From positions 1 through 64,000 of the forward strand of contig JADYYS010000009.1 of the NCBI GenBank assembly GCA_020853525.1: DNA of 64,000 bases. Direction: 5' to 3'. A program made the position numbers and the translations under genes. The notes beneath the pieces are model-generated. The model was not told the origin of the DNA and searched no databases. It saw only the letters and a program-made list of their open reading frames with translations. This stretch comes from Ardenticatenales bacterium. GTDB lineage: Bacteria > Chloroflexota > Anaerolineae > Epilineales > Epilineaceae. This document shows, piece after piece, positions 1 to 64,000 of the stretch. How positions within the stretch are numbered: position 1 is the stretch's first letter; each line of letters opens with the position of its first letter.

Positions 1-10
1 ACGGAAAAGA

Positions 11-152
11 CCGGCGGCTGAAGCCGGCCGGCTGATGGCCTTCGGCCATTGCGCCCGCCTTCGCGGGCGCTTCAAACCTCGGGGTGCCCGCGAAGGCGGG
101 CACCATGGCGACCCGATAGGGGCGCCTCTAGCCGGCCAGCTTTAGCTGCCGG
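11..152. repeat. 142-bp palindromic repeat, copy A
   Basis: This is an imperfect palindrome whose ends form 23-bp inverted repeats starting CCGGCGGCTGAAGCCGG. Two internal hairpins are built on GCCCGCCTTCGCGGGC. The same 142-bp unit recurs at 22106-22247, 34587-34728 and 35773-35914. This copy has the short 'GGCCTTCGGCC' arm on the left, so it lies in the same orientation as the copy at 34587 and opposite to the other two. It lies just downstream of the holA stop and could also act as a terminator. It looks like a REP/BIME or MITE-type element. Confidence 0.85.
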
Positions 153-173
153 AACTGGGTTTGCAGACACGCC

Positions 174-1226
174 CTAGCGCGTTCGCGCGGCCGCACCCGT
201 GCCGCACACGCCGGCAACGAACAGATCCAACGCCGTCACCGCGACGGTGCGTCCCGTCTTGATCCCGACATCGATGTCCAGAAGACGCTTCAGAGCAGCG
301 TCGAGGAACGGTGCCGAGAAGCGTCGGGCTTGCGTGGCCAGCTTCCGGGCGACGAACGGCGGGACGCCGACGGCGCGCGCATGCTCGGCCGACGGCACGC
401 CGCCGTCCATCAGCGCCCGGACGTGGGCCAGCTGGTGGAACTGGCGGGCGATCTTGCTGAGGAGCGAGATCGGTTCCTCGCCGCTGGACAGAAACGTGTG
501 CAGCAGCGTCGCCGCCGCCGGTCCGTCCCGCTCCGCGATCGCCTCGATGAGACGGTAGACATTCTCGGTGTCGATAGGCGCGACGAGCCGCGCCACGTCG
601 TCGGCCTCGACGCGCCGTTCGCCCGCCCAGGTCAGCAGCTTCTCGACCTCGCTGTCCACCCGCCACAGATCGGCCGGCCCGTCCGGCGCCAGGGCGGCCG
701 CCAGCGCCGACGCGGCCGCCGGCGCGAACGCGCCGCCGCGCCCGACGGCACGAGCGGTGATCCAGGCCGGCAGGCGCTCGGGCGACGGTGGGTCGAACGC
801 GCGCGCGACGACGGGATTCGCCTCGCCGTCCGCAGGCGAAGCGCGGCCCGCTGCGCTCCGCAGCCAGCCGGCCACCGGGTTGTCCGTATCGAGCTCGCCC
901 TCGACAAGGACGAGGTCCGTCGTCGGCGGGATGTGAGGCAGGTAGGCCAGCAGCGCGTTGGCGAGCGCGGTGCGGCGCTCCTTGTTCTTCTCGCCCGAGC
1001 GGGCACTGCAGCGCCCGACGAGCCCGCGCACGACGACGAGCCGCCGCCCGCCCATGAACGGCAGCGCGTCGGCGGCGGCGCGCAGTTCGGGCACGGTGAG
1101 TCGAGCGCCGTCCAGGACGGAAGCGTTGAGCTCGGCCATCGCGTCCTCCGCGGCAAACGCGGCGCGCGTGGCGTGTACACGCTCGGCGACGGCAAACGCG
1201 TCCGCACCATGGAGCAGCTCGATCAC
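174..1226 (-). CDS. holA: DNA polymerase III subunit delta
   Basis: This is the clamp-loader delta subunit, which opens the beta sliding clamp during replication. The 350-residue length fits the family. The N-terminus (VIELLHGADAF) matches the usual 'MIYLLYGEDEF' opening of HolA, and this decides the GTG start. The central 'DLVLVEGELD' strand and the C-terminal helical collar (ENVYRLIEAIAERD, then SLLSKIARQFHQL) are typical. The GTG start overlaps the TGA stop of the upstream DUF6391 gene (GTGA), so translation is probably coupled. HolA sequences diverge strongly, but the fold-level pattern here is clear. Confidence 0.88.
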   Translation of the reverse strand: MIELLHGADAFAVAERVHATRAAFAAEDAMAELNASVLDGARLTVPELRAAADALPFMGGRRLVVVRGLVGRCSARSGEKNKERRTALANALLAYLPHIPPTTDLVLVEGELDTDNPVAGWLRSAAGRASPADGEANPVVARAFDPPSPERLPAWITARAVGRGGAFAPAAASALAAALAPDGPADLWRVDSEVEKLLTWAGERRVEADDVARLVAPIDTENVYRLIEAIAERDGPAAATLLHTFLSSGEEPISLLSKIARQFHQLAHVRALMDGGVPSAEHARAVGVPPFVARKLATQARRFSAPFLDAALKRLLDIDVGIKTGRTVAVTALDLFVAGVCGTGAAARTR

Positions 1227-1807
1227 GGCGTGCGAACGGCACGTGCCCGGCTGTCGGCGGCACCGGCATCCCCCGCCCCATCGGCCGCATCCGTCGGCGG
1301 GCCGTCGTCGATCGTGATCCGGTGCACGGTCAGCCGGCCGCGCATCGAGCGCGTGATCCGCCCGACGCGCGCGCCGGCCACGTCGGGCAGCGTCGTCCAG
1401 CGGCGCTGGGCGGCGGGGCCGAGAGGCTGGCTGGCGACGGAGGCGAAGGTGCCGGCCAGGAGCATGCGCGGCAGGAGGGCGAGCCCGCCCGCGCGATGGC
1501 GCTTCGGGACGAACGCCACGGCGAGCGTCGCCGCCGCGCCGGCGATCAGGCCGCCGACGACCATGTTCGTGCCGCAGTTCGGGTGGATCGCCAGCTCGGG
1601 CTCGGCGGGCAGGCGGCGCAGCGCCTCGTCGACGGCGTGCTCGACGTCCTCCGTCTCGAGGTTGCCCAGGAGGAAGAAGCCGCCGGCGTCGGAGCGGCCC
1701 GCCATCGAGCGGCCCGGAAGGCGCGCGGCGAGGATGTGGACGGCGGCGTGCTCGATGGCATGGTTGCGGCGGGTCCGCTTGATCGGCGGGAGGTCGAGTA
1801 GTCGCAT
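1223..1807 (-). CDS. DUF6391 family membrane protein
   Basis: This is a 194-residue protein of unknown function. Its N-terminus carries the conserved 'RRNHAIEHAAVHIL' block, followed by 'HPNCGTNMVV', which are the hallmarks I associate with DUF6391. Two hydrophobic stretches follow (around residues 88-105 and 117-135), suggesting two membrane passes. The C-terminal tail is Ala/Asp-rich and probably disordered. An upstream GGAG sits 6 nt before the ATG. The gene overlaps holA by four bases. This may be ordinary operon packing, but it suggests co-expression with the clamp loader. The His and Cys residues in the two blocks could bind metal; that is inference. Confidence 0.75.
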   Translation of the reverse strand: MRLLDLPPIKRTRRNHAIEHAAVHILAARLPGRSMAGRSDAGGFFLLGNLETEDVEHAVDEALRRLPAEPELAIHPNCGTNMVVGGLIAGAAATLAVAFVPKRHRAGGLALLPRMLLAGTFASVASQPLGPAAQRRWTTLPDVAGARVGRITRSMRGRLTVHRITIDDGPPTDAADGAGDAGAADSRARAVRTP

Positions 1808-1863
1808 ACGGGACTCCGTTGGTGCTGTCTGCGTGTCGTTCTGACCAAGTCGTGCTGTGCTGA

Positions 1864-3045
1864 CTACGCGCCGGCGCGGGCGAGCGTCGTGAGGTGCTCG
1901 CCCATGCGATCGAGGGCGCGGTCGAGGTTGGACATGGCGTTGGCGTACGAGAGGCGAAGGTGGCCGGCGCCGGCAGGACCGAAGCCGCGGCCGGCCAGGA
2001 GCGCGACGCCGGTGTGGGTGAGAAGCTCGTCGGCGAGCGTGAGGTCGTCCAGGCCGGTGCCGCGGATGTCCGGGAAGGCATAGAACGCCCCGGCAGGGAG
2101 GGCGCAACGGATTCCGGGCAGCTCGTTCAGCCGGGCGACCACGCGGTCGCGGCGGGAACGGAACGTATGGACCATCGCCTCGACGTCGGCCTGCGGGCCG
2201 TCGAGGGCGGCCAGGCCCGCCACCTGGGTGGCGTCGGCGGCGCAGCTGGTGATGTTGCTCTGCAGGTCGATGAGGATGGGCGCGAGCGCGGGCGGAAGGA
2301 CGGCATAGCCGAGCCGCCAGCCCGTCATGGCGTACGTCTTGGAGAACCCGTCGAGCACGACCGTCCGCTCCGCCATGCCGGATTCGGTGAGGATCGAGCG
2401 GTGGACGCCGTCGTACACCATGCGGCTGTAGATCTCGTCGGCCAGCACGACGACGTCCGGCCGATCGGCCAGCAGCCGAGCGATGGCCGCGAGGTCGTCG
2501 GCCGACAGGACGGCGCCGGTCGGGTTCGAGGGCGAGTTCAGGACGACGAGTCGTGTCCGCGGCGAGAGCGCGGCGGCGAACGCATCGACGTCGAACGCGA
2601 AGCCGCGCTCGGCATCGAGCGGAACGTGGACCGGCGTCGCGCCGGCATAGGCGGTGATCGTGGCGTAGCTCGGGAAGGTCGGGTCGGGCAGGATCACCTC
2701 GTCGCCGGCTTCGACGAGCGCCATGATCGTGTAGTAGATGACGGGCTTGCCGCCCGGCGCCACCAGGATCTGCGTCGGCGCGACGTCGACGTCGCGCGTG
2801 TCGCCGACGTGCCGCGCGATGGCGGAGCGCAGCGCCATTTCGCCGGCAGCGGGGGTGTAGCGCGTGTGCCCGCCCCGCAGCGCCGCGACGCCTGCCTCGA
2901 CAACGTTGGCGGGCGTATCGAAGTCGGGCTCGCCGACCTCGAGGTGGATGATGTCATGCCCGGCCGCTTCCATGGCCTTGGCGCGGGCGAGGGTGGTGAA
3001 CGACGGTGACGGCGTGAGGTGGGCCATGCGCCCGGCGAGTCTCAT
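1864..3045 (-). CDS. PLP-dependent class I/II aminotransferase
   Basis: This is a fold-type I aminotransferase of the aspartate aminotransferase superfamily, 393 residues and cytosolic. Visible marks include 'EVGEPDFDTP' near the N-terminus, 'NSPSNPTG', 'ADEIYSRMVYDG', and the PLP-binding lysine in 'DGFSKTYAMTGWRLGY' (K236). 'HLRLSYANA' contains the arginine that binds the substrate carboxylate. The start is supported by AAGGAAGG upstream of the ATG. The substrate cannot be read from the sequence: aspartate, aromatic or branched-chain amino acids are all possible. It lies 56 bp upstream of the DUF6391-holA pair on the same strand. Confidence 0.9.
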   Translation of the reverse strand: MRLAGRMAHLTPSPSFTTLARAKAMEAAGHDIIHLEVGEPDFDTPANVVEAGVAALRGGHTRYTPAAGEMALRSAIARHVGDTRDVDVAPTQILVAPGGKPVIYYTIMALVEAGDEVILPDPTFPSYATITAYAGATPVHVPLDAERGFAFDVDAFAAALSPRTRLVVLNSPSNPTGAVLSADDLAAIARLLADRPDVVVLADEIYSRMVYDGVHRSILTESGMAERTVVLDGFSKTYAMTGWRLGYAVLPPALAPILIDLQSNITSCAADATQVAGLAALDGPQADVEAMVHTFRSRRDRVVARLNELPGIRCALPAGAFYAFPDIRGTGLDDLTLADELLTHTGVALLAGRGFGPAGAGHLRLSYANAMSNLDRALDRMGEHLTTLARAGA

Positions 3046-3154
3046 AACGGCCTTCCTTCAGGGTGCACAGGACGATCATAGCGGATTGGATCGGCGGATC
3101 GGATCGAGAGAGAGGTCTGTCGGGAAGGGAGACGGGACGACCTCGCCGCGCGGA

Positions 3155-4999
3155 TCATGCCTCGGGCTCGAGGCCGAGGGCGCGCGGCGAGGCCGGCCGC
3201 ACGGTGCGCGTTGCCTCGTGCGACAGCGTGACCATGCCGGCGCCGCCGCCGGAGAGCCTTCGGACGTGGCGCGCGTCCGTCACGGCGACGGCGACGGCCG
3301 CCGCGTCGCGCGACGCCGAGAACCACGCGGCCAGCGCCGCCGCCTGGTCCAGCGTGGCCTCGGGCACGTTTCGGCCGGCCGCCTTGACGACGACGTGTGC
3401 GCCGGGCACGTCGCGGGCGTGCAGCCAGATGTCGCCCCGGGCGGCGAGTTGGAACGTCACGACCTCGTTCTGGCGGCTGTTGCGGCCGACGAGCAGCGTC
3501 AGGCCGTCCGTCGAGGCGTAGCGGCGCGGCCGGCTGGTGGCATCGGTGGGCGTGGTGCGGCGCTTCATCGCGCCGGCGGCGACGCTGGCGGCGAGGCCGG
3601 TGGCGGCCAGCGCGTCGAGCACGGCGTCGATCTCGGCGCGGTTCTCGGCCAGTGCGAGGTCGGTGCCGAGCTGCAGGAGCGTGTCCTCGGCCGCGCGGGC
3701 GGCGGCGAGGCGCGCCGGGACGCCGCGGGCAGCGCGGCGGGCGCGGCGGTAGCGATCGAAGTAGGCTTGGGCGTTCGCGACGGGCGTGAGATCGGGGTCG
3801 AGGCGGATCGTCACCGGTGGCTCGAGGGGGGCGATGAGCGTCGTCGCACCGGTCGCGATCTGCCACTGGAACCCGAGGATGAGGTCACCGGCCTCCTTCA
3901 GCGACTCGATGGCCGCCGGCGATGCCCCGGCCAACTGGTGCTCGAGCGCCTCGCGCCGCCGCCGTACGCGGGCCGTCGCGGCCGACAACGCGGTCCTCAC
4001 GCCGGCGCGGGCGGCGCGGTAGCGGTCGGCGGAGGACCGTGCGCCGTGCCAGCGAGCGAGGGCATCGAGCGTCGTTGGGCAGTCGACGAGGGCGACATCG
4101 GGGGCGGCGAGGTGGGTCAGGCGATAGGGGGCCCAGGCGAGAACGGCTGCGGTGTCCGGTGTGTACTGCCCGGGTTCGGCGGCATCGTCGGCGCCGTCAC
4201 CTCGCATCGTGACCTCGCTGTCGTTGCCCGGATCGTCCCCATCCATCGACGTCCGAGACACCGCGATCGTCGGCGCCCACGCATGCGACGCCGGCAGCGC
4301 GGCCATGGCCGCGAGGGCGGAGGACAGCGACGTCGGATCGGCGTCGGCGGCAGGCATGGAAGCGTTGCGAGCGGCGCGGAACACGATCTCGCGTGCGGTC
4401 TGCGGGCCGATGCCGCGGACGTGCGCCACGAGCGTGCGCCAGGCGACCTCGCCGTTCGGCGCGAGGGCGAGCCAGGCGCGGATGTCGTCGGGCGTGACGG
4501 ACGCCGGCAGGACCTTGAGCGGCGCGGGCGGCGGGGCGTACGGGCGGCCGGGGAGCACGGTGCGGGCGCGCGACTGGGCGGCCGTGACCGCGTGCGCCGC
4601 GGCGAGGATCGTGCCGTCCGCATCGACGAGGATCAGGTTGGCGAGGCGCCCGGTGAGCTCCGCGACGAGCGAGATCGGTGCGGCGGCCTTCCAGTCAAAG
4701 CGCAGGATCCGCTCGTGGGGCGGCTGGACGACGGCTGACAGGCGCGCGCCGTCCAGGCGGGCGCGGCAGACGAGGGCGAGCGGCGAGGGCGCACCGCCGC
4801 CGCGACGCGTCGGAGCGGCTTCGACGACGACGCCGGGGTGGTCGGGCGCCGCGGAGAGCGTCAGGTAGCGGCGCTCGCCGGCGTAGAGCTCGAAGCACAG
4901 CGTGCGCGGATCGACCGCCGTGACGCTCTGCACGCGGGCGCCGGCCAACGAGCCGAGGTCGTCGGCCAGGGCGGCGGCCGCCAGCGCGTCGAGCGACAC
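3155..4999 (-). CDS. rqcH: RqcH-like NFACT family ribosome quality-control protein
   Basis: This is a 614-residue homologue of Rqc2/RqcH (older name: fibronectin-binding protein, FbpA). Family members bind stalled 50S-peptidyl-tRNA complexes and direct C-terminal alanine tailing of the nascent chain. The N-terminal NFACT-N domain includes 'ELTGRLANLILVDADG'. A helix-hairpin-helix-like segment ('VRGIGPQTAREIVF') and an Arg/Ala-rich coiled coil (about residues 325-470) follow. The C-terminal NFACT-R (DUF814) domain has 'TLLVGRNSRQNEVV' and 'DIWLHARDVPGAHVVVK'. A 62-aa unknown gene starts the same transcription unit upstream. Confidence 0.88.
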   Translation of the reverse strand: MSLDALAAAALADDLGSLAGARVQSVTAVDPRTLCFELYAGERRYLTLSAAPDHPGVVVEAAPTRRGGGAPSPLALVCRARLDGARLSAVVQPPHERILRFDWKAAAPISLVAELTGRLANLILVDADGTILAAAHAVTAAQSRARTVLPGRPYAPPPAPLKVLPASVTPDDIRAWLALAPNGEVAWRTLVAHVRGIGPQTAREIVFRAARNASMPAADADPTSLSSALAAMAALPASHAWAPTIAVSRTSMDGDDPGNDSEVTMRGDGADDAAEPGQYTPDTAAVLAWAPYRLTHLAAPDVALVDCPTTLDALARWHGARSSADRYRAARAGVRTALSAATARVRRRREALEHQLAGASPAAIESLKEAGDLILGFQWQIATGATTLIAPLEPPVTIRLDPDLTPVANAQAYFDRYRRARRAARGVPARLAAARAAEDTLLQLGTDLALAENRAEIDAVLDALAATGLAASVAAGAMKRRTTPTDATSRPRRYASTDGLTLLVGRNSRQNEVVTFQLAARGDIWLHARDVPGAHVVVKAAGRNVPEATLDQAAALAAWFSASRDAAAVAVAVTDARHVRRLSGGGAGMVTLSHEATRTVRPASPRALGLEPEA

Positions 5000-5020
5000 C
5001 GGCGGGTGGGGAGGTTTCGG

Positions 5021-5209
5021 CTACTTGAAGGCCTTGCCGATGCCCTCGTAGACCCGGGTGAAGACCTCGATGGCTTTGTCGTCGAGGTGATCGAGATCCG
5101 CGGTGCGGATGACCTCGTCCCAGCAAAGGGCGACGAGCGCCGCCGCGACGGCGCGGTGCATCACCTCGGGGTCGTCGGTGTTGGGGAGGTGGATCGAATC
5201 GTCTTTCAT
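5021..5209 (-). CDS. small conserved-looking protein, unknown function
   Basis: This is a 62-residue acidic helical protein (N-terminus MKDDSIHLPNTDDPEVMHRA) with no signal peptide or membrane segment. GAGGAAG precedes the ATG at a suitable distance. The stop lies 21 bp before the rqcH start, so the two are likely co-transcribed. I do not recognise a family. It could have a role connected with RqcH, but only the context suggests this. Confidence 0.6.
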   Translation of the reverse strand: MKDDSIHLPNTDDPEVMHRAVAAALVALCWDEVIRTADLDHLDDKAIEVFTRVYEGIGKAFK

Positions 5210-5307
5210 GTCCGTACTTCCTCGTGCAAGGGATGGGGGTGGCAGGCGCGCGCTGGGGAGCGGGGGCCGCGATTATCGCCGCGGCGCGGGCGCGTTGCAA
5301 GAAGGGT

Positions 5308-5363
5308 GCCGGGGCATCCGGCCGTCCGATGCCCCGGCTGCGCGGCGGCAGTCCGTGTAGAAT
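5308..5363 (+). promoter_or_regulatory. hairpin and possible -10 box before the HEAT-repeat gene
   Basis: In the divergent gap between the 62-aa gene and the HEAT-repeat gene lies a perfect 11-bp stem (5308-5318 with 5328-5338, 9-nt loop). TAGAAT at 5358-5363 resembles a sigma70 -10 box 28 bp before the ATG. No good -35 box is visible. The hairpin could instead be an operator or a terminator. Confidence 0.3.
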
Positions 5364-5390
5364 GCGCGGCGCACCGGATGGGAGACGACG

Positions 5391-7559
5391 ATGCGGCTGA
5401 CGGCCAAGGGACTGCACGCGGCGCTGGCGCTCATCGATCGCGTCGACAAAGTGGGCGGCGTGCGGGACATGGTGGCGCTGGCCGTGCAGGTGGACGGCTG
5501 GGTGGACCACGCGCACGCGATCCCGCTACGGTCCGGCGAGGTGCACGCGGAGCCCGGCTTTCCGCTCGGCGTGCACGCCGCGACGGGGCAGGCGTTGTGG
5601 CTGCTCGACGGGGCGCGGCTGCTGGTGGCGCCGGGCGGCCTTGACACGGGGGCCGGCGCGACGGCCGGCGCGACGGCCGGCACCGATGTCGATGCCACGA
5701 TCTACGACCTCGCGGATGCCCCGATTCCGCGCGAGGTCATCGCCGACCAGCTGCGGCGCGGGCTGTTGGCGGCGTACGTGGCCAACCTCGACCTGACGGA
5801 CAAGAGCGGGCCGGCGCTGCAGGTTGCGGTCGGCGAGCTGCTGGCGCTGGCGGGCGATGTCGAGGCCCGGTCGCGCGGCGTGCTGATCGAGCGGCTCTCC
5901 GAGGCGATCGCGGCCGGGCCGGCCGACCACTGGGCGCCGCTGGTCCTGCGCATCCGGACCGGCTTCGAGCGCGCGCTGTCCGATCGTCATCCGCCGACGG
6001 TGGAAGCGGCCGTGCGTGCGCTCGTGCGGATGGCGGCCGTCGGGCCGTTCCCGCCGGGTGAGCCGCGGGCCGGGGCGCGGATCCTGACGACGTTGTTCAA
6101 CTTCCCGAAGTCCGAGCTGCACGCGGCGACGCTGGCGGCGATCGGCGACCTGGACGATGCTGCCTTGCAGGCGATGGCACCTACCGTTCGGCCGCTGGCC
6201 GACGCGGCGCTCGGAAGCCAGGACCCTGAGGTGCGGCGCTTGGCGAGCGACGTCGAGCTGCGGTTGCGGGGCGAGGGGCGGCCGGGCGTGGGCGAGGGGA
6301 TGCTGGGCAGGAGCATCGAGGAGAAGGCGCGGCAGCTGCGGGCGCTCGGGGTCGACACGGAGCGGCTGATCGTCCTCCTGCCGCGGGTCCTCGAGGCGCT
6401 GCGCGATCCGGAGGAGAGCGTGCGGCGGGCGGCGCTCGAGGCGGCGGATCCGGTGCTGAGCGGGCGGGTGGGCGAACCGTTGTTGCGACGGCGGGTGATC
6501 GAAGTGCTCGTCGAGAGCGGCGACCCGCACTTGCTGGCGGCCGGCATTGCGGCGATCGACCATCCGGAGCGGCCGCTGGCCGAGGAAGTGGCGCTGGAGG
6601 CGCTGCGGTCGGCGCTGGACGGGCCGGTGCACATGCGCGCCGGCGTGGCGGAGCGCTTGGCGGCGCGGTACGCCCTGCTGCCGGTCGATCGGGCCGTGGA
6701 CGGGTTCGAGAGCCTGCTCCGGCACCGCGACGTGACGGTGCGCGAGGCGACGCTCCACGCACTCGCCGCGCTCGGGGCGGGTCAGGTCCGGCTGCGGGAT
6801 CTGCTCACGCATGCCTTCATGGAACAGCTGCGCGATCCGCAGCCGCAGGCACGCGTGGCGGCGGGCCGAGCGATGCTGGCGATGGGCTTCCCGAACGCGC
6901 CGAGCATCGTGGTGCAGTCCGTGGTGGACGCGGACGCGCGGGTGCGGGAGGGGCTGGTCGAGGCGCTGCGGAGCTACGGCGATCCCGCCCGGCTCCAGGA
7001 GGCGGAGCGGCTGGCCCGGGACGTCGACGTGGTCTGTCGCGGGACGGCGGCGGTGGAAGGCGACGAGCGGCTGCGCTGGACGGCGGCCCTCGGCGACATC
7101 GTCGAGCGGCGGGGGCCGCGAACGGTGGCGCTGCTCCTGGCGGTGCTCGGGACGATCCCGCCCGAGGCCGTCGATCCGTTCCTGCAGTTCGCGGTGGCGG
7201 AGATCGACCGCCATCTGATCCAGCTGGCGTCGGCGGATGCGGGCGGCGAGAGCGTGCTGGCGATGTGCCGGCGTCTGCTGGAGGGTCCGACGCCGCAGCC
7301 GGTGCACGCGGCGCGGCTGGCGGGCGAGCGGGTGACCGAGGACCCGCAGGCGTTCGACTTCCTGTGGACGATGGGCACAGCCGGCTTGCCGGGGCACGCG
7401 GCCGCGGCGCGCAAGGCGCTGGCCCGGCTCACGCAGGGCACCAAGGCACCGGCGGTGATGCGCGCGATCGCGACCGCCTACTGGGCATCCGGCGACACGG
7501 CGCAGCGCGACGTGCTGCGCGGCTGGTACGGGGCGGTGCCGCCGTTGCCGCGAGGGTAG
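5391..7559 (+). CDS. HEAT-repeat protein, unknown function
   Basis: This is a 722-residue soluble protein. Residues 1-110 form a small N-terminal domain ([20 protein letters not shown]). The rest is a solenoid of roughly 35-40-residue helical pairs of HEAT/armadillo type, for example '[16 protein letters not shown]', '[17 protein letters not shown]' and '[17 protein letters not shown]'. Such scaffolds mediate protein-protein contacts, and no catalytic motif is visible. GGGAGA lies 5 nt before the ATG. It is followed 40 bp later by dtd on the same strand, so a loose operon is possible. The partner cannot be named. Confidence 0.75.
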
Positions 7560-7599
7560 CGGGCATCGTGAACCCCGACGCGTCGGAGCCGTCGCAGCG

Positions 7600-8067
7600 A
7601 TGAGGGCGCTCGTCCAGCGCGTCGCGCGGGCATCCGTGACGGTCGACGACGCGGTGGTCGGCGCGATCGGGCGCGGCTACCTGGTGCTGCTCGGCGTGCG
7701 GACGACGGACACGGCGGCCGAAGCGGACTGGCTGGCCGACAAGGTGGTCGGGCTACGCTTGTTCGGCGGCGCGACGGGGCACTTCGATCTCGGACTGGCC
7801 GATGTGGGCGGCGAGGTCCTCGTCGTGAGCCAGTTCACGCTGTACGGCGATACGCGCAAGGGCCGGCGGCCGGACTTCACGCGGGCGGCGCGGCCGGAGG
7901 CGGCCGAGGGGTTGTACGAGCGGTTCGTGGCGCGGGTCCGCGGGCATGGGGTGAACGTTGCGACGGGCGTGTTCGGGGCGATGATGGCGGTGGAGTTGGT
8001 GAACGACGGGCCGGTGACGGTGATGGTGGAGCGGGAGCCAGGGCGAGACCGAGCGCGAACCTGTTGA
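7600..8067 (+). CDS. dtd: D-aminoacyl-tRNA deacylase
   Basis: Dtd hydrolyses D-amino acids from mischarged tRNAs (also Gly-tRNAAla) as a homodimer in the cytosol. At 155 residues it is slightly longer than the usual 145-150. The N-terminus [17 protein letters not shown], the catalytic-site '[18 protein letters not shown]' and the cross-dimer Gly-cisPro motif '[10 protein letters not shown]' are all intact. The last dozen residues ([10 protein letters not shown]) are a lineage-specific tail. The following 226 bp (8068-8293) hold no convincing gene. Confidence 0.95.
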
Positions 8068-8293
8068 CGTTCGGAGCCGATGACTCATGACAACTCTGCG
8101 TGATCGCACCACGTGACTTGCCTCGGTGGACGGGTTGGCATCGACGGCCGAAGCTGTTGAATTCATCGTTGTGCTCGCGAGAACCTGACCGCAAGGCGGC
8201 TTCATGCCGGATTGGCATTCGTACGCTGTCACTGGACACCGCTTCGGGTATCCGACGAAGGTGGGCATCCGTAGACTCCGCAGTGACAGAGTA

Positions 8294-9211
8294 CTAGCCC
8301 TGGACTGCGATGACCGCCCCGTAGAAGTTCGCCCGAAACGTCTCCCGCGGCACCTCGCCCTCGAGCACGGTGCCCCAAGACCAGACGCGAAGGGCGATGC
8401 GGCCGTCCGGTCGCTCGTCGACGGGCGCGACGAGGACGGCCCAGTGGTCGGGGAAGCCACGGAGGATGTAGCCGGCGGCGCGGCGTCGGCCGGTGGGGCT
8501 CTGCAGCTCGCGCAGCAGGTGGAGGTTCATCAGGACGAGGACGTCGGTCGTGACGGACGGGCGGAGCGCGAGGGCCGCGTCGATGCCGGCGGGGACGAGA
8601 CGCGTCGTCCGGTCGGCGACGTCGGCGTACGCGCCGGTGGCGCGCAGCCAGCGCACGATCTCTCCGGGAAACGTCATCCCGCTGACGGCGTCGTCCGGCA
8701 GGCCGCGGAACTTGGTCACGCGGTTCTCGCTGTCGCGGAGCGCGCCCATGAGCATCCAATCGGCCGCCTCCGGGAAGCCCCGGCCGTAGCGCCCGGCGAG
8801 GGCGGCGTGGTCGGCGTCGATGAGCGAGCCGGCGGAGGGGCGGACGACGAGCGGGCCGATGGACGCGACGCCGTCGTCGTAGAGCGCGGTGGCGAAGCGG
8901 GCGAGCGCGGCGGGGTCGCGGATCGCCCAGGCGCGGAGGAAGGCGGCCGGGCCGCAGAGGTTCAGGCGGCGCTGCTGGAGGAGGTCGGGGCGCGCGATGA
9001 GTTTGGCGAGGCGGGCGGCGACGGCGGCGCGGTCGGCGCGCCATGGGCTGGGGGTGGTGCGGGCGGCGAAGGCCTGCACGACGTCGCGCACCGCGGCGAG
9101 GTCATGGCGGGGCGGGCGGTTGGGGCGGGCGTCGACGGCGGCGTGGAGGCGCAGGCGCGTGGGCTGGCGGGGGCCGACCGCGTCGGCGCCGTCCTTCCGT
9201 TCGTGTTCCAT
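8294..9211 (-). CDS. putative papain-like cysteine-hydrolase-fold protein
   Basis: This is a 305-residue soluble protein. I chose the ATG at 9209-9211 because it lies 10 bp after the maeB stop and the longer frame upstream is low-complexity arginine. I recognise no named family. 'NLCGPAAFLRAW' (Cys followed by Gly-Pro, at a helix start) and the later 'FPDHWAVLV' with 'LRVWSWGT' resemble the Cys and His sites of papain/C39-type folds. This is inference from spacing and local pattern only. No signal peptide is seen, so any activity would be cytosolic unless it is delivered by a dedicated system. It may be co-transcribed with maeB. Confidence 0.55.
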   Translation of the reverse strand: MEHERKDGADAVGPRQPTRLRLHAAVDARPNRPPRHDLAAVRDVVQAFAARTTPSPWRADRAAVAARLAKLIARPDLLQQRRLNLCGPAAFLRAWAIRDPAALARFATALYDDGVASIGPLVVRPSAGSLIDADHAALAGRYGRGFPEAADWMLMGALRDSENRVTKFRGLPDDAVSGMTFPGEIVRWLRATGAYADVADRTTRLVPAGIDAALALRPSVTTDVLVLMNLHLLRELQSPTGRRRAAGYILRGFPDHWAVLVAPVDERPDGRIALRVWSWGTVLEGEVPRETFRANFYGAVIAVQG

Positions 9212-9221
9212 CGTGTCGCGA

Positions 9222-11501
9222 TCAGAGTCCCGGCAACCGCGGCGGCGACTCCTCCGCGAACCGCTGCGCATCCACCACCGCCAGCGCCGCGATGTTCACG
9301 ATGTCCCGCACGGACGCGCCGGTCGGGATCACGTGGACGGCGCGGGCCATGCCGTGGAGGATCGGGCCGACGGCTGCGGCGCCGCCGAGGCGGTTGAGCA
9401 GCTTGTAGGAGGCGTTGGCGGCATCCAGGTTCGGGAAGATCAGGACGTTGGCATCGCGGATCCGGCTGAACGGGAAGTGCTCGTCGACGAGCGCCGAATC
9501 GATGGCCGTGTCGGCCTGCATCTCGCCGTCGACGTCCAGGTCGGGGCGCTTGGCGCGCAGGATCTCGACGGCGCGGCGGACCTTGTCGGATTCGGGCGTG
9601 CGGGCGCTGCCGAAGTTCGAGAACGACAGCATCGCGATCCGCGGCGTGACGCTGAACGTCTGGGCGACGGCGGCGGCGTTGGCGGCGATCTCGGCCAGCT
9701 GCTCGGCCGTCGGGTTCACGTTGACGGTGGCATCGCTGAAGAAGTACGGCACGTTGCGGACGATCATGAGGTAGACGCCGCTGACGATGCTGACGTCCGG
9801 CCGGGTGCCGACGATCTGGATCGCCGGTCGCAGCACGTCGACGTAGTTGTAGCTGAAGCCGGACAGGAACGCGTCGGCGTGGCCGACGGCCAGCATCACG
9901 GCGCCCAGCGTGTTCGGTTGGGTGACGGCCTCCAACGCGGCGGCGTGCGTCATGCCCTTGCGGTGGCGTCGCTGATAGAGCCACTGGGCGTAGCGCTCGC
10001 GGGCGTCCGTCGGGCAGTGCTCGGGGTCGACGATCGGCAGATCGCACGGCAGCCGAAGGTCCTCCAGGCGGGCGGCGATGACGCTCGGCCGGCCGATGAG
10101 GATCGGGCGGGCGATGCCCTCGTCGGCCAGCTGGCAGGCGGCCTTCAGGATCGCCGTCTCCTCGCCCTCGGCGAAGACGACGCGCTGGGGGTCCGCCTGG
10201 GCACGGCGGATGACGGCGCGCACGCCGGCGAAGCGGACGCCCTGGCGGGCCGCCAGCTGCTCCGGGTAGGCCTCGAGGTCGAGCGCGCGGCGGGCGACGC
10301 CGCTGGCGATGGCGGCGCCGGCGACGGCCGGGGCCACATGGAGCAGGGCACGGCGGTCGAAGGGCTTGGGGATGAGATAGTCGCGGCCGAAGTGCAGGCG
10401 GTCCAGGCCGTACGCCTTGAGGACGGCGTCCGGGACTTCGGCGCGGGCGAGATCGGCCAGCGCCTTGGCGGCCGCCACCTTCATCGCCTGGTTGATCGCC
10501 GTCGCGCGGACGTCCAGTGCGCCGCGGAAGATGAACGGGAAGCCGAGCACGTTGTTCACCTGGTTGGGCAGGTCGGATCGCCCCGTGGCCATGATGCAGT
10601 CCGGGCGGGTGGCCACGGCGACGTCGTAGCGGATCTCGGGGTCGGGGTTCGCCAGGGCGAAGACGATCGGGTCGCGGGCCATCCCCTTCAGCATCGCCGG
10701 CGTGACGCAGTCCGCGACGCTGACGCCGACGAAGACATCCGCATCCACCATCGCGTCGGCGAGCGTACGGGCCTCCGTGTCGACGGCGAAGCGGGCCTTG
10801 TAGATGTTCATCCCCTCCTCGCGCCCGTCCCAGATCACGCCCTGGCTGTCGCACAGCGTGATGTTTGCGCGCGCGGCGCCGAGGGCCACGTAGAACTCGG
10901 CCGACGCGATCCCGGCCGCTCCGGCGCCGTTGACGACGATCCGCACGCCGCCGATTTCCTTGCCGACGAGCTCGAGCGCGTTCACGAGGGCGGCGCCGGA
11001 GATGATCGCCGTGCCGTGCTGGTCGTCGTGAAAGATCGGGATGTCGACGAGAGCCTGGAGCTTCTCCTCGATGTAGAAGCATTCCGGCGCCCGGATGTCC
11101 TCGAGGTTGATCCCGCCGAAGGTGGGCGAGATGAGCCGGGCCACCTGGATGATCTCCTCGGGGTCGAGCGTGTCGACCTCGATGTCGAAGACGTCGACGT
11201 CGGCGAAGCGCTTGAACAGAACGCCCTTGCCCTCCATGACCGGTTTCGCCGCCAGCGGTCCGAGGTTGCCCAGCCCCAGAATCGCCGTGCCGTTCGAGAG
11301 GACGGCGACGAGGTTCCCGCGCGCGGTGTAGTCGAACACCGCCTCCGGATCCGCCGCGATCTCCCGCACCGGCGCCGCGACGCCCGGCGAGTACGCCAGC
11401 GCCAGATCTTGCTGCGTGAGGAGCGGCTTCGTGGCCGTGACCTCGATCTTGCCGGGGCGGCCGGTGCGGTGGTAGTGGAGCGCGTCTTCGCGCAGGGACA
11501 T
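9222..11501 (-). CDS. maeB: NADP-dependent malic enzyme fused to phosphotransacetylase domain
   Basis: It decarboxylates malate to pyruvate with NAD(P)+ reduction. The 759-residue length is standard for the MaeB type. Malic-enzyme domain: '[14 protein letters not shown]', '[10 protein letters not shown]' (metal-binding Asp pair), '[10 protein letters not shown]' (Rossmann) and 'ALANPDPEI'. The C-terminal phosphotransacetylase-like domain (from about residue 430) includes 'VVFAEGEE', 'GVYLMIV' and '[10 protein letters not shown]'. In MaeB enzymes this domain is regulatory, responding to acetyl-CoA. A run of nine Ts on the plus strand lies just upstream of the start. No clear Shine-Dalgarno is seen, so the start rests on the family N-terminus. 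Confidence 0.93.
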
Positions 11502-11611
11502 GGGGGCGGGCCTTTTTTTTGGTCGGACGTCAGCACGAGCTTCGGATCACGACGACATCGGGCGCGTATGGTGCGGCGACAGCGGGGGGAAAGCAATGGG
11601 GTCGGCAGACG

Positions 11612-11647
11612 GTCGATCCGTTCGTCGATCCGCTCGTCGATCCGTTG
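11612..11647. repeat. three tandem 12-bp repeats
   Basis: Three head-to-tail copies of GTCGATCCG(T/C)T(C/G) lie in the 196-bp gap between maeB and the VWA gene, about 110 bp upstream of the maeB start. They could be an operator for maeB or slipped-strand expansion. No other element is seen in this gap. Confidence 0.6.
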
Positions 11648-11697
11648 CGATCAGGCGAACGTCGAGCTGGATGGCGCGGCCGCAACGGTCGCCGCGA

Positions 11698-13617
11698 TCA
11701 CGGCCTCCCCCCCGGCCAATACACCCCCCCACACGGAATCGCCACCGCCACCGCCGCGTAGATCCGCGCCAGCGCCGCCGCATCCGGCGCCACGAACGCG
11801 TCGCCGGGGCCGGTCGCGACGTCCGCCAGCAGCGCGCCGTCGACGTCCTCGCCGAAGCCGACGGTGTACACGCGGGCGCCCGTGGCCTTCAGCGCGGCGG
11901 CGGCCCGCACGACGGTGTCCTCCTGCCCGCCGCCGCCTTCGGGGGTCGGGACGCGGTTCGGGCGGCCGTCCGTGAGCAGGACGACGGCGGGGATGCGGTC
12001 GGGTGACGGTGCGATCCCATCGAAGGCGGTACGTGCCGCGTCCAGTCCGAGGTCGAGCCGCGTGCCCTCGTGGTGCGGTAGCGCGGCCAAGGCTGCCGCG
12101 ACGGCGGCGAGGTCGCCCGTCAGCGGCACGGCGACGGTGGCCGTGTCGTCGAACGCGACGAGCGCTGCGCGGTCGCCCGCTGGGTCGAGCTGCGCCAGGA
12201 ACACGGCGATCGCGGCGCGCGCGGCGTCGATCTTGCGCACGCCGTCGCCGGTCGCGGCCAGCATGCTCGTCGAGGTGTCGACGATGAGGACGACGTCGGC
12301 GTGCTTGTGGCCGGCAACGCACGTCTCGTCGACGCCGATCGGCAGGTAGGCGCGGAAGACGGCGGGCGTCGGGGTGTGGGTCGACGTCGGCGTATCCGTG
12401 GGGGTCGGGGTATCCGTGGGCGTCGTCGATGGGGTCGCGGTCGACGTCGACGTGGGCACCGGCGTGTCGGTCGGCGTCGGCGTCGGCACCGTCGGCGTCG
12501 GCGGAGGCGGTGGCGAGGACTCCGGGGTGCGGGTCGGCGGGCGGGTAACGATCCTGGCCGTCGAGAACGTGACGTGCTCCCACTGCGCCACGCGCGCCAG
12601 CTGGACCTTGGCAAACGCGCCGGCCGCGGCGTCCCACCGGACGTCCCAGAGCTGGCCGTTCTCCTCGGCGACGACCATGTCGCCCACCTTGTCCGTCCAT
12701 TGCTCCGGACCGGCGGTGACGATCCGCCGCCCCGCGTAGTCCACGCCGTAGAACGAGGCGTCCGGCGGGACGATGTCGAGATCCTCGACGGTCAGGCCGA
12801 GCTGGAACGACTCGACGGTTCCGTCGGCCGCCACCGCGTAGATCCGCCCCTGCCCCTCGGCACCGATGAGGATCCGGCCCGCCCACGGCCCGAAACGATC
12901 GACGTCGTTCGGCACCGTCGTGAGCCCCTCGAGGTGCGCGCCGAGGTCGGCGACGCGCGTCTGGGCACCGGCGCTCGTCACGCGCCACACGCCGCCCGTC
13001 GTCGTGACGACGATCAGATCGCCGCCGAAGACGCAGAAGCGGTCCTGGAACAGGCTGCCGCGCAACAGTCCGGACTCGCCGCGCAGACGGACCCACGCCC
13101 GCTGCACGCGGTCGCCGTCGGCGCTGATGCGCGCGATCACACCAGGATCGCCCGTGCCGGTGAAGAGCTCGCCGGCCGTGAAGCCGGCCTGGCACCCGCT
13201 TTCCCAAATCGAGCCGATCTTCACCTCCTCGGTGAACCCGGTCAGCCCGCTGAACCGCTGGTGCCGGCCCGTCGGCAGGACGAGCTCGAAGTTCCGCGGC
13301 CGCCCATCGGGGTAGTTCACGGACACGACGACGCCTTGTGACGGGGCGTGGTGGTCGATGCCGATCGGGTTGTTGAAGTTCGTGGCGACGGTGAGAAGCT
13401 GGATGGGAGCAGGCGAGTCGGCGATGTCGGCGATGTCGGTGTTGTCCGCAATGCTGCCGGCATGCACGGCACCGCCGAGGCGGGCTCCGGTGCCACTGGC
13501 CTCTTGCGTGCGGCCTGCAACGCCGAACAGGACGGCGGCGACGGTGGCAACGGTGAACATCGACAGGCCCACATGGCGCCGCAGGTGGATTGGGCGTACG
13601 TTACTTACGGATTCCAT
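11698..13617 (-). CDS. exported VWA-domain protein with propeller-like N-terminal region
   Basis: This is a 639-residue protein with an N-terminal hydrophobic export signal (about residues 18-35). A beta-rich region (about 70-345) follows, with repeated strands such as 'GRIYAVAADGTVESFQ' that suggest a sugar-dehydrogenase/SMP-30-like propeller. Next comes a Thr/Pro linker (about 355-425), the 'AYLPIG' motif, and a von Willebrand factor A domain with an intact MIDAS (DTSTSM near residue 455, TDGRPN later). A metal-dependent adhesion or ligand-binding role at the cell surface is likely. Thr/Pro linker plus YLP is shared with two other exported proteins here. No partner gene identifies the ligand. 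The upstream gap to the kdp operon is divergent. Confidence 0.8.
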   Translation of the reverse strand: MESVSNVRPIHLRRHVGLSMFTVATVAAVLFGVAGRTQEASGTGARLGGAVHAGSIADNTDIADIADSPAPIQLLTVATNFNNPIGIDHHAPSQGVVVSVNYPDGRPRNFELVLPTGRHQRFSGLTGFTEEVKIGSIWESGCQAGFTAGELFTGTGDPGVIARISADGDRVQRAWVRLRGESGLLRGSLFQDRFCVFGGDLIVVTTTGGVWRVTSAGAQTRVADLGAHLEGLTTVPNDVDRFGPWAGRILIGAEGQGRIYAVAADGTVESFQLGLTVEDLDIVPPDASFYGVDYAGRRIVTAGPEQWTDKVGDMVVAEENGQLWDVRWDAAAGAFAKVQLARVAQWEHVTFSTARIVTRPPTRTPESSPPPPPTPTVPTPTPTDTPVPTSTSTATPSTTPTDTPTPTDTPTSTHTPTPAVFRAYLPIGVDETCVAGHKHADVVLIVDTSTSMLAATGDGVRKIDAARAAIAVFLAQLDPAGDRAALVAFDDTATVAVPLTGDLAAVAAALAALPHHEGTRLDLGLDAARTAFDGIAPSPDRIPAVVLLTDGRPNRVPTPEGGGGQEDTVVRAAAALKATGARVYTVGFGEDVDGALLADVATGPGDAFVAPDAAALARIYAAVAVAIPCGGVYWPGGRP

Positions 13618-13764
13618 ATGGCCCCCTGAATCGCGCTACCGCTGGCTCTACAGCCGAGGGATTATGCTGCCAACACGGTCCGCACGTTGCCGGCAGGGCG
13701 ATGGATGGACCGCTCGCCGCGTCCGGACCACCTGAGTGCGGATCGCTTGGAGGGAGGCAGCCCC

Positions 13765-13857
13765 ATGAACGACATCTATGCTCTCGCCGCCGTGTTGGGC
13801 ACATTCGCGCTGACGTACGGCCTCTTGGTCCTCTGCGACCGCCTCGGGAGGCGCTGA
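13765..13857 (+). CDS. 30-aa single-pass membrane peptide at head of kdp operon
   Basis: This short gene encodes a 30-residue peptide opening MNDIYALAAVLGTFALTYGL, followed by a hydrophobic stretch and a basic end (CDRLGRR). It is one predicted transmembrane helix. A strong GGAGGGAGG ribosome site precedes it by 6-14 nt. The stop lies two bases before the kdpF start, so it belongs to the kdp transcript. It is distinct from kdpF, which follows intact. A role as an extra small Kdp subunit or a translational leader is inference. Confidence 0.72.
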   Translation: MNDIYALAAVLGTFALTYGLLVLCDRLGRR

Positions 13858-13859
13858 CG

Positions 13860-13949
13860 ATGGGCACCCTTGACACCGTGGCCGCGGTCATCGCCGTGGC
13901 GCTGCTCGTCTACCTCGTCATCGCCCTGCTGCGACCGGAGATCTTCTGA
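13860..13949 (+). CDS. kdpF: K(+)-transporting ATPase subunit F
   Basis: This is a 29-residue single-helix peptide that stabilises the KdpABC complex. The C-terminal 'YLVIALLRPEIF' is the conserved KdpF signature. Its ribosome site (GGGAGG) lies inside the end of the preceding 30-aa gene. Its TGA overlaps the kdpA ATG (ATGA), implying coupled translation. Confidence 0.92.
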   Translation: MGTLDTVAAVIAVALLVYLVIALLRPEIF

Positions 13950-15697
13950 TGACCACCCTCGGCTGGCTCTCCATGGCCGCCACGCTCGGCCTCGTCCTGC
14001 TCCTCGCCAAGCCGCTCGGCGAGTGGATGGCCCGCATCTATGACGGGCGCCCCGGCGTCCTCGGCCCCGTCCTCGGCCCCGTCGAGCGGTTCTGCTACCG
14101 CGCGAGCGGCATCGACCCGACGTCCGAGATGGGCTGGCGCTCGTACATGATCGCCGCACTGGCCGTCAACGCCGTCGGCCTCGTCGCCGTCTACGCCTTC
14201 CAGCGCCTGCAGGGCGTGCTCCCGCTCAATCCGGCTGCCCTCGGCGGGGTCGAGCCGTTCTCGGCCCTGAACACAGCCGTTGCCTTCGCCTCGAACACGA
14301 ACTGGCAGGGATACGGCGGCGAGACGACGATGAGCTACCTCACCCAGATGATGGCGCTCACCGTCCAGAACTTCCTGTCCGCCGCCACCGGCATGGCCGT
14401 CCTCGTCGCCCTCGCCCGCGGATTCGCGCGGCGCGAGTCGAGCGCGATCGGCAATTTCTACGCCGACTTCGTCCGCAGCACGCTCTACATCCTCATCCCG
14501 CTCGCGCTCGTGCTCGCCCTCGCGTTGGTCTCCCAGGGCGTCGTGCAGACGTTCGCCCCGGCCGTGACGGCCACCGTCGTCGATGCCGGCGTCGACGCGG
14601 ACGGCGCGCCCGTCACCGAGCAGACGATCGCCGTCGGCCCGGTCGCCTCGCAGATCGCGATCAAGCAACTCGGCACGAACGGCGGCGGCTACTACAACGC
14701 CAACTCGGCCCACCCGCTCGAGAACCCGACGCCGCTCTCCAATCTGCTGGAGTTGCTGGCGATCCTCCTCCTCCCGGCGGCCTTGTGCATCACGTTCGGC
14801 CGCCTGGTCGGCGACGTGCGCCAGGGCTGGGCGCTCCTCGTGGCGATGACCGTGCTCTTCATCCCGCTGGCCGCCGGCATGTACGCGGTCGAGGCCGCCG
14901 GCAACCCGCGCATCGCCGCGCTCGGCGTCGACGCCTCGGCCGGGTACGACGCGCCCGGCGGCAACATGGAGGGCAAGGAGCTGCGCTTCGGCGTGCCTGC
15001 GAGCGCGTACTGGGCGGCGGCGACGACGGCGGCCTCCAACGGCAGCGTGAACGCGATGCACGACAGCTTCACCCCGCTCGGCGGCATGATCGCGCTGTTC
15101 CTCATGCAGCTCGGCGAGGTCGTCTTCGGCGGCGTCGGCTCCGGGCTGTACGGCATGCTGATGTTCGCCGTCGTCACGGTCTTCATCGCCGGGCTGATGG
15201 TCGGGCGGACGCCGGAGTACCTCGGCAAGAAGATCGAGGCGTACGAGATGCAGATGGCATCGCTAGCCGTGCTCTTCCCGTGCGCCATCGTGCTCATCGG
15301 CACGGCGGCGGCGGTGATGCTGCCCGCCGCGCTCGCCTCGCGCGCCAACCCCGGCGCGCACGGCTTCTCGGAGATCCTCTACGCATTCACGTCGATGGGC
15401 AACAACAACGGAAGCGCGTTCGCCGGGATCAGCGCGAACACGCCGTTCTACAACCTCGCCGGCGCCGCGGCGATGTTCGCCAGCCGCTTCTGGGTCCTCG
15501 TGCCCGTGCTGGCGCTGGCCGGCGCGCTGGCGGGGAAGAAGGCCATCCCGACCGGTCCGGGCACGCTGCCGACGGATCGCCCGCTGTTCATCGGCTTCCT
15601 CGTGGCCGTCGTGATCATCGTCGGCGCGCTGACGTTCGTCCCGGCGCTCGCGCTCGGGCCGGTCGCCGAGCACCTCTCGCTGTGGTCGATGCGATGA
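13949..15697 (+). CDS. kdpA: K(+)-transporting ATPase subunit A
   Basis: This 582-residue integral membrane protein is the K+-selective channel-like subunit of the KdpFABC pump. Selectivity-filter-like loops are visible: 'SNTNWQGYGGETTMSYLTQM', 'GTNGGGYYNANSAHPLENPT', 'DSFTPLGGM' and 'TSMGNNNGSAFAG'. These correspond to the four pore loops of the SKT superfamily. About ten hydrophobic segments are present. Length and motif order are standard. It starts inside the kdpF stop codon and is followed by a 69-bp gap with a small hairpin before kdpB. Confidence 0.97.
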   Translation: MTTLGWLSMAATLGLVLLLAKPLGEWMARIYDGRPGVLGPVLGPVERFCYRASGIDPTSEMGWRSYMIAALAVNAVGLVAVYAFQRLQGVLPLNPAALGGVEPFSALNTAVAFASNTNWQGYGGETTMSYLTQMMALTVQNFLSAATGMAVLVALARGFARRESSAIGNFYADFVRSTLYILIPLALVLALALVSQGVVQTFAPAVTATVVDAGVDADGAPVTEQTIAVGPVASQIAIKQLGTNGGGYYNANSAHPLENPTPLSNLLELLAILLLPAALCITFGRLVGDVRQGWALLVAMTVLFIPLAAGMYAVEAAGNPRIAALGVDASAGYDAPGGNMEGKELRFGVPASAYWAAATTAASNGSVNAMHDSFTPLGGMIALFLMQLGEVVFGGVGSGLYGMLMFAVVTVFIAGLMVGRTPEYLGKKIEAYEMQMASLAVLFPCAIVLIGTAAAVMLPAALASRANPGAHGFSEILYAFTSMGNNNGSAFAGISANTPFYNLAGAAAMFASRFWVLVPVLALAGALAGKKAIPTGPGTLPTDRPLFIGFLVAVVIIVGALTFVPALALGPVAEHLSLWSMR

Positions 15698-15725
15698 ACG
15701 GTCGATGCACGTCCTATCGAGTTCG

Positions 15726-15745
15726 CCGGCAGCTTTAGGTGCCGG
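15726..15745. promoter_or_regulatory. small hairpin between kdpA and kdpB
   Basis: A 6-bp stem (CCGGCA/TGCCGG) with an 8-nt loop lies in the kdpA-kdpB gap. Its sequence resembles the outer end of the 142-bp repeat family (the GCAGCTTTAG core), so it may be a relic of one. It could also modulate the kdpA:kdpB expression ratio. Confidence 0.35.
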
Positions 15746-15766
15746 TCGTCGTAGGAGTAAACGGAA

Positions 15767-17839
15767 ATGTCCTCCACCGCCCAAGCCCGCCCCATCTGGG
15801 AGTCCAGAATCGTCCGCGGCGCCGCCGCCGACGCGCTGAAGAAGCTCGATCCGCGCGTCCAGGTGCGCAACCCGGTGATGTTCGTGGTGTTCATCGGCAG
15901 CCTCTTCACGACAGCGCTGTGGATCCTCGCCCTCGGCGGCAACGCCGACGCCCCCGCCGGCTTCATCGGCGCGATCACGCTCTGGCTCTGGTTCACCGTC
16001 CTGTTCGCCAACTTCGCCGAGGCGATGGCCGAGGGCCGCGGCAAGGCCCAGGCGGCCACGCTGCGCGCCGCGCGCAAGGACGTCGTGGCCCACAAGGTGG
16101 CCCGCGCCGAGCGGGACGCGCCCGCCTCCGACGTGCCCGCCAGCGCGCTGCGCATGGGCGACCTCGTCCTCGTGGCCGCCGGCGAGACGATCCCCGGCGA
16201 CGGCGACATCGCCGTGGGCGTCGCCTCGGTGGACGAGAGCGCGATCACCGGCGAGAGCGCGCCCGTCATCCGGGAGAGCGGCGGCGACCGCTCGGCCGTC
16301 ACCGGCGGGACGCGGGTCCTGTCGGACTGGCTGATCGTCCGGATCAGCGCCGACCCGGGCGAGAGCTTCCTCGACCGCATGATCGCCCTCGTCGAGGGCA
16401 GCAAGCGCCAGAAGACGCCCAACGAGATCGCCTTGACGATCCTGCTCGCCAAGTTCACGATCATCTTCCTGCTGGCCGTTGCCACGCTGCGCCCGTTCGC
16501 GAACTACGCCGTCACCGAGGCCGGCAGCGGGACGACGGTCTCGATCACCGTCCTCGTCGCGCTCCTCGTGTGCCTGATCCCGACGACGATCGGCGGGCTG
16601 CTGTCCGCGATCGGCATCGCCGGCATGGACCGCCTCATCCAGGCGAACGTCATCGCCACGAGCGGGCGCGCCGTCGAGGCGGCGGGGGACGTCGACGTCC
16701 TCCTGCTCGACAAGACCGGCACGATCACGCTCGGCAACCGCCAGGCGACGGACTTCCTGCCCGCGCCCGGCGTCGACGTCGCCACATTGGCCGAGGCGGC
16801 GCAGCTGGCCAGTCTGGCGGACGAGACGCCCGAAGGTCGAAGCATCGTCGTGCTGGCCAAGGAGCGCTTCGGCCTGCGCGAGCACGACCTCGTCGACCTC
16901 GGCGCGGTATTCGTGCCGTTCACCGCCCAGACGCGGATGAGCGGCGTCGACCTCGGCGGACGGCAGATCCGCAAGGGCGCCGCGGACGCGGTGCAGGCGT
17001 GGCTCGCGGCGCAGGGGGTCGCGACGCCCGCCGGCGTGACGGCGGTCGTCGACGCCGTGGCGCGGGACGGCGCGACGCCGCTCGTCGTCGCCGACGCGAC
17101 CGGGCCGCTGGGCGTCGTGCGCCTGAAGGACATCGTCAAGGGCGGGATCCGCGAGCGCTTCGCCGAGCTGCGGCGGATGGGCATCCGGACCGTCATGATC
17201 ACGGGCGACAACCCGCTGACGGCCGCCGCGATCTCGGCCGAGGCCGGCGTCGACGACTTCCTGGCCGAAGCGACCCCCGAGGCCAAGCTCAAGCTGATCC
17301 GCGAGCACCAAACCGGCGGCCGGCTGGTGGCGATGACGGGCGACGGCACAAACGACGCCCCGGCGCTGGCGCAGGCGGACGTGGCGGTGGCGATGAACAG
17401 CGGCACGCAGGCCGCCAAGGAAGCCGGCAACATGGTCGACCTCGACAGCAACCCCACCAAGCTCATCGAGATCGTCGAGATCGGCAAGCAGCTCCTCGTC
17501 ACCCGCGGCGCGCTGACGACGTTCAGCATCGCCAACGACATCGCCAAGTACTTCGCGATCATCCCGGCCGCCTTCGCGACCGTCTACCCGCAGCTCGATG
17601 CGCTGAACGTCATGCGCCTCGCGACGCCGGACTCGGCGATCCTCTCCGCTGTGATCTTCAACGCGCTGATCATCGTCGCGCTCATCCCGCTCGCGCTGCG
17701 CGGCGTCCGCTGGCGGCCGGCGTCGGCAGCCGACCTGCTCGGCCGCAACCTCCTCGTCTACGGCCTCGGCGGCCTCGTCGCCCCATTCGTGGGGATCAAG
17801 ATCATCGATCTCATCCTCGTCGCCCTCGGGCTGGCGTAG
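15767..17839 (+). CDS. kdpB: K(+)-transporting P-type ATPase subunit B
   Basis: This 690-residue catalytic subunit hydrolyses ATP to drive K+ uptake. P-type signatures are intact: the phosphorylated Asp in '[11 protein letters not shown]' (D315), the actuator '[12 protein letters not shown]', the nucleotide-domain 'KGAADAVQ', '[10 protein letters not shown]' and the hinge '[15 protein letters not shown]'. The Kdp-specific '[15 protein letters not shown]' membrane segment near the C-terminus confirms KdpB rather than another P-type pump. AGGAG lies 9 nt before the ATG. Confidence 0.98.
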
Positions 17840-17921
17840 GCGGCGGTCGCGACGTCGACGTCATTCGAGCTGCTCAACCATGCCCGCGTTGGCACGGAAC
17901 GACTCCATGAAGGAACCCACC

Positions 17922-18587
17922 ATGCGCACGTCCCTCTGGACCGCCACCCGCCTCGTCGTGGTCCTCACGATCCTCACCGGCGTCGTCTATCCGATCGCCG
18001 TCACCGCCCTGGCGCAGACGCTGTTCGCCGCGCAGGCCAAGGGCAGCCTCGTGCGGGGCGCCGACGGCACCGTCGTCGGCTCGCGCATCGTCGGCCAGGC
18101 GTTCGACGATCCGAAGTACTTCTGGGGCCGGCCGAGCGCGACGGGCGGCGGCCCGTACAACGCCGCCGCGTCCGGCGGCAGCAACCTCGGCCCGACGAAC
18201 CCGGCCTTGATCGAGGCCATCCAGGGGCGCATCGAAGCGCTGCAGGCGACCGATCCCGGCAACGCAGCCCCGATCCCCGTCGACCTCGTGACGGCCTCCG
18301 GCAGCGGCCTCGACCCGCACATCGGCCCCGCCGCCGCGGATTGGCAGGTCGGGCGCGTCGCGCGCGAGCGCGGGGTCGACGAGGCGACGGTGCGGGCGCT
18401 CGTCGGACGATATACTGAGGCGCGCACGCTGGGCCTCTTCGGCGAGCGGCGGGTGAACGTGCTGCTCCTCAACCTGGCGCTGGACGACAAGGCCGCCGTC
18501 GCCCAGGCAGCGGCCGACGCGCTCGTGACGCCGGCGGCGACGCTGGGCGGTTTGCCCGAGCGGTGGAACGCGACCGACGTTCCGTAA
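17922..18587 (+). CDS. kdpC: K(+)-transporting ATPase subunit C
   Basis: This is a 221-residue single-pass membrane protein acting as a chaperone-like subunit in KdpFABC. After an N-terminal helix (LVVVLTILTGVVYPIAVTAL) come the typical 'GSRIVGQAFDDPKYFWGRPSA', 'YNAAASGGSNLGPTNPAL' and 'DLVTASGSGLDPHI' blocks. I chose the ATG at 17922 over two upstream ATGs because AAGGAACC sits just before it and the signal anchor then starts at the N-terminus. Confidence 0.97.
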   Translation: MRTSLWTATRLVVVLTILTGVVYPIAVTALAQTLFAAQAKGSLVRGADGTVVGSRIVGQAFDDPKYFWGRPSATGGGPYNAAASGGSNLGPTNPALIEAIQGRIEALQATDPGNAAPIPVDLVTASGSGLDPHIGPAAADWQVGRVARERGVDEATVRALVGRYTEARTLGLFGERRVNVLLLNLALDDKAAVAQAAADALVTPAATLGGLPERWNATDVP

Positions 18588-18590
18588 ACG

Positions 18591-18648
18591 TTGTAGGGGC
18601 GAAGCATGTGTGGGCGCCTTAGCGCCCACACATGCTTCGCCCCTACAA
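18591..18648. repeat. perfect 27-bp inverted repeat between kdpC and kdpD
   Basis: The two 27-nt arms (18591-18617 and 18622-18648) match without mismatch around the loop CTTA. The outer sequence TTGTAGGGGCGAAGCATG belongs to the 'GTAGGGGC' palindrome type, also present at 31102-31130. It sits 4 bp after the kdpC stop and could be a partial terminator that separates pump from sensor expression, or a mobile REP element. Confidence 0.85.
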
Positions 18649-18686
18649 CGCCCAACGCAATCGCCTCGATCCATTGGACGCCATTC

Positions 18687-21380
18687 GTGCCCATCCCGCC
18701 CCCACCCACCCGTCCCGACCCCGACGCCCTCCTCGCCCGCGTTCAAGCGGACGACCGGCGCGCCGCCCGCGGCCGCCTGAAGGTCTTCCTCGGCGCCGCG
18801 GCCGGCGTCGGCAAGACGTTCGCCATGCTCGAGGCCGCGCACGATCGCGCCTCCGAGGGCATCGACGTCGTCGTGGGCTGGGTCGACACGCACGGGCGGG
18901 CCGAGACCGAGGCCAAGCTCGAGGGGCTCGAAGTGCTGCCGAAGCGCGACGTCGCCTACCGCGACCACACGCTCCACGAGTTCGACCTCGACGGGGCGCT
19001 CGCGCGCCGCCCGACGCTCATCCTCGTCGACGAGCTGGCGCACACGAACGCGCCCGGCTCGCGGCACCCCAAGCGCTGGCAGGACGTCGAGGAGCTGCTG
19101 GATGCCGGCATCGACGTCTACACCGCCGTCAACGTCCAGCACTTGGAGAGCGTGAACGACATCGTCGCCGCCGTGACCGGCGTCACGGTGCGCGAGACCG
19201 TGCCCGACGGCGTGCTCGAGGGGGCCGACGACGTCGAGCTGATCGACCTGCCGCCGGACGAACTGCTGACGCGCCTGCGCGCCGGGAAAGTCTACATCCC
19301 GGAGCAGGCCGGCCACGCGCTGCGCGGCTTCTTTCGCAAAGGCAACCTCATCGCGCTGCGCGAGCTCGCGCTGCGGACGCTGGCCCAGCGGGTCGACGCC
19401 CAGATGCGGGCCTACCGGACGGAGCACCGGATCGACGCCACCTGGGCGGCCGGCGACCGGGTCGTCGTCGCCATCGGCCCCGGGACGCTCGCCCCGAAGC
19501 TCGTTCGCGGCGCCAAGCGCACGGCGGACAGCCTCCGGGCGCCGTGGGTGGCCTTGCACATCGAAACGCCAAGTGTGAACCGGCAGCCGGCGATGGCGCG
19601 CGAGGAAATTGTCACCGCGCTGCGTCTGGCCGAACAACTGGGCGGCGAGGCGGTGACGCTGGCCGGACACGACGTGGCGGGGACGCTGCTGGCGTACGCC
19701 CGCGAGCGAAACGTCACGAAGATCGTCCTCGGCAAGCCGACGCACCCGCGCTGGCGGGACATCCTGTTCGGCTCGCTCGTCAACGATGTCGTCCGCGGCA
19801 GCGGCGACATCGACGTCTCGGTCATCTCGGGGGATCGGGCCGAAGCGTCGGAACATCGACCGGTGCTCCGTCCGACGTCCCGCGGCCCGGCCTACCTGAA
19901 AGCGACAGCCGTCGTGGCCGTTGTGACTGCGGTGGCGCAGCTCCTCCCGCCGAGCACGCGCGAGTCGAACCTCGTCATGGCCTACCTGGCTGGCGTCGTG
20001 CTCGTCGCCGCCCGGCTGGGGCGCGGACCGGCGATCGTGGCCTCCGTCCTGGCGGTAGCGGCGTTCGACTTCTTCTACGTCCTGCCCTACCTCACGTTCG
20101 CCGTGGCCGACGCCCAATACGTGTTCACGTTCATCGTCATGCTCGGCGTCGCCGTCCTCATCAGCACGCTGACCGCGCGGCTGCGCCAGCAGGCCACGGC
20201 TGCCCAGGCCCGCGAGCACCGGGCATCCGCGCTGTTCGACCTCAGCCGCGACCTCGCCAAGACGCGCGGCCTGGACGGCCTGCTCGCGGCCACCGCCCTT
20301 CACGTCCACGACGTGTTCGGCGGCGTCGTCGTCCTGCTCGTGCCGGACGCGCACGGCGGGCTCTCGCCACGCGCCGCCGTACCTCCCGGCGTCACCCTCG
20401 CCGACGACGATCGCGGCGTGGCACGCTGGGCGCTCGACCACGGCCGCCTGGCCGGCCGCGACACGGACACGCTGCCCGGCGCACCGAGCGTCCACGTGCC
20501 GCTGCGCGGGGCGCGCGGCATCGTCGGCGTGCTGGCGTGGCGGCCGCCGGCGGATGCGCCCCCGATGGTCCCCGAACAGCAGCACCTGCTCGAAACGTTC
20601 GCCAACCAAGCCGCGCTTGCCGTCGAGCGTGCCCATCTGGCCGACGAGGCCGAGCGATCCCGCGTCCGTGCCGAGACCGAGGCGATGCGCGCCAGCTTGC
20701 TCGCCAGCGTTTCGCACGATCTCCGCACGCCGCTCACGACGATCCGCGGCAGCGCCGAGGCGCTCCTCACCGCCGACCACGCCCTCGACGCCGACGCCCG
20801 CCGCGCCCTGGCCGGCGACATCGCCGCCGAGGCAGACCGGCTGGAGCGCCTCGTGGCGAACCTGCTCGACATGACCCGGCTCGAGTCAGGCACGATCGAC
20901 CTCATGGCCAGCCCGACGCCGATCGAGGAGCCCATCGGCGCCGCGATCCGCCGCGCCGAGCCCGTGCTCGGCGATCGGCCGCTGGGCGTCGACGTGCCGC
21001 CCGACCTGCCGCTCGTGCGGATCGACCCCGTCCTGATCGAGCAGGCGCTCATCCACCTCCTCGAGAACGCGGCGCGCCACACCCCGCCCGGCACCGCCGT
21101 CGAGATCGGCGCGGCCGCGGCCGGCGACCGACTCGTCGTCCGCGTCGCCGACCGCGGTCCGGGGCTGCCGCCGGAGGAGATCGGCCGCGTTTTCGACAAG
21201 TTCTACCGCGCGGACGCGGGCCGCGGCGGCAGCGGGCTCGGATTGGCGATCTGCCGGGCGATCGCCGCGGCGCATGGCGGCACCGTCACGGCCGCCAACC
21301 GGGCCGGCGGCGGGGCCGAGTTCACGCTGTCGCTGCCCCTGTCAGACGACGAAGCCGTGGCGCGCGAGGCGTCGCGATGA
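18687..21380 (+). CDS. kdpD: osmosensitive K(+) channel histidine kinase KdpD
   Basis: This 897-residue sensor kinase controls kdp expression. The N-terminal KdpD domain has a Walker A (GAAAGVGKTFAMLEA, about residues 36-50) and 'LVDELAHTNAPGSRHPKRWQ'. A USP-like domain (about 245-365), four close membrane helices (DUF4118, about 397-490), a GAF-like segment, an H-box 'SHDLRTPLTTIRGS' (His about 677) and an ATPase domain with N, G1 and G2 boxes follow. The GTG at 18687 is preferred because an earlier in-frame ATG lies inside the 27-bp palindrome. That choice is moderately sure. The stop overlaps kdpE (ATGA). Confidence 0.95.
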   Translation: MPIPPPPTRPDPDALLARVQADDRRAARGRLKVFLGAAAGVGKTFAMLEAAHDRASEGIDVVVGWVDTHGRAETEAKLEGLEVLPKRDVAYRDHTLHEFDLDGALARRPTLILVDELAHTNAPGSRHPKRWQDVEELLDAGIDVYTAVNVQHLESVNDIVAAVTGVTVRETVPDGVLEGADDVELIDLPPDELLTRLRAGKVYIPEQAGHALRGFFRKGNLIALRELALRTLAQRVDAQMRAYRTEHRIDATWAAGDRVVVAIGPGTLAPKLVRGAKRTADSLRAPWVALHIETPSVNRQPAMAREEIVTALRLAEQLGGEAVTLAGHDVAGTLLAYARERNVTKIVLGKPTHPRWRDILFGSLVNDVVRGSGDIDVSVISGDRAEASEHRPVLRPTSRGPAYLKATAVVAVVTAVAQLLPPSTRESNLVMAYLAGVVLVAARLGRGPAIVASVLAVAAFDFFYVLPYLTFAVADAQYVFTFIVMLGVAVLISTLTARLRQQATAAQAREHRASALFDLSRDLAKTRGLDGLLAATALHVHDVFGGVVVLLVPDAHGGLSPRAAVPPGVTLADDDRGVARWALDHGRLAGRDTDTLPGAPSVHVPLRGARGIVGVLAWRPPADAPPMVPEQQHLLETFANQAALAVERAHLADEAERSRVRAETEAMRASLLASVSHDLRTPLTTIRGSAEALLTADHALDADARRALAGDIAAEADRLERLVANLLDMTRLESGTIDLMASPTPIEEPIGAAIRRAEPVLGDRPLGVDVPPDLPLVRIDPVLIEQALIHLLENAARHTPPGTAVEIGAAAAGDRLVVRVADRGPGLPPEEIGRVFDKFYRADAGRGGSGLGLAICRAIAAAHGGTVTAANRAGGGAEFTLSLPLSDDEAVAREASR

Positions 21381-22084
21381 GCGATCCCGCCACCGACGGC
21401 CCGCTCGTCCTCGTCGTCGACGACGAGGTGCCGATCCGGCGCTTCCTGCGCGCCCTGCTCCAGGCGGACGGCTACCGCGTCGTCGAAGCCGACACCGGCG
21501 CCGCCGCCCTGGAAGCCGCCGCGCGCGTCCTTCCGGCCATCGTCGTCCTCGACCTCGGCCTGCCCGACATCGACGGCCTCGACGTCGTCCGCCGCCTGCG
21601 CGAGTGGTCGTCCACCCCGATCGTCGTGCTGAGTGCGCGCGGCCGCGAGGCCGACAAGGTGGCGGCGCTCGATCTCGGCGCCGACGACTATCTCACCAAG
21701 CCGTTCGGTGCCGAGGAGCTGCGCGCCCGGCTGCGCGTCGCGCTGCGCTGGGCGGCCCGCGCCGAGAGCGACGCCGGCGAGCCGATCGTCCAGAGCGGCG
21801 ACGTGTCGATCGACCTCGCCGCGCGACGGGTCCGCGTCGCCGGACGCGAGGTGCACCTCACCCCGACCGAGTGGAACGTGCTCTCGACCCTCGCCCGCCA
21901 CGGCGGCAAGGTCGTCACCCACCGCCAACTGCTGCGCGACGCCTGGGGTGACGATTATGTGGATGAGACGCACTACGTCCGCCTGTACATGGCCCAGCTG
22001 CGCCGCAAGATCGAGACCGACCCGGCCCGACCGGCACACGTGTTGACGGAGGCGGGGGTGGGGTATCGGTTGGTGGTGGATTAG
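21377..22084 (+). CDS. kdpE: KdpE response regulator
   Basis: This is a 235-residue OmpR/PhoB-type regulator. The receiver has the acidic pair DDE (15-17), phospho-acceptor D59 in 'IVVLDLGLPDIDG' and a conserved Lys in 'DDYLTKPFG'. The winged-helix domain includes 'LTPTEWNVLSTLARHGGKVV' and ends 'AHVLTEAGVGYRLV'. It overlaps kdpD by four bases and is the last gene of the kdp set. It is expected to bind upstream of the operon under K+ limitation. I cannot identify the operator in the 13618-13764 region. Confidence 0.97.
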   Translation: MSDPATDGPLVLVVDDEVPIRRFLRALLQADGYRVVEADTGAAALEAAARVLPAIVVLDLGLPDIDGLDVVRRLREWSSTPIVVLSARGREADKVAALDLGADDYLTKPFGAEELRARLRVALRWAARAESDAGEPIVQSGDVSIDLAARRVRVAGREVHLTPTEWNVLSTLARHGGKVVTHRQLLRDAWGDDYVDETHYVRLYMAQLRRKIETDPARPAHVLTEAGVGYRLVVD

Positions 22085-22105
22085 CGGGTGTCCGCCAACC
22101 CAATT

Positions 22106-22247
22106 CCGGCAGCTGAAGCTGGCCGGCTGGAGGCGTCCCTGATGGGCCGCCATGGTGCCCGCCTTCGCGGGCACCCCGAAGTCGCTGGCGCCCGCGAAGG
22201 CGGGCGCAATGGCCGAAGGCCCCCAGCCGGCCGGCTTCAGCCGCCGG
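22106..22247. repeat. 142-bp palindromic repeat, copy B
   Basis: This copy has the same length and 23-bp terminal inverted repeats as the copy at 11-152. It reads as that copy's reverse complement at roughly 90% identity by eye. It lies between the convergent kdpE and YceI-like genes and could terminate both transcripts. Confidence 0.85.
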
Positions 22248-22289
22248 TTCGTTCGGCAGACGAGAATTAAGAATACGCCCAACCGGGCG

Positions 22290-23063
22290 TCACTCCACCG
22301 GCACCGCCACGAAATCGAACGCGATCAACACGTCGTCCTCCGTCGCCAGCATCGGAATCTCGATCGGCCCGATGCCGAAGTCCGACATCTTCACGGTGGT
22401 CGTGGCCGTGCCGGTCAGCGCGTCGGCCGTGAGCGTGGTCGTCACCGCCCAGGTCGTGGCCTTCGTGACGTCCTTGACCGTCAGGTCGCCGGTCATCGAG
22501 AACGCGAGGGGCGTGTCCATCGCCGGGTCGGCCGGGAAGCCGTCGATCGAGCCGACGGCGAAGCGGGCCTCCGGGAACTGGCTGCTCATCAGGGCGTTGC
22601 GCCGGATGAAGTTGTCGCGGCGTTCCTTGTCGCTCGTCAGCTGGCTGATGTCGACGACGATCTCGCCGACCTGGCTGGCCGCCGGGTTGGACGGGTCGAT
22701 CCGGATCTCGCCGGCAACACCCTTCGTCCGCCCGACGGCGACGACGAAGCGGTTGCCGTCGAAGAACGTCTCGCCGACCTCGTAGCGCGCTTCGGAGCGG
22801 GCGGGGTCGAGTCGGTAGGTCCGGACTTCGCCGGCGGCGGCCGGGGCGGCCTCGCCCGTCGTGCCGGCCGCGGCGGACGGCTCCGTCGCGCCGGTCGCGT
22901 CGAGGGCATCCGCATCGGTGGCGACTGCCGCCAGCGTCGGCGCGACCGGGGCATCGGTGCCGACTTCGACCGGTGCCCAGATCGTGGCATCGAGTACGTA
23001 CAGCGCCAGCACGGCGACGGCGACGAGCGCGGCGGCGGCGACGACGATCCGTCGTGCGGTCAT
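22290..23063 (-). CDS. exported YceI-like lipocalin-fold protein
   Basis: This is a 257-residue protein with an N-terminal membrane anchor or signal (residues 4-24) and an Ala/Thr-rich spacer to about residue 80. A YceI-type domain follows: 'YRLDPARSEARYEVGE', 'GEIRIDPSNPAASQVGEI', 'RRDNFIRRNALMSSQFPEARF', 'VTGDLTVKDVTK'-like strands and 'KMSDFGIGPIEIPML'. YceI domains form a beta-barrel that binds isoprenoid or amphiphilic lipids in the periplasm or at the membrane. The ATG has AAGGAG 6 nt upstream. A ligand such as an isoprenoid quinone or carotenoid is possible but not shown. Confidence 0.88.
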   Translation of the reverse strand: MTARRIVVAAAALVAVAVLALYVLDATIWAPVEVGTDAPVAPTLAAVATDADALDATGATEPSAAAGTTGEAAPAAAGEVRTYRLDPARSEARYEVGETFFDGNRFVVAVGRTKGVAGEIRIDPSNPAASQVGEIVVDISQLTSDKERRDNFIRRNALMSSQFPEARFAVGSIDGFPADPAMDTPLAFSMTGDLTVKDVTKATTWAVTTTLTADALTGTATTTVKMSDFGIGPIEIPMLATEDDVLIAFDFVAVPVE

Positions 23064-23404
23064 GGAACACTCCTTACGCGGTCGGGGCGGGCGAGCGGCC
23101 ATGGTAGCACACGGGCTCCGGCGCGGGCGGCGCCCGGCGGTCACCGTGACGACACGCCGAACGATGCGGCATCGATACGACATCCTGTGGTGCGGCGGCG
23201 AGCGTCGCCCCAACATCTGGCTTGGTCGGCGGTCTTTCTTTAAGCTTTGTTCATCGAAAACTGGCTATACTCGGGCCCTCCCTTCTACAATTCTCCGCGC
23301 CCTCGCCCAGCGAACCGCGTGCCGCAAATCGGCCCCGATCGCACGTATTCCTCAGTCCCGTGACCGAGTCCCCGCAGCCCCGTCGATCGTTGGAGGTGAC
23401 GCCC
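23064..23404 (+). promoter_or_regulatory. intergenic region with probable promoter of the glt operon
   Basis: This is a divergent gap between the YceI-like gene and the glutamate synthase-like operon. An A+T-richer patch at 23231-23275 contains TATACT at 23266-23271, a good -10 box, but the -35 region is weak. No gene is seen in the gap. The operon start codon lies 134 bp downstream, leaving a long leader of unknown content. Confidence 0.4.
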
Positions 23405-25012
23405 ATGACCATGGCCCCGCCCCGACCCTCCCGCCCGCTCGAACACGCCGACCCGGCACCGCCGCGGTCGGCGCTGTCGTTGGCGCCCAACCCCATCCTC
23501 GTCGAGACGCTCGCCGCCGCGGGCGACGGGCGCGCGCCGGCACCCGCCGGTACGGCGCGCGCATCGGTCCCGCCCGAACCGCCCGACACGCCCGCCCGCC
23601 CCGCCTTCCACCGCTACCACATCGCCGCCCGCCCGGCGCCCGACCTGGCCAACCTCCCGTCGCGCTTCCTGGTCAAGGTGAGCCGGCCGGGGCTCGCCAA
23701 GCTGCTCGTCACCGAGTTCGTGCAGTACTTCGGCCATTGGGAGACCGTGCTCAGCCGGCCGTGCGTCTACGGCGTGTTCAGCGGCCCGGTCGGCGGCTTC
23801 GCGCCCCGCCCGAACCTGTGCGTCGGCTGCCTGCGCTGCACGATCCAGCACCCGGACGTCGTCAAGATCGAGCGCAACCCGGCCTGGGCGGCGTGGGGCG
23901 ACGACTTCTTCAAGCCGGCGATGGTCGAGACCGTCCTGACCGAGGCCGCCACCGGCGCGGTGCCGGTCAAGGGCCAGGGCTACCGCGGCAAGTTCGGGGG
24001 TCAGGGCTGGGACGCGATCTGGACGGACATGAGCGAGATCGTCCGGCCGACGCGCGACGGGATCCACGGGCGCGAGATGATCTCGACGGCCGTCGACCTC
24101 GGCGCCAAGCCGATGCACCTGCGCTTCGACGCCGCCGGCGCCGTCTTCGGCGCGGCGCCGCACGTCACGACGCTGCCGCTGCCGCTCCTCTTCGATACGC
24201 CGCCCGACGCCGTACTGGCGGACCCCCGCGTCGTCGCGGCGTGGTCCGACGCGGCGCGATCCATCGAGACGCTGGCCGTCCTGCCGCTGGACGTCATCGC
24301 CCGCGCGCAGCTCGACGGGACGCACATCGCCCCCCGTCTGACCGCCGGACGGGACGACGCGGCCGCGCTGGCCGCGCTCCCGTTTGCGCCGCGGCTCGTC
24401 GAGGTCGATGACGTCGCGCTATCCGCCGCCGTCGCAGAGCACGCGCCCGGCGCCGTCGTTGCGCTTCGGCTGGCGGCCGCCCCGGGCTGGTGGACGGCCT
24501 TCGAGCGCGGCTACGCCAACGGCATCCGGGCCTTCCACGTGGCGTGCGACCTGCACGGCCGCGGCGTCGATGCCGCCGACCAGCCCGCGTTCGTGCGCGA
24601 CATCCTCGTCGACCTCCACCGCCGCCTCGTGGCGCGCGGCGTGCGCGACGAGGTGACGCTCATCGCGTCCGGCGGTCTCGTCATGGCCGAGCACCTCCCC
24701 AAGGCGATCATCTGCGGCGCCGACGCCGTCGCGCTCGAATCGCCGCTCATCGCGGCGCTCCAGGCGCGGCCGCTGGACGGCGGCACGACGGCCGCCACCG
24801 CCCGCTACGCCCTGCCGGACGGCCTCGACGCGACATGGGCGGCGCAGCGGATCGTGAACCTGTGCGGCGCGTGGCGCGACCAGCTCCTCGAGATCATGGG
24901 CGCGATGGGCCTGCGCGAGGTCCGCCGGCTGCGCGGCGAGCTCGGCCGGGCGATGTTCCAGCCGGACCTCGAGCACGAAGCATTCGGAGGGATCGATGGC
25001 TACCCCGGCTGA
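23405..25012 (+). CDS. glutamate synthase-related protein, first subunit
   Basis: This 535-residue protein resembles the FMN-binding barrel of glutamate synthase. The N-terminal 70 residues are Pro/Ala-rich. A cysteine cluster 'NLCVGCLRCTIQHP' looks like an iron-sulphur ligand set. The C-terminal half has barrel strands 'DEVTLIASGGLVMAEHLPKA' and 'GADAVALESPLIAAL', then 'LLEIMGAMGLREVRRLRGE', which parallels the end of the next protein. GGAGGTGA precedes the ATG at 23405. It overlaps the next gene by 17 bp. It is probably a diverged paralogue of subunit 2. Whether it still binds FMN is unclear. Confidence 0.75.
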   Translation: MTMAPPRPSRPLEHADPAPPRSALSLAPNPILVETLAAAGDGRAPAPAGTARASVPPEPPDTPARPAFHRYHIAARPAPDLANLPSRFLVKVSRPGLAKLLVTEFVQYFGHWETVLSRPCVYGVFSGPVGGFAPRPNLCVGCLRCTIQHPDVVKIERNPAWAAWGDDFFKPAMVETVLTEAATGAVPVKGQGYRGKFGGQGWDAIWTDMSEIVRPTRDGIHGREMISTAVDLGAKPMHLRFDAAGAVFGAAPHVTTLPLPLLFDTPPDAVLADPRVVAAWSDAARSIETLAVLPLDVIARAQLDGTHIAPRLTAGRDDAAALAALPFAPRLVEVDDVALSAAVAEHAPGAVVALRLAAAPGWWTAFERGYANGIRAFHVACDLHGRGVDAADQPAFVRDILVDLHRRLVARGVRDEVTLIASGGLVMAEHLPKAIICGADAVALESPLIAALQARPLDGGTTAATARYALPDGLDATWAAQRIVNLCGAWRDQLLEIMGAMGLREVRRLRGELGRAMFQPDLEHEAFGGIDGYPG

Positions 25013-26384
25013 ACCGCAGGTCGCAACGCCGACGCTCATCCGCAAGGTCACGCACTACCTGCACGACGGCTTCCACGCCCGCTGCCACGGTGAATACGAG
25101 GCGCCGCCGGCCCTCGGCGACGCGCGCTGGACGGCCGACCTGCTGATGGCCGGCTGGTACCAGTCCGAGCACGGCCGCCCGCCGGCCCACCTCGAGCACC
25201 GCGTCGGCGCCAGCGGCGGCGGCTTCGACCGCCTCGCGTTCGCGTTCCGCGGCGCCGACGACGCGACGCTCGGCGACGCCGGGCGGCCCTCGAGCGACCG
25301 CCGGGTCGGTGACGCGAAGGGCAGCGCGCCGGACGACGTCCTCGCGCAGATCGACACGACGATCCCGCTGAACCGGCGCGACGACGGCCGGCAGATCGTC
25401 CTGAGCGCGCCGTGGTACGGCGGCGGGATGAGCTTCGGCTCGGTCAGCGAGAACGTGATGGTCTCGCGGGCGCGGGCGGCGCAGGCGTGGGGGACGCTGA
25501 CGTGCACGGGCGAGGGCGGCTACCCGCCGGGGCTCGTGCCGTTCAAAGACAACGTGATCACCCAGGTGGCCACCGGGCTGTTCGGCGTGCGCGAGGAGAC
25601 GATCCAGCACGCGCCGGTCGTCGAGTTCAAGTACGCCCAGGGCGCCAAGCCGGGCCTCGGCGGGCACCTGCTGGGCGACAAGTCCACGACGGCGGTGGCG
25701 AACATCCGCGAGAGCGTGCCGTGGGTGTCCCTGTTCAGCCCGTTCCCGTTCCACTCCGTGTACTCGGTGGAAGACCACAAGAAGCACATCGACTGGATCC
25801 GGACCGTCAACCCGACGGCGCTCATCTCGGTCAAGGTCAGCACGCCGGCCGACGTGGACATGGTGGCCGTCGGGTCGTACTACGCCGGGGCGCACATCAT
25901 CCACTTGGACGGCAGCTACGGCGGGACGGGTGCGGCGCCCGAGATCGCCAAGAAGAACATCGCCATGCCGATCGAGTTCGCCGTCCCCAAGGTCCACCGC
26001 CACCTCGAGGCCGAGGGGATCCGCGACCAGGTGACGCTCATCGCCTCGGGCGGCGTTCGCACGGCATACGACATCGCCAAGGCGATCGCCCTCGGCGCCG
26101 ACGGCTGCGTGATCGGCACCGCCGAGCTCGTGGCGCTGGGCTGCACACGCTGCTCGAACTGCGAGCGCGGCCGCGGCTGCACGTACGGCCTGACGACGAC
26201 CGACCCCGAGCTGCAGGCCTGGGTCCAGCCCGACTGGGGCGCCATGCGCCTGCTGAAGCTCTACAAGAGCCTGCAGTGGCAGCTGCGCGATATCCTGCAC
26301 CAGCTCGGGATGGGGAGCGTGCGCGAGCTGCGCGGGCGGCGGGATGTGCTGCGCTATGTCGCCGCGAACGGAGGTGACCGATGA
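24996..26384 (+). CDS. FMN-binding glutamate synthase catalytic subunit
   Basis: This 462-residue protein is the synthase barrel domain, which aminates 2-oxoglutarate in GltB-type enzymes. Landmarks are 'SAPWYGGGMSFGSVSENVM', 'CTGEGGYPPG', 'FKYAQGAKPGLGGHLLGDK', 'SVKVSTPADVDMVAVGSYYA' and 'HIIHLDGSYGGTGAAPE'. The 3Fe-4S-type cluster loop is 'CTRCSNCERGRGC'. 'LIASGGVRTAYDIAKAIALG' gives the FMN phosphate site. The start has GGAGGG 4 nt upstream and lies inside the end of the previous gene. It resembles archaeal-type split GltB, or the related N-methylglutamate synthase (Mgs/Glx) subunits. Confidence 0.88.
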   Translation: MATPAEPQVATPTLIRKVTHYLHDGFHARCHGEYEAPPALGDARWTADLLMAGWYQSEHGRPPAHLEHRVGASGGGFDRLAFAFRGADDATLGDAGRPSSDRRVGDAKGSAPDDVLAQIDTTIPLNRRDDGRQIVLSAPWYGGGMSFGSVSENVMVSRARAAQAWGTLTCTGEGGYPPGLVPFKDNVITQVATGLFGVREETIQHAPVVEFKYAQGAKPGLGGHLLGDKSTTAVANIRESVPWVSLFSPFPFHSVYSVEDHKKHIDWIRTVNPTALISVKVSTPADVDMVAVGSYYAGAHIIHLDGSYGGTGAAPEIAKKNIAMPIEFAVPKVHRHLEAEGIRDQVTLIASGGVRTAYDIAKAIALGADGCVIGTAELVALGCTRCSNCERGRGCTYGLTTTDPELQAWVQPDWGAMRLLKLYKSLQWQLRDILHQLGMGSVRELRGRRDVLRYVAANGGDR

Positions 26385-29077
26385 CGCCGGAGGTCGACCG
26401 CGACCCGACCGACCCCTTCATCGCCGACGTCACCGCCCAGCGCCACGCCCTCCCCGTCGCCCCGCGCGATCGCGAGTCCGCCGCCGAGGGCGGCTGCGGT
26501 GTCGTCGGCCTGGCGTCCACCGTGCCGATCGCCGGCCGCCACCTGATCACGCCGCTGGCCCAGATGCGCAACCGCGGCAACGGCAAGGGCGGCGGGATCG
26601 CGGCCGTCGGGCTGGATGCGGCGGCGATGGGCGTGTCGGCCGACGTGCTGGCCGAGGACTACCTGATGGCCGTCGCCTACGTCGACCCCGCGGTGCGCGA
26701 CGAGGTCGAGCGGACGTGGCTGCACGCGGCATACTGCGTGGACCACACCTGGGAGGTGCCGCGGCTGGAGGACTGGCACGTCCTGCCGGGGATCGAGGTC
26801 GCCCCGCCCGAGGTCGTCGTCTACTTCGTCCGGCCGCGGGCGGATCACCTGGCGGCGTTCTGGGCGCAGTTCACGCCGCAGAGCGGCCTCGGCCCGCACG
26901 CCAAGCGCGTCGAGGACGAGTACGTCCAGCAGACGAACCACCGCTTCAACGTGGACTACTACGCCGGGCCGGGCGGGACGCGCGCCTTCGTGATGTGCCA
27001 GGGCAAGGACTTGCTCGTCCTCAAGATGGTCGGCTACGCCGAGGACGTCATCCGCTACTACCGCCTCGATGACTTCACGGCCCACGTCTGGATCGGCCAC
27101 CACCGCTACCCCACCAAGGGCCGCGTCTGGCATCCCGGCGGTGCGCACCCATTCGTCGGCCTGAACGAGGCGCTCGTCCACAACGGCGACTTCGCAAACT
27201 ACCAGGCGATGTGCGACTACCTGGCCCAGCGCGGCCTGAAGCCCCTCTTCCAGACGGACACCGAGGTCGCGGCCCAGGTCTACGACCTCCATCGCCGGAC
27301 GTACGGCTACCCGCTGGAGTACGTCATCGAGTCCCTGGCGCCGACGACGGAGCGCGACTTCACGCAGCTCCCGCCGGACAAGCAGGCCGCCTACGCCGCC
27401 ATCCAGGCCACCCACATCCATGGCTCGCCGGACGGCCCGTGGTTCTTCATCATCGCCGAGAGCCTTCGCGAGGCGTGGTGCCTGATCGGCATCACGGACA
27501 CCAGCATGCTCCGGCCCCAGGTCTTCGCCCTCCAGGAAGGCCCGACCCACCAGATCGCCTTCGCCGGCTCCGAGAAGCAGGTGATCGACGCCGTCCTGGA
27601 CGAGCTCGCCGCCGCCGACGACCGCTTCTGGCGCCGCGCCGACCGCTACTGGGCCGCCCGCGGCGGCAGCCACACGGACGGCGGCGCGTTCGTCTTCGAG
27701 GTCACCCGCGACGCCGACGGCGCCAAGCACCTGCGCTGCACGGACAAGTTCGGCCGCGCGGTGACGCTGGCGGATGTCGGGATCGGAGGCGACGGCAGTG
27801 TCGACGTCGTCGATGCCGTGCGGACCACCGATGATGTCGCGACGACGAACGGGGCGACGAACGGGGCGACGAATGGCCACGCGAATGGCGCAACAAACGG
27901 CCAGTCGAACGGCCGCGCGGAGACCACCGCCTCCCCGTCGCCCGGCATCCTCCCCCGTCCCCTCGTCGCCGCGTGGACGGAGGCCGCCGCCACCGCCTAC
28001 CTGGACGCCCTCGCCGCCTCCGCCCGCCCCGCCGATCCCGCCGCGCGCGCGGCGGCCTTCGCCGCCCTCGACGCCCTCTTCGACGGCCCGTACGACCCCG
28101 GCGCGCTTCGCGCCAGCCGCCTCATCGCGCAGTTGGACTCCGTCCTGGAGAGCGTCGTCGCCGCCATCGCCGTCGCGCCGTGCGAGGGGTACCGCGTGTG
28201 GGCGGGGCCGGGCGACGATGCGCCGCCCGCGCCGGCGACGACGCTCATCGTCGACGCGACGGGCCTCGAGATCGAAGGGCCGACGTCGCTCGCACGCGTG
28301 CTCGTCGAGGCCGTCCAGGCCGGGTGGCGGCGCCTGATCGTCGTCGGGTGCACCGGGCACCGCTTCATCGGCGCCGGGATGGGGCCGGAGAGCGATGGGG
28401 TCCGCATCGACGTGTATGGTGCCAGCGGCGACTACCTGGCGTCGGGGATCGACGGGGCGACGATCGTCGTCCACGGTTGGGCGCAGGACCAGCTGGCGCA
28501 GATCATGAAGCGCGGCACGCTCGTCGTACACGGCGATGTCGGGCAGGCGTTCATGTACGGCGCCAAGGGCGGCCGCGCCTTCGTGCGCGGCGATGCCGCC
28601 GGGCGGCCGCTGATCAACGCCGTCGGTCGGCCGCGGGTCGTCATCAACGGCACGTGCCTCGACTACCTGGCCGAGTCGTTCATGGCGGGCGATCCGCTGC
28701 GCGACGGCGGCTTTGTGGTCCTGAACGGCCTGCGGTCGGACGGGCGCGGCGGCTGGACGGAGCTGGCGACGCCCTACGGCGGCGGAAACCTGTTCAGCCT
28801 GGCCTCGGGCGGCGCGATCTACGTGCGCGACCCGCACCGGCGCGTGACGGAGGACCAGCTGAACGGCGGCGCGTTCGTGTCGTTCACACCGGAGGACTGG
28901 GCCGTCATCGCCCCGCTGCTGGACATGAACGCCGCGCACTTCGCGCTGACGATCGACCGGCTGCTCCGCGTGGACGGCCAACTGCGCGCTCCGGAGCACG
29001 TCTACCGGAAGATCGCCCCCGGCAAGGTGAAAGCCCTGCAGGCCGAGGAGGCCTGGGTCGCCCACGCCGGACACTGA
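26381..29077 (+). CDS. glutamine amidotransferase and GXGXG-domain subunit of split glutamate synthase
   Basis: This 898-residue fusion has two modules. Residues about 39-440 are a class II glutamine amidotransferase: 'GGCGVVGLAS' holds the candidate nucleophilic Cys (preceded by about 40 residues), with 'HHRYPTKG' and 'NGDFANYQ' as glutamine-binding blocks. A repetitive Asn-Gly-Ala linker follows (27847-27920). Residues about 610-890 form the right-handed beta-helix GXGXG domain ('GDYLASGIDGATIVVHGWAQ', 'VHGDVGQAFMYGAKGG'). It overlaps subunit 2 by four bases (ATGA). No gltD-like NAD(P)H subunit is nearby, so the electron donor may be ferredoxin. Confidence 0.85.
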   Translation: MTPEVDRDPTDPFIADVTAQRHALPVAPRDRESAAEGGCGVVGLASTVPIAGRHLITPLAQMRNRGNGKGGGIAAVGLDAAAMGVSADVLAEDYLMAVAYVDPAVRDEVERTWLHAAYCVDHTWEVPRLEDWHVLPGIEVAPPEVVVYFVRPRADHLAAFWAQFTPQSGLGPHAKRVEDEYVQQTNHRFNVDYYAGPGGTRAFVMCQGKDLLVLKMVGYAEDVIRYYRLDDFTAHVWIGHHRYPTKGRVWHPGGAHPFVGLNEALVHNGDFANYQAMCDYLAQRGLKPLFQTDTEVAAQVYDLHRRTYGYPLEYVIESLAPTTERDFTQLPPDKQAAYAAIQATHIHGSPDGPWFFIIAESLREAWCLIGITDTSMLRPQVFALQEGPTHQIAFAGSEKQVIDAVLDELAAADDRFWRRADRYWAARGGSHTDGGAFVFEVTRDADGAKHLRCTDKFGRAVTLADVGIGGDGSVDVVDAVRTTDDVATTNGATNGATNGHANGATNGQSNGRAETTASPSPGILPRPLVAAWTEAAATAYLDALAASARPADPAARAAAFAALDALFDGPYDPGALRASRLIAQLDSVLESVVAAIAVAPCEGYRVWAGPGDDAPPAPATTLIVDATGLEIEGPTSLARVLVEAVQAGWRRLIVVGCTGHRFIGAGMGPESDGVRIDVYGASGDYLASGIDGATIVVHGWAQDQLAQIMKRGTLVVHGDVGQAFMYGAKGGRAFVRGDAAGRPLINAVGRPRVVINGTCLDYLAESFMAGDPLRDGGFVVLNGLRSDGRGGWTELATPYGGGNLFSLASGGAIYVRDPHRRVTEDQLNGGAFVSFTPEDWAVIAPLLDMNAAHFALTIDRLLRVDGQLRAPEHVYRKIAPGKVKALQAEEAWVAHAGH

Positions 29078-29134
29078 TCGCCCGGCGTCCCGCGTGCCGC
29101 GGCTGCCGCGGCGCGGACAATCCACGCTCGACAA

Positions 29135-29174
29135 CACAATGCCCCCGGACCGCTGTGGGCCCGGGGGCATTGTG
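29135..29174. terminator. strong hairpin after the glt operon
   Basis: A perfect 14-bp stem (29135-29148 with 29161-29174) encloses a 12-nt loop, 58 bp after the last stop codon. No T-run follows, so it is an atypical terminator or an mRNA-stabilising hairpin. Confidence 0.65.
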
Positions 29175-29601
29175 ATACGGGATCGGTTTCCCGAACCCGC
29201 CGGAGCTCCTGGCGACCGTCGGACAAGGGACGACGGTGGCGACGATGACGCGGCGGCCGGCGGCAGGGCGCGGTGAAGGCGGCGACGGGCGATGCGGGCG
29301 GCGTTGGGAGGCGGCGGCAGGGACGATGACGATGATGCCGGGCGGACGTTGGATTGTCGGACGGGCGACGATGGGGCGACGGTGCGGGCGTCGACGGGAG
29401 GTCGATGTCCGGCCGGTCGCGGTCGATCGGTCGCCAGGAGCTGGCTACAGCGTACGGATCGACCGTTGCGCAATCGTTACACGCCCTTCGTTACACCCCG
29501 CGGTTGCCGTACTATCCTCCGACGCCGTACCATCCTCCGCCACCCGGATCCGGGTTCCGTAGCCGATGCCGCCGTTGCGATGCTGCCGTCAGGAGTGCGC
29601 G
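29175..29601. other. intergenic region with short direct repeats
   Basis: I see no gene in this stretch. It is G-rich up to about 29450, then contains two copies of CGTTACAC (near 29473 and 29488) and two copies of CCGTAC(T/C)ATCCTCCG (near 29512 and 29527), just before the Ycf48-like gene. They may mark a promoter or operator. No convincing -10/-35 pair was found. Confidence 0.4.
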
Positions 29602-31056
29602 ATGCCGACCCCCCGCCGCCGTTCCTCATCCCCCGCCCGTGCCGCGGCCGCCGCCTTCGCGGTCGTCGGGGCGCTGGCGGCCCTCCGCACCGGGCCGGCG
29701 CCGGGTCCGTCCGCCGATGTCGCCTCCGCGCAGAGCGGCGCGGTGCCGTTCGTCGAGCGCGTCCCGAGTGGGACGGAGTACACGCTGCGCGAGGTCGAGT
29801 TCGTCGATCCGATGAACGGGTTCGCCACGGGCGGCAACGGCGGGCAGAACCAGTACGTCATCGTCGTTCGCACCCGGGACGGCGGGCGGACGTGGCAGGA
29901 GATCACGCCGCCGGACACCAAGGTCTTCAACGCCCAGAGCTTCGTCGACCCGATGCACGGCTGGATCGTCGGGGTGAACGGGCAGGTCTACCGAACGCGC
30001 GACGGCGGCGACAGCTGGCAGGGGCTCGACCCCGGCGCCGGAGCCGGCAAGCGGCTGCTGCGCGTCGAGTTCCACGACACCCTGCTCGGCTGGATCGCCG
30101 TGGCGGGCGAGCGCTGGATCCTCAAGACAACGGACGGCGGCGACCACTGGCGTCAGGTGACGGTCGACATCAAGGACGGTCTGTCCGACCTGCAGTTCCT
30201 GGACGCGAACACCGGCTTCGGAACGGGCTTCGACGGCGTGTTGGCCAAGACGACGGACGGCGGCGAGACCTGGGCGAACATCGGCTTCGGCAACCAGACG
30301 AAGATGCTGGCGGTGTGGTTCGCGGACGCGCTGCACGGCTGGGTGGCGGCCAGCGAGATCCGCGCCACCACCGACGGCGGGTCGCGCTGGACGAGTCAGG
30401 GCAAGCCGCCCAAATCGCTCAACGACCTGGCGTTCGAGAGCACCACCCACGGCTACGCCGCCGGCGACGAGGGGGTGTTCCTCCACACGTCGGACGGCGG
30501 CGCGACGTGGCAGCGACTCGGCCAGGATCTGCCGAAGGACGCGCTCCTCAGCGTCGGGATCGCCCGCCCCGGCCTGGCGTACGCCGTAGGCGTACGCGGC
30601 GCGATCGTCCGCTTCACCGACCCGTCCCGCCTCGCCTCCCCGACGCCGACCGCGACGGCCACGCGCACGCCGACGAACACGCCGACACCCGCCCCCACCG
30701 CCACGCCGTCCGGCCCGTGGCTCAGCCTCGGCCGCGACCCGCGCGCGCCGTTCTACGTGGCAGAGCGCGGCGGGACGCTCGTGCGGTTGACGTACGGCAA
30801 CCAAGCGGCCGGCGCGGCGTTGACGGGCACGCTCACCGGCGCGGCGGTCTTCGCGGACGGCACGACGTCGTTGTCCGTGCCGGCCCCCGTGACAGACGGC
30901 GCTGGCCGCGTCGACGTTGTGCTGCGCGCCGGCACGGGCGCGCAGGTCGGCGACCGGTTCGACGTGACGTTCGCGCTGGGCGGGGCGACGGCGGCGCGGC
31001 AGGGGTGGATCGCGGCGGTGGCGAATCTGCCGTTGTTGAAGCGGGGGCAGAAGTGA
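29602..31056 (+). CDS. exported Ycf48-like/BNR beta-propeller protein
   Basis: This 484-residue protein has a signal-like N-terminus (hydrophobic about residues 14-30). Six to seven propeller blades carry the BNR/sialidase-type signature S/T-x-DGG-x-x-W, for example 'TRDGGRTWQEI', 'TRDGGDSWQGL', 'TTDGGDHWRQV', 'TTDGGETWANI' and 'TSDGGATWQRL'. A Thr/Pro linker and a C-terminal Ig-like domain ending 'NLPLLKRGQK' follow. AGGAG lies 6 nt before the chosen ATG. Ycf48/HCF136 proteins assist photosystem II assembly, but many non-phototrophs carry such propellers. No photosystem genes are in this window, so the role stays open. Confidence 0.82.
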   Translation: MPTPRRRSSSPARAAAAAFAVVGALAALRTGPAPGPSADVASAQSGAVPFVERVPSGTEYTLREVEFVDPMNGFATGGNGGQNQYVIVVRTRDGGRTWQEITPPDTKVFNAQSFVDPMHGWIVGVNGQVYRTRDGGDSWQGLDPGAGAGKRLLRVEFHDTLLGWIAVAGERWILKTTDGGDHWRQVTVDIKDGLSDLQFLDANTGFGTGFDGVLAKTTDGGETWANIGFGNQTKMLAVWFADALHGWVAASEIRATTDGGSRWTSQGKPPKSLNDLAFESTTHGYAAGDEGVFLHTSDGGATWQRLGQDLPKDALLSVGIARPGLAYAVGVRGAIVRFTDPSRLASPTPTATATRTPTNTPTPAPTATPSGPWLSLGRDPRAPFYVAERGGTLVRLTYGNQAAGAALTGTLTGAAVFADGTTSLSVPAPVTDGAGRVDVVLRAGTGAQVGDRFDVTFALGGATAARQGWIAAVANLPLLKRGQK

Positions 31057-31101
31057 TGGCCGGGCGGTGGATCGGACCGTGGAGGTCGTCGTGACGCGGA
31101 C

Positions 31102-31130
31102 GTAGGGGCGGGTCTGAGACCCGCCCCTAC
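31102..31130. terminator. GTAGGGGC-type palindrome between convergent genes
   Basis: A perfect 13-bp inverted repeat (GTAGGGGCGGGTC arm) with loop TGA is followed by TTTT at 31137. It sits between the stops of the Ycf48-like and DUF2680-like genes, so it can serve as a bidirectional terminator. It is also a member of the REP-like type seen at 18591-18648. Confidence 0.7.
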
Positions 31131-31185
31131 CGACGGTTTTCGCCACTCCGCACGGCGGATGGAGGCGGAGGCGTCGCGGTCGATG

Positions 31186-31887
31186 CTAGGCGTCGTTGCT
31201 CGTCGGCGACACCGGCGCGGTGCCGTAGGCATCGTTGCCCATGCCGGGTCCGCCGTGGCCGCCGCGGCCGCCGCGCTGGCCGCCGGGCATCCCGCCGCGC
31301 CGGCCGAGCCCACCGCCGCGCTCGCCCTTGGCGGCCTTCAGCGCGTCCGCCTGCGCCTGGGTGATCACGCCGTCCGCGACGGCCTTGCTGATCGCCTTGT
31401 CCATGGCCGCCTGCATCTGCGTGTGGAACGTCTGCGCGTCCAGCTTCTGCTCCGTCAGGAGATCACGGATCGACTTGCCGGCTTCGCGCGCCGCCGTGAG
31501 ATCGGCGACGCTGATGCCGAGCGCCTCGGCCGTGATCGCGTCGTGGTCGATGGCGGCGGCCAGCTTGGCGCCGGCGAGCATGAGGTCGGCCTTGTCCTGC
31601 GTCACGTTGCCGGCCTTTACCGCCGCGGCGAGGCCCTTCTCGAACGCCCGCAGGCGGGCGGCCTGCAGCTCGTCGACGGTGACGCCGAGCTCGGCGGCGA
31701 GGAGCTCGCCGCGCTCGTCCTGGCCGCCGGCATGGCCCATGCCGTGGCCCGCCATGCCGGCGAGGCCCATGCCGCCCGCGCCGCCGCGGCCGCCCGGGCC
31801 GTGGGCGAGCGCCGTCCGAGCGACGGCGACGGTGCCGACCAGCGCAAAGGCGAGCGCGGCGATGGAAAGGGTGGTCTTGCGATTCAT
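31186..31887 (-). CDS. exported DUF2680-like helical protein
   Basis: This 233-residue protein has a clear signal peptide (MNRKTTLSIAALAFALVGTV, then ARTALAHG). A Gly/Met/His-rich stretch follows, then paired helices of the type 'LGVTVDELQAARLRAFEKGL' and 'DGVITQAQADALKAA', which match the DUF2680-like pattern of LysM-sized helical repeats. The C-terminus is a Gly/Arg/Asn-rich low-complexity tail (GGLGRRGGMPGGQRGGRGGH). GAGAGG precedes the ATG by 7 nt. The function is unknown; a cell-envelope role is inferred. The His-rich N-terminal segment could bind metal. Confidence 0.7.
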   Translation of the reverse strand: MNRKTTLSIAALAFALVGTVAVARTALAHGPGGRGGAGGMGLAGMAGHGMGHAGGQDERGELLAAELGVTVDELQAARLRAFEKGLAAAVKAGNVTQDKADLMLAGAKLAAAIDHDAITAEALGISVADLTAAREAGKSIRDLLTEQKLDAQTFHTQMQAAMDKAISKAVADGVITQAQADALKAAKGERGGGLGRRGGMPGGQRGGRGGHGGPGMGNDAYGTAPVSPTSNDA

Positions 31888-32093
31888 GGGGGAACCTCTC
31901 TTGGGGTTGTGCCGGGCGGCCGGGGGTGCCGATCGGCTGGGGTTGGATGCTGGCAAGTATCGCAGGGCCGGATGAGCCGGTGATGGGAAGAATGCAAACG
32001 AAGTGTGGCCGGTCCGTAACGGCGCTGCGTCGCGCTGGGGAACGATGGGCCACGCGGCCCTGAATGGGACGGCCCCACTTCGACCCGCCACCG

Positions 32094-32099
32094 TATAAT
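32094..32099 (+). promoter_or_regulatory. TATAAT -10 box before the TolB-like gene
   Basis: This is an exact consensus -10 hexamer 51 bp upstream of the GTG start. The expected -35 position is GC-rich and does not match TTGACA. It is one of the few A+T patches in the gap 31888-32150. Confidence 0.5.
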
Positions 32100-32150
32100 G
32101 GACCGTCAAGGGCGCCTTGGCGGGCGCGTCGTGTGCGGAGGGGGACGTTG

Positions 32151-33536
32151 GTGAAGACACGAGCACTGGGGTGCCGCGCGCCGCGGCGCCGAACATGGCA
32201 CGGGCGACGAACTTCGGTGGGCGCGTTCATGGCGGCCGTCGCGCTGGCGGGGGCGCTGGGCGGGCGCGTTCTGGCGCAGGACTACCCGTTCAGCACGCCG
32301 GCGTCCGGCCGGATCGTCTACACCCGCCAGGAGCTCGATACGTTCAACATGTTCACGAGCGATCCGGACGGCAGCAACGAGCGTCGGCTGTCGGACATCG
32401 ACGAGTCCGCCGCCGGCGAGGATCAGCCGCGCTGGTCGCCCGACGGCCGCCTCGTGTCGTTCACGACCTATCCCAAGGGGTTGACGACGATCCACGTCGT
32501 CGCCGCCGAGGGCGGAGGCCTGCGCACGGCCGTCGAGAACGACGGCACGAGCGGCGATCCGGCGTGGTCGCCGGACGGCCGGTGCCTGGTGTACGACGGG
32601 GGCGCCGGGTTGTCCGAGGACGATCAGAAGCGGCTCGATCTGAAGATCTGGTGCGACGACGGCACCGCCAAGGGCACCGTCCGCCGCCTGACGAACACGC
32701 CCGACATCGACGAGCGCGAACCCGACTGGTCGCCGGACGGGGAGACGATCGTCTACAGCGCCCGCAGCAACAAGCCGAACACGACGGATCGCTGGGAACT
32801 GTGGCGGATCCGGGCGGACGGCACGGGCGCCGAAGTGCTCGTCGAGCGGCCCGACAGCCACGAGCGCCATCCGCGGTTCGCACCGGGCGGCGGACGGCTG
32901 GCGTTCATCACCGGCCCCCAACCGTTCTCGTTCGGCGCGCTGGCCGTCCTCGATCTCGCCACCGGGTCCGTCGAGCGCTACATCGACGGATCGAGCGACA
33001 CGATGGCGTGGTCGCCGGACGGCGACGAGATCCTGTTCGGCAACATCTACCGGTCCGGCCTGCGCGCGATCGCGCCCGGGCTCGATGCGTCCGGATTCGC
33101 GTCGATCGGCCCGGCCTCCGCTCGGCAAGGCGCGCAATACGCCGGCCTCTATCGCATCCACCTGGCGACGAAGTCGATCACGCGCCTGCTCGGCGCGGCC
33201 GGCGGCGCACAGGCGCCGAACGTCGGCACGAACTTCGAGTTCGGCTACATGCCGGACTGGTCCGCCGGCACGGCCACGCCCACCCCCGACGCCACCGTCA
33301 CCCCGACGCCGTCGAACACGCCGCCCCCGACCGCCACCGCCACGGCCACCGTCGAGCCGACGCCGACGCCGGCCCCGCCGCGGATCTACCTGCCGCGCGT
33401 CCTCCGCGAGGAACCGGTCCCGCCGACGCCGACACCGACGCCGACGGTGACCGCCAGTGCCGAGGCGACCGCGGGAACGACTGCCGAGTCCACCGCCGCG
33501 GCGACGATCGAGGCGACACCAACCCCCGTGCCGTAG
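32151..33536 (+). CDS. exported TolB-like beta-propeller protein
   Basis: This 461-residue protein starts at GTG, chosen because GGAGGGGG lies just upstream. An export signal with a long basic n-region ends in 'AAVALAGALGGRVLA'. WD40-like PD40 blades follow, with the signature 'W-SPDG': 'PRWSPDGRLVSF', 'PAWSPDGRCLVYDGG', 'PDWSPDGETIVYSA' and 'MAWSPDGDEILFGN'. A Thr/Pro linker, the 'IYLPRVLREE' motif and a second Thr/Ala/Pro linker close the protein. It is likely a surface or periplasmic binding scaffold. It is not the Tol-Pal TolB itself, since no tol genes are near and the tail differs. Confidence 0.82.
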   Translation: MKTRALGCRAPRRRTWHGRRTSVGAFMAAVALAGALGGRVLAQDYPFSTPASGRIVYTRQELDTFNMFTSDPDGSNERRLSDIDESAAGEDQPRWSPDGRLVSFTTYPKGLTTIHVVAAEGGGLRTAVENDGTSGDPAWSPDGRCLVYDGGAGLSEDDQKRLDLKIWCDDGTAKGTVRRLTNTPDIDEREPDWSPDGETIVYSARSNKPNTTDRWELWRIRADGTGAEVLVERPDSHERHPRFAPGGGRLAFITGPQPFSFGALAVLDLATGSVERYIDGSSDTMAWSPDGDEILFGNIYRSGLRAIAPGLDASGFASIGPASARQGAQYAGLYRIHLATKSITRLLGAAGGAQAPNVGTNFEFGYMPDWSAGTATPTPDATVTPTPSNTPPPTATATATVEPTPTPAPPRIYLPRVLREEPVPPTPTPTPTVTASAEATAGTTAESTAAATIEATPTPVP

Positions 33537-33647
33537 TCGGGTCGCCATCCGGCCGATCGCAGTCGCGGCGCCTTCGGACTGCGATCCGGCATGGACGCGC
33601 CCAACGTGCCGCTTTACACTCCCAGCACGCGCTCACCCAAGGAGAAG

Positions 33648-34514
33648 ATGTTGAGCCAGCGGTTCCCGATTGCCCTGATGGGCATGTGTTCGATTCTGCT
33701 CGCGGGCCTCGCGGCATGCGGTGTCCCGCAGGAGGCCCCACCGGAGGCCCCGCCGGAAGCCGCCGTACCCGCCGAGCCGGCGGCGGCCATGCCGACGGCG
33801 GCCGAACACGCCGCCGCCCCGGCGGAGCACGACGCTCCACACTGGACCTACGAAGGCGAGGCGGGCCCTGATCACTGGGCCGCGCTCAGCGAGGAATTCG
33901 CCGCGTGCGGCAGTGGCCTCGCCCAGTCGCCGATCGACATCGGCGAGCCCGCGGCGGCGGATCTGGCGAACATCGTCTTCCATTACAGCCCGAGCGCGAT
34001 CAAGGTCCTGAACAACGGCCACACCGTCCAGGTGAACTACGACACCGGCAGCTACATCGAGCTGGACGGCATGCGCTACGACCTGGCGCAGTTCCACTTC
34101 CACGCCCCGTCCGAGCACAGCGTGGACGGCGTGCTGGCGGACGCCGAGATCCACCTCGTGCACAAGTCGGCCGACGACAAGCTGGCCGTCGTCGGCGTCC
34201 TGCTGAACGACGGCGCGGCGAACGAGGCCTACCAGGCCGTGATGGACAACCTGCCGGCCGCCGAGTCGCCCGAGACGAAGGTCGAGGGGATGGTCGACGC
34301 CGCCGCCCTCCTGCCCGCCGTCCAGACCACCTACCGCTACGCCGGCTCGCTCACGACGCCGCCTTGCTCGGAAGGCGTGGCCTGGAACGTGATGACGACG
34401 CCGGTCGAGCTGTCGGCCGAGCAGCTGGCGGCGTACACGGCGATCTTCAGCGGCAACAACCGGCCGGTGCAGGCGATGGGGGAACGGGCGTTGGCGGAGG
34501 ATTCGACGCCGTAG
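33648..34514 (+). CDS. alpha-carbonic anhydrase lipoprotein
   Basis: It hydrates CO2 to bicarbonate outside the cytoplasmic membrane. The 288-residue protein has a lipoprotein signal with lipobox 'LAACG' and an Ala/Pro/Glu-rich tether. The alpha-CA domain begins at 'HWTYEGEAGPDHWAAL'. The three zinc histidines are in 'QFHFHAPSEH' and 'AEIHLVH'. 'YAGSLTTPPCSEGVAWNV' and 'NNRPVQ' are also diagnostic. The ATG at 33648 lies close to AAGGAG (3 nt); a TTG one codon later would give better spacing. A neighbouring role in bicarbonate supply is possible but not shown. Confidence 0.94.
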   Translation: MLSQRFPIALMGMCSILLAGLAACGVPQEAPPEAPPEAAVPAEPAAAMPTAAEHAAAPAEHDAPHWTYEGEAGPDHWAALSEEFAACGSGLAQSPIDIGEPAAADLANIVFHYSPSAIKVLNNGHTVQVNYDTGSYIELDGMRYDLAQFHFHAPSEHSVDGVLADAEIHLVHKSADDKLAVVGVLLNDGAANEAYQAVMDNLPAAESPETKVEGMVDAAALLPAVQTTYRYAGSLTTPPCSEGVAWNVMTTPVELSAEQLAAYTAIFSGNNRPVQAMGERALAEDSTP

Positions 34515-34526
34515 GTGGGCGACGAT

Positions 34527-34586
34527 TTCGTTGTGAGGGAATAGGGTTCGTTGTACGGGATTAGGGTTCGTTGTGCGGGATTAGGG
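34527..34586. repeat. three tandem 20-bp repeats abutting copy C
   Basis: Three consecutive 20-bp units of TTCGTTGT(G/A)(A/C)GGGA(A/T)TAGGG end exactly where the 142-bp repeat at 34587 begins. No coding potential is seen. A similar short tandem array abuts copy D. Confidence 0.85.
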
Positions 34587-34728
34587 CCGGCAGCTGAAGC
34601 TGGCCGGCTGGGGGCCTTCGGCCATGGTGCCCGCCTTCGCGGGCACCCAGACCGTCGGGGCGCCCGCGAAGGCGGGCGCCATGGCGGCCCGCAAGGGTCG
34701 CCTCCAGCCGGCCGGCTTCAGCCGCCGG
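34587..34728. repeat. 142-bp palindromic repeat, copy C
   Basis: It is nearly identical (about 95% by eye) to the reverse complement of the copy at 35773-35914. The two form an inverted pair around the IS200-like transposase. It lies at the 3' ends of the carbonic anhydrase gene and the DUF72 remnant. Terminal 23-bp inverted repeats and two inner GCCCGCCTTCGCGGGC hairpins are intact. Confidence 0.88.
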
Positions 34729-34757
34729 ATCCTTTCCGATCGCCGGTGTTCGTCCCT

Positions 34758-35150
34758 TCAGTCGAACAACTCGAGCTGCCGCCCCCGCTCCACCGGCCAA
34801 GCCGGCAGCTCGTCGATGTCGATCGGGTACCCGTGGCACGCGGCGCTCCCCGGCAATGTCGTCGCCTCCGCCACCGCCGCGCGGAGCACCGCGTTCCACA
34901 GCCGCGCGATGGGCGCGCCGTCCACATCGTCCGGAGCGTGGATAACGACGTGCGGGCGGCGGTCGGCGAGCATGAGGGACAAGGCCGCCAAGCACCCGGT
35001 CGTGCGTGATTGCGCGGGGCACCGTCCAGCAGAGGTGGAACCCCGGCGGCACGGTCTCCCGCCACTTCCGCACCGTCTCGGCGGACGGCAGCGCGTAGAA
35101 CGTGCCGCGCCAGGGGGGCGGTTCCAGACAGGGAGGGCGAGATGGCAGTG
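34758..35150 (-). pseudogene. decayed DUF72 (YecE-like) gene
   Basis: Two frames together show DUF72 features. 'WRGTFYALPSAETVRKW', then 'PPGFHLCWTVPRAITHDR', lie in one frame. The C-terminal 'RRPHVVIHAPDDVDG' and the typical end 'RQLELFD' lie in another. Most of the middle of the roughly 250-residue family is missing, and the frame changes near 34985. I therefore call it a remnant rather than a gene. It lies between repeat copy C and the transposase and may have been damaged by element activity. Confidence 0.65.
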
Positions 35151-35231
35151 GTGGAGGGGCATGGTGCAGGAGACGACACACGAAATGCGTCCCTGGATCA
35201 GTGATCCATCGGCTGCCTCCGGCCACGTGAG

Positions 35232-35678
35232 TCAGTGGCCGCGATCGTCTCGATTCGTCGGGTGCTCGTCGTCGGCGCGTTCGAGATGAGGCTGGATCGT
35301 CCCGTCTGCGTGGTGCGTCTTCTGGGATCGGATGTAGGCGGTGATGCGGTCGACGTCCCAGCGGCTGACGGAAAAGGCGGAGTAGTGGCCTTGCCAACGG
35401 AACGTGTCGACACCTCCCGGGCGGCGGTTGATCCGGTATGACGAGGCCCCTTTCAGCCGGTGAACGATTGCGGCGACTGCCAGGATCGTCGGAATCCGCA
35501 CGAGCACGTGTACGTGATCGGCGGTTCCGTTGACGGCGATCACCTCGCAGCCGAGGTCTCGGGACGTCATGGCAATCGAGCGATGGATGTGTGGCTCAAG
35601 GTCCGGCGTGATCAGAGGCAGGCGGTCCCAGGTGGACCATACGAGGTGGACGACGAGGTTGGTGTGCGAGGAGGGCAT
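35232..35678 (-). CDS. tnpA: IS200/IS605-type Y1 transposase (TnpA/RAYT-like)
   Basis: This is a 148-residue HUH single-strand DNA nuclease. The opening 'HTNLVVHLVWSTWDRLPLIT' and the HUH motif in 'TADHVHVLVRIP' are clear. The catalytic Tyr is likely in 'ITAYIRSQKTHH'. AAGGA lies 8 nt before the ATG. No tnpB accompanies it. It is flanked by inverted copies of the 142-bp palindrome (34587-34728 and 35773-35914), the arrangement expected for a REP-associated tyrosine transposase. Classical IS200 ends are not recognised. The gene appears intact. Confidence 0.88.
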   Translation of the reverse strand: MPSSHTNLVVHLVWSTWDRLPLITPDLEPHIHRSIAMTSRDLGCEVIAVNGTADHVHVLVRIPTILAVAAIVHRLKGASSYRINRRPGGVDTFRWQGHYSAFSVSRWDVDRITAYIRSQKTHHADGTIQPHLERADDEHPTNRDDRGH

Positions 35679-35730
35679 CGCGGCGGTCCTTGGGGGAGCG
35701 GCGGTGGTTTGGCGTGCGGGGGGGGGGCCG

Positions 35731-35760
35731 GAGGGGTCCGGAGGGGTCCGGAGGGGTCCG
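35731..35760. repeat. three tandem 10-bp repeats before copy D
   Basis: GAGGGGTCCG is repeated three times, preceded by a G10 run and ending 12 bp before the 142-bp repeat. The site lies in the divergent gap between tnpA and cphA. No gene is seen. Confidence 0.8.
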
Positions 35761-35772
35761 GAGAGGAGAGGA

Positions 35773-35914
35773 CCGGCGGCTGAAGCCGGCCGGCTGGAGG
35801 CGGCCCTTGCGGGCCGCCATGGCGCCCGCCTTCGCGGGCGCCATGAGTGTCTGGGTGCCCGCGAAGGCGGGCACCATGGCCGAAGGCCCCCAGCCGGCCG
35901 GCTTCAGCCGCCGG
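35773..35914. repeat. 142-bp palindromic repeat, copy D
   Basis: This is the inverted partner of copy C on the other side of the transposase gene. It has the same length and the same 23-bp ends. It lies about 100 bp upstream of the cphA start, so here it cannot simply be a 3'-end terminator for a neighbouring gene. Confidence 0.88.
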
Positions 35915-36015
35915 TCTTCATCGCGTCCGACGATACCTCCCCCCCGTTGCCCCCCCGTCCCACCCCGCGTACACTCGCCCCCATCACCCCACCCGCCCCG
36001 CAAGGCCCGCCCCTC

Positions 36016-38898
36016 ATGAAGATCCTCAACCAGAACGTCTACCTTGGCCCCAACCAATACGCGCTCTTTCCGGTGATCCGGTTGACGGTCGATCTCGGCG
36101 AGCTCGAGGCATGGCCGACGGGTCGGCTGGGCGATGCGTTCATCGAGCCGCTGCTGGGCGCCCTGCCGGGGTTGTACCAGCACGGCTGCTCGTACGGCGA
36201 GCCGGGCGGGTTCATCCGCCGCCTGCGCGAGGGCGAGGGGACGTGGCTCGGGCACGTGTTCGAGCACGTGGCGATCGAGCTGCAGAACGAGGCGGGCGCG
36301 GACGTGACGTTCGGGAAGACGCGCGGGAACGGGGTGGAGGGGCAGTACGACGTCATCTATCAGTACGAGCAGGAGGATGTGGGCGTCGAGGCGGCGCGGG
36401 TGGGGCTGGAGTTCATCCATCGGCTGCTGCCGGAGGCGCTGCGGCCGGGCGAGGCCAAGGACGGGGCGCGCTACGACTTCGGTGCGGCGCGCGATGCCTT
36501 CATCCGCTTCGCGCAGCGGCGGGCGCTGGGGCCGAGCACGGCCAGTCTGGTGAAGGCGGCCGAAGAGCGGGACGTGCCGTGGCTGCGGTTGAACCGGTTC
36601 AGCCTGATCCAGCTCGGGCACGGCAAGTTCCAGAAGCGCGTCCAGGCCACCGTGACGAGCGAGACGCGGCACATCGCCGTCGAGATCGCGAGCGACAAGG
36701 AGGAGACGAACCGCATTCTGCGCGACCTTGGGTTGCCGGTACCGGAGCAGCGGCTGGTGTACGACGCGGAGGAAGCGGTGCGGGCGGCGGAGCGGATCGG
36801 GTACCCGGTCGTCGTGAAGCCGTTGAACGCGAACCACGGGCGGGGGGTGACGATCGGCGTGGTGACGGGGGAGGAGGCGGCGGCGGGGTTCCGGCACGCG
36901 AACGAGCATTCGACCACGGTCGTCGTCGAGAAGTTCGTGACGGGGTTCGATCACCGGCTGCTGGTGATCCACGGCGAGCTGATCGCCGCCAGCAAGCGCG
37001 TCCCGGGGCATGTGGTGGGCGACGGGATGCGGACGGTGGGCGAGCTGGTGGACCTGACGAACGAGGATCCGCGGCGCGGGATCGGGCACGAGAAGGTGCT
37101 GACGCGGCTCGAGTTCGACCACCAGGCCGAGCGGCTGCTGGCGCAGAAGGGCTACGCCAAGGACACCGTGCCGGCGACGGGCGAGGTGGTCTACCTGCGC
37201 TCGACGGGCAACCTGTCCACGGGCGGCACGGCCGTCGACGTGACGGACATCGTCCACCCCGACAACCGCGAGATGGCGATCCGGGCGGCGCGGGCGATCG
37301 GGCTGGACGTGGCGGGCGTGGACTTCCTGTGCGACGACATCAGCCGGTCGTACGCCGAGTCCGGCGGTGCGATCTGCGAGGTGAACGCGGCGCCTGGCTT
37401 CCGGATGCACGTCTCGCCCAGCGAGGGCACGCCGCGCGACGCTGCCGGCCCGGTGATGGACATGCTCTTCCCGCCGGGCTCGCCGTCCCGCATCCCGATC
37501 GCGGCCGTCACCGGCACGAACGGCAAGACGACGACGTCGCGGATGATCGCCCATATCGCCAAGATGAGCGGGCACGTGGTGGGGTTGGCGACGACGGACG
37601 GCGTCTACATCGACGGCAAGCTGACCGTGGCGGGCGACATGACGGGCCCGCAGGCGGCGCGGATGATCCTGCGCGACCCGGCCATCAGCATCGCGGTGCT
37701 CGAGACCGCACGCGGCGGGCTGCTGCGCGCCGGGATGGGCTACAAGCGCTGCAACGTCGGCGCCGTGTTGAACGTCCAGGCGGACCACCTCGGCCTGAAG
37801 GGGATCGACACGCTCCAGCAGCTGGCCAAGGTGAAGCGCGTGGTGGTGGAGGTGGCCAAGGACGCCGCCGTCCTGAACGCGGACGATCCGGAATGCCTGA
37901 AGATGGCCGAGCACACGACCGCGAAGACCGTGATCTACGTGACGATGGACCACCGCCATGCGCTCGTCCGCGAGCACATCCGGGCCGGCGGGAAGGCGCT
38001 GGTCCTCGAGGAGGGCATGAACGGCCAGATGGTCACGCTCTACGACGGCCCCACCCACTTGCCGTTGCTGTGGACGCACCTGATCCCCGCCACGATGGAA
38101 GGCCGCGCGCTGCACAACGTGCAAAACGCGATGTTTGCCGCAGCCGTGGCGCACTCGCTCGGCTTCAAGGCGGACGATATCCGCCACGGCCTCCGAACGT
38201 TCGACACGAGCTACTTCCAAACCCCCGGCCGCCTGAACGTCTTCAACGAGCACCCGTTCCGCGTGATCCTGGACTACGGCCACAACCCGGCGGCGGTGCA
38301 GGCGATGGTGGATCTGGTGGAGCGGTTGGAGCCGAAGGGGAAGCGGATCGTGGTGTTGGCGGCGCCGGGGGATCGGCGGGACGAGGACATCCGGGAGATC
38401 GCGGGGATCTGCGCGGGGCACTTTGATCATTACATCTGCCGGCGGGATGACAATCCGCGGGGGCGGGGGGTGGATGAGGTGCCGCGGATGTTGGCGGAGG
38501 CGTTGGTGGCTTCCGGGGCGGGGGGGGCGGATGGGCGCGGGATTGGTGGAGGGCGGGTGGTGAAGGCGGAGGCGGTCGAGATCGTCATCGACGAAGCCGA
38601 GGCGGTGGAGCGGGCGTTGGGGATGGCCCAGAGGGATGACTTGGTGCTGGTGTTTGGGGATAAGGTGAATCGGTGTTGGAAGCAGATTATCTACTTTCGG
38701 CCTGAAGGGTCGACGGGCGATGGACACGTCGGGCATCGCGAGGTCGTAGGTGCGCTCGGGACGGACGCGAGCGTGCCAGGGGCTGCGCAGCCGTCACCGA
38801 GCGCGGCAGGAGCGATGACGATGGGAGGCGACGGGTGGGTGCGGGATGAGCGGGGGGTGCGGGTGGCGTCGGAGGGGAGCGGGGAGGAGGCGGATTGA
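36016..38898 (+). CDS. cphA: cyanophycin synthetase
   Basis: This 960-residue enzyme polymerises Asp and Arg into cyanophycin (multi-L-arginyl-poly-L-aspartate) using ATP. The start MKILNQNVYLGPNQYALFPV fits the family. An ATP-grasp module (about 220-470) has 'YPVVVKPLNANHGRGVTIGV' and 'CEVNAAPGFRMH'. The C-terminal Mur-ligase module has P-loop 'VTGTNGKTTTSRMI' (about 497-510), 'VLETARGGLLRAGMGY', 'GRLNVFN' and 'ILDYGHNPAA'. A 60-residue Gly/Ser-rich C-terminal extension after 'QIIYFRPEG' is unusual. No cyanophycinase or second synthetase is nearby. Confidence 0.95.
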   Translation: MKILNQNVYLGPNQYALFPVIRLTVDLGELEAWPTGRLGDAFIEPLLGALPGLYQHGCSYGEPGGFIRRLREGEGTWLGHVFEHVAIELQNEAGADVTFGKTRGNGVEGQYDVIYQYEQEDVGVEAARVGLEFIHRLLPEALRPGEAKDGARYDFGAARDAFIRFAQRRALGPSTASLVKAAEERDVPWLRLNRFSLIQLGHGKFQKRVQATVTSETRHIAVEIASDKEETNRILRDLGLPVPEQRLVYDAEEAVRAAERIGYPVVVKPLNANHGRGVTIGVVTGEEAAAGFRHANEHSTTVVVEKFVTGFDHRLLVIHGELIAASKRVPGHVVGDGMRTVGELVDLTNEDPRRGIGHEKVLTRLEFDHQAERLLAQKGYAKDTVPATGEVVYLRSTGNLSTGGTAVDVTDIVHPDNREMAIRAARAIGLDVAGVDFLCDDISRSYAESGGAICEVNAAPGFRMHVSPSEGTPRDAAGPVMDMLFPPGSPSRIPIAAVTGTNGKTTTSRMIAHIAKMSGHVVGLATTDGVYIDGKLTVAGDMTGPQAARMILRDPAISIAVLETARGGLLRAGMGYKRCNVGAVLNVQADHLGLKGIDTLQQLAKVKRVVVEVAKDAAVLNADDPECLKMAEHTTAKTVIYVTMDHRHALVREHIRAGGKALVLEEGMNGQMVTLYDGPTHLPLLWTHLIPATMEGRALHNVQNAMFAAAVAHSLGFKADDIRHGLRTFDTSYFQTPGRLNVFNEHPFRVILDYGHNPAAVQAMVDLVERLEPKGKRIVVLAAPGDRRDEDIREIAGICAGHFDHYICRRDDNPRGRGVDEVPRMLAEALVASGAGGADGRGIGGGRVVKAEAVEIVIDEAEAVERALGMAQRDDLVLVFGDKVNRCWKQIIYFRPEGSTGDGHVGHREVVGALGTDASVPGAAQPSPSAAGAMTMGGDGWVRDERGVRVASEGSGEEAD

Positions 38899-38986
38899 GC
38901 TTCGCTGCGGGCACAACGCGGCCTCACTCTGTGTCTCCAACTGTGTGGGGGCCGTGAAGGTGGATCAGGTTCTATTCTACGCTAAA

Positions 38987-40744
38987 CTATGAGTCATTCC
39001 ACGTGCGTATCGCCTTCAATGCAGGAGTGATGTCCTTTCTCAGCACCTCCCCAATGTCGTCACGCGTGTATTCGGCAGCAAATCGCCGCGACCATTCAAC
39101 TTTGCGATTCTCGTAGTTAATGTCGCGTGCGCCACACCTCTTCAGGGCATCCCTAATGGATTGCCCAAAACGCCCAAATTCATTGACCGTCAGATTGACT
39201 TCGATGCCGCACTGCACCTTAATTGCGGCACTGACGACTCGAGACGACAAGTAGTTCTCGATTTCTCGTCCATGCGTAACCCAAGCGACACTTTCGGTTT
39301 CGGCTGCCTGTCGTTGAATACGCCTCTTTGACTCATTAATTGGAATTCTCCGTGAGTCACGATCACGGTCCATCAGAACCACAGCACGCTGATTAATCCG
39401 CAGTACGTCAATTAGGTTGGTATGCACATCAGACACATCGTCGTAGTTTATGCTATCTCGCGCCAATGAAATATGCGCGAGCATCCTTCCTCCATAGAAC
39501 ATTACTGCATAGTGTATACCTTCTATCAGGTCGGGATCCAATAGCTCGATCCATCTCTGCAGGTACACACGATCAGACGGGCCTTCAACCCAGATCACTG
39601 CATTCGTCTGCAAAAGGTCACTAGGCCTAACCCCAAGATCGTGTACGGCTTGTATCACCGCACTGTCACCCGCCACCGGACTGCATGTTGTGCCACGTAT
39701 CTGCCGCGTCACATGAAAGACTTGGATCGCATCCGTCAATGTGGATGGAAGCTCGAAGTCAGCGTTGATCATAGTGGGAGAGTGCGAACTCACCAGATAC
39801 GTTGAGTCGGTTTGACCTACGAGGAAACTGATCAGCTCCCTCTGTAGTCGCGGATGAAGATGCACTTCGGGCTCTTCCATGCAGAATACGACATGCTCCT
39901 CATGGAGTATTGCCACAAGGAGAATGACGAGCTCATGTGTTCCCGTTCCAAACGATGCTAGTGGCAAGCGCAGTCCGTTAGAGTTGAGCATGATTGTCTG
40001 GGACTTTGTTGTCACACTTAGCTCGGCATCAGGAAGATGAAGGAGTTGCCGCAAGAAGTCTTGAATCTTTATGAACTTTGATCTGAGCTGCTGATCACCG
40101 AACTCCGGCGACGACCATTCACTCAGTTCGGCAATCAAATTTGTGCCATCGAAGCCATATCCAGCATTGTCATCATGACGTATTTGCCGAAATTCCGGAA
40201 GAAGCTCTACGCGCGGCACTTCGCGCGCAAACAGTCGGAACAGATCATCGCCTTGTTTCTTGATGTAATCGACTAGATCTGCCTGCCGCTGAAATTTCAC
40301 TCCATCTTGAGGGCTCCCGCGAAGTGTGTTCACGAAACTAGCAGCACGACCAGGTTCATCTATTTCAGAAACGGAGCATCCGACCACTGAAGGAAACTCT
40401 GATTGATGTCTCCACTGGAAGTCGAAGCGAACCTCGCTACATCCTAACAGATCGCATAAGCCAGCTTCAGATTCATCATTGAACTCAAACCACATCGTGT
40501 ACTCCATTGCCTCGTCGCTCTTGAGCCCCCACACATCCTCTGAAGTGACTCGAAGCTTGGCATTTGCTCGATTCGCTCCCACAAACGGACTAATCGCGGT
40601 GACAAGCCTGAAGGCCCTAATAATGTTGGACTTGCCAGCATTATTCTGACCGATGAGAAGATTGCATCGTCGCCACGGTCGAAGAACAACCCCGTCACCT
40701 CCAATACTCCTGAATCGCCGAACTTCAAGTCCACTAAAACGCAT
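38987..40744 (-). CDS. OLD-family ATPase with TOPRIM nuclease domain
   Basis: This 585-residue protein has an SMC/ABC-type ATPase domain: Walker A 'LLIGQNNAGKSNIIRAF', signature-region 'LASFGTGTHELVILLVAI', and Walker B 'VVFCMEEPEVHLHPRLQREL' with switch His in 'LVSSHSPTMI'. A TOPRIM domain follows, with 'VIWVEGPSDRVYLQRW' (catalytic Glu) and 'AVVLMDRDRDSRR' (DxD). Such OLD nucleases act in phage defence, either alone or as GajA with a GajB helicase. No GajB is adjacent. Base composition is far lower in G+C than the flanking genes, which suggests transfer. It is likely a defence gene; its target is unknown. Confidence 0.88.
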   Translation of the reverse strand: MRFSGLEVRRFRSIGGDGVVLRPWRRCNLLIGQNNAGKSNIIRAFRLVTAISPFVGANRANAKLRVTSEDVWGLKSDEAMEYTMWFEFNDESEAGLCDLLGCSEVRFDFQWRHQSEFPSVVGCSVSEIDEPGRAASFVNTLRGSPQDGVKFQRQADLVDYIKKQGDDLFRLFAREVPRVELLPEFRQIRHDDNAGYGFDGTNLIAELSEWSSPEFGDQQLRSKFIKIQDFLRQLLHLPDAELSVTTKSQTIMLNSNGLRLPLASFGTGTHELVILLVAILHEEHVVFCMEEPEVHLHPRLQRELISFLVGQTDSTYLVSSHSPTMINADFELPSTLTDAIQVFHVTRQIRGTTCSPVAGDSAVIQAVHDLGVRPSDLLQTNAVIWVEGPSDRVYLQRWIELLDPDLIEGIHYAVMFYGGRMLAHISLARDSINYDDVSDVHTNLIDVLRINQRAVVLMDRDRDSRRIPINESKRRIQRQAAETESVAWVTHGREIENYLSSRVVSAAIKVQCGIEVNLTVNEFGRFGQSIRDALKRCGARDINYENRKVEWSRRFAAEYTRDDIGEVLRKDITPALKAIRTWNDS

Positions 40745-40854
40745 GTCACAATCCTCCGTCGCGAGAGGCGCTCATCATGTGAGGACAATTGGACCCTCAC
40801 GCACTGAGCTCCGTCAGGGTTCACATCTTGTCGCCATCAGCGACTTCTGTTTAG

Positions 40855-40932
40855 AGCTTCTAACAAAACCACACGGCCGATGGAGCCGGCTGAGGCGAGG
40901 CCGGTCTTCGCGCCGGTTTTGTTAGAGACTCT
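40855..40932. mobile_element. 78-bp MITE-like element with IS5-type target duplication
   Basis: Its 17-bp terminal inverted repeats are GAGCTTCTAACAAAACC and the complement of GGTTTTGTTAGAGACTC (two mismatches). It is flanked on both sides by TTA (40852-40854 and 40933-40935), the TNA-type 3-bp duplication of the IS5/IS1031 group. The interior is GC-rich and non-coding. It sits upstream of the OLD gene and downstream of the Mrr-like gene. Confidence 0.75.
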
Positions 40933-41042
40933 TAGTGTTAGGATGTCGGCTTTCACACTTGGCTCCTGTGATTCGCAGGGCGGAAGGCGCAGGTTAGAGA
41001 ATAAGAGCTGTCGTGAAACTTTGGTATCGCCACTGACGACTC

Positions 41043-41846
41043 CTATTTGCGAGATTTCGCGAAGCTAACCAGCTCAGAAAAGTGAACAAGCGTCGTCGAC
41101 GAACTGCGCGCCAGCGCGATAGCGGACTTTGTGAACGTTGCATTCGTTACGACGGCGGCGGCATTGCAATCATAGTACAATCGCGCCGCGATTACCTCTT
41201 GCACTGCTCCGTTCCCTACACTTCCCGTATAGAACTTGCATTGCACGGCTAATCTCTGACTGTCACGTGTGGCAAGGATATCAGCGCCCTGATCTCCACT
41301 TGCAGGTGTTAATGAAGTGCTCCAGCCTGCATCGCGAAGAATGCACGCGCAGAGGATTTCGAAGTGCTCACCGTCTAAGCACGCCCGAAGTTCGGCTTCT
41401 GCATCTAGGATAGCTGGAGTGGCGTCAAGGTAGTCGCCGACTTCTTGCTCGAGAATTGATTGCCAGTGCGTCCCATATTCCATGAGAGCGTGGCGACTAA
41501 AGGGTACAACGAGAACCGAGTTAATGAATCGGACCTTCTCTGCACTCCATTTACGGTCGTCCAATTCGCCGTAGGGGCCAAGATGAGTGAGCCGAGTCTT
41601 CTGCCGTCCAAGTGCCGGTAGATGGGGCGTCACCGCGTCACGGAACAGACGCGTCCGATACGACTTCAGCTCTCGACCAAAATACAGGCTTCCTGCAGCA
41701 AGAAGGAGGCACCCAATTTTGAGTCCTACGGGCAAAGTCAATATTCCCACGCCGCAGGCTACGACGAACCACGTGGAGCAACCGGCACCGCCTGCCCGGT
41801 CCCCCTTCTTAAGCTTTCCAAAAGAATTGGAGCGTCGCTTGCCCAC
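41043..41846 (-). CDS. membrane-anchored Mrr-like restriction endonuclease
   Basis: This 267-residue protein has a basic N-terminus, then two hydrophobic segments (about residues 25-57) that form a hairpin anchor. The C-terminal Mrr_cat/type IV restriction endonuclease domain has 'FEILCACILRDAGWSTSLTP', the catalytic Asp in 'GDQGADILATRD', and the QxK motif 'LAVQCKFY', then 'AARLYYDCNAAAVVTNATF'. Its low G+C matches the OLD gene on the same strand, and a MITE separates the two. Membrane-tethered Mrr-type nucleases are often defence effectors, but no specific system is recognised. Confidence 0.85.
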   Translation of the reverse strand: MGKRRSNSFGKLKKGDRAGGAGCSTWFVVACGVGILTLPVGLKIGCLLLAAGSLYFGRELKSYRTRLFRDAVTPHLPALGRQKTRLTHLGPYGELDDRKWSAEKVRFINSVLVVPFSRHALMEYGTHWQSILEQEVGDYLDATPAILDAEAELRACLDGEHFEILCACILRDAGWSTSLTPASGDQGADILATRDSQRLAVQCKFYTGSVGNGAVQEVIAARLYYDCNAAAVVTNATFTKSAIALARSSSTTLVHFSELVSFAKSRK

Positions 41847-42067
41847 TTGCCCCCGCCTGGCGCATCCGACACGTGTGCTACTGTCCGCAGCCGGACTGGC
41901 TCTGCGGTACTCGAATCAGGTCGGCGTGATTGACGCCTATAAGATGAACGAGACACAGCACGATGATACCATCAAGCGCTGAACCCTAACGGGCTCGGCA
42001 CTTGCCCCCCGCGCCAGACCCCGCTACCGTCCCGCGACCACCGCCCGCCCACCCAGGCCCCGCCCCC
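41847..42067. other. divergent intergenic region before the restriction genes
   Basis: This is a low-GC, then high-GC gap between the divergent Mrr-like and restriction-subunit genes. The composition change near 41975 marks the edge of the low-GC block. No gene, repeat or clear promoter pair is visible, although promoters for both flanking genes must lie here. Confidence 0.5.
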
Positions 42068-45000
42068 ATGCCCGACACCCCCATCGACAACCCCGTCCTC
42101 AACACCCCCTACGCTGAACCGTCCCGCCACTTCCGCTTCAGCGATGACGGCATCACGGACGAAGTCGTGCCGGGTCGCCGCAAGAGCGCGTACTTCGTGC
42201 CGATTGCGCCGCCGCGAAAGCGGGGACGGCAGTTGGTGCTCGACACGCAGTGGACGGCGGATCGGTTGCGGCCGAACGACGACATCAACCGGATCCGGGA
42301 ACGCGTGGCCGTGTGGCGGCAGGGCGGATACGTGGATGTGACGCCTACGACACGGCGGTTGTTGGCGTACTGGACGGACGCGGAGCGCGAGCGGCCGTTG
42401 TTCTTCTGCCAGATCGAGGCGATGGAGACGGTCATCTATATCGCCGAGGTGGCGCGACGGTATGGGGATGCTTGGATCGAGAACGGGCTGCGGGACGCGA
42501 ACGAGACGGCGAATCCGGGCTTGTACCGGCTGGCGATGAAGATGGCCACGGGGACGGGCAAGACGGTGGTCATGGGGATGCTGATCGCCTGGCAGGCGCT
42601 GAACAAGCTGGCGAACGCGCAGGACGCGCGGTTCAGCGATGCGTTCCTCATCGTGGCGCCGGGGATCACGATCCGGGATCGGCTGCGGGTGCTCATGCCG
42701 AACGATCCGGCGAACTACTACCGGCAGCGGGACATCGTGAGTTCGGACGATCTGGCGCGGCTGCAGCAGGCAAAGATCGTCATCACGAACTTCCATGCCT
42801 TTGGGCTGCGCGAGAAGATGACGGTGGCCAGGGCGACGAAGGCGATGCTCGGCGCGGATGCGTCGGGCGCGTTTACGGAGTCGGCGCCCGAGATGGTGCG
42901 GCGGGTGTGCCGCGATCTCGGGAACAAGCGGGGCGTCATCGTGATCAACGACGAGGCGCACCACTGTTATCGGCGGAAGACGGATGCGCCAAGCGAGACG
43001 CTCGACGCGGACGAGCGCGAGGCGGCGGCGCAGCGGGAGAAGGAGGCGCGGGTTTGGATCGGCGGGCTCGAGGCGGTGCAGGCCAAGCTCGGGATCCGGG
43101 CGATCTATGACCTGTCGGCGACGCCGTTCTTCCTGAAGGGCTCTGGGTACGACGAGGGCAAGCTGTTCGGGTGGGTCGTCAGCGACTTCTCATTGATCGA
43201 CGCGATCGAGGCCGGGCTGGTGAAGGTGCCGCGGGTGCCCGTGGCGGACAACGCGCTGCTGGGCGTGCTGCCGACGTATCGCGATCTCTGGGTGCGCATC
43301 CGGGACGATCTGCCGAAGAAGGGGCGCAAGACCGAGGCGCTGGACGGCGAGCCGCGGCTGCCGATCGAGCTGCAGGGGGCGCTCCACAGCCTGTACAGCA
43401 ACTACGTCCGGTACCACGCGGACTGGGAAGCGAACGCCGCGGCGCGCGCGGGCGGGCTGACGCCGCCGGTGTTCATCGTGGTCTGCCAGAACACGAACAT
43501 CTCGAACTTGGTGTATCGGTACGTGGCGGGTTGGGAGAAGTCGCGGAAAGGTGAGGCGGCAGGAGTCGGCGACGACGGCGACAGCGGCAACAGCGGCGAC
43601 GACGCCATCGTCCAGGCCGGCGCGCTGGACCTGTTCCGCAACGACGACGGCCGCGGCGGCTGGCTGCAGCGGCCGAACACGATCCTCATCGACAGTCAGC
43701 AGCTCGAGAGCGGCGCAGCGATGAGCGACGCGTTCAAGCGGATCGCGGCGCCCGAGATCGACGAGTTCAAGGCGGAGTACCGGCAACGGTACCCGGGGCG
43801 GGACATCGACAAGCTGACGGACGAGGATCTGCTGCGGGAGGTGATGAACACTGTCGGCAAGCCGGGCAAGCTAGGTGAGCACGTGAAGTGCGTGATCAGC
43901 GTCTCCATGCTGACCGAGGGCTGGGATGCGAACACGGTGACGCACGTGCTCGGCGTGCGCGCATTCGGGACGCAGCTGCTGTGCGAGCAGGTGGTGGGGC
44001 GGGCGCTGCGGCGGATCAGCTACGCCACGAACGATGACGGGACGTTACCGCCGGAGTACGCCGAGGTGTACGGCGTCCCGTTCAGCTTCATTCCGACGAG
44101 CGGCTCACAGGGCGAGGTGAAGCCGGTGGCCCGCTCGACGCGGGTGCATGCGGTGCCGGAGCGCACGGCGCTGGAGATGACGTTCCCGCGGCTCACCGGC
44201 TATCGCTACGTGATGCCGGCGGAGCGACTCCGCGCGACGTTCGGGCCGGACGCATCGCTGGCGATCTCGACGGCCGACGTGCCGACGCGGGTGCAGATGG
44301 ACCCGATCGTCGGCGCCGGAAGCGAGCATACGCTGGACGATCTGCGCGCGATGCGCGAGCAGTCCGTTGCGTTCCACATCGCCCGACTGCTCCTGACGCG
44401 CTACTTCCAGGACGATGAGGTCGGCGAGCGCCCGTGGCTCTTCCCGCAGCTGCTGGCGATCACGCTGGACTGGATGCGCCAGTGCGTCGTCCTCAAGGAC
44501 AACACGTTCCCGCAGCTGCTGCTCCTGACGGGACTCATGCACGAGGCGGCGAGCCGCATCTACGGCGGGATCGTGGCCGCCGACGCGGGCGAAGGGCGGT
44601 TGTGGCCGAGCCTGCGGGACTACGACCCGATCGGCTCGACGCGCTGGGTGGACTTCGAGTCGACGAAGCCGTACTTCGTGACGAGCGCGAACAAGTGCCA
44701 CATCTCCCACTCCGTTCTCGACAGCGACTGGGAAGCCGCGGTGGAGATGGCGATGGAGGAGATGCCCGAGGTGATCCGCTACGCCAAGAACGACCACCTG
44801 GGGTTCACGATCCCCTACGTCATCGAAGGCCGCGAGCGCGACTACGTCCCCGACTTCCTGGTGGACGTGGACGATGGCCACGGCGCGGACGATCTGCTCC
44901 ACCTGGTCCTCGAGGTGACGGGCGAACGCCGACCCGAGAAGGCGGCCAAGGTCCGTACGGCGCGGGAGCAGTGGGTGCCGGCGGTGAACAACCACGGCGG

Positions 45001-45106
45001 GTTCGGACGGTGGGGGTTTGTGGAGGTGGGGGATCCGTATGAGGCGCAGGGGGTGATTCGGGCTGTCGTCCGTACGCTGGCTGAGCACGATGCGGTCACC
45101 CGATGA
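42068..45106 (+). CDS. type III-like restriction endonuclease subunit (DEAD/DEAH translocase)
   Basis: This 1012-residue SF2 enzyme has Walker A 'MATGTGKTVVMGML' (K165), the DEAH box 'INDEAHHCYRRK' (D295), 'YDLSATPFF' (motif III) and 'SMLTEGWDANTVTHVLGVRA', then 'CEQVVGRALRR' (motif VI). The C-terminal 'VDFESTKPYF' and 'ERDYVPDFLV', then 'LVLEVTGE', look like a PD-(D/E)xK nuclease site. I prefer the ATG at 42068 to an upstream one because the extra residues are low-complexity; no Shine-Dalgarno is clear. It resembles the BPTD_3080-type restriction subunit and pairs with the methyltransferase at 45601. Confidence 0.88.
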   Translation: MPDTPIDNPVLNTPYAEPSRHFRFSDDGITDEVVPGRRKSAYFVPIAPPRKRGRQLVLDTQWTADRLRPNDDINRIRERVAVWRQGGYVDVTPTTRRLLAYWTDAERERPLFFCQIEAMETVIYIAEVARRYGDAWIENGLRDANETANPGLYRLAMKMATGTGKTVVMGMLIAWQALNKLANAQDARFSDAFLIVAPGITIRDRLRVLMPNDPANYYRQRDIVSSDDLARLQQAKIVITNFHAFGLREKMTVARATKAMLGADASGAFTESAPEMVRRVCRDLGNKRGVIVINDEAHHCYRRKTDAPSETLDADEREAAAQREKEARVWIGGLEAVQAKLGIRAIYDLSATPFFLKGSGYDEGKLFGWVVSDFSLIDAIEAGLVKVPRVPVADNALLGVLPTYRDLWVRIRDDLPKKGRKTEALDGEPRLPIELQGALHSLYSNYVRYHADWEANAAARAGGLTPPVFIVVCQNTNISNLVYRYVAGWEKSRKGEAAGVGDDGDSGNSGDDAIVQAGALDLFRNDDGRGGWLQRPNTILIDSQQLESGAAMSDAFKRIAAPEIDEFKAEYRQRYPGRDIDKLTDEDLLREVMNTVGKPGKLGEHVKCVISVSMLTEGWDANTVTHVLGVRAFGTQLLCEQVVGRALRRISYATNDDGTLPPEYAEVYGVPFSFIPTSGSQGEVKPVARSTRVHAVPERTALEMTFPRLTGYRYVMPAERLRATFGPDASLAISTADVPTRVQMDPIVGAGSEHTLDDLRAMREQSVAFHIARLLLTRYFQDDEVGERPWLFPQLLAITLDWMRQCVVLKDNTFPQLLLLTGLMHEAASRIYGGIVAADAGEGRLWPSLRDYDPIGSTRWVDFESTKPYFVTSANKCHISHSVLDSDWEAAVEMAMEEMPEVIRYAKNDHLGFTIPYVIEGRERDYVPDFLVDVDDGHGADDLLHLVLEVTGERRPEKAAKVRTAREQWVPAVNNHGGFGRWGFVEVGDPYEAQGVIRAVVRTLAEHDAVTR

Positions 45107-45381
45107 ACGATCCCTGCCCGTCCCTCGATCACTACACCGTCACAGATCATGCGCGCGACCAATTGGCTCGACGTGGCCTCTCGGAAGCGGACCTGCAACA
45201 GGCACTTGCAGGACACGTGCGGTCGGAACCCGTTCGGACCGGGCGCTGCGTCTACCAGCTGATGTTTACGAACGTCAGCGGCACGGCCGGGTTGCTGCGC
45301 GTGTTCGTCGATGTGGATCGCGAGCCACCGGAGGTCGTGACCGTATACTTCACCAGCAAGCTGACCAAGTACTGGAGGTAA
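45103..45381 (+). CDS. DUF4258 family protein (putative toxin)
   Basis: This is a 92-residue protein. 'YTVTDHARDQLARRGLSEAD' near the N-terminus, with His and Arg, and the closing 'VVTVYFTSKLTKYWR' fit DUF4258, a fold related to small RNase-like toxins. It starts within the restriction-subunit stop codon (ATGA overlap) and is followed 5 bp later by a DUF2283 gene. DUF4258/DUF2283 pairs are thought to act as toxin-antitoxin modules. Placement between the R and M genes is the unusual point. Confidence 0.8.
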   Translation: MNDPCPSLDHYTVTDHARDQLARRGLSEADLQQALAGHVRSEPVRTGRCVYQLMFTNVSGTAGLLRVFVDVDREPPEVVTVYFTSKLTKYWR

Positions 45382-45386
45382 CCCCG

Positions 45387-45584
45387 ATGCGCGTGACCTA
45401 CGACCGCCACACGGACACGCTGTCGATCATTCTGCGTGACACGCCCGTGAGCGAGAGCGATGAGGATAAGCCCGGCGTCATCCTGGACTACGATGCAGAG
45501 GGCAACATTGTGTCGATCGAGATCCTCGATGCGTCCGCCAGCGTCCAGCAGCCGATGACGATGGTCTACGAGTTCGCATCCTGA
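45387..45584 (+). CDS. DUF2283 family protein (putative antitoxin)
   Basis: This 65-residue protein starts MRVTYDRHTDTLSIILRDTP and continues 'KPGVILDYDAEGNIVSIEI', the standard DUF2283 pattern of short beta strands. GGAGGTAA lies 6 nt before the ATG, overlapping the DUF4258 stop. It probably neutralises or regulates its DUF4258 neighbour. The methyltransferase starts 17 bp later. Confidence 0.85.
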   Translation: MRVTYDRHTDTLSIILRDTPVSESDEDKPGVILDYDAEGNIVSIEILDASASVQQPMTMVYEFAS

Positions 45585-45600
45585 CATCGGAGCCCGCGCC

Positions 45601-48243
45601 ATGCCCCCCAAGCCCGCCCCCCGCACCCGCGTCGACGCGATCCAACACCAAGACACCCGCCTCAACATCCCCACCGAGGAACTCCGCGACTTCGTCGCCG
45701 CCGACGAGGCCGCCCCCCAAACGCTCCTCTATCCGCGCGACCCGTCGCTGGACCCGCAGCTGGTGTGGAAGGGCAAGGATGATCAGGACCGCGCCCCGCT
45801 GGCGGTGCCGCTGGTCCCGATCTACATCCAAGAGAAGATCCACCCCCGCGCCCTCATCGAGGACCTCCGCCGCCACCATCCCGCAGCCGGCCGCATCGCC
45901 GAGCCGGACGGCGACTACGTCCAGGCGGACCTCTTCGCTACAGCCTTCGACGAGCCCGACGACCTGGCGCACATGGTCGAGTTCTACCAACACGACCAGC
46001 ACTGGTCCAACCGCCTGATCCTGGGCGACAGCCTCCAGGTGATGGCCAGCCTGGCCGAGAAGGAAGGCCTAAAGGGCAAGGTCCAGACGATATACCTCGA
46101 CCCGCCCTACGGCATCAAGTTCGGCTCCAACTGGCAGGTGAGCACGCGCAAGCGCGACGTGAAGGACGGCAAGGTAGAAGACGCGACGCGGCAGCCGGAG
46201 CAGGTGCGGGCGTTTCGGGATACATGGCAGTTGGGGATACACAGCTATCTGGCGTATTTGCGGGATCGGCTGGTTGTCGCGAGGGAGTTGTTGACTGAGA
46301 CGGGGTCACTCTTCGTCCAGATCGGCGACGAGAACGTTCATGTTGTGCGGTCCATCATGGACGAGGTGTTCGGAAGCGAGCACTTCGTAGCGCTTGTCGC
46401 GTTCAAGAAAACGACGGGCGCCGGGAGCTTCGCTGGTGGCACGAATATCCTTGCTTCGACAGCAGATTACATCGTTTGGTATGCGAAGAACATGGAACAG
46501 GTCAAGTATCGTCCATTGTATCGTCAGAAGGATCTTGATGGCATTGGTGGTGAGCAATATACCATGGTCGAGACCTCCGACGGACAGCGCACGCGAGGCA
46601 TACCGTCATCCGTCGACGATCGACCATTTCGCCCGGACAACCTTACATCACAAACGACTCGCGAGGCCCAGACAACCGTATTTCCAGTTGATCTGAATGG
46701 GCAGACCTATCTTCCCAATACTGGTGGTTGGAAGACAAACCGCGACGGAATGACTCGCCTTGGCCATGCTCGACGACTGATCGCCTTGGGGAAGACACTC
46801 TGCTACGTGCGATTCTTTGACGACTATCCACTATTCCCGTTCACAAACGTCTGGACCGACACGGTGACATCAGGATTCGCCGATCCGAAGATGTACGTTG
46901 TCCAGACGAATGCCAAGGTCATCGAACGCTGCCTCCTCATGACCACCGACCCCGGCGACCTCGTCCTCGACCCCACCTGCGGCTCCGGCACCACCGCCTA
47001 CGTCGCCGAGCAATGGGGCCGCCGCTGGATCACCGTCGACACGTCCCGCGTCGCCCTCGCGCTCGCCCGCACGCGCATCATGTCCGCCCGCTACCCGTAC
47101 TACCTCCTCGCCGACACACCCGAAGGGATCAGCAAGGAGGCCGAGGTGGCCGGCCGGGTGCCGCCGATGCCGATGCCGGCCACCGGCGCCGACGTCCGGC
47201 GCGGGTTCGTGTACCGGCGCGTGCCGCACATCACGCTGAAGTCGATTGCCAACAACCCGGACATCGTCCCGGGGATGACGCGCGAGCAGATCGACGCCGC
47301 CATCGCCCGCCACGCGGACACCGAGACGCTGTACGACAAGCCGTACGAGGACAACAAGCGCGTGCGCGTTTCGGGGCCGTTCACCGTCGAGAGCCTCTCG
47401 CCGCACCGCGTCCTGGACACGGACACGCCGCAGCCGGCGTCGGAGGCGGTGGGCAAGCGGGACGGCGCGGACTTCGGGACGATGATCCTGGACAACCTCC
47501 GCGTCGCCGGCGTCCAGAACACCCGCAAGGGCGAGCGCCTCAAGTTCGATCGCCTCGCCCCCTACGCCGGCCTCTGGCTGCAGGCCGCCGGCGCCTACAC
47601 CGACACGGAAGGCAACGTGCGCCGCGTGGCGGTGTCCATCGGCCCCGAGCACGGCACCGTCGGGCCGCAGCACGTCAAAGAAGCCGCCAAGGAGGCCGTG
47701 AAGGGCGTAGGCTTCGACCTCCTCATCGTCTGCGGCTTCGCCTTCGACCCCCATGTGGGCGAAGAAGCCAAGCGCTTCGGCCAACTGGACGTCCTCCCCG
47801 TCCGCATGAACGCCGACCTCCTCATGGGCGACGCCCTCCTCAAAAAGACCGGCGCCGGCAACCTCTTCATGGTATTCGGCGAACCCGACATCGACATCCG
47901 CCACCTGGATGGCAACATGATCGAGGTTGAACTCCGCGGCCTCGACATCTACGATCCCACCACCGGCGCCCTCCGCACCGCCTCCACCGACGAGATCGCC
48001 TGCTGGTTCATCGACACGGACTACGACGCCGAGAGCTTCTTCGTCCGCCACGCGTACTTCACGGGGGCGGATGAGCCGTACGATAAGTTGAGGCGGGCGT
48101 TGCGGGCGGAGGTGGATGAGGGGGCGTGGGGGGCGTTGTATCGGACGGTGAGTCGGGGGTTCGCGCGGCCGAAGGACGGGCGGAAAGCGGTGAAGGTGAT
48201 CAATCACTATGGGGATGAGGTGTTGAGGGTGTACGATGTGTGA
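45601..48243 (+). CDS. type III-like site-specific DNA methyltransferase
   Basis: This 880-residue beta-class amino-methyltransferase has the catalytic motif 'YLDPPYGIKFGSNW' (D167PPY) ahead of the SAM-binding motif 'LDPTCGSGTTAYVAEQWGR' (from D457). That order defines the beta class. It modifies the site cut by the subunit at 42068. A target-recognition region lies between the motifs, and a long C-terminal region (about 500-880) follows. Bases about 46320-46930 are clearly lower in G+C than the rest of the gene, suggesting that the target-recognition segment was exchanged by recombination. The substrate (adenine or cytosine) cannot be set here. Confidence 0.9.
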   Translation: MPPKPAPRTRVDAIQHQDTRLNIPTEELRDFVAADEAAPQTLLYPRDPSLDPQLVWKGKDDQDRAPLAVPLVPIYIQEKIHPRALIEDLRRHHPAAGRIAEPDGDYVQADLFATAFDEPDDLAHMVEFYQHDQHWSNRLILGDSLQVMASLAEKEGLKGKVQTIYLDPPYGIKFGSNWQVSTRKRDVKDGKVEDATRQPEQVRAFRDTWQLGIHSYLAYLRDRLVVARELLTETGSLFVQIGDENVHVVRSIMDEVFGSEHFVALVAFKKTTGAGSFAGGTNILASTADYIVWYAKNMEQVKYRPLYRQKDLDGIGGEQYTMVETSDGQRTRGIPSSVDDRPFRPDNLTSQTTREAQTTVFPVDLNGQTYLPNTGGWKTNRDGMTRLGHARRLIALGKTLCYVRFFDDYPLFPFTNVWTDTVTSGFADPKMYVVQTNAKVIERCLLMTTDPGDLVLDPTCGSGTTAYVAEQWGRRWITVDTSRVALALARTRIMSARYPYYLLADTPEGISKEAEVAGRVPPMPMPATGADVRRGFVYRRVPHITLKSIANNPDIVPGMTREQIDAAIARHADTETLYDKPYEDNKRVRVSGPFTVESLSPHRVLDTDTPQPASEAVGKRDGADFGTMILDNLRVAGVQNTRKGERLKFDRLAPYAGLWLQAAGAYTDTEGNVRRVAVSIGPEHGTVGPQHVKEAAKEAVKGVGFDLLIVCGFAFDPHVGEEAKRFGQLDVLPVRMNADLLMGDALLKKTGAGNLFMVFGEPDIDIRHLDGNMIEVELRGLDIYDPTTGALRTASTDEIACWFIDTDYDAESFFVRHAYFTGADEPYDKLRRALRAEVDEGAWGALYRTVSRGFARPKDGRKAVKVINHYGDEVLRVYDV

Positions 48244-48296
48244 GGATGGTGGCCGGGCACTTGCGGTCTGCCGATACCACACCGTGGACGGTCCCA

Positions 48297-48590
48297 ATGA
48301 CCCTGGATGAAGTCGTCCGTACGCTGACATCGCACCAGCGCGAGATCACGACCGCGCACGGAGTTGCGTCGCTCGCCATATTCGGTTCGGTCGCACGCGG
48401 TGATGCCCTACCAACAAGCGACGTCGACGTGCTGGTGGAGTGCGCGCGACCGACGGGCTTGCTGGCCTTAGTGGGCCTCAAGCAGCGCCTCGAAGCCACC
48501 CTCGGCTGCGCCGTCGATCTCGCGACTCGCGATGAATTGCACCCGGTGTTGCGGGCGGACATCCTATCCAAGGCAGTGCGTGCCCTCTAG
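48297..48590 (+). CDS. MNT-type minimal nucleotidyltransferase
   Basis: This 97-residue protein has the 'AIFGSVARGDALPTSDVDVLVE' core (GSxxxG...DxD) of MntA-like antitoxins, which AMPylate and silence HEPN toxins. I chose the ATG at 48297 because the family opens with 'TLDEVVRTL...'. No HEPN partner follows or precedes it; a composition change and an unrelated operon come next. It may be an orphan, or act within the restriction cluster just upstream. Confidence 0.85.
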   Translation: MTLDEVVRTLTSHQREITTAHGVASLAIFGSVARGDALPTSDVDVLVECARPTGLLALVGLKQRLEATLGCAVDLATRDELHPVLRADILSKAVRAL

Positions 48591-48728
48591 ATCGTGGCGG
48601 ATGCGGATCCGAAAGGCCATCGAATGGTAGTCCTCGGATGAGGCGTTCGTCGACATGTCACGCTAATCACTTGAGACCGCCACAATAGGTCCAAGTATGG
48701 GCTCATCGGCATTGAACTTAGAAGGGAA

Positions 48729-51179
48729 ATGCACTCAGTGAATCCGTTCAAACGTTATGGAGATCATCGCTGGCGACCGTTCCCCGGAGTCGAGATCAAC
48801 TTTTCGAACGCTCATGACGCAGATATCTCTGAAGATATCTCTGAAGAGTATCTATACTCTAGAATTGCACAGATAGTCTGCGACAATGATCTTGAATCCG
48901 GTGAGATGTCCAGTGACACGTGTCTTGAAGTCACTGATACTATGCGACAATATCTATTTGCGCAATACGACTCGGTTCGCTTTTCCATGGACAGACGGCT
49001 TAACGACGCTGGGGATTGGTGGATCGAAGCATCTACTGACGCTTCAACCTCGCTCCGAGAGCAGCATTCCGTCAATGAGGGACTCTTCGGCTGGATGCTC
49101 TCGGCACGACGCCCCTTGCTTTATGAGTCGAAGCACGAGAATCTGCCAATTAACATTTCATATCTTCCCGGCTATGAACGCACTGAGTCGGTGCTCTTAG
49201 TGGAGGTGAGAATCGATTCACGAATTGTTGGATGTTTGTGTGCTGTAAGTGATGCTCCCGATGCAATTGACTCGCGATTGAGATCGCTCCTAATACGCAC
49301 TTCTCGACTGATCGAAGCACTAGCCGCACCTATTCCAATCTATCTCGGCGTATCCCGCGACGCGCAGGGAGCGGATCAAACATCCCCAACTCCGCGGACG
49401 TTTCAAGACGTGCTGCGTGAACTCACAAGGAGTCTCGCGCCTAGATATGAGTGGTTCAACTATTGGCAATGGAAGCCGCGAAATCAGACGTTGATTCCGC
49501 ATCAATTGGCGCCAAGTCTCGTCTCGCTCGCTGCTCCGCATCTCACTGCTCTCGGTCTCGGTGAGGGATTCGTTGGAAGCGTTGCAGAACGACTGGAGGC
49601 AATTCGTGACAATAAAGTTCTAGATGCCTACGGTGAGGATACTCGTATTGCGACTCCCCTGCCTGACATTGCGCCTGGTATTCAATTGCGCGCGATCCTT
49701 GCGGTACCAGTAATGTCATCAACGCGATTCTACGGCGTACTTGCAATTCTCGGAGACGCCACGTCGTTCTTCAACGATCACGATTTGCACACGGTCCAAG
49801 ATCTCGCGAATATGGCCGGGCCACAGCTTGCAGCTATTGATGAGCGAGATGTGACTGATCTCGAGCGATCTATTAGCGAAGATTTGTTGACTTGCATTGC
49901 GAGACAACTTAGACCAAGCGAATATTGGAGTAACCTCAGTCGGATGTTCGAGCGTATCTGCTCGACGCATGTTGCGCTGAGTATTTCAATCCTAGTTGGG
50001 CGCCGACATGCGCCGCACTTCTATTCACTAAAGGCATCGTCAATGCCACACAATAGCTATGCAGGCATCCAGTTCGACGCAAGGAAGGATCCATTCATTC
50101 GGGCACTCGCGACAAGGCGAACTGATTGGGTGGACTTGGGCACTCTTCCCGCAGATCGCAGCCGTCGTCAATGCGTACATCCAAACGCAAGCAAGGTGGG
50201 CGTAGCGCATTTCCCATCCGCGCCAAGCAGACCACTCAGAATTATCAGATCATCATTGGGTAAGTCTGCATTTCCCGTGCTGATCGCAACTATTGGGTTG
50301 GAAGATTCCACAATGTACAGCAGCTCCTGGCCCGTAGATCTGATTCGTCCAGCGCTGGATCGCATCATTGAAAATGTCTTTGCGATCACGCGAGCAATCC
50401 TGACGGCCGCTGACGTCAAGGAAGCTGCTCAGCTAAGAGCAATGCTCATGACTATTGAAACGCATGATACGAAAGGTCAGCTAAATAAGATAGCCCAGAG
50501 CGCCGAGGGAATTCACCTTCACTCGGACGGTGAAAATCGCGAGCGCGCGCGCGACATAATGAACGCCGTATATGATTTGAGAAATAAGACAGAGAATAGT
50601 CTCTTCGCAAGTTTCTACTCGAGACCGGCCGGGGACATGACTGAGTCACAAGACGTGGAGTTTCTTGATTCGCGAACAGAGCTTGACATTAGAGATCTAC
50701 TCGCGGAGGTGGTTAGGCTACAAAGCGAGAGGGAGCCCAATCAAGTGATCGTCCTCGAACTGCGATGGGGTGAGGCAGTTCATCCTCAAGTCTTCGGACT
50801 TAGACGGTGGCTCGTCGCAGCCGTACGCAATGTCCTTTCGAATGCAGTGAAGTTCGGTAGAGGACTTCCGATAACTGTGGAAGCAAGTTTGAACATGGTG
50901 GAGTCGCACGTGGACCAAGGTGAAGTTACTGTTCGTATAATTGACAGGGGTATTGGAATCCCCGAGTCCGAGCATAAGAAGATTTTCGTGGCGGGGCATC
51001 AGAATGCATACAGCAGGCGCTTCGAGGTAACGGGGTCTCAGATCGCGTTATCTGTATCACGTGAAATCCTCGAATTACATGGCGGTTCGATTTGGGTTCA
51101 GTCATCCTCTCCGGGCAATGGTGCCATCTTTGCAATTAAGCTTCCAGTCGCAATTACGCATTCAAGTGAGGGGAAGTGA
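48729..51179 (+). CDS. soluble GAF-domain histidine kinase
   Basis: This 816-residue kinase has no membrane segment. Three GAF-like regions (about residues 45-195, 220-375 and 385-560) precede the phospho-acceptor region 'MTIETHDTKGQLNKI' (H579 likely). The ATPase domain has N-box 'VAAVRNVLSNAVKFG', G1 'IIDRGIGIPESEHKKIF' and a C-terminal 'LSVSREILELHGGSIWV'. The H-box is divergent but keeps the key His. It is the first gene of a three-gene, low-G+C operon with a lone receiver (1-bp gap) and a RelA/SpoT synthetase. AAGGGA lies only a few bases before the ATG; GTG at 48738 is an alternative start. Confidence 0.8.
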   Translation: MHSVNPFKRYGDHRWRPFPGVEINFSNAHDADISEDISEEYLYSRIAQIVCDNDLESGEMSSDTCLEVTDTMRQYLFAQYDSVRFSMDRRLNDAGDWWIEASTDASTSLREQHSVNEGLFGWMLSARRPLLYESKHENLPINISYLPGYERTESVLLVEVRIDSRIVGCLCAVSDAPDAIDSRLRSLLIRTSRLIEALAAPIPIYLGVSRDAQGADQTSPTPRTFQDVLRELTRSLAPRYEWFNYWQWKPRNQTLIPHQLAPSLVSLAAPHLTALGLGEGFVGSVAERLEAIRDNKVLDAYGEDTRIATPLPDIAPGIQLRAILAVPVMSSTRFYGVLAILGDATSFFNDHDLHTVQDLANMAGPQLAAIDERDVTDLERSISEDLLTCIARQLRPSEYWSNLSRMFERICSTHVALSISILVGRRHAPHFYSLKASSMPHNSYAGIQFDARKDPFIRALATRRTDWVDLGTLPADRSRRQCVHPNASKVGVAHFPSAPSRPLRIIRSSLGKSAFPVLIATIGLEDSTMYSSSWPVDLIRPALDRIIENVFAITRAILTAADVKEAAQLRAMLMTIETHDTKGQLNKIAQSAEGIHLHSDGENRERARDIMNAVYDLRNKTENSLFASFYSRPAGDMTESQDVEFLDSRTELDIRDLLAEVVRLQSEREPNQVIVLELRWGEAVHPQVFGLRRWLVAAVRNVLSNAVKFGRGLPITVEASLNMVESHVDQGEVTVRIIDRGIGIPESEHKKIFVAGHQNAYSRRFEVTGSQIALSVSREILELHGGSIWVQSSSPGNGAIFAIKLPVAITHSSEGK

Positions 51180-51180
51180 G

Positions 51181-51573
51181 ATGCAAGTACTATGGGTGGA
51201 TGATCAGCCCGGCGACAGCCCAGAGTTTATGAGGGTGCTCGTCGAACGGGGCTGGCATGTGACTAATGCCCGAAACGTAGTTGAAGCGATTATGTGTCTC
51301 GATAGTGAGTCCTTTGACCTTCTTATCTTGGACATCCAAATCCCTCTCGGACCAGTGGGCGGCGATCAGAGATTTGAAGATCTCGCCTACAATGGTGTGC
51401 ATGTCTATATCCGAATGTCAGAGAAGTCCTGTGACAAGGTGCCGCAAGTCATTTGTCTCACGAATTTCGAACACGCTGCTCGCCAACACTTGGGATCCGA
51501 GGTCACCGTTCTTAGCAAGGCTATTTTTATTGAGACATTCAGGAAGGAGATTGAAGCACATGAACCAAAATGA
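51181..51573 (+). CDS. stand-alone receiver-domain response regulator
   Basis: This 130-residue protein is a CheY-like receiver with no output domain. It has the acidic pair D7-D8 ('VLWVDDQPGD'), probable phospho-acceptor D51 ('DLLILDIQIPLG'), the Thr in 'ICLTNFEHA' and the Lys in 'VLSKAIFIE'. An insertion after D51 (GPVGGDQRFEDLAYNG) is longer than usual. It starts one base after the kinase stop and overlaps the RelA/SpoT gene by 14 bp. It is likely the phosphorylation partner of the kinase and may relay the signal to the synthetase directly. Confidence 0.85.
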   Translation: MQVLWVDDQPGDSPEFMRVLVERGWHVTNARNVVEAIMCLDSESFDLLILDIQIPLGPVGGDQRFEDLAYNGVHVYIRMSEKSCDKVPQVICLTNFEHAARQHLGSEVTVLSKAIFIETFRKEIEAHEPK

Positions 51574-52468
51574 AGTGGATATCATCGCCGAAAGCCAGCG
51601 CCCGTACTACAACGCAGCTATGGAACAAGTGATGGCAACCATTCGGCACATTTCCGACGAGCGTGCCCGCGTATATGGCCTTTCTCCATGGACACTAAGC
51701 AGTCGATTAAAGGATGCCAATAGCATTGTAGAGAAGATCGGACGAAAGAGGTCGATTAGGGAGGACTATTCGCTCGATAATATTACGGATATTGCGGGCG
51801 TGCGTGTGATTGTTGAAAGTGATCGCACTGCTCGTTCGCTCGAGTCGTTTATTCGCTCGCGCAATGTGTTCTCCGTAAATAGCGAGGCATCCGAATCATT
51901 CCTAGACGCTCCGCGAAGTGATGGCTACAGAGGCATCCATCTCATATTGTTGGTCGATGTGAGGCTCGCGTCCGCGAAGTCGGTGCCTGTGGAGGTGCAG
52001 ATCCGCACGATGTTGCATCATCAGTGGTCAGAATTGTCTCATAGCGAGTTCTATAAGAGCGTCGAAGATATCCCGGGAAGTCTACTCTTGCGCATGCGAT
52101 CCCTAAGCGAGGCATTGCATTTGGCCGAGATTGAGTCGGCGCAATTGCGAAGGAGTCGGATTCTAGATGAGTGTCAATTGCTTATTTGGGACGAGCTCAG
52201 GGAACGCGTTCTTGAAACATTGAGCGCAGCGTCTAGCGATTCGTCAACAACAAGAGCTGTAGGCCAGTTGGGAATTCTACTCCTGAATACAGATCGACAA
52301 CTTCGGCGAATACTTGTGTCTGACGGCGAGGCGCAGCGATTGGCGTTCCGTACATTTATTGAGTTAGCAGATCGGATCAGCGAACTATGTGAAGCGAGCA
52401 ACGATGCAATTGACTACATTGTGCGACGATTGACGATCTATGTCCAGGGAATCCCGGATGATTGGTAG
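51560..52468 (+). CDS. RelA/SpoT-domain (p)ppGpp synthetase-like protein
   Basis: This 302-residue protein has a RelA/SpoT nucleotidyltransferase core: 'DNITDIAGVRVIVESDRTA', 'DAPRSDGYRGIHLILLVD' and 'VEVQIRTMLHHQWSELSHSEFYK'. The key Arg, Tyr-Arg-Gly, the Glu of VEVQIRT and the closing His are present, so synthesis should be possible. No HD hydrolase, TGS or ACT domain is present, as in small alarmone synthetases or toxic SAS enzymes. The C-terminal 120 residues are helical and unrecognised. AAGGAGA precedes the ATG. Its operon with a kinase and receiver suggests signal-controlled alarmone (or tRNA pyrophosphorylation) output. Confidence 0.87.
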   Translation: MNQNEVDIIAESQRPYYNAAMEQVMATIRHISDERARVYGLSPWTLSSRLKDANSIVEKIGRKRSIREDYSLDNITDIAGVRVIVESDRTARSLESFIRSRNVFSVNSEASESFLDAPRSDGYRGIHLILLVDVRLASAKSVPVEVQIRTMLHHQWSELSHSEFYKSVEDIPGSLLLRMRSLSEALHLAEIESAQLRRSRILDECQLLIWDELRERVLETLSAASSDSSTTRAVGQLGILLLNTDRQLRRILVSDGEAQRLAFRTFIELADRISELCEASNDAIDYIVRRLTIYVQGIPDDW

Positions 52469-52471
52469 ATA

Positions 52472-52582
52472 ATGAATGACCCTCGGAGACGCGCGAACGG
52501 TACAAGCGTGTGGATTTGGCTCGATCTGACGCACACCCGCGACATTGAGAGGGAGTTGCTCGGCAAATATATAGCGCGGTAA
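52472..52582 (+). CDS. possible 36-aa peptide at end of the kinase-synthetase operon
   Basis: This short frame starts 3 bp after the synthetase stop. It encodes MNDPRRRANGTSVWIWLDLT, followed by an Arg/Glu-rich end (RDIERELLGKYIAR). The composition looks protein-like and it keeps the operon's spacing, but no clear ribosome site is seen and I recognise no family. It could be a truncated gene start. Confidence 0.35.
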   Translation: MNDPRRRANGTSVWIWLDLTHTRDIERELLGKYIAR

Positions 52583-52701
52583 CGGAGCCCATAGAGATGT
52601 CCTCATCCTTCTCTTTCGACTAAGCCCCGCCTCGCCTCACTGCACCGGCGGCTCGTTCAACGCCTTCGTTCTCGGATTCAACGCCGTTGCCGCGCCAGGT
52701 T

Positions 52702-52853
52702 AGCGCCTCGCAACCGCGGCGACAAGGCGTTGTTTCGCCGGATCGGCGCCCCATCATCGCCGGCATTCCCGCCCCTCGTCCCGCCTTCTCCCGCCCGTCG
52801 TTCCGCCCACACGCCAAACGGGGCGGCCCGCATGGACCGCCCCGTCACTGTCG
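52702..52853. repeat. duplicated ~150-bp segment, copy 1
   Basis: This segment matches 54641-54784 with scattered differences. It contains a hairpin with a 9-bp ACGGGGCGG stem (52818-52826 with 52837-52845). It lies in the 501-bp gap 52583-53083, where no convincing gene is seen. Confidence 0.75.
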
Positions 52854-53027
52854 GCACCGCCTGTCCGCCTGTCGCGGCGCCGGTGCGTGCCCTATGCGAT
52901 TGTCGTTCCCCTTATCGATCTCTTTGTCGATCCCTTCACCTTGCCATGGCTGAGCCGCTGGCCGAATGCTGGATCCCTACGGAGCGAGCTGGACCTCGGC
53001 GCGCCCATGCCGATGGCCTCGCTTGAC

Positions 53028-53070
53028 CCGTGGCTGTGGCTGTCCAGCGCGCGGACAGCCACAGCCACGG
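53028..53070 (-). terminator. 18-bp perfect hairpin after the HU-like gene
   Basis: Arms 53028-53045 and 53053-53070 match perfectly around a 7-nt loop. It lies 14 bp beyond the stop of the minus-strand gene at 53084. No T-run follows, as with the other hairpins in this GC-rich genome. Confidence 0.65.
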
Positions 53071-53083
53071 CCACGGCCGATCG

Positions 53084-53506
53084 TTACGCCGCCCGCTCCC
53101 CCCTCCCCGGCATCACCACCGGATCCCCCGGATGCTCCCGATCCCACCGCTCCTTGTACGCCAGGAGCGGTACCCCGATCATCTCCCGGTTCGTGATCTC
53201 CCCGTGGAACGCCTCCACATCCGCCAGCCCCACGCGCAGCACCTTGTCCACGCGGATCTGCGGGAACGGCGTCCCGTCCAAGCGGATGTCGTGGCCGACG
53301 AGGCCGATCCCCGGCAGGCGGATCTTCACGGCGCTGCGGGCTTGAAGGAGAGCCTGCCGGCCGAGCTCGCGCAGGACCATCTGCGCCAGCGGGGCCGTGA
53401 CGAGCGTCCCGACGGCCAGATGCTCCGTCAACTCGTCGAGGTCCATCGTGCGGGAGTGGGCGATCCGAGGGCGGTAGGTCGCGATCGCTTGAATCAGGGT
53501 TGCCAT
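53084..53506 (-). CDS. HU/IHF-fold-like small protein
   Basis: This 140-residue protein has a segment 'DELTEHLAVGTLVTAPLAQM', then 'VLRELGRQALLQARSAVKIR', then 'LPGIGLVGHDIRLDGTPFPQ', that resembles the helical pair plus beta-arm start of HU-like domains. In HU, the phrase 'GrxVxlpGfGxF' sits at the same place. The C-terminal part 'GVPLLAYKERWDREHPGDPV' is unfamiliar. AAGGAGA lies 8 nt before the ATG. If HU-like, it would bind DNA or structured nucleic acid. This is a weak, pattern-based assignment. A fragment of its 5' region is duplicated at about 54812-54836. Confidence 0.5.
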   Translation of the reverse strand: MATLIQAIATYRPRIAHSRTMDLDELTEHLAVGTLVTAPLAQMVLRELGRQALLQARSAVKIRLPGIGLVGHDIRLDGTPFPQIRVDKVLRVGLADVEAFHGEITNREMIGVPLLAYKERWDREHPGDPVVMPGRGERAA

Positions 53507-53520
53507 CGGTGTTGTCTCCT

Positions 53521-53570
53521 TGTGTGTCGGTGTGTGTCGATGTGTGTCGGTGTATCAGCGTGTGTCGGCT
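53521..53570. repeat. tandem ~10-bp repeats upstream of the HU-like gene
   Basis: Roughly five imperfect units of TGTGTGTCGG(T) lie directly upstream of the ribosome site of the minus-strand HU-like gene. They form a run of slippage-prone sequence that could alter leader length. Confidence 0.75.
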
Positions 53571-54049
53571 GCCGCGTGCAAAGGGTGGTGCCGGTGATCG
53601 TCAGAAGCGTCGAACGTGGGTGCGATGCGGCTCGATGGTCGGGCCGGGTGGCGGTCATGCAGAGGGCGATGGGTGGGCGTTGCTTCGATCGATGTGGACC
53701 CGCTCCTGGCTTCGTTGTCGCTTGATGGGTTCGACGCTTCGTTCGGATCACCGGCACCGGTCGCGGACGGGGAAAGCGTACCCGCTCTTTCACGCCGCTG
53801 AACGCCGCGAAACCGTCGCGCAGCCGCCGCGCAACCGTTAACTTGGGATGGGTTGAACTGTAAGTGCGCGTTTGCGCGGGCAACGGGGCGGCGCAATGAG
53901 TCGCGGCGTGGCGATGTGGGCGGGCGCAAGACATGCCTGGTCGACCCGCCATACAGTCCACCAGCGACCGTCGAGGGTCCCGCCATGGTCCCGCACTGCA
54001 CTGCTAACATCAGGTCCAATGGCGCAGCGATGCGGCAAGGAGGCTCGAC
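53571..54049. other. intergenic region without recognisable gene
   Basis: This is a divergent gap between the HU-like gene and the DUF433 gene. Open frames exist on both strands, but all are Arg/Pro/Ala-rich, lack ribosome sites and resemble nothing known to me. No strong hairpin is seen. Confidence 0.5.
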
Positions 54050-54286
54050 ATGGCCGAAACGTTGATCGTCTCTGACCTGAACGTGATGATGGGCAAGCCG
54101 GTCGTGCGCGGCACGAGGATCACCGTGGAGCTGATCCTGGAGAAGCTGGCCGCCGGTGAAACCGTTGCCCAGATCATCGAGGCCCACCCGCGGCTGACCG
54201 AGGAGGCGATCCGCCAGGCCATGGCCTTCGCCGCGCGAGCCATTCGCGCCGACGTCGTGTACCCGGTTACATCGAGCGTGTCGTGA
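54050..54286 (+). CDS. DUF433 family antitoxin
   Basis: This 78-residue winged-helix-like protein has 'MMGKPVVRGTRITVELILEK' and 'AQIIEAHPRLTEEAIRQAMA', the DUF433 signature of VapB-like antitoxins. AAGGAGG lies 9 nt before the ATG. Its TGA overlaps the GTG of the DUF5615 toxin gene (GTGA), the usual arrangement for this pair. Confidence 0.9.
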   Translation: MAETLIVSDLNVMMGKPVVRGTRITVELILEKLAAGETVAQIIEAHPRLTEEAIRQAMAFAARAIRADVVYPVTSSVS

Positions 54287-54642
54287 CGTTCGTCGCCGAC
54301 GAAAACGTGGACGTGCCCATCATCCAGGCACTGCGCGCTGCGGGCCATACAGTCATCCACATGTCCGAAGTTGACCCACTCGGTCCCGGATGAGATCGTT
54401 CTTGAAACGGCCAACCGAGACGGGGCACTGCTGGTAACCGGCGACACGGACTTTGGCGAGCTCGTCTTCCGGCAAGGCAAGGTAAGCGGGGGCGTCATCC
54501 TCGTCCGGCTCGCCGGTCTGTCGGCGCGAACGAAGGCCGCTGTCGTCGTGAGCGCGATCACCGAGCACTGCCAGGAGATGGCGGACGTTTCACCGTGGTC
54601 GGGCCGGGGGGCGTCCGTATCCGGAGGATGACGCGCCTTTAG
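54283..54642 (+). pseudogene. DUF5615 PIN-like toxin with two compensating frameshifts
   Basis: The start 'VTFVADENVDVPIIQALRAA' and 'GHTVIHMSEVDPLG' read in one frame and then stop at TGA. The middle 'PDEIVLETANRDGALLVTGD' and 'TDFGELVFRQGKVSGGVILV' read in the next frame. The closing 'GRFTVVGPGGVRIRRM' returns to the first frame. The gain of one base near 54380 and loss of one near 54580 would explain this. PIN-like acidic residues (ADEN, DTDFGE) are preserved. As written, no full-length toxin can be made. It may be decay or a sequencing error. Confidence 0.75.
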
Positions 54643-54784
54643 CGCCTTGACACTGCGGCGACAAGGCGCTGTTTCGCCGGATCAGCGCCAGTGTTCCCGC
54701 CCCGCGTCCCGCCGACTCCCGCTCTTCGTTTGGCCCACACGCCAAACGGGGCGGCCCGCATGGACCGCCCCGTCGACGTCGGCA
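54641..54784. repeat. duplicated ~150-bp segment, copy 2
   Basis: This copy of 52702-52853 includes the same ACGGGGCGG hairpin (54746-54754 with 54765-54773). It is followed at 54812-54836 by a fragment identical to the 5' part of the HU-like gene (53439-53463). The duplicated block therefore once extended into that gene and has lost its middle. Confidence 0.75.
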
Positions 54785-54840
54785 TCGACCTCAGCGACGC
54801 CCACATATGAAGAGGTCCATCGTGCGGGAGTGGGCGATGC

Positions 54841-54969
54841 GTAAGCGTTCAGCCGGTTGCCCGAGCAGAGGACTGGGCGTAGGCTAGCGGTAAGCGTTCA
54901 CCCGATTGCCAGCCTACCTCTGTCGGGTAGCCTGACGATTACAGGGTGGCGTGGCAATCGGGTGAACGC
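54841..54969. mobile_element. IS66-like terminal-repeat remnant
   Basis: GTAAGCGTTCACCCGATTGCC occurs at about 54890, with a diverged direct copy at 54841-54861. Its inverted partner (TGGCAATCGGGTGAACGC, 54952-54969) pairs over 18 bp with 54894-54911. Ends beginning GTAAGCG are typical of IS66-family elements. No transposase frame is present. The remnant interrupts the duplicated HU-like gene fragment. The rest of the 54643-55114 gap shows no gene. Confidence 0.6.
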
Positions 54970-55049
54970 CTCCCTTTGAGGCGCGCGATGCCGGCCGTCA
55001 GATCGACGGCGAAGGGGAGACTGCCGGCGGTGTGACCAGCCTTCAACCG

Positions 55050-55079
55050 GTCGAAGACCCGCTCGTCGAAGACCCGCTC
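55050..55079. repeat. two tandem 15-bp repeats
   Basis: GTCGAAGACCCGCTC is repeated exactly twice, about 35 bp upstream of the OsmC-family start codon. Confidence 0.8.
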
Positions 55080-55114
55080 AAGGACAGCGTGATGATCAAG
55101 AACAGGGTGATGAC

Positions 55115-55537
55115 ATGACCGCGCCCGCCCAGAAGATGACGTTCGACGTCGTGGCCCGGCGCATGGACGCCGACGGCAGTGTCGCGGAGTGCAAGGATGC
55201 CACGCTGGTGCTGGACACGGCGCTCGCCGGCCGGCGCGATGCGCTCAATCCCGCCGAGCTGCTCCTCGCGGCACTGGCGGCGTGCATGATCAAGGGAATC
55301 GAGCGCGTGACGCCGATTCTGAAGTTCGAGGTTCGTGGCGTCGAGGTGATCATGCATGGCGTGCGGAACGACGTGCCGCCCCGGATGGAGCGCATCGACT
55401 ACGAGATCGTGGTCGACACGGACGAGCCCGATCATCGTCTTGCCCTGTTGCACGAGAACGTGAAGAAATACGGGACGGTGTTCAACACGGTCGCCCCGGG
55501 CACGGTGTTGGAGGGCATCCTGCGGCGCGCGCGGTAA
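55115..55537 (+). CDS. OsmC family protein
   Basis: This 140-residue protein has the OsmC/Ohr fold pattern: a beta-rich N-terminus, the central helix 'ALNPAELLLAALAACMIKGI' with the first conserved Cys, 'FEVRGVEVIMHGVRNDVPPR' and the C-terminal 'HENVKKYGTVFNTVAPGT'. In peroxidase-active members the second helix region carries another Cys (as in 'CPVS'). Here that position reads YGTVFNT, so organic-hydroperoxide reduction by the two-Cys mechanism is doubtful. The ribosome site is weak. No redox partners are adjacent. Confidence 0.85.
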   Translation: MTAPAQKMTFDVVARRMDADGSVAECKDATLVLDTALAGRRDALNPAELLLAALAACMIKGIERVTPILKFEVRGVEVIMHGVRNDVPPRMERIDYEIVVDTDEPDHRLALLHENVKKYGTVFNTVAPGTVLEGILRRAR

Positions 55538-55720
55538 GCGGCCGTACGCAGCGGCCGGGGATGCAGTGGCCTGGGATCACGCACTGGGAGGCCCCGAAAG
55601 TCCCTCGGCTGGGAGTCCCCGGCAGAGGAACACACGGCATTGTCGACGCTCGACTCCACACTCGATCCGCTGCCGACCCCCGCGCCAGCGCCCGGACGAC
55701 CGTGCTATCGTCCGAACATC

Positions 55721-56245
55721 ATGGACACGCTCACTTTCTGGAAGGTCGTCACGATGGACGCGTCGCAGCTCCTCGAACGCCTGCTCTCGCTCCTGGATGC
55801 GAACGGCATCCGGTACTGCGTCATCGGCGGCCAAGCGGTCAACGCGTATGTCGAGCCGCTGGTCAGCCTCGACCTGGACCTCGTGGTCGCCGCCGAGCAG
55901 CTGGCAGACATCGAAGGGTTGTTGGCATCCGAGTTCGCCGTCGAGCGCTTCCCCCACAGCCTGAACGTGTCGGCGCCGGACTCCGACCTGCGGGTTCAGT
56001 TTCAGCTCGACCCACGCTACGCCGACTTCGTCGCGCGCGCCGTCCTCGGGAACGTCCTTGGTCTCGACCTTCCGGTCGCCACCGCAGCCGATGTGCTGGC
56101 CGGAAAGATCTGGGCGGTGCAGGACCCGACCCAGCGGCCGAGCAAGCGGCAGAAGGACTTGGCGGATATCGCCCGGATGATCGAAGCGCTGCCGGAGCTG
56201 CGGGCAGGCGTGCCGGCGGAGGTGTTGGCGCGGTTGGAGGCGTAG
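55721..56245 (+). CDS. AbiEii-like nucleotidyltransferase-fold protein
   Basis: This 174-residue protein opens MDTLTFWKVVTMDASQLL and has 'YCVIGGQAVNAYVEPLVSLD' followed by 'LDLVVAAEQ'. This is the GG...DxD nucleotidyltransferase core of the AbiEii/MNT superfamily. 'DVLAGKIWAVQDPTQRPSKR' and 'QKDLADIARMIEA' form the C-terminal helical part. I favour the ATG at 55721 from the family N-terminus; ATG at 55754 is an alternative. No AbiEi-like antitoxin is adjacent, so it may be an orphan or a regulator of unknown target. Confidence 0.8.
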   Translation: MDTLTFWKVVTMDASQLLERLLSLLDANGIRYCVIGGQAVNAYVEPLVSLDLDLVVAAEQLADIEGLLASEFAVERFPHSLNVSAPDSDLRVQFQLDPRYADFVARAVLGNVLGLDLPVATAADVLAGKIWAVQDPTQRPSKRQKDLADIARMIEALPELRAGVPAEVLARLEA

Positions 56246-56603
56246 GCGGTGGCGGTCTGCGTCACCGATCGAGCTGACGTTGTTTTGGCCTCATCGACCG
56301 CTTGCTCCTACCAGTTCCACCAACAGTCGCCGCAGTTCCCCATTCTGCCGCCCCTCATCCTCCGCCGAGGGAAGCAGCGGAACCGCGCCGACACCTTCGA
56401 TTGCGATGGCCGAGCCGTCCGCGCCCGCCAACCCGCCACCGCCCGCCAACCCCTCGTCGTACACCCACCCGCCCCCGCCCGCCGTCGGCGCCTGGAAGAA
56501 CCGCCGCTCCGTCCCGCCGCCGGGATACAGGATCCAGACGCATCGACCACGGCGCCGAGGTGCCGCGACTGGCTACGGCCTATCCGTTGAAGCGAGGCCC
56601 ATC
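56246..56603. other. gap with possible gene fragment on the minus strand
   Basis: No complete gene is found. On the minus strand one frame reads 'RCVWILYPGGGTERRFFQAP', an acidic middle and 'ELRRLLVELVGASGR' before a stop near 56290. It has no start codon and looks like the tail of a broken protein, perhaps Uma2-like. I cannot assign it. Confidence 0.3.
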
Positions 56604-56834
56604 ATGATTCACGAGTTGGATGAAGTCGTCCTGACCGTGCCCATTCCTGACCTCGGTCTGATGGAGGGCGATCTCGGCACGGTTGTGCTGGTGCATGACG
56701 GCGGGCGGGGCTATGAGGTCGAGTTTGTGACACTGGATGGCGCAACGGTAGCTGTCGTCACGACGATGGCGGATCAGGTGCGGGCGATCCACCGGCATGA
56801 GATTGCGCATGCGCGCGAGGTGGCGGTGCGTTAA
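56604..56834 (+). CDS. DUF4926 family protein
   Basis: This 76-residue protein has 'LDEVVLTVPIPDLGLMEGDL' and 'GTVVLVHDGGRGYEVEFVTL', the SH3-like small-barrel pattern of DUF4926. Such genes often accompany a DUF6883 partner in putative toxin-antitoxin pairs. None is recognisable here, only a gap with a broken-looking frame upstream. The ATG is supported by GCGAGG and the family start 'MIxELD'. Confidence 0.85.
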   Translation: MIHELDEVVLTVPIPDLGLMEGDLGTVVLVHDGGRGYEVEFVTLDGATVAVVTTMADQVRAIHRHEIAHAREVAVR

Positions 56835-56891
56835 GCGACGTCGGTCTGTGCGGACTCGACCGCACCGGTTGGCCGCCGCTCTGCAGCTCCG

Positions 56892-59882
56892 CTACGGCCG
56901 CGGTACGCGCTTGCTCTCGCTGTCGCCGTAGCCCGGCACCGGCACGAAGAACGCCTGGGCGAACGACCACGGCGTCCCGGGCACCGTGGCGCTGAACCGC
57001 CCGTTCGCGTTCACCGCCACCGTCGTCGACGTGCGCACGAGGTTGCCGCCCCGATCGTCGGTGAACTCGATGATCACCCAGCCGCCCGGCGCCGGCCGGC
57101 CGTCGAAGCGGAGGACCTGGCCGACGGCGCGCGGCGGCTCGATGTCGAACGTGTCGATGCGGGTGGCCCAGCCGTGGCGAACGCGGGCCTCGGCGCCGCC
57201 GAGGATGTCGGCGCTGTCGACGACGGGATCGAGCGGGTTGAAGATGGAGGCCGTGATCGAGACGTGGTTCGCCGCCCAGGACTGGCGGTCGGGGTCCTCC
57301 AGCGGCACGTCGCGCGTGCTCTCGAACATCACCCGCACGGTGCGCGTCTCGCCGGCGGCCATCCGCAGCCAGCGATGCTCGAGGTACGTGCGGAAGTCGT
57401 CGCGCGTCTGGTCGATGGACAGGCCGATGAGCGCAGGCGCCGCGTACGGGTTTGTCACCTTGACCGTCGTCGTCTCACGGCTGGCCGGCGACGAGCTGAT
57501 CGACGTGTGGTCATCGTAGTTCGACTGGGCGATGTTGTTCGTTCCCGTCAGCTCGTCGACCATGAACCCGCCTACCGGCTTGCTGTACGGCCCGATCCGC
57601 ACCTCGAGGCAATAGTGGCCACCGGCCGGCGCCTGCCAGGGCGTCGGCGCCTGAACGGTCACCGTACCGCCAGCGGGGATCGTCGTCGTCGTTGTCCCGA
57701 GGAACGTGGCCGGCGGCGTGCCGCCGACGTTGTAGTCCTTCACGTAGAACTCCACCTCGACACCCGTCGCGTCGATCGTGCCGAGGTTGCGCACCGTCGC
57801 CCAGACCTCGTTGTCGTGGCCGGGCCACTGCATGTTGAAGAAGGCCGGCGACGCCTTCGTGCGGTCGTTCTTGATCTCGATGTCCGGGCTCTGCCAAGGA
57901 CGCGACGGGCCTGCGGGCCACGGCCGGATCGAGGGGTCGGGCCGGCCGCGCGGGCCGTACTCGATCGCCAGCCGCGCCTTGCTGCCGTCCATCGCGGACA
58001 CCGACAGCTTCAACGTGGCATCCGGATTCATCGGATCGATCTCGGTATAGTCCTGCAGGTTGCCGAGGACCGGGCCGTCGCCTGAGGCGTCGTTGGGCAG
58101 GACGACGATGTTGCGCCGCGATGCCGGCGGCGACGTCTGGACGTCCGTACACAGGACGCGGTCGTTCGTCGGCAGCACCCGATCGCCGATCTGCGCCGAC
58201 TGGCCGACACGATATTCGCACCAGTAACTCCAACCGGCGGCCTTCATGATCTCGACGCCCGTCGAGCGCCCGGCCGGTGGACTGCCGAGCTCGGCCGGAT
58301 GCAGCTCGACCGTCGCGGCGAACGGCGCCGTCGCGCCGCCGTAGTCGAAGGTGCGGATCGCGCTGGCGGCCGTGGTGCCGAGCCAGCGGCGTTCGGGAAC
58401 GGTGACGTGTGGGAGTTTGGCTTCCGCGCTCATCAGCGTCCAGCCGTCCGGGTCACGGCTCTCGAGCGCCGCGTCGTGCTGCGTGCCGACCCAGTACTCG
58501 TCCGGCAGTCCGAGGTTGTGACCGAACTCGTGCGCCAGCGTGACGTGCCGCTCTCGCCCGCCGCTGCCCTTGAGCAACGGCCAATCGACCGGCATGGAGA
58601 TGACCGGCAGCGCGATGTTCCCTTCATCCGTCGCGATCATGCGCGCCCAGGCGTACGGCCACGCGAACTTGTCGCCGGCGGCCCCCTTGGTGACACACGC
58701 CAGGCTGAAAACCGTCGTGAAGTCGACCACCGCGTCCACGGCGTCGGCACATGCCTGGAACAGGTTGTCCCACTTGGGCTCCTTGCTGGCCTCGAAGTAC
58801 GTGTCCCAATTGCCGGTCAGTGAGAAGGGCCCGCGCACCTCGACGTCGAGGTTGACGGCACCGCCGGTGAGCTCGGCGTAGTAGGCCTTCGTGCTGCGCG
58901 TCACGCCGCCGACCGCCACGCCGTCACGCGCCTCATCCTCCCACGTGGCGACGGCGTCCGTGCCCTCGCTGCCCGTGTACCGATTGGTCGACGTGTCGGC
59001 GATCACGATGACCAGCTTCGGCGTCGCCGGTGCGGCCGCGGCGCTTGCAGCGCGGTCCGGCGCGGCCGCGTCGGCACGGGCGATCGGCAGGAAGGGCAGC
59101 GCGGGCAGCGGCGACTGCGGCCGCTCGAGCCAGGCCGATGGACCGGCGTCCGTCCCCGTCCAGACGTCCGTGCTCGTGAAGTGCGCGGTGGCGATGACCG
59201 TTCCGGTGCCGTGCTTCGTGGCCAGGATCGGATATGTGCCCGGATCGTGGCCGACGAGAAGCATGAACGACGGCGCGGCGCCACGCTCCGTCGAGCGCGA
59301 CACGTGGCCGGCCTTGTCGCCGTCGGGCAGGACGAAGTCGAGATCGCCGATCGCCAACCCGGCACCGGGCTCGATCCGCACGGGAACCTCGACGTAGCTA
59401 CCGACGAACACGGGCTCGCTGGGCCCGACGAGCACGACGGGCGGCACGGGTGTCCCGGGCGTCGGAGTGATCGGCGTCGGCGTGACGGGACGGGTCGGCG
59501 GCGTCGGCGGCGTGGCGGGGTCCGTCGGCGGCACGGTGGCCGGCCGGGGGGTGGCAGACGTCGACACGGCCGGGCAGCCTGCCGCGAACAGGAGCCCGTT
59601 GTAGAGCGGGTGATAGCGCCGGCCAGGCGAGCGCAGGGACAGCGACGTGCGCGGCTGGTTGTACGGCGAGAGCGGCGCGTTGGGGTTGGCGCGTTTGTTC
59701 CAGCCGTAGACCTTCTCCGGATGGGCCACCGCATCGGCGATCACGGCAGCCGGCACCACTTCGTGCAGGAACGCGCAGACATGGGGCAGCGGTGCCTGCT
59801 GAAGCGGATTGGCCTGTGCCGTGCCCCCCGATGCGAGCAACACGGTCACGACGGCGGCAACTGCCACCCAACGAGCGTTCAT
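56892..59882 (-). CDS. secreted metzincin-type zinc metalloprotease
   Basis: This 996-residue protein has a signal peptide (MNARWVAVAAVVTVLLASGG, then TAQA) and a Thr/Pro-rich spacer near residues 105-140. A long protease region follows, with zinc site 'HEFGHNLGLPDEY' (residues 451-463: HExxHxxGxxD) and a following 'GWTLMSAEAK' that can supply the Met-turn. This resembles M6 or related metzincins. The C-terminal third has CARDB-like beta domains ('NEVWATVRNLGTIDATGVEV'). AAGGAGG precedes the ATG strongly. It probably degrades extracellular protein. It is not linked to the adjacent carotenoid genes. Confidence 0.85.
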   Translation of the reverse strand: MNARWVAVAAVVTVLLASGGTAQANPLQQAPLPHVCAFLHEVVPAAVIADAVAHPEKVYGWNKRANPNAPLSPYNQPRTSLSLRSPGRRYHPLYNGLLFAAGCPAVSTSATPRPATVPPTDPATPPTPPTRPVTPTPITPTPGTPVPPVVLVGPSEPVFVGSYVEVPVRIEPGAGLAIGDLDFVLPDGDKAGHVSRSTERGAAPSFMLLVGHDPGTYPILATKHGTGTVIATAHFTSTDVWTGTDAGPSAWLERPQSPLPALPFLPIARADAAAPDRAASAAAAPATPKLVIVIADTSTNRYTGSEGTDAVATWEDEARDGVAVGGVTRSTKAYYAELTGGAVNLDVEVRGPFSLTGNWDTYFEASKEPKWDNLFQACADAVDAVVDFTTVFSLACVTKGAAGDKFAWPYAWARMIATDEGNIALPVISMPVDWPLLKGSGGRERHVTLAHEFGHNLGLPDEYWVGTQHDAALESRDPDGWTLMSAEAKLPHVTVPERRWLGTTAASAIRTFDYGGATAPFAATVELHPAELGSPPAGRSTGVEIMKAAGWSYWCEYRVGQSAQIGDRVLPTNDRVLCTDVQTSPPASRRNIVVLPNDASGDGPVLGNLQDYTEIDPMNPDATLKLSVSAMDGSKARLAIEYGPRGRPDPSIRPWPAGPSRPWQSPDIEIKNDRTKASPAFFNMQWPGHDNEVWATVRNLGTIDATGVEVEFYVKDYNVGGTPPATFLGTTTTTIPAGGTVTVQAPTPWQAPAGGHYCLEVRIGPYSKPVGGFMVDELTGTNNIAQSNYDDHTSISSSPASRETTTVKVTNPYAAPALIGLSIDQTRDDFRTYLEHRWLRMAAGETRTVRVMFESTRDVPLEDPDRQSWAANHVSITASIFNPLDPVVDSADILGGAEARVRHGWATRIDTFDIEPPRAVGQVLRFDGRPAPGGWVIIEFTDDRGGNLVRTSTTVAVNANGRFSATVPGTPWSFAQAFFVPVPGYGDSESKRVPRP

Positions 59883-60072
59883 CCGTAACCTCCTTGGCGC
59901 TTCGGTCTGCAGGTCGATGTGCGGACGATGCGGTGACGCCTGCCGACGGTTGCCGACGATTGCCACGATCGACCGCCCATAGCATGCGTCATCGATGCCA
60001 GCGCTTCCAGAGGTAAAGGGGACACAAAGGTGCCATCCCGGTGCGGTGCGAGCGCACCGCCCTGCCCGACCG
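59883..60072. other. short gap between the protease and carotenoid genes
   Basis: This gap should hold the promoter of the minus-strand protease and the 3' end of the carotenoid operon. No hairpin terminator or clear promoter is evident. Confidence 0.4.
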
Positions 60073-61401
60073 CTACCCCCCCCGCACCCGCAACCACCCC
60101 CGCCCCCCCGGCTCCAGCGTCGCCCCCATCCGCAGCGTGATCCGCCTGCCGGGCTCCAACGACCACTCGAACCGCTGCAGCAGCCGCGCAAGCACCACCC
60201 GCGCCTCGACGCGCGCCATGGCCGTGCCGATGCAGAAGCGCGGGCCGCCGCCGAAGGGGAGGTAGGTGAACGGCTCCGGTGCGCTGCGGGTCGCCGCGTC
60301 GAAGCGGTCGGGGTCGAAGCGGTCGGGGTCCGACCAGTGGGCCGGATGGCGGTGGGTGAGGAAGATCGAGAAGAGGACGCGCGTGCCGGCGGGGATGCGG
60401 TGGCCTTGAAAGGCCAGGTCTCGGGCGGCGCGGCGGTTGCCGACGTGGATCGGCGGGTACAGCCGCAGCGTCTCCTTGATCACCTGCTCCAGATACGGCA
60501 GCCGCGCGCTCGACTCGGCCGTCGGCGCGGCGCCGCCCAGCACGGCGCGCACCTCGGCGCGCGCGCGCGCCTGGATGTCCTGGTCCTGGCCGAGCGCCAC
60601 GAGCGCCCAGCTCAGGAGCGCCGTGGCGGTGTCGTGGCCGGCGATGAGCATCGTCAGGAGCTGGTCGCGGATCAAGTCGTCGCTCAGGTCGGAGTGGACG
60701 AGCACGCCGAGCAGGTCGTCGCGGGCCGGACCGCCGCCGCGATCGGCCGCGCGGCGCTGCGCGATGAGGCGATGGAGGTAGCCGTCCATCGCGCGCAGTG
60801 CCCGGCCGTAGCCGGGCCGCGGCGCATCGGGCCACACGATCCAGGCGCCGGGCGAAATGTAGGCCAGCGTCCGCAGGATCACGCGCCACAGCCGCTCGAG
60901 GTCGGGCGCGATATCGACGCCGAACAGCGTCTCGGTGAGCACCGCCAAGGCGATCGCGCGCATCGCGTCCAGGGCATCGACGTGCCCGTCCGACGGCCAC
61001 GTGTCCAGCCGGGCGTCGACGCAATGGGCCATCGTGGCCACCTCGGCGTCGATCATCCGGCGGTGGAGGGCCGGCGTCATGAGCGTCCGCAGCGCGTCGT
61101 GCGCCGCGCCGTCCTCGACGAGGACGCCGTGCCGCAGGAGGCGCGCCACCGGATCCTTCTCGAAGCGCCACAGCAGATCGCCCTCGGGTCCGAGCATGAC
61201 GAACCGCGCCGCCGCCGGGCCGACGAGCACCACCGGGCTGAAGCCGGGCAGCGGCAGGCTGAACACGTCGCCCATCTCGGCGTGCACCGCGGACAGCGCG
61301 GTCAGCAGGCTGCGGTCGCGACGGAGGGCGCGCCAGGCGGCGCGGCTGGCGGCGCCGTTGGGGGCGGGGGGGTCGATCAACGTGGGGTCGCTCGCGATCA
61401 T
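60073..61401 (-). CDS. cytochrome P450, probably carotenoid-modifying
   Basis: This 442-residue soluble P450 has an I-helix 'LLTMLIAGHDTATALLSWAL', 'VIKETLRLYPPIHVGNRRA' (ExxR) and the haem-binding 'YLPFGGGPRFCIGTAMARVE'. It overlaps the glycosyltransferase gene by four bases (ATGA), so it is translated with the carotenoid genes. By analogy with CYP175-type enzymes it may hydroxylate the rings of the cyclised carotenoid. That is inference from context, and the 'FGGGPRxCIG' class fits. It is the last gene of the operon. Confidence 0.9.
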   Translation of the reverse strand: MIASDPTLIDPPAPNGAASRAAWRALRRDRSLLTALSAVHAEMGDVFSLPLPGFSPVVLVGPAAARFVMLGPEGDLLWRFEKDPVARLLRHGVLVEDGAAHDALRTLMTPALHRRMIDAEVATMAHCVDARLDTWPSDGHVDALDAMRAIALAVLTETLFGVDIAPDLERLWRVILRTLAYISPGAWIVWPDAPRPGYGRALRAMDGYLHRLIAQRRAADRGGGPARDDLLGVLVHSDLSDDLIRDQLLTMLIAGHDTATALLSWALVALGQDQDIQARARAEVRAVLGGAAPTAESSARLPYLEQVIKETLRLYPPIHVGNRRAARDLAFQGHRIPAGTRVLFSIFLTHRHPAHWSDPDRFDPDRFDAATRSAPEPFTYLPFGGGPRFCIGTAMARVEARVVLARLLQRFEWSLEPGRRITLRMGATLEPGGRGWLRVRGG

Positions 61402-62678
61402 CGTGCCACCGACACGGGCCGGCCCTTCCAAGTAGCCCCGCCCCGCAGGCCGAGGACCAGCGAGTAGGCCGCCACCGCCACCGCCGCCGCCATGATCGCC
61501 GGGTAGACCAGCACGAACACGATCGGCATGCGGAAGCGCCGCACGACGATCGCCCACGACAGGATCGCGAATCCCATCGCCGCGAGCGCCAGAATGGGCG
61601 CCGACGTCACGGTCGCGGCGGACGTCGCAGCCCCAGTCGACGTCGCAGTCGCAATCACGCCTGCCATCGCGCCCATCAGCCAAACCGCCACCACCACCGG
61701 CGGCACCAGGAACACCACCCCCATCCACACCCAGATCGGCACGAACACCCACGGGTTGCGGCCGAATGCGTCGAACAGGCTGCGGCCGAGCCCTTCCCAG
61801 GCGGGCCGGAAACCGGTGTACATCCGGCACTGCACGCGGCCCGTCCCGTCCACCAGGCGCGCCCGCCCGCCCGCCGCCGTCAGGCGCTGCGCCAAGGCGA
61901 CGTCCTCCGCCACGTGCGTGCGGACGGGCTCGTGGCCGCCGATGCGGTCATATGCCGCGCGGCGGAAGAGCATGACCTGGCCCACCGCCATGACCAGCGG
62001 CGGCCAGCGCAGGCGCGCGGCGATGGCCGCCGGGAAGCACGAGAACAGGCTCCACGGCAGGATCGGGACGAGGAGCCGCTCGCCCCACGAGCGCATCTCC
62101 TGCTCCGGCAGCACGCTGACGAGGTCGGCCTCCAACGCCAGAAGCGCCGCGACGGCGTCGCCCAGCGCGCGCGGGTCGTGGCGGGTGTCCGCGTCGACGA
62201 ACAGCAGCAGCCGTGCGCCGTCGTCGCCGTCGTCGCCGTCGTCGCGGGCGTCGCGGGCGTCGCGGGCGTCGCTACCGGCCGCTTGCGCCAACTGTCGGCA
62301 CGCCCAGTTCTTGCCCAGCCAGCCGGTCGGCAGAGGTCGACCGGCCAGCACGCGCAGCCGGGCATCGCCGGCCGCAATCCCGTCCAGTACGGCTCGCGTG
62401 CCGTCCGTCGACCCGTCGTCGAGCGCGAGAATTTCGAACGGGGCGTAGTCTTGCGCCAGGAGCGAGCGGATGCAGGCCCCGATCTGGTGCGCCTCGTCGC
62501 GGGCCGGGACGAGGACCGAGACGTGCGGGCCGGTGCGGGCGCCGGGGCCGGCGGCCAGGCGGCGCCAGCTGCGCCGGTTCGACAGAGCGATCACCACGAG
62601 GACGGCGAGGAACGTGTTGATCCCGATGAGGAGCTGCGCGAGCCAGCCCGCCGTGTCGCCCGCCGCGCCCACGCTCAT
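61398..62678 (-). CDS. membrane glycosyltransferase family 2, carotenoid-cluster type
   Basis: This 426-residue protein has one N-terminal membrane helix, a GT-A domain ('SVLVPARDEAHQIGACIRSL', 'ILALDDGSTDGT', 'LLLFVDADTRHDP' with the metal-binding DxD, 'AEDVALAQRL') and about three C-terminal helices. It resembles CruC/CrtQ-type transferases that glycosylate carotenoids. An acidic repeat (Asp-Ala-Arg, then Asp-Asp-Gly units) interrupts the domain just before the DAD motif. The start overlaps the cyclase stop (ATGA). Confidence 0.87.
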   Translation of the reverse strand: MSVGAAGDTAGWLAQLLIGINTFLAVLVVIALSNRRSWRRLAAGPGARTGPHVSVLVPARDEAHQIGACIRSLLAQDYAPFEILALDDGSTDGTRAVLDGIAAGDARLRVLAGRPLPTGWLGKNWACRQLAQAAGSDARDARDARDDGDDGDDGARLLLFVDADTRHDPRALGDAVAALLALEADLVSVLPEQEMRSWGERLLVPILPWSLFSCFPAAIAARLRWPPLVMAVGQVMLFRRAAYDRIGGHEPVRTHVAEDVALAQRLTAAGGRARLVDGTGRVQCRMYTGFRPAWEGLGRSLFDAFGRNPWVFVPIWVWMGVVFLVPPVVVAVWLMGAMAGVIATATSTGAATSAATVTSAPILALAAMGFAILSWAIVVRRFRMPIVFVLVYPAIMAAAVAVAAYSLVLGLRGGATWKGRPVSVAR

Positions 62679-63466
62679 GCCCGTTGGCCGAGCGGGCGTC
62701 GGCGCCGAAGGACGGCCGTCGCCCGCTGGACGCGCGCCCACGTTTCGGGTGCCACCGTCAGCGTGATCCCGGCCACGACCAGGGCATTCGTGGCGAAGAA
62801 GAACACGAGCTCCTCGATCGGCAGGCGCCCGCCGATCAGGAGGCCGAGGGACTGCGCGGGATCGATCGTCCAGACGCCGCTGTGGATCGCCAACGTGTCC
62901 GCCGCCCCCAGGTACAGCGTGGCCGCGGCCAGCGTTGTGAGCACCGCCCCGCGGCGGTGCCAAAGGATATCCGCCCCGACCGCCAGCTGGAGGGCGATGG
63001 GCGGCAGGGCCCACACCAGGATCAGGGCCAGATAGGTGCCCGGCCGCCAGCCGGCCGCCAGGATCCAGACGGCGACTCCCCACACGAGCCCCAACGCGGC
63101 GGTCGAGGCGAATCGCACCCTTCCCGACGGGGTAAGCGGATCCGCGGGGCGCCGGCGGCCGAGCAGCGCCAGCAGGCACAGGCCGGTCAGGAGCGTCTGG
63201 AGGACGAAGAACAGATACTCCTCCAGCGGCACCCAGCCCAGCGTGACGCCCAGCACGCGCGCCGGGTCGTACCACCACACCCGGGTCGCGACAAGGTAGT
63301 TGTCCCAGGGCGTGGTGTACGCCACGGCGAGGAAGACGTGGACCGCCAGCGCCCAAGGGGCGGCGGCCGGCAGCGGCCGGCCGCGCCGCGTGTTCCGCCG
63401 CGTGACAACGCCGACGACAGCGAGCGGCGCGACGAGGAACACGCCGAGGAACGAGAGATACGTCAT
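62675..63466 (-). CDS. fused CrtYc-CrtYd type lycopene cyclase
   Basis: This 263-residue membrane protein with about seven hydrophobic segments has two tandem lycopene-cyclase domains, each with the P-x-E-E motif: 'GWVPLEEYLFFVLQT' and 'GRLPIEELVFFFATN'. Fusion of the two halves is as in archaeal and fungal-type cyclases rather than separate CrtYc and CrtYd. It forms beta-ionone or related rings from lycopene. It overlaps the glycosyltransferase start by four bases and lies 9 bp after the phytoene synthase gene. Confidence 0.92.
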   Translation of the reverse strand: MTYLSFLGVFLVAPLAVVGVVTRRNTRRGRPLPAAAPWALAVHVFLAVAYTTPWDNYLVATRVWWYDPARVLGVTLGWVPLEEYLFFVLQTLLTGLCLLALLGRRRPADPLTPSGRVRFASTAALGLVWGVAVWILAAGWRPGTYLALILVWALPPIALQLAVGADILWHRRGAVLTTLAAATLYLGAADTLAIHSGVWTIDPAQSLGLLIGGRLPIEELVFFFATNALVVAGITLTVAPETWARVQRATAVLRRRRPLGQRA

Positions 63467-63475
63467 CGGGTGAGG

Positions 63476-64000
63476 CTAGCACAGTGCCGGAATGTCGTCG
63501 TCGACGCGCGCCGCCGGACGCGCCGACACGACTCCGGCTCCGGCCGCTCCGGCCGCGCCCGGCGGCCGGAGCGTGAGCGCCGTCCACAGGATCCCCGGCA
63601 GCAGGCGGAGCTTCCCGACCCCCGTGGTGTGCGCCCGCTCCGTGTGGACGCGGTAGTCGATCGCTTCGATCCGATCCAGGATGGCGCGATACAGGATCGC
63701 CGCGGCGCACACCGCCGGGCGGGCCGTCGGCGAAAGAAGGGCGATGCCGGGCATGGCCTCGTCGAACAGCCGGCGGGCGCGGGCGATCTCGAACCGCAGG
63801 AGCGCCACGAACCGCTCGTCGTGCACCCCGCGCAGAACGTCCTCCGCCGTCAATCCGAAGCGCCCCAGGTCCGTGGCCGGCAGGTACACCCGGCCGAGGG
63901 CCGCATCCTCGCCGACGTCGCGCAGGATGTTCGTCAGCTGGAGGGCGATGCCGAGCTTGACGGCATACGGCTCGGCCTCGGCAAAGGACACGCCCCGGGC
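63476..64000 (-). CDS. crtB: phytoene synthase, 3' part (runs off window)
   Basis: It condenses two geranylgeranyl-PP to phytoene. Only the last 174 codons are in the window; the gene continues beyond base 64000. The second Asp-rich motif 'ALQLTNILRDVGEDAALGRV', followed by 'YLP', is complete, and 'AAAILYRAILDRIEAIDYRV' matches the conserved C-terminal helix. It heads the visible part of the carotenoid operon. Confidence 0.94.
   Translation of the reverse strand, partial: ARGVSFAEAEPYAVKLGIALQLTNILRDVGEDAALGRVYLPATDLGRFGLTAEDVLRGVHDERFVALLRFEIARARRLFDEAMPGIALLSPTARPAVCAAAILYRAILDRIEAIDYRVHTERAHTTGVGKLRLLPGILWTALTLRPPGAAGAAGAGVVSARPAARVDDDIPALC

Follow-up and report, generated by a model that had tools for sequence, protein, structure and literature searches.

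RelA/SpoT-family synthetases are controlled by ribosomes, by transcription, by allosteric nucleotides, by antitoxin domains and by a few protein partners. In the Detocs system a histidine kinase and a receiver are proposed to drive a growth-halting enzyme and not transcription, and the effector carries a fused receiver and an ATP nucleosidase domain. Among stand-alone synthetases, the guanosine-specific small alarmone synthetases (SAS) have been described as acting in stress responses, and toxSAS come paired with neutralisers (PMC11782079); toxSAS have also been implicated in anti-phage immunity (PMC9712102, PMC11559606). The catalytic residues reported are R79, R116 and Y155 for CapRel (PMC9712102) and R64, R95, Y128, E145 and Q147 for FaRel2 (PMC11782079). 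Outside alarmone metabolism, EpsW~P, a phosphorylated single-domain regulator of Myxococcus xanthus, is reported to stimulate EpsZ by direct interaction (PMC12802240). A DefensePredictor figure legend names HATPase and REC among the domains of predicted, unvalidated defence systems, with no synthetase stated in that legend (PMC13092281).

The locus analysed here encodes a histidine kinase, a lone receiver and a small RelA/SpoT-type synthetase. A described system of this composition was not found in the open-access literature searched, in agreement with the sequence-only reading, which knew of no characterised system with this architecture; the same search gave no precedent for control of alarmone synthesis by a single-domain regulator. 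As Detocs is generally described, the cassette would resemble it in directing a kinase and a receiver at a growth-halting enzyme rather than at transcription, and it is set apart by a separate receiver and a RelA/SpoT synthetase as effector; the Detocs arrangement of kinase, receiver and receiver-fused effector is absent, the synthetase carrying no receiver domain. The likeness to EpsW-EpsZ lies in a single-domain regulator acting on an enzyme post-translationally by direct contact, whereas the enzyme and the physiology are unrelated. Our preferred reading, to which we give a probability of roughly 0.45, is that the cassette is an acquired, self-contained signalling module in which the kinase acts through the receiver to switch the synthetase directly and post-translationally. 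If true, direct action of a kinase-receiver pair on such a synthetase would give alarmone signalling a new input and would couple two-component sensing to growth arrest without transcription.

Gene cassette and its composition

Within the window (the whole stretch of 64,000 nucleotides that was analysed), the cassette consists of three genes on the + strand: a soluble histidine kinase of 816 aa (48729..51179), a CheY-like single-domain receiver of 130 aa (51181..51573) and the synthetase of 302 aa (51560..52468). Rechecking of coordinates and strand gave exactly the tight packing described earlier, with a 1-bp gap between kinase and receiver and a 14-nt overlap between receiver and synthetase. 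An RBS-like stretch, plausible by eye, was found ahead of each start (AGAAGGG, GAGGGG and AAGGAG), the first of them ahead of the kinase ATG in the upstream intergenic gap (48591..48728, + strand). No promoter signal above shuffle expectation was found in this gap and the repeats around the cassette gave no convincing mobile-element ends. From the spacing, we infer that the three genes form one operon and are co-transcribed.

The G+C content of the kinase, receiver and synthetase genes is 0.510, 0.489 and 0.503, which bears out the earlier claim of values well below the flanking DNA (49-51% against ~70%). Their GC3 values are 0.502, 0.527 and 0.541, compared with 0.87-0.90 for the non-defence genes of the window. 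Since its G+C is far below that of the surrounding DNA and its GC3 far below that of the non-defence genes, the cassette looks like foreign, horizontally acquired DNA. The deviation is common to all three genes and not to their immediate neighbours on either side; because the GC3 of the upstream neighbours is higher, the three genes appear to have an origin in common that is not that of these neighbours. Together with the 14-nt overlap and the 1-bp gap, this argues against a loose adjacency, in which an orphan kinase-receiver pair would have other targets and the synthetase would merely lie on the common transcript. We consider such an adjacency improbable, even with the lack of conserved co-occurrence in any collection searched in its favour.

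Synthetase and its nearest relatives

Pfam analysis of the synthetase identified RelA_SpoT (75.8 bits, 4e-21) as the sole domain in its 302 aa; HD hydrolase, TGS and ACT domains were not found, so the description of a synthetase without a hydrolase holds. The catalytic residues R49, K51, K59, D77, R82, Y123, E145 and Q147 are all present, and the inactive site that the sequence-only reading had named as evidence against itself is thus not what was found. R49, R82, Y123, E145 and Q147 match by motif the donor-site residues reported for CapRel and FaRel2. Both features of an SAS are therefore found in this protein, namely an intact SYNTH active site and no HD, TGS or ACT domain. The SYNTH core (residues 1 to ~192) is RelQ/RelP-like and is followed by a helical C-terminal region of ~105 aa with no family match. 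The AlphaFold model is confident across most of the catalytic core but of low confidence in the C-terminal helices, with blocks of pLDDT 37-52 beyond residue 190.

Comparison with solved relatives by sequence gave 59-61 bits for YwaC, RelP and RelQ, within a range of 48-61 bits for RelQ/RelP-type chains; CapRel reached 25 bits and FaRel2 20. Foldseek likewise ranked B. subtilis SAS1 and S. aureus SAS2/RelP first, above CapRel. RelQ/SAS1 and RelP/YwaC/SAS2 share with the synthetase a SYNTH-only organisation, the same fold (Foldseek E ~1e-10, TM-score ~0.8 by target length) and the same catalytic motifs; what sets it apart from them is an identity of only 22-29% in structural alignments, its ~105 extra C-terminal residues and the kinase and receiver genes encoded alongside it. 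Because the synthetase is nearer to RelQ/RelP than to CapRel/FaRel2 by sequence and by fold, (p)ppGpp is favoured as its predicted product, and (p)ppApp or pyrophosphorylated tRNA would be less likely. The toxic tRNA modification suggested earlier is, accordingly, the less likely output for an enzyme closer to (p)ppGpp makers.

The likeness to toxSAS (CapRel, FaRel2) consists of a SYNTH domain with matching donor-site residues and of a mobile, defence-associated setting. The similarity is weak (20-25 bits), no known antitoxin family adjoins the gene, and the YXXY neutraliser motif, as in CapRel and ATfaRel2, is absent from both receiver and synthetase; by its nearest sequence relatives the protein falls outside toxSAS. 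The best PADLOC match was PDC-S33 (4.4e-27), which covers model positions 40-175 of 349 only and not the full length that membership would take; the RelA/SpoT SYNTH domain is common to both and nothing further is. A second, stronger RelA_SpoT match (1.4e-41) occurs in the same genome and is presumably the usual long enzyme; since it is present, the synthetase of the cassette would be accessory. In the SYNTH tree the synthetase lies on a long branch near a Dehalococcoidia relative and a Rhizobium plasmid protein (support 0.39), a weakly supported placement that we take as suggesting divergence and nothing more.

The RelQ/RelP-like core also suits a stress module unconnected with defence, in which a redox, nucleotide or small-molecule cue received through GAF would raise (p)ppGpp and slow growth independently of phage. 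GAF domains commonly bind small ligands, and the description of guanosine-specific SAS as stress response factors points the same way. A foreign composition and a single occurrence beside restriction genes would be odd for a core stress pathway, and we hold this explanation to be unlikely.

Kinase, receiver and the proposed switch

The kinase carries HATPase_c at residues 692-808 (1.8e-20) and GAF_2 at residues 249-364 (2.9e-12) in Pfam, with a second, weaker GAF_2 at residues 67-194 (7.8e-5 when scanned alone). Three GAF-like domains had been claimed from the sequence; two are supported by profiles, while for the third (residues ~370-560) Pfam gave no profile support and the single-sequence AlphaFold model, at pLDDT 37, was unusable. 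The claim that the kinase is membrane-free is supported by a hydropathy scan, which gave no clear transmembrane segment and a 19-residue peak of 1.64 inside the second GAF domain. Alignment with other histidine kinases identified an H-box (H579-D580) with a phosphoacceptor-type His, an N-box and an intact G1 box; HisKA had no Pfam match. In the same alignment the G2 box is degenerate (GSQIAL, compared with GTGLGL in relatives) and the position His+4 is Gly, where relatives have Thr. Kinase activity is uncertain because of the degenerate G2 box, and from family knowledge it is predicted to be reduced or unusual, with the common phosphatase motif lost. With such a G2 box, a switch that works by binding alone would also be conceivable.

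The receiver is divergent in sequence, its match to PF00072 (Response_reg, 28.4 bits) falling slightly under the cut-off of 30.2, and as a query at 1e-6 against 400 Chloroflexota genomes it matched the window itself only. All phosphorylation residues are kept, namely the D7/D8 acidic pair, the phospho-Asp D51, T94 and K113, and the receiver is indeed without an output domain, as the sequence-only reading had it. By eye, an insertion follows beta-3.

Under the preferred reading, the soluble GAF kinase would bind or sense a cytosolic cue and would then phosphorylate D51 of the lone receiver, or engage it in some other way. Direct binding of the receiver to the co-encoded synthetase, probably at the additional C-terminal helices or at a surface of the oligomer, would switch pyrophosphate transfer on or off; (p)ppGpp as product would lead to growth arrest in a stringent-type response. 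The phosphotransfer, the receiver-synthetase contact and the product are inferred steps. For a receiver that lacks an output domain and whose gene overlaps that of an enzyme, the simplest role would be to act directly on that enzyme. Tight packing, shared foreign composition, intact predicted sites in receiver and synthetase and, by analogy, the EpsW-EpsZ precedent favour the module, against which stand the missing second example of the three-gene order in the collections searched, the low-confidence model of the C-terminal region and a phosphotransfer that may be weak or absent. Of the original idea that the receiver switches the synthetase, the intact sites, the missing output domain and the gene overlap have stood; a conserved gene order was not found in the collections searched, and the degenerate G2 box weakens the idea. 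A reasonable, provisional description of the cassette would be a two-component pathway whose apparent target is a small alarmone synthetase. The wider claim of true phosphorelay control of a RelA/SpoT enzyme, by which a cytosolic kinase and its receiver would gate an alarmone (or tRNA) pyrophosphokinase directly in a new immune or stress module with more examples in unsampled islands, seems doubtful to us.

The order of the genes, with that of the receiver first and overlapping that of the synthetase, would also suit a receiver that serves as a type II-like antitoxin: unphosphorylated, it would restrain a toxic synthetase, which kinase input or loss of the receiver would free. A kinase with a degenerate G2 box could act here by binding and not by phosphorylation, and the pairing of toxSAS with neutralisers offers a parallel. 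Retention of every receiver phosphorylation residue suggests, however, that phosphorylation matters, and YXXY, the best understood neutralisation motif, occurs in neither protein. The antitoxin explanation therefore has little probability in our view.

Neighbourhood and occurrence elsewhere

Upstream of the cassette, genes for an OLD/GajA-like ATPase protein (38987-40744) and an Mrr-catalytic-domain protein (41043-41846), both low in G+C (0.50-0.55), lie on the - strand. They are followed on the + strand by a restriction-modification locus (42002..48243) with a BPTD_3080-family restriction endonuclease (42002-45106; 1154 bits, cut-off 800), a DUF4258-like protein (45103-45381) and a type III-like methyltransferase (45601-48243), and then by an MNT-type nucleotidyltransferase (MntA / PDC-S09 like; 48240..48590, G+C 0.65), which is probably outside the cassette. 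GC3 is 0.84-0.91 for the restriction and methyltransferase genes, 0.75-0.76 for DUF4258 and MNT, and 0.51-0.56 for the OLD-like and Mrr genes, whose low composition is close to that of the cassette. By its predicted gene content the neighbourhood is a defence island; since composition differs across it, it appears to have been assembled in several steps, and the restriction and methyltransferase genes, being host-like in composition, need not have come with the cassette. The earlier view that a defence-island setting fits is right as to the neighbours, which are of defence type, but the link to the cassette is one of neighbourhood alone and composition points to separate origins. A phage-defence role of the cassette is possible.

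Such a role would most naturally be abortive infection with a Detocs-like logic: the kinase would sense an infection cue and the receiver would free a growth-arresting synthetase that makes alarmone or modifies tRNA. This is a special case of the module reading, and the confidences of the two overlap. Nearby restriction-modification, OLD-like, Mrr and MNT genes, acquired low-G+C DNA, the reported implication of toxSAS in anti-phage immunity, carriage of stand-alone SYNTH proteins by phage and plasmids, and HATPase and REC domains in the predicted, unvalidated systems of the DefensePredictor legend are consistent with it. The distance of the synthetase from toxSAS subfamilies, the partial PDC-S33 match, the absence of YXXY from synthetase and receiver, the separate origins suggested by composition and the failure to find a further island with the cassette in the collections searched count against it, and we regard it as a tentative suggestion, on the unlikely side.

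The sequence-only reading had named a lack of conservation of the three-gene order as evidence against itself, and no second example was found in any of the collections searched. With the synthetase as query, matches were found in 3 of 400 Chloroflexota genomes at 1e-8 and in 8 of 298 genomes of its own class at 1e-6, the own genome being included in both counts; among the regions fetched, no kinase or receiver adjoined a synthetase match in Chloroflexota. A further 37 SYNTH loci (349 kb) were gathered from plasmids, phages, viral contigs and Chloroflexota. Kinase and receiver profiles matched none of their ORFs, and the window cassette was recovered. As a control, loci outside the profile-building set were used: kinases were recovered at L010 and L057 and no kinase match was obtained at L005, L007, L009, L012 and L013, which means that the profiles can pass over a divergent kinase. 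The kinase and the synthetase, each used singly to scan viral and genome contigs, gave no match. A two-sequence alignment scan of genome contigs, with poor, N-terminal patterns, found only the Dehalococcoidia relative, and a family-wide search with PF04607 was swamped by long RSH proteins. Whole-genome sampling was of Chloroflexota, and the GTDB-wide contig scans rested on single-sequence or poor patterns. Because the search was biased in this way and divergent kinases could escape the profiles, the missing second example is evidence of rarity, not of uniqueness.

A receiver match on viral contig L086 was rejected as chance: the ORF is short, lies on the strand opposite to the surrounding phage genes and lacks most of the receiver. 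Stand-alone SYNTH proteins were found on a filamentous phage, on a plasmid that also carries genes for phage structural proteins and on a small plasmid. The Rhodanobacter plasmid relative (L015) is encoded by a single gene and matches PDC-S33 in full length, with 315 bits over positions 6-342.

Downstream side of the cassette

A 140-aa protein without a Pfam match is encoded just downstream of the cassette of kinase, receiver and synthetase genes (53084-53506, minus strand). Two genomes from the same family carry relatives of this protein, nine copies in one and four in the other, and the protein is a member of a lineage-specific multicopy family. A perfect inverted repeat with 18-nt arms and a 7-nt spacer (53028-53045 and 53053-53070) is located after the cassette and before the next host-like gene.

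Genes upstream of the cassette

The genes for a BPTD_3080-family restriction endonuclease, a DUF4258-like protein, a type III-like methyltransferase and an MNT nucleotidyltransferase (42002-48590, plus strand) all share one direction. The OLD/GajA-like ATPase and Mrr-catalytic-domain genes (38987-41846, minus strand), both low in G+C, are divergent in orientation from this restriction-modification locus and are possibly a second acquired defence pair.

RelA/SpoT synthetase proteins at other loci

Chloroflexota loci carry synthetase fusion frames of about 885 aa (L078:4988-7657, minus strand; L081:3100-5754, plus strand) and a partial one (L080:6087-7730). By eye, the two long frames combine the synthetase domain with TPR-like repeats and a Rossmann/SLOG-like region, and their C-terminal MAEMEHxRWxAERLLDGW stretch resembles a RyR domain. 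Stand-alone synthetase-domain proteins of 336-378 aa occur as cargo of small mobile elements, namely a Vibrio filamentous phage (L059:6571-7581), a Bacteroides plasmid with phage structural genes (L017:5881-6954) and a 3.5-kb Klebsiella plasmid (L014:436-1572).
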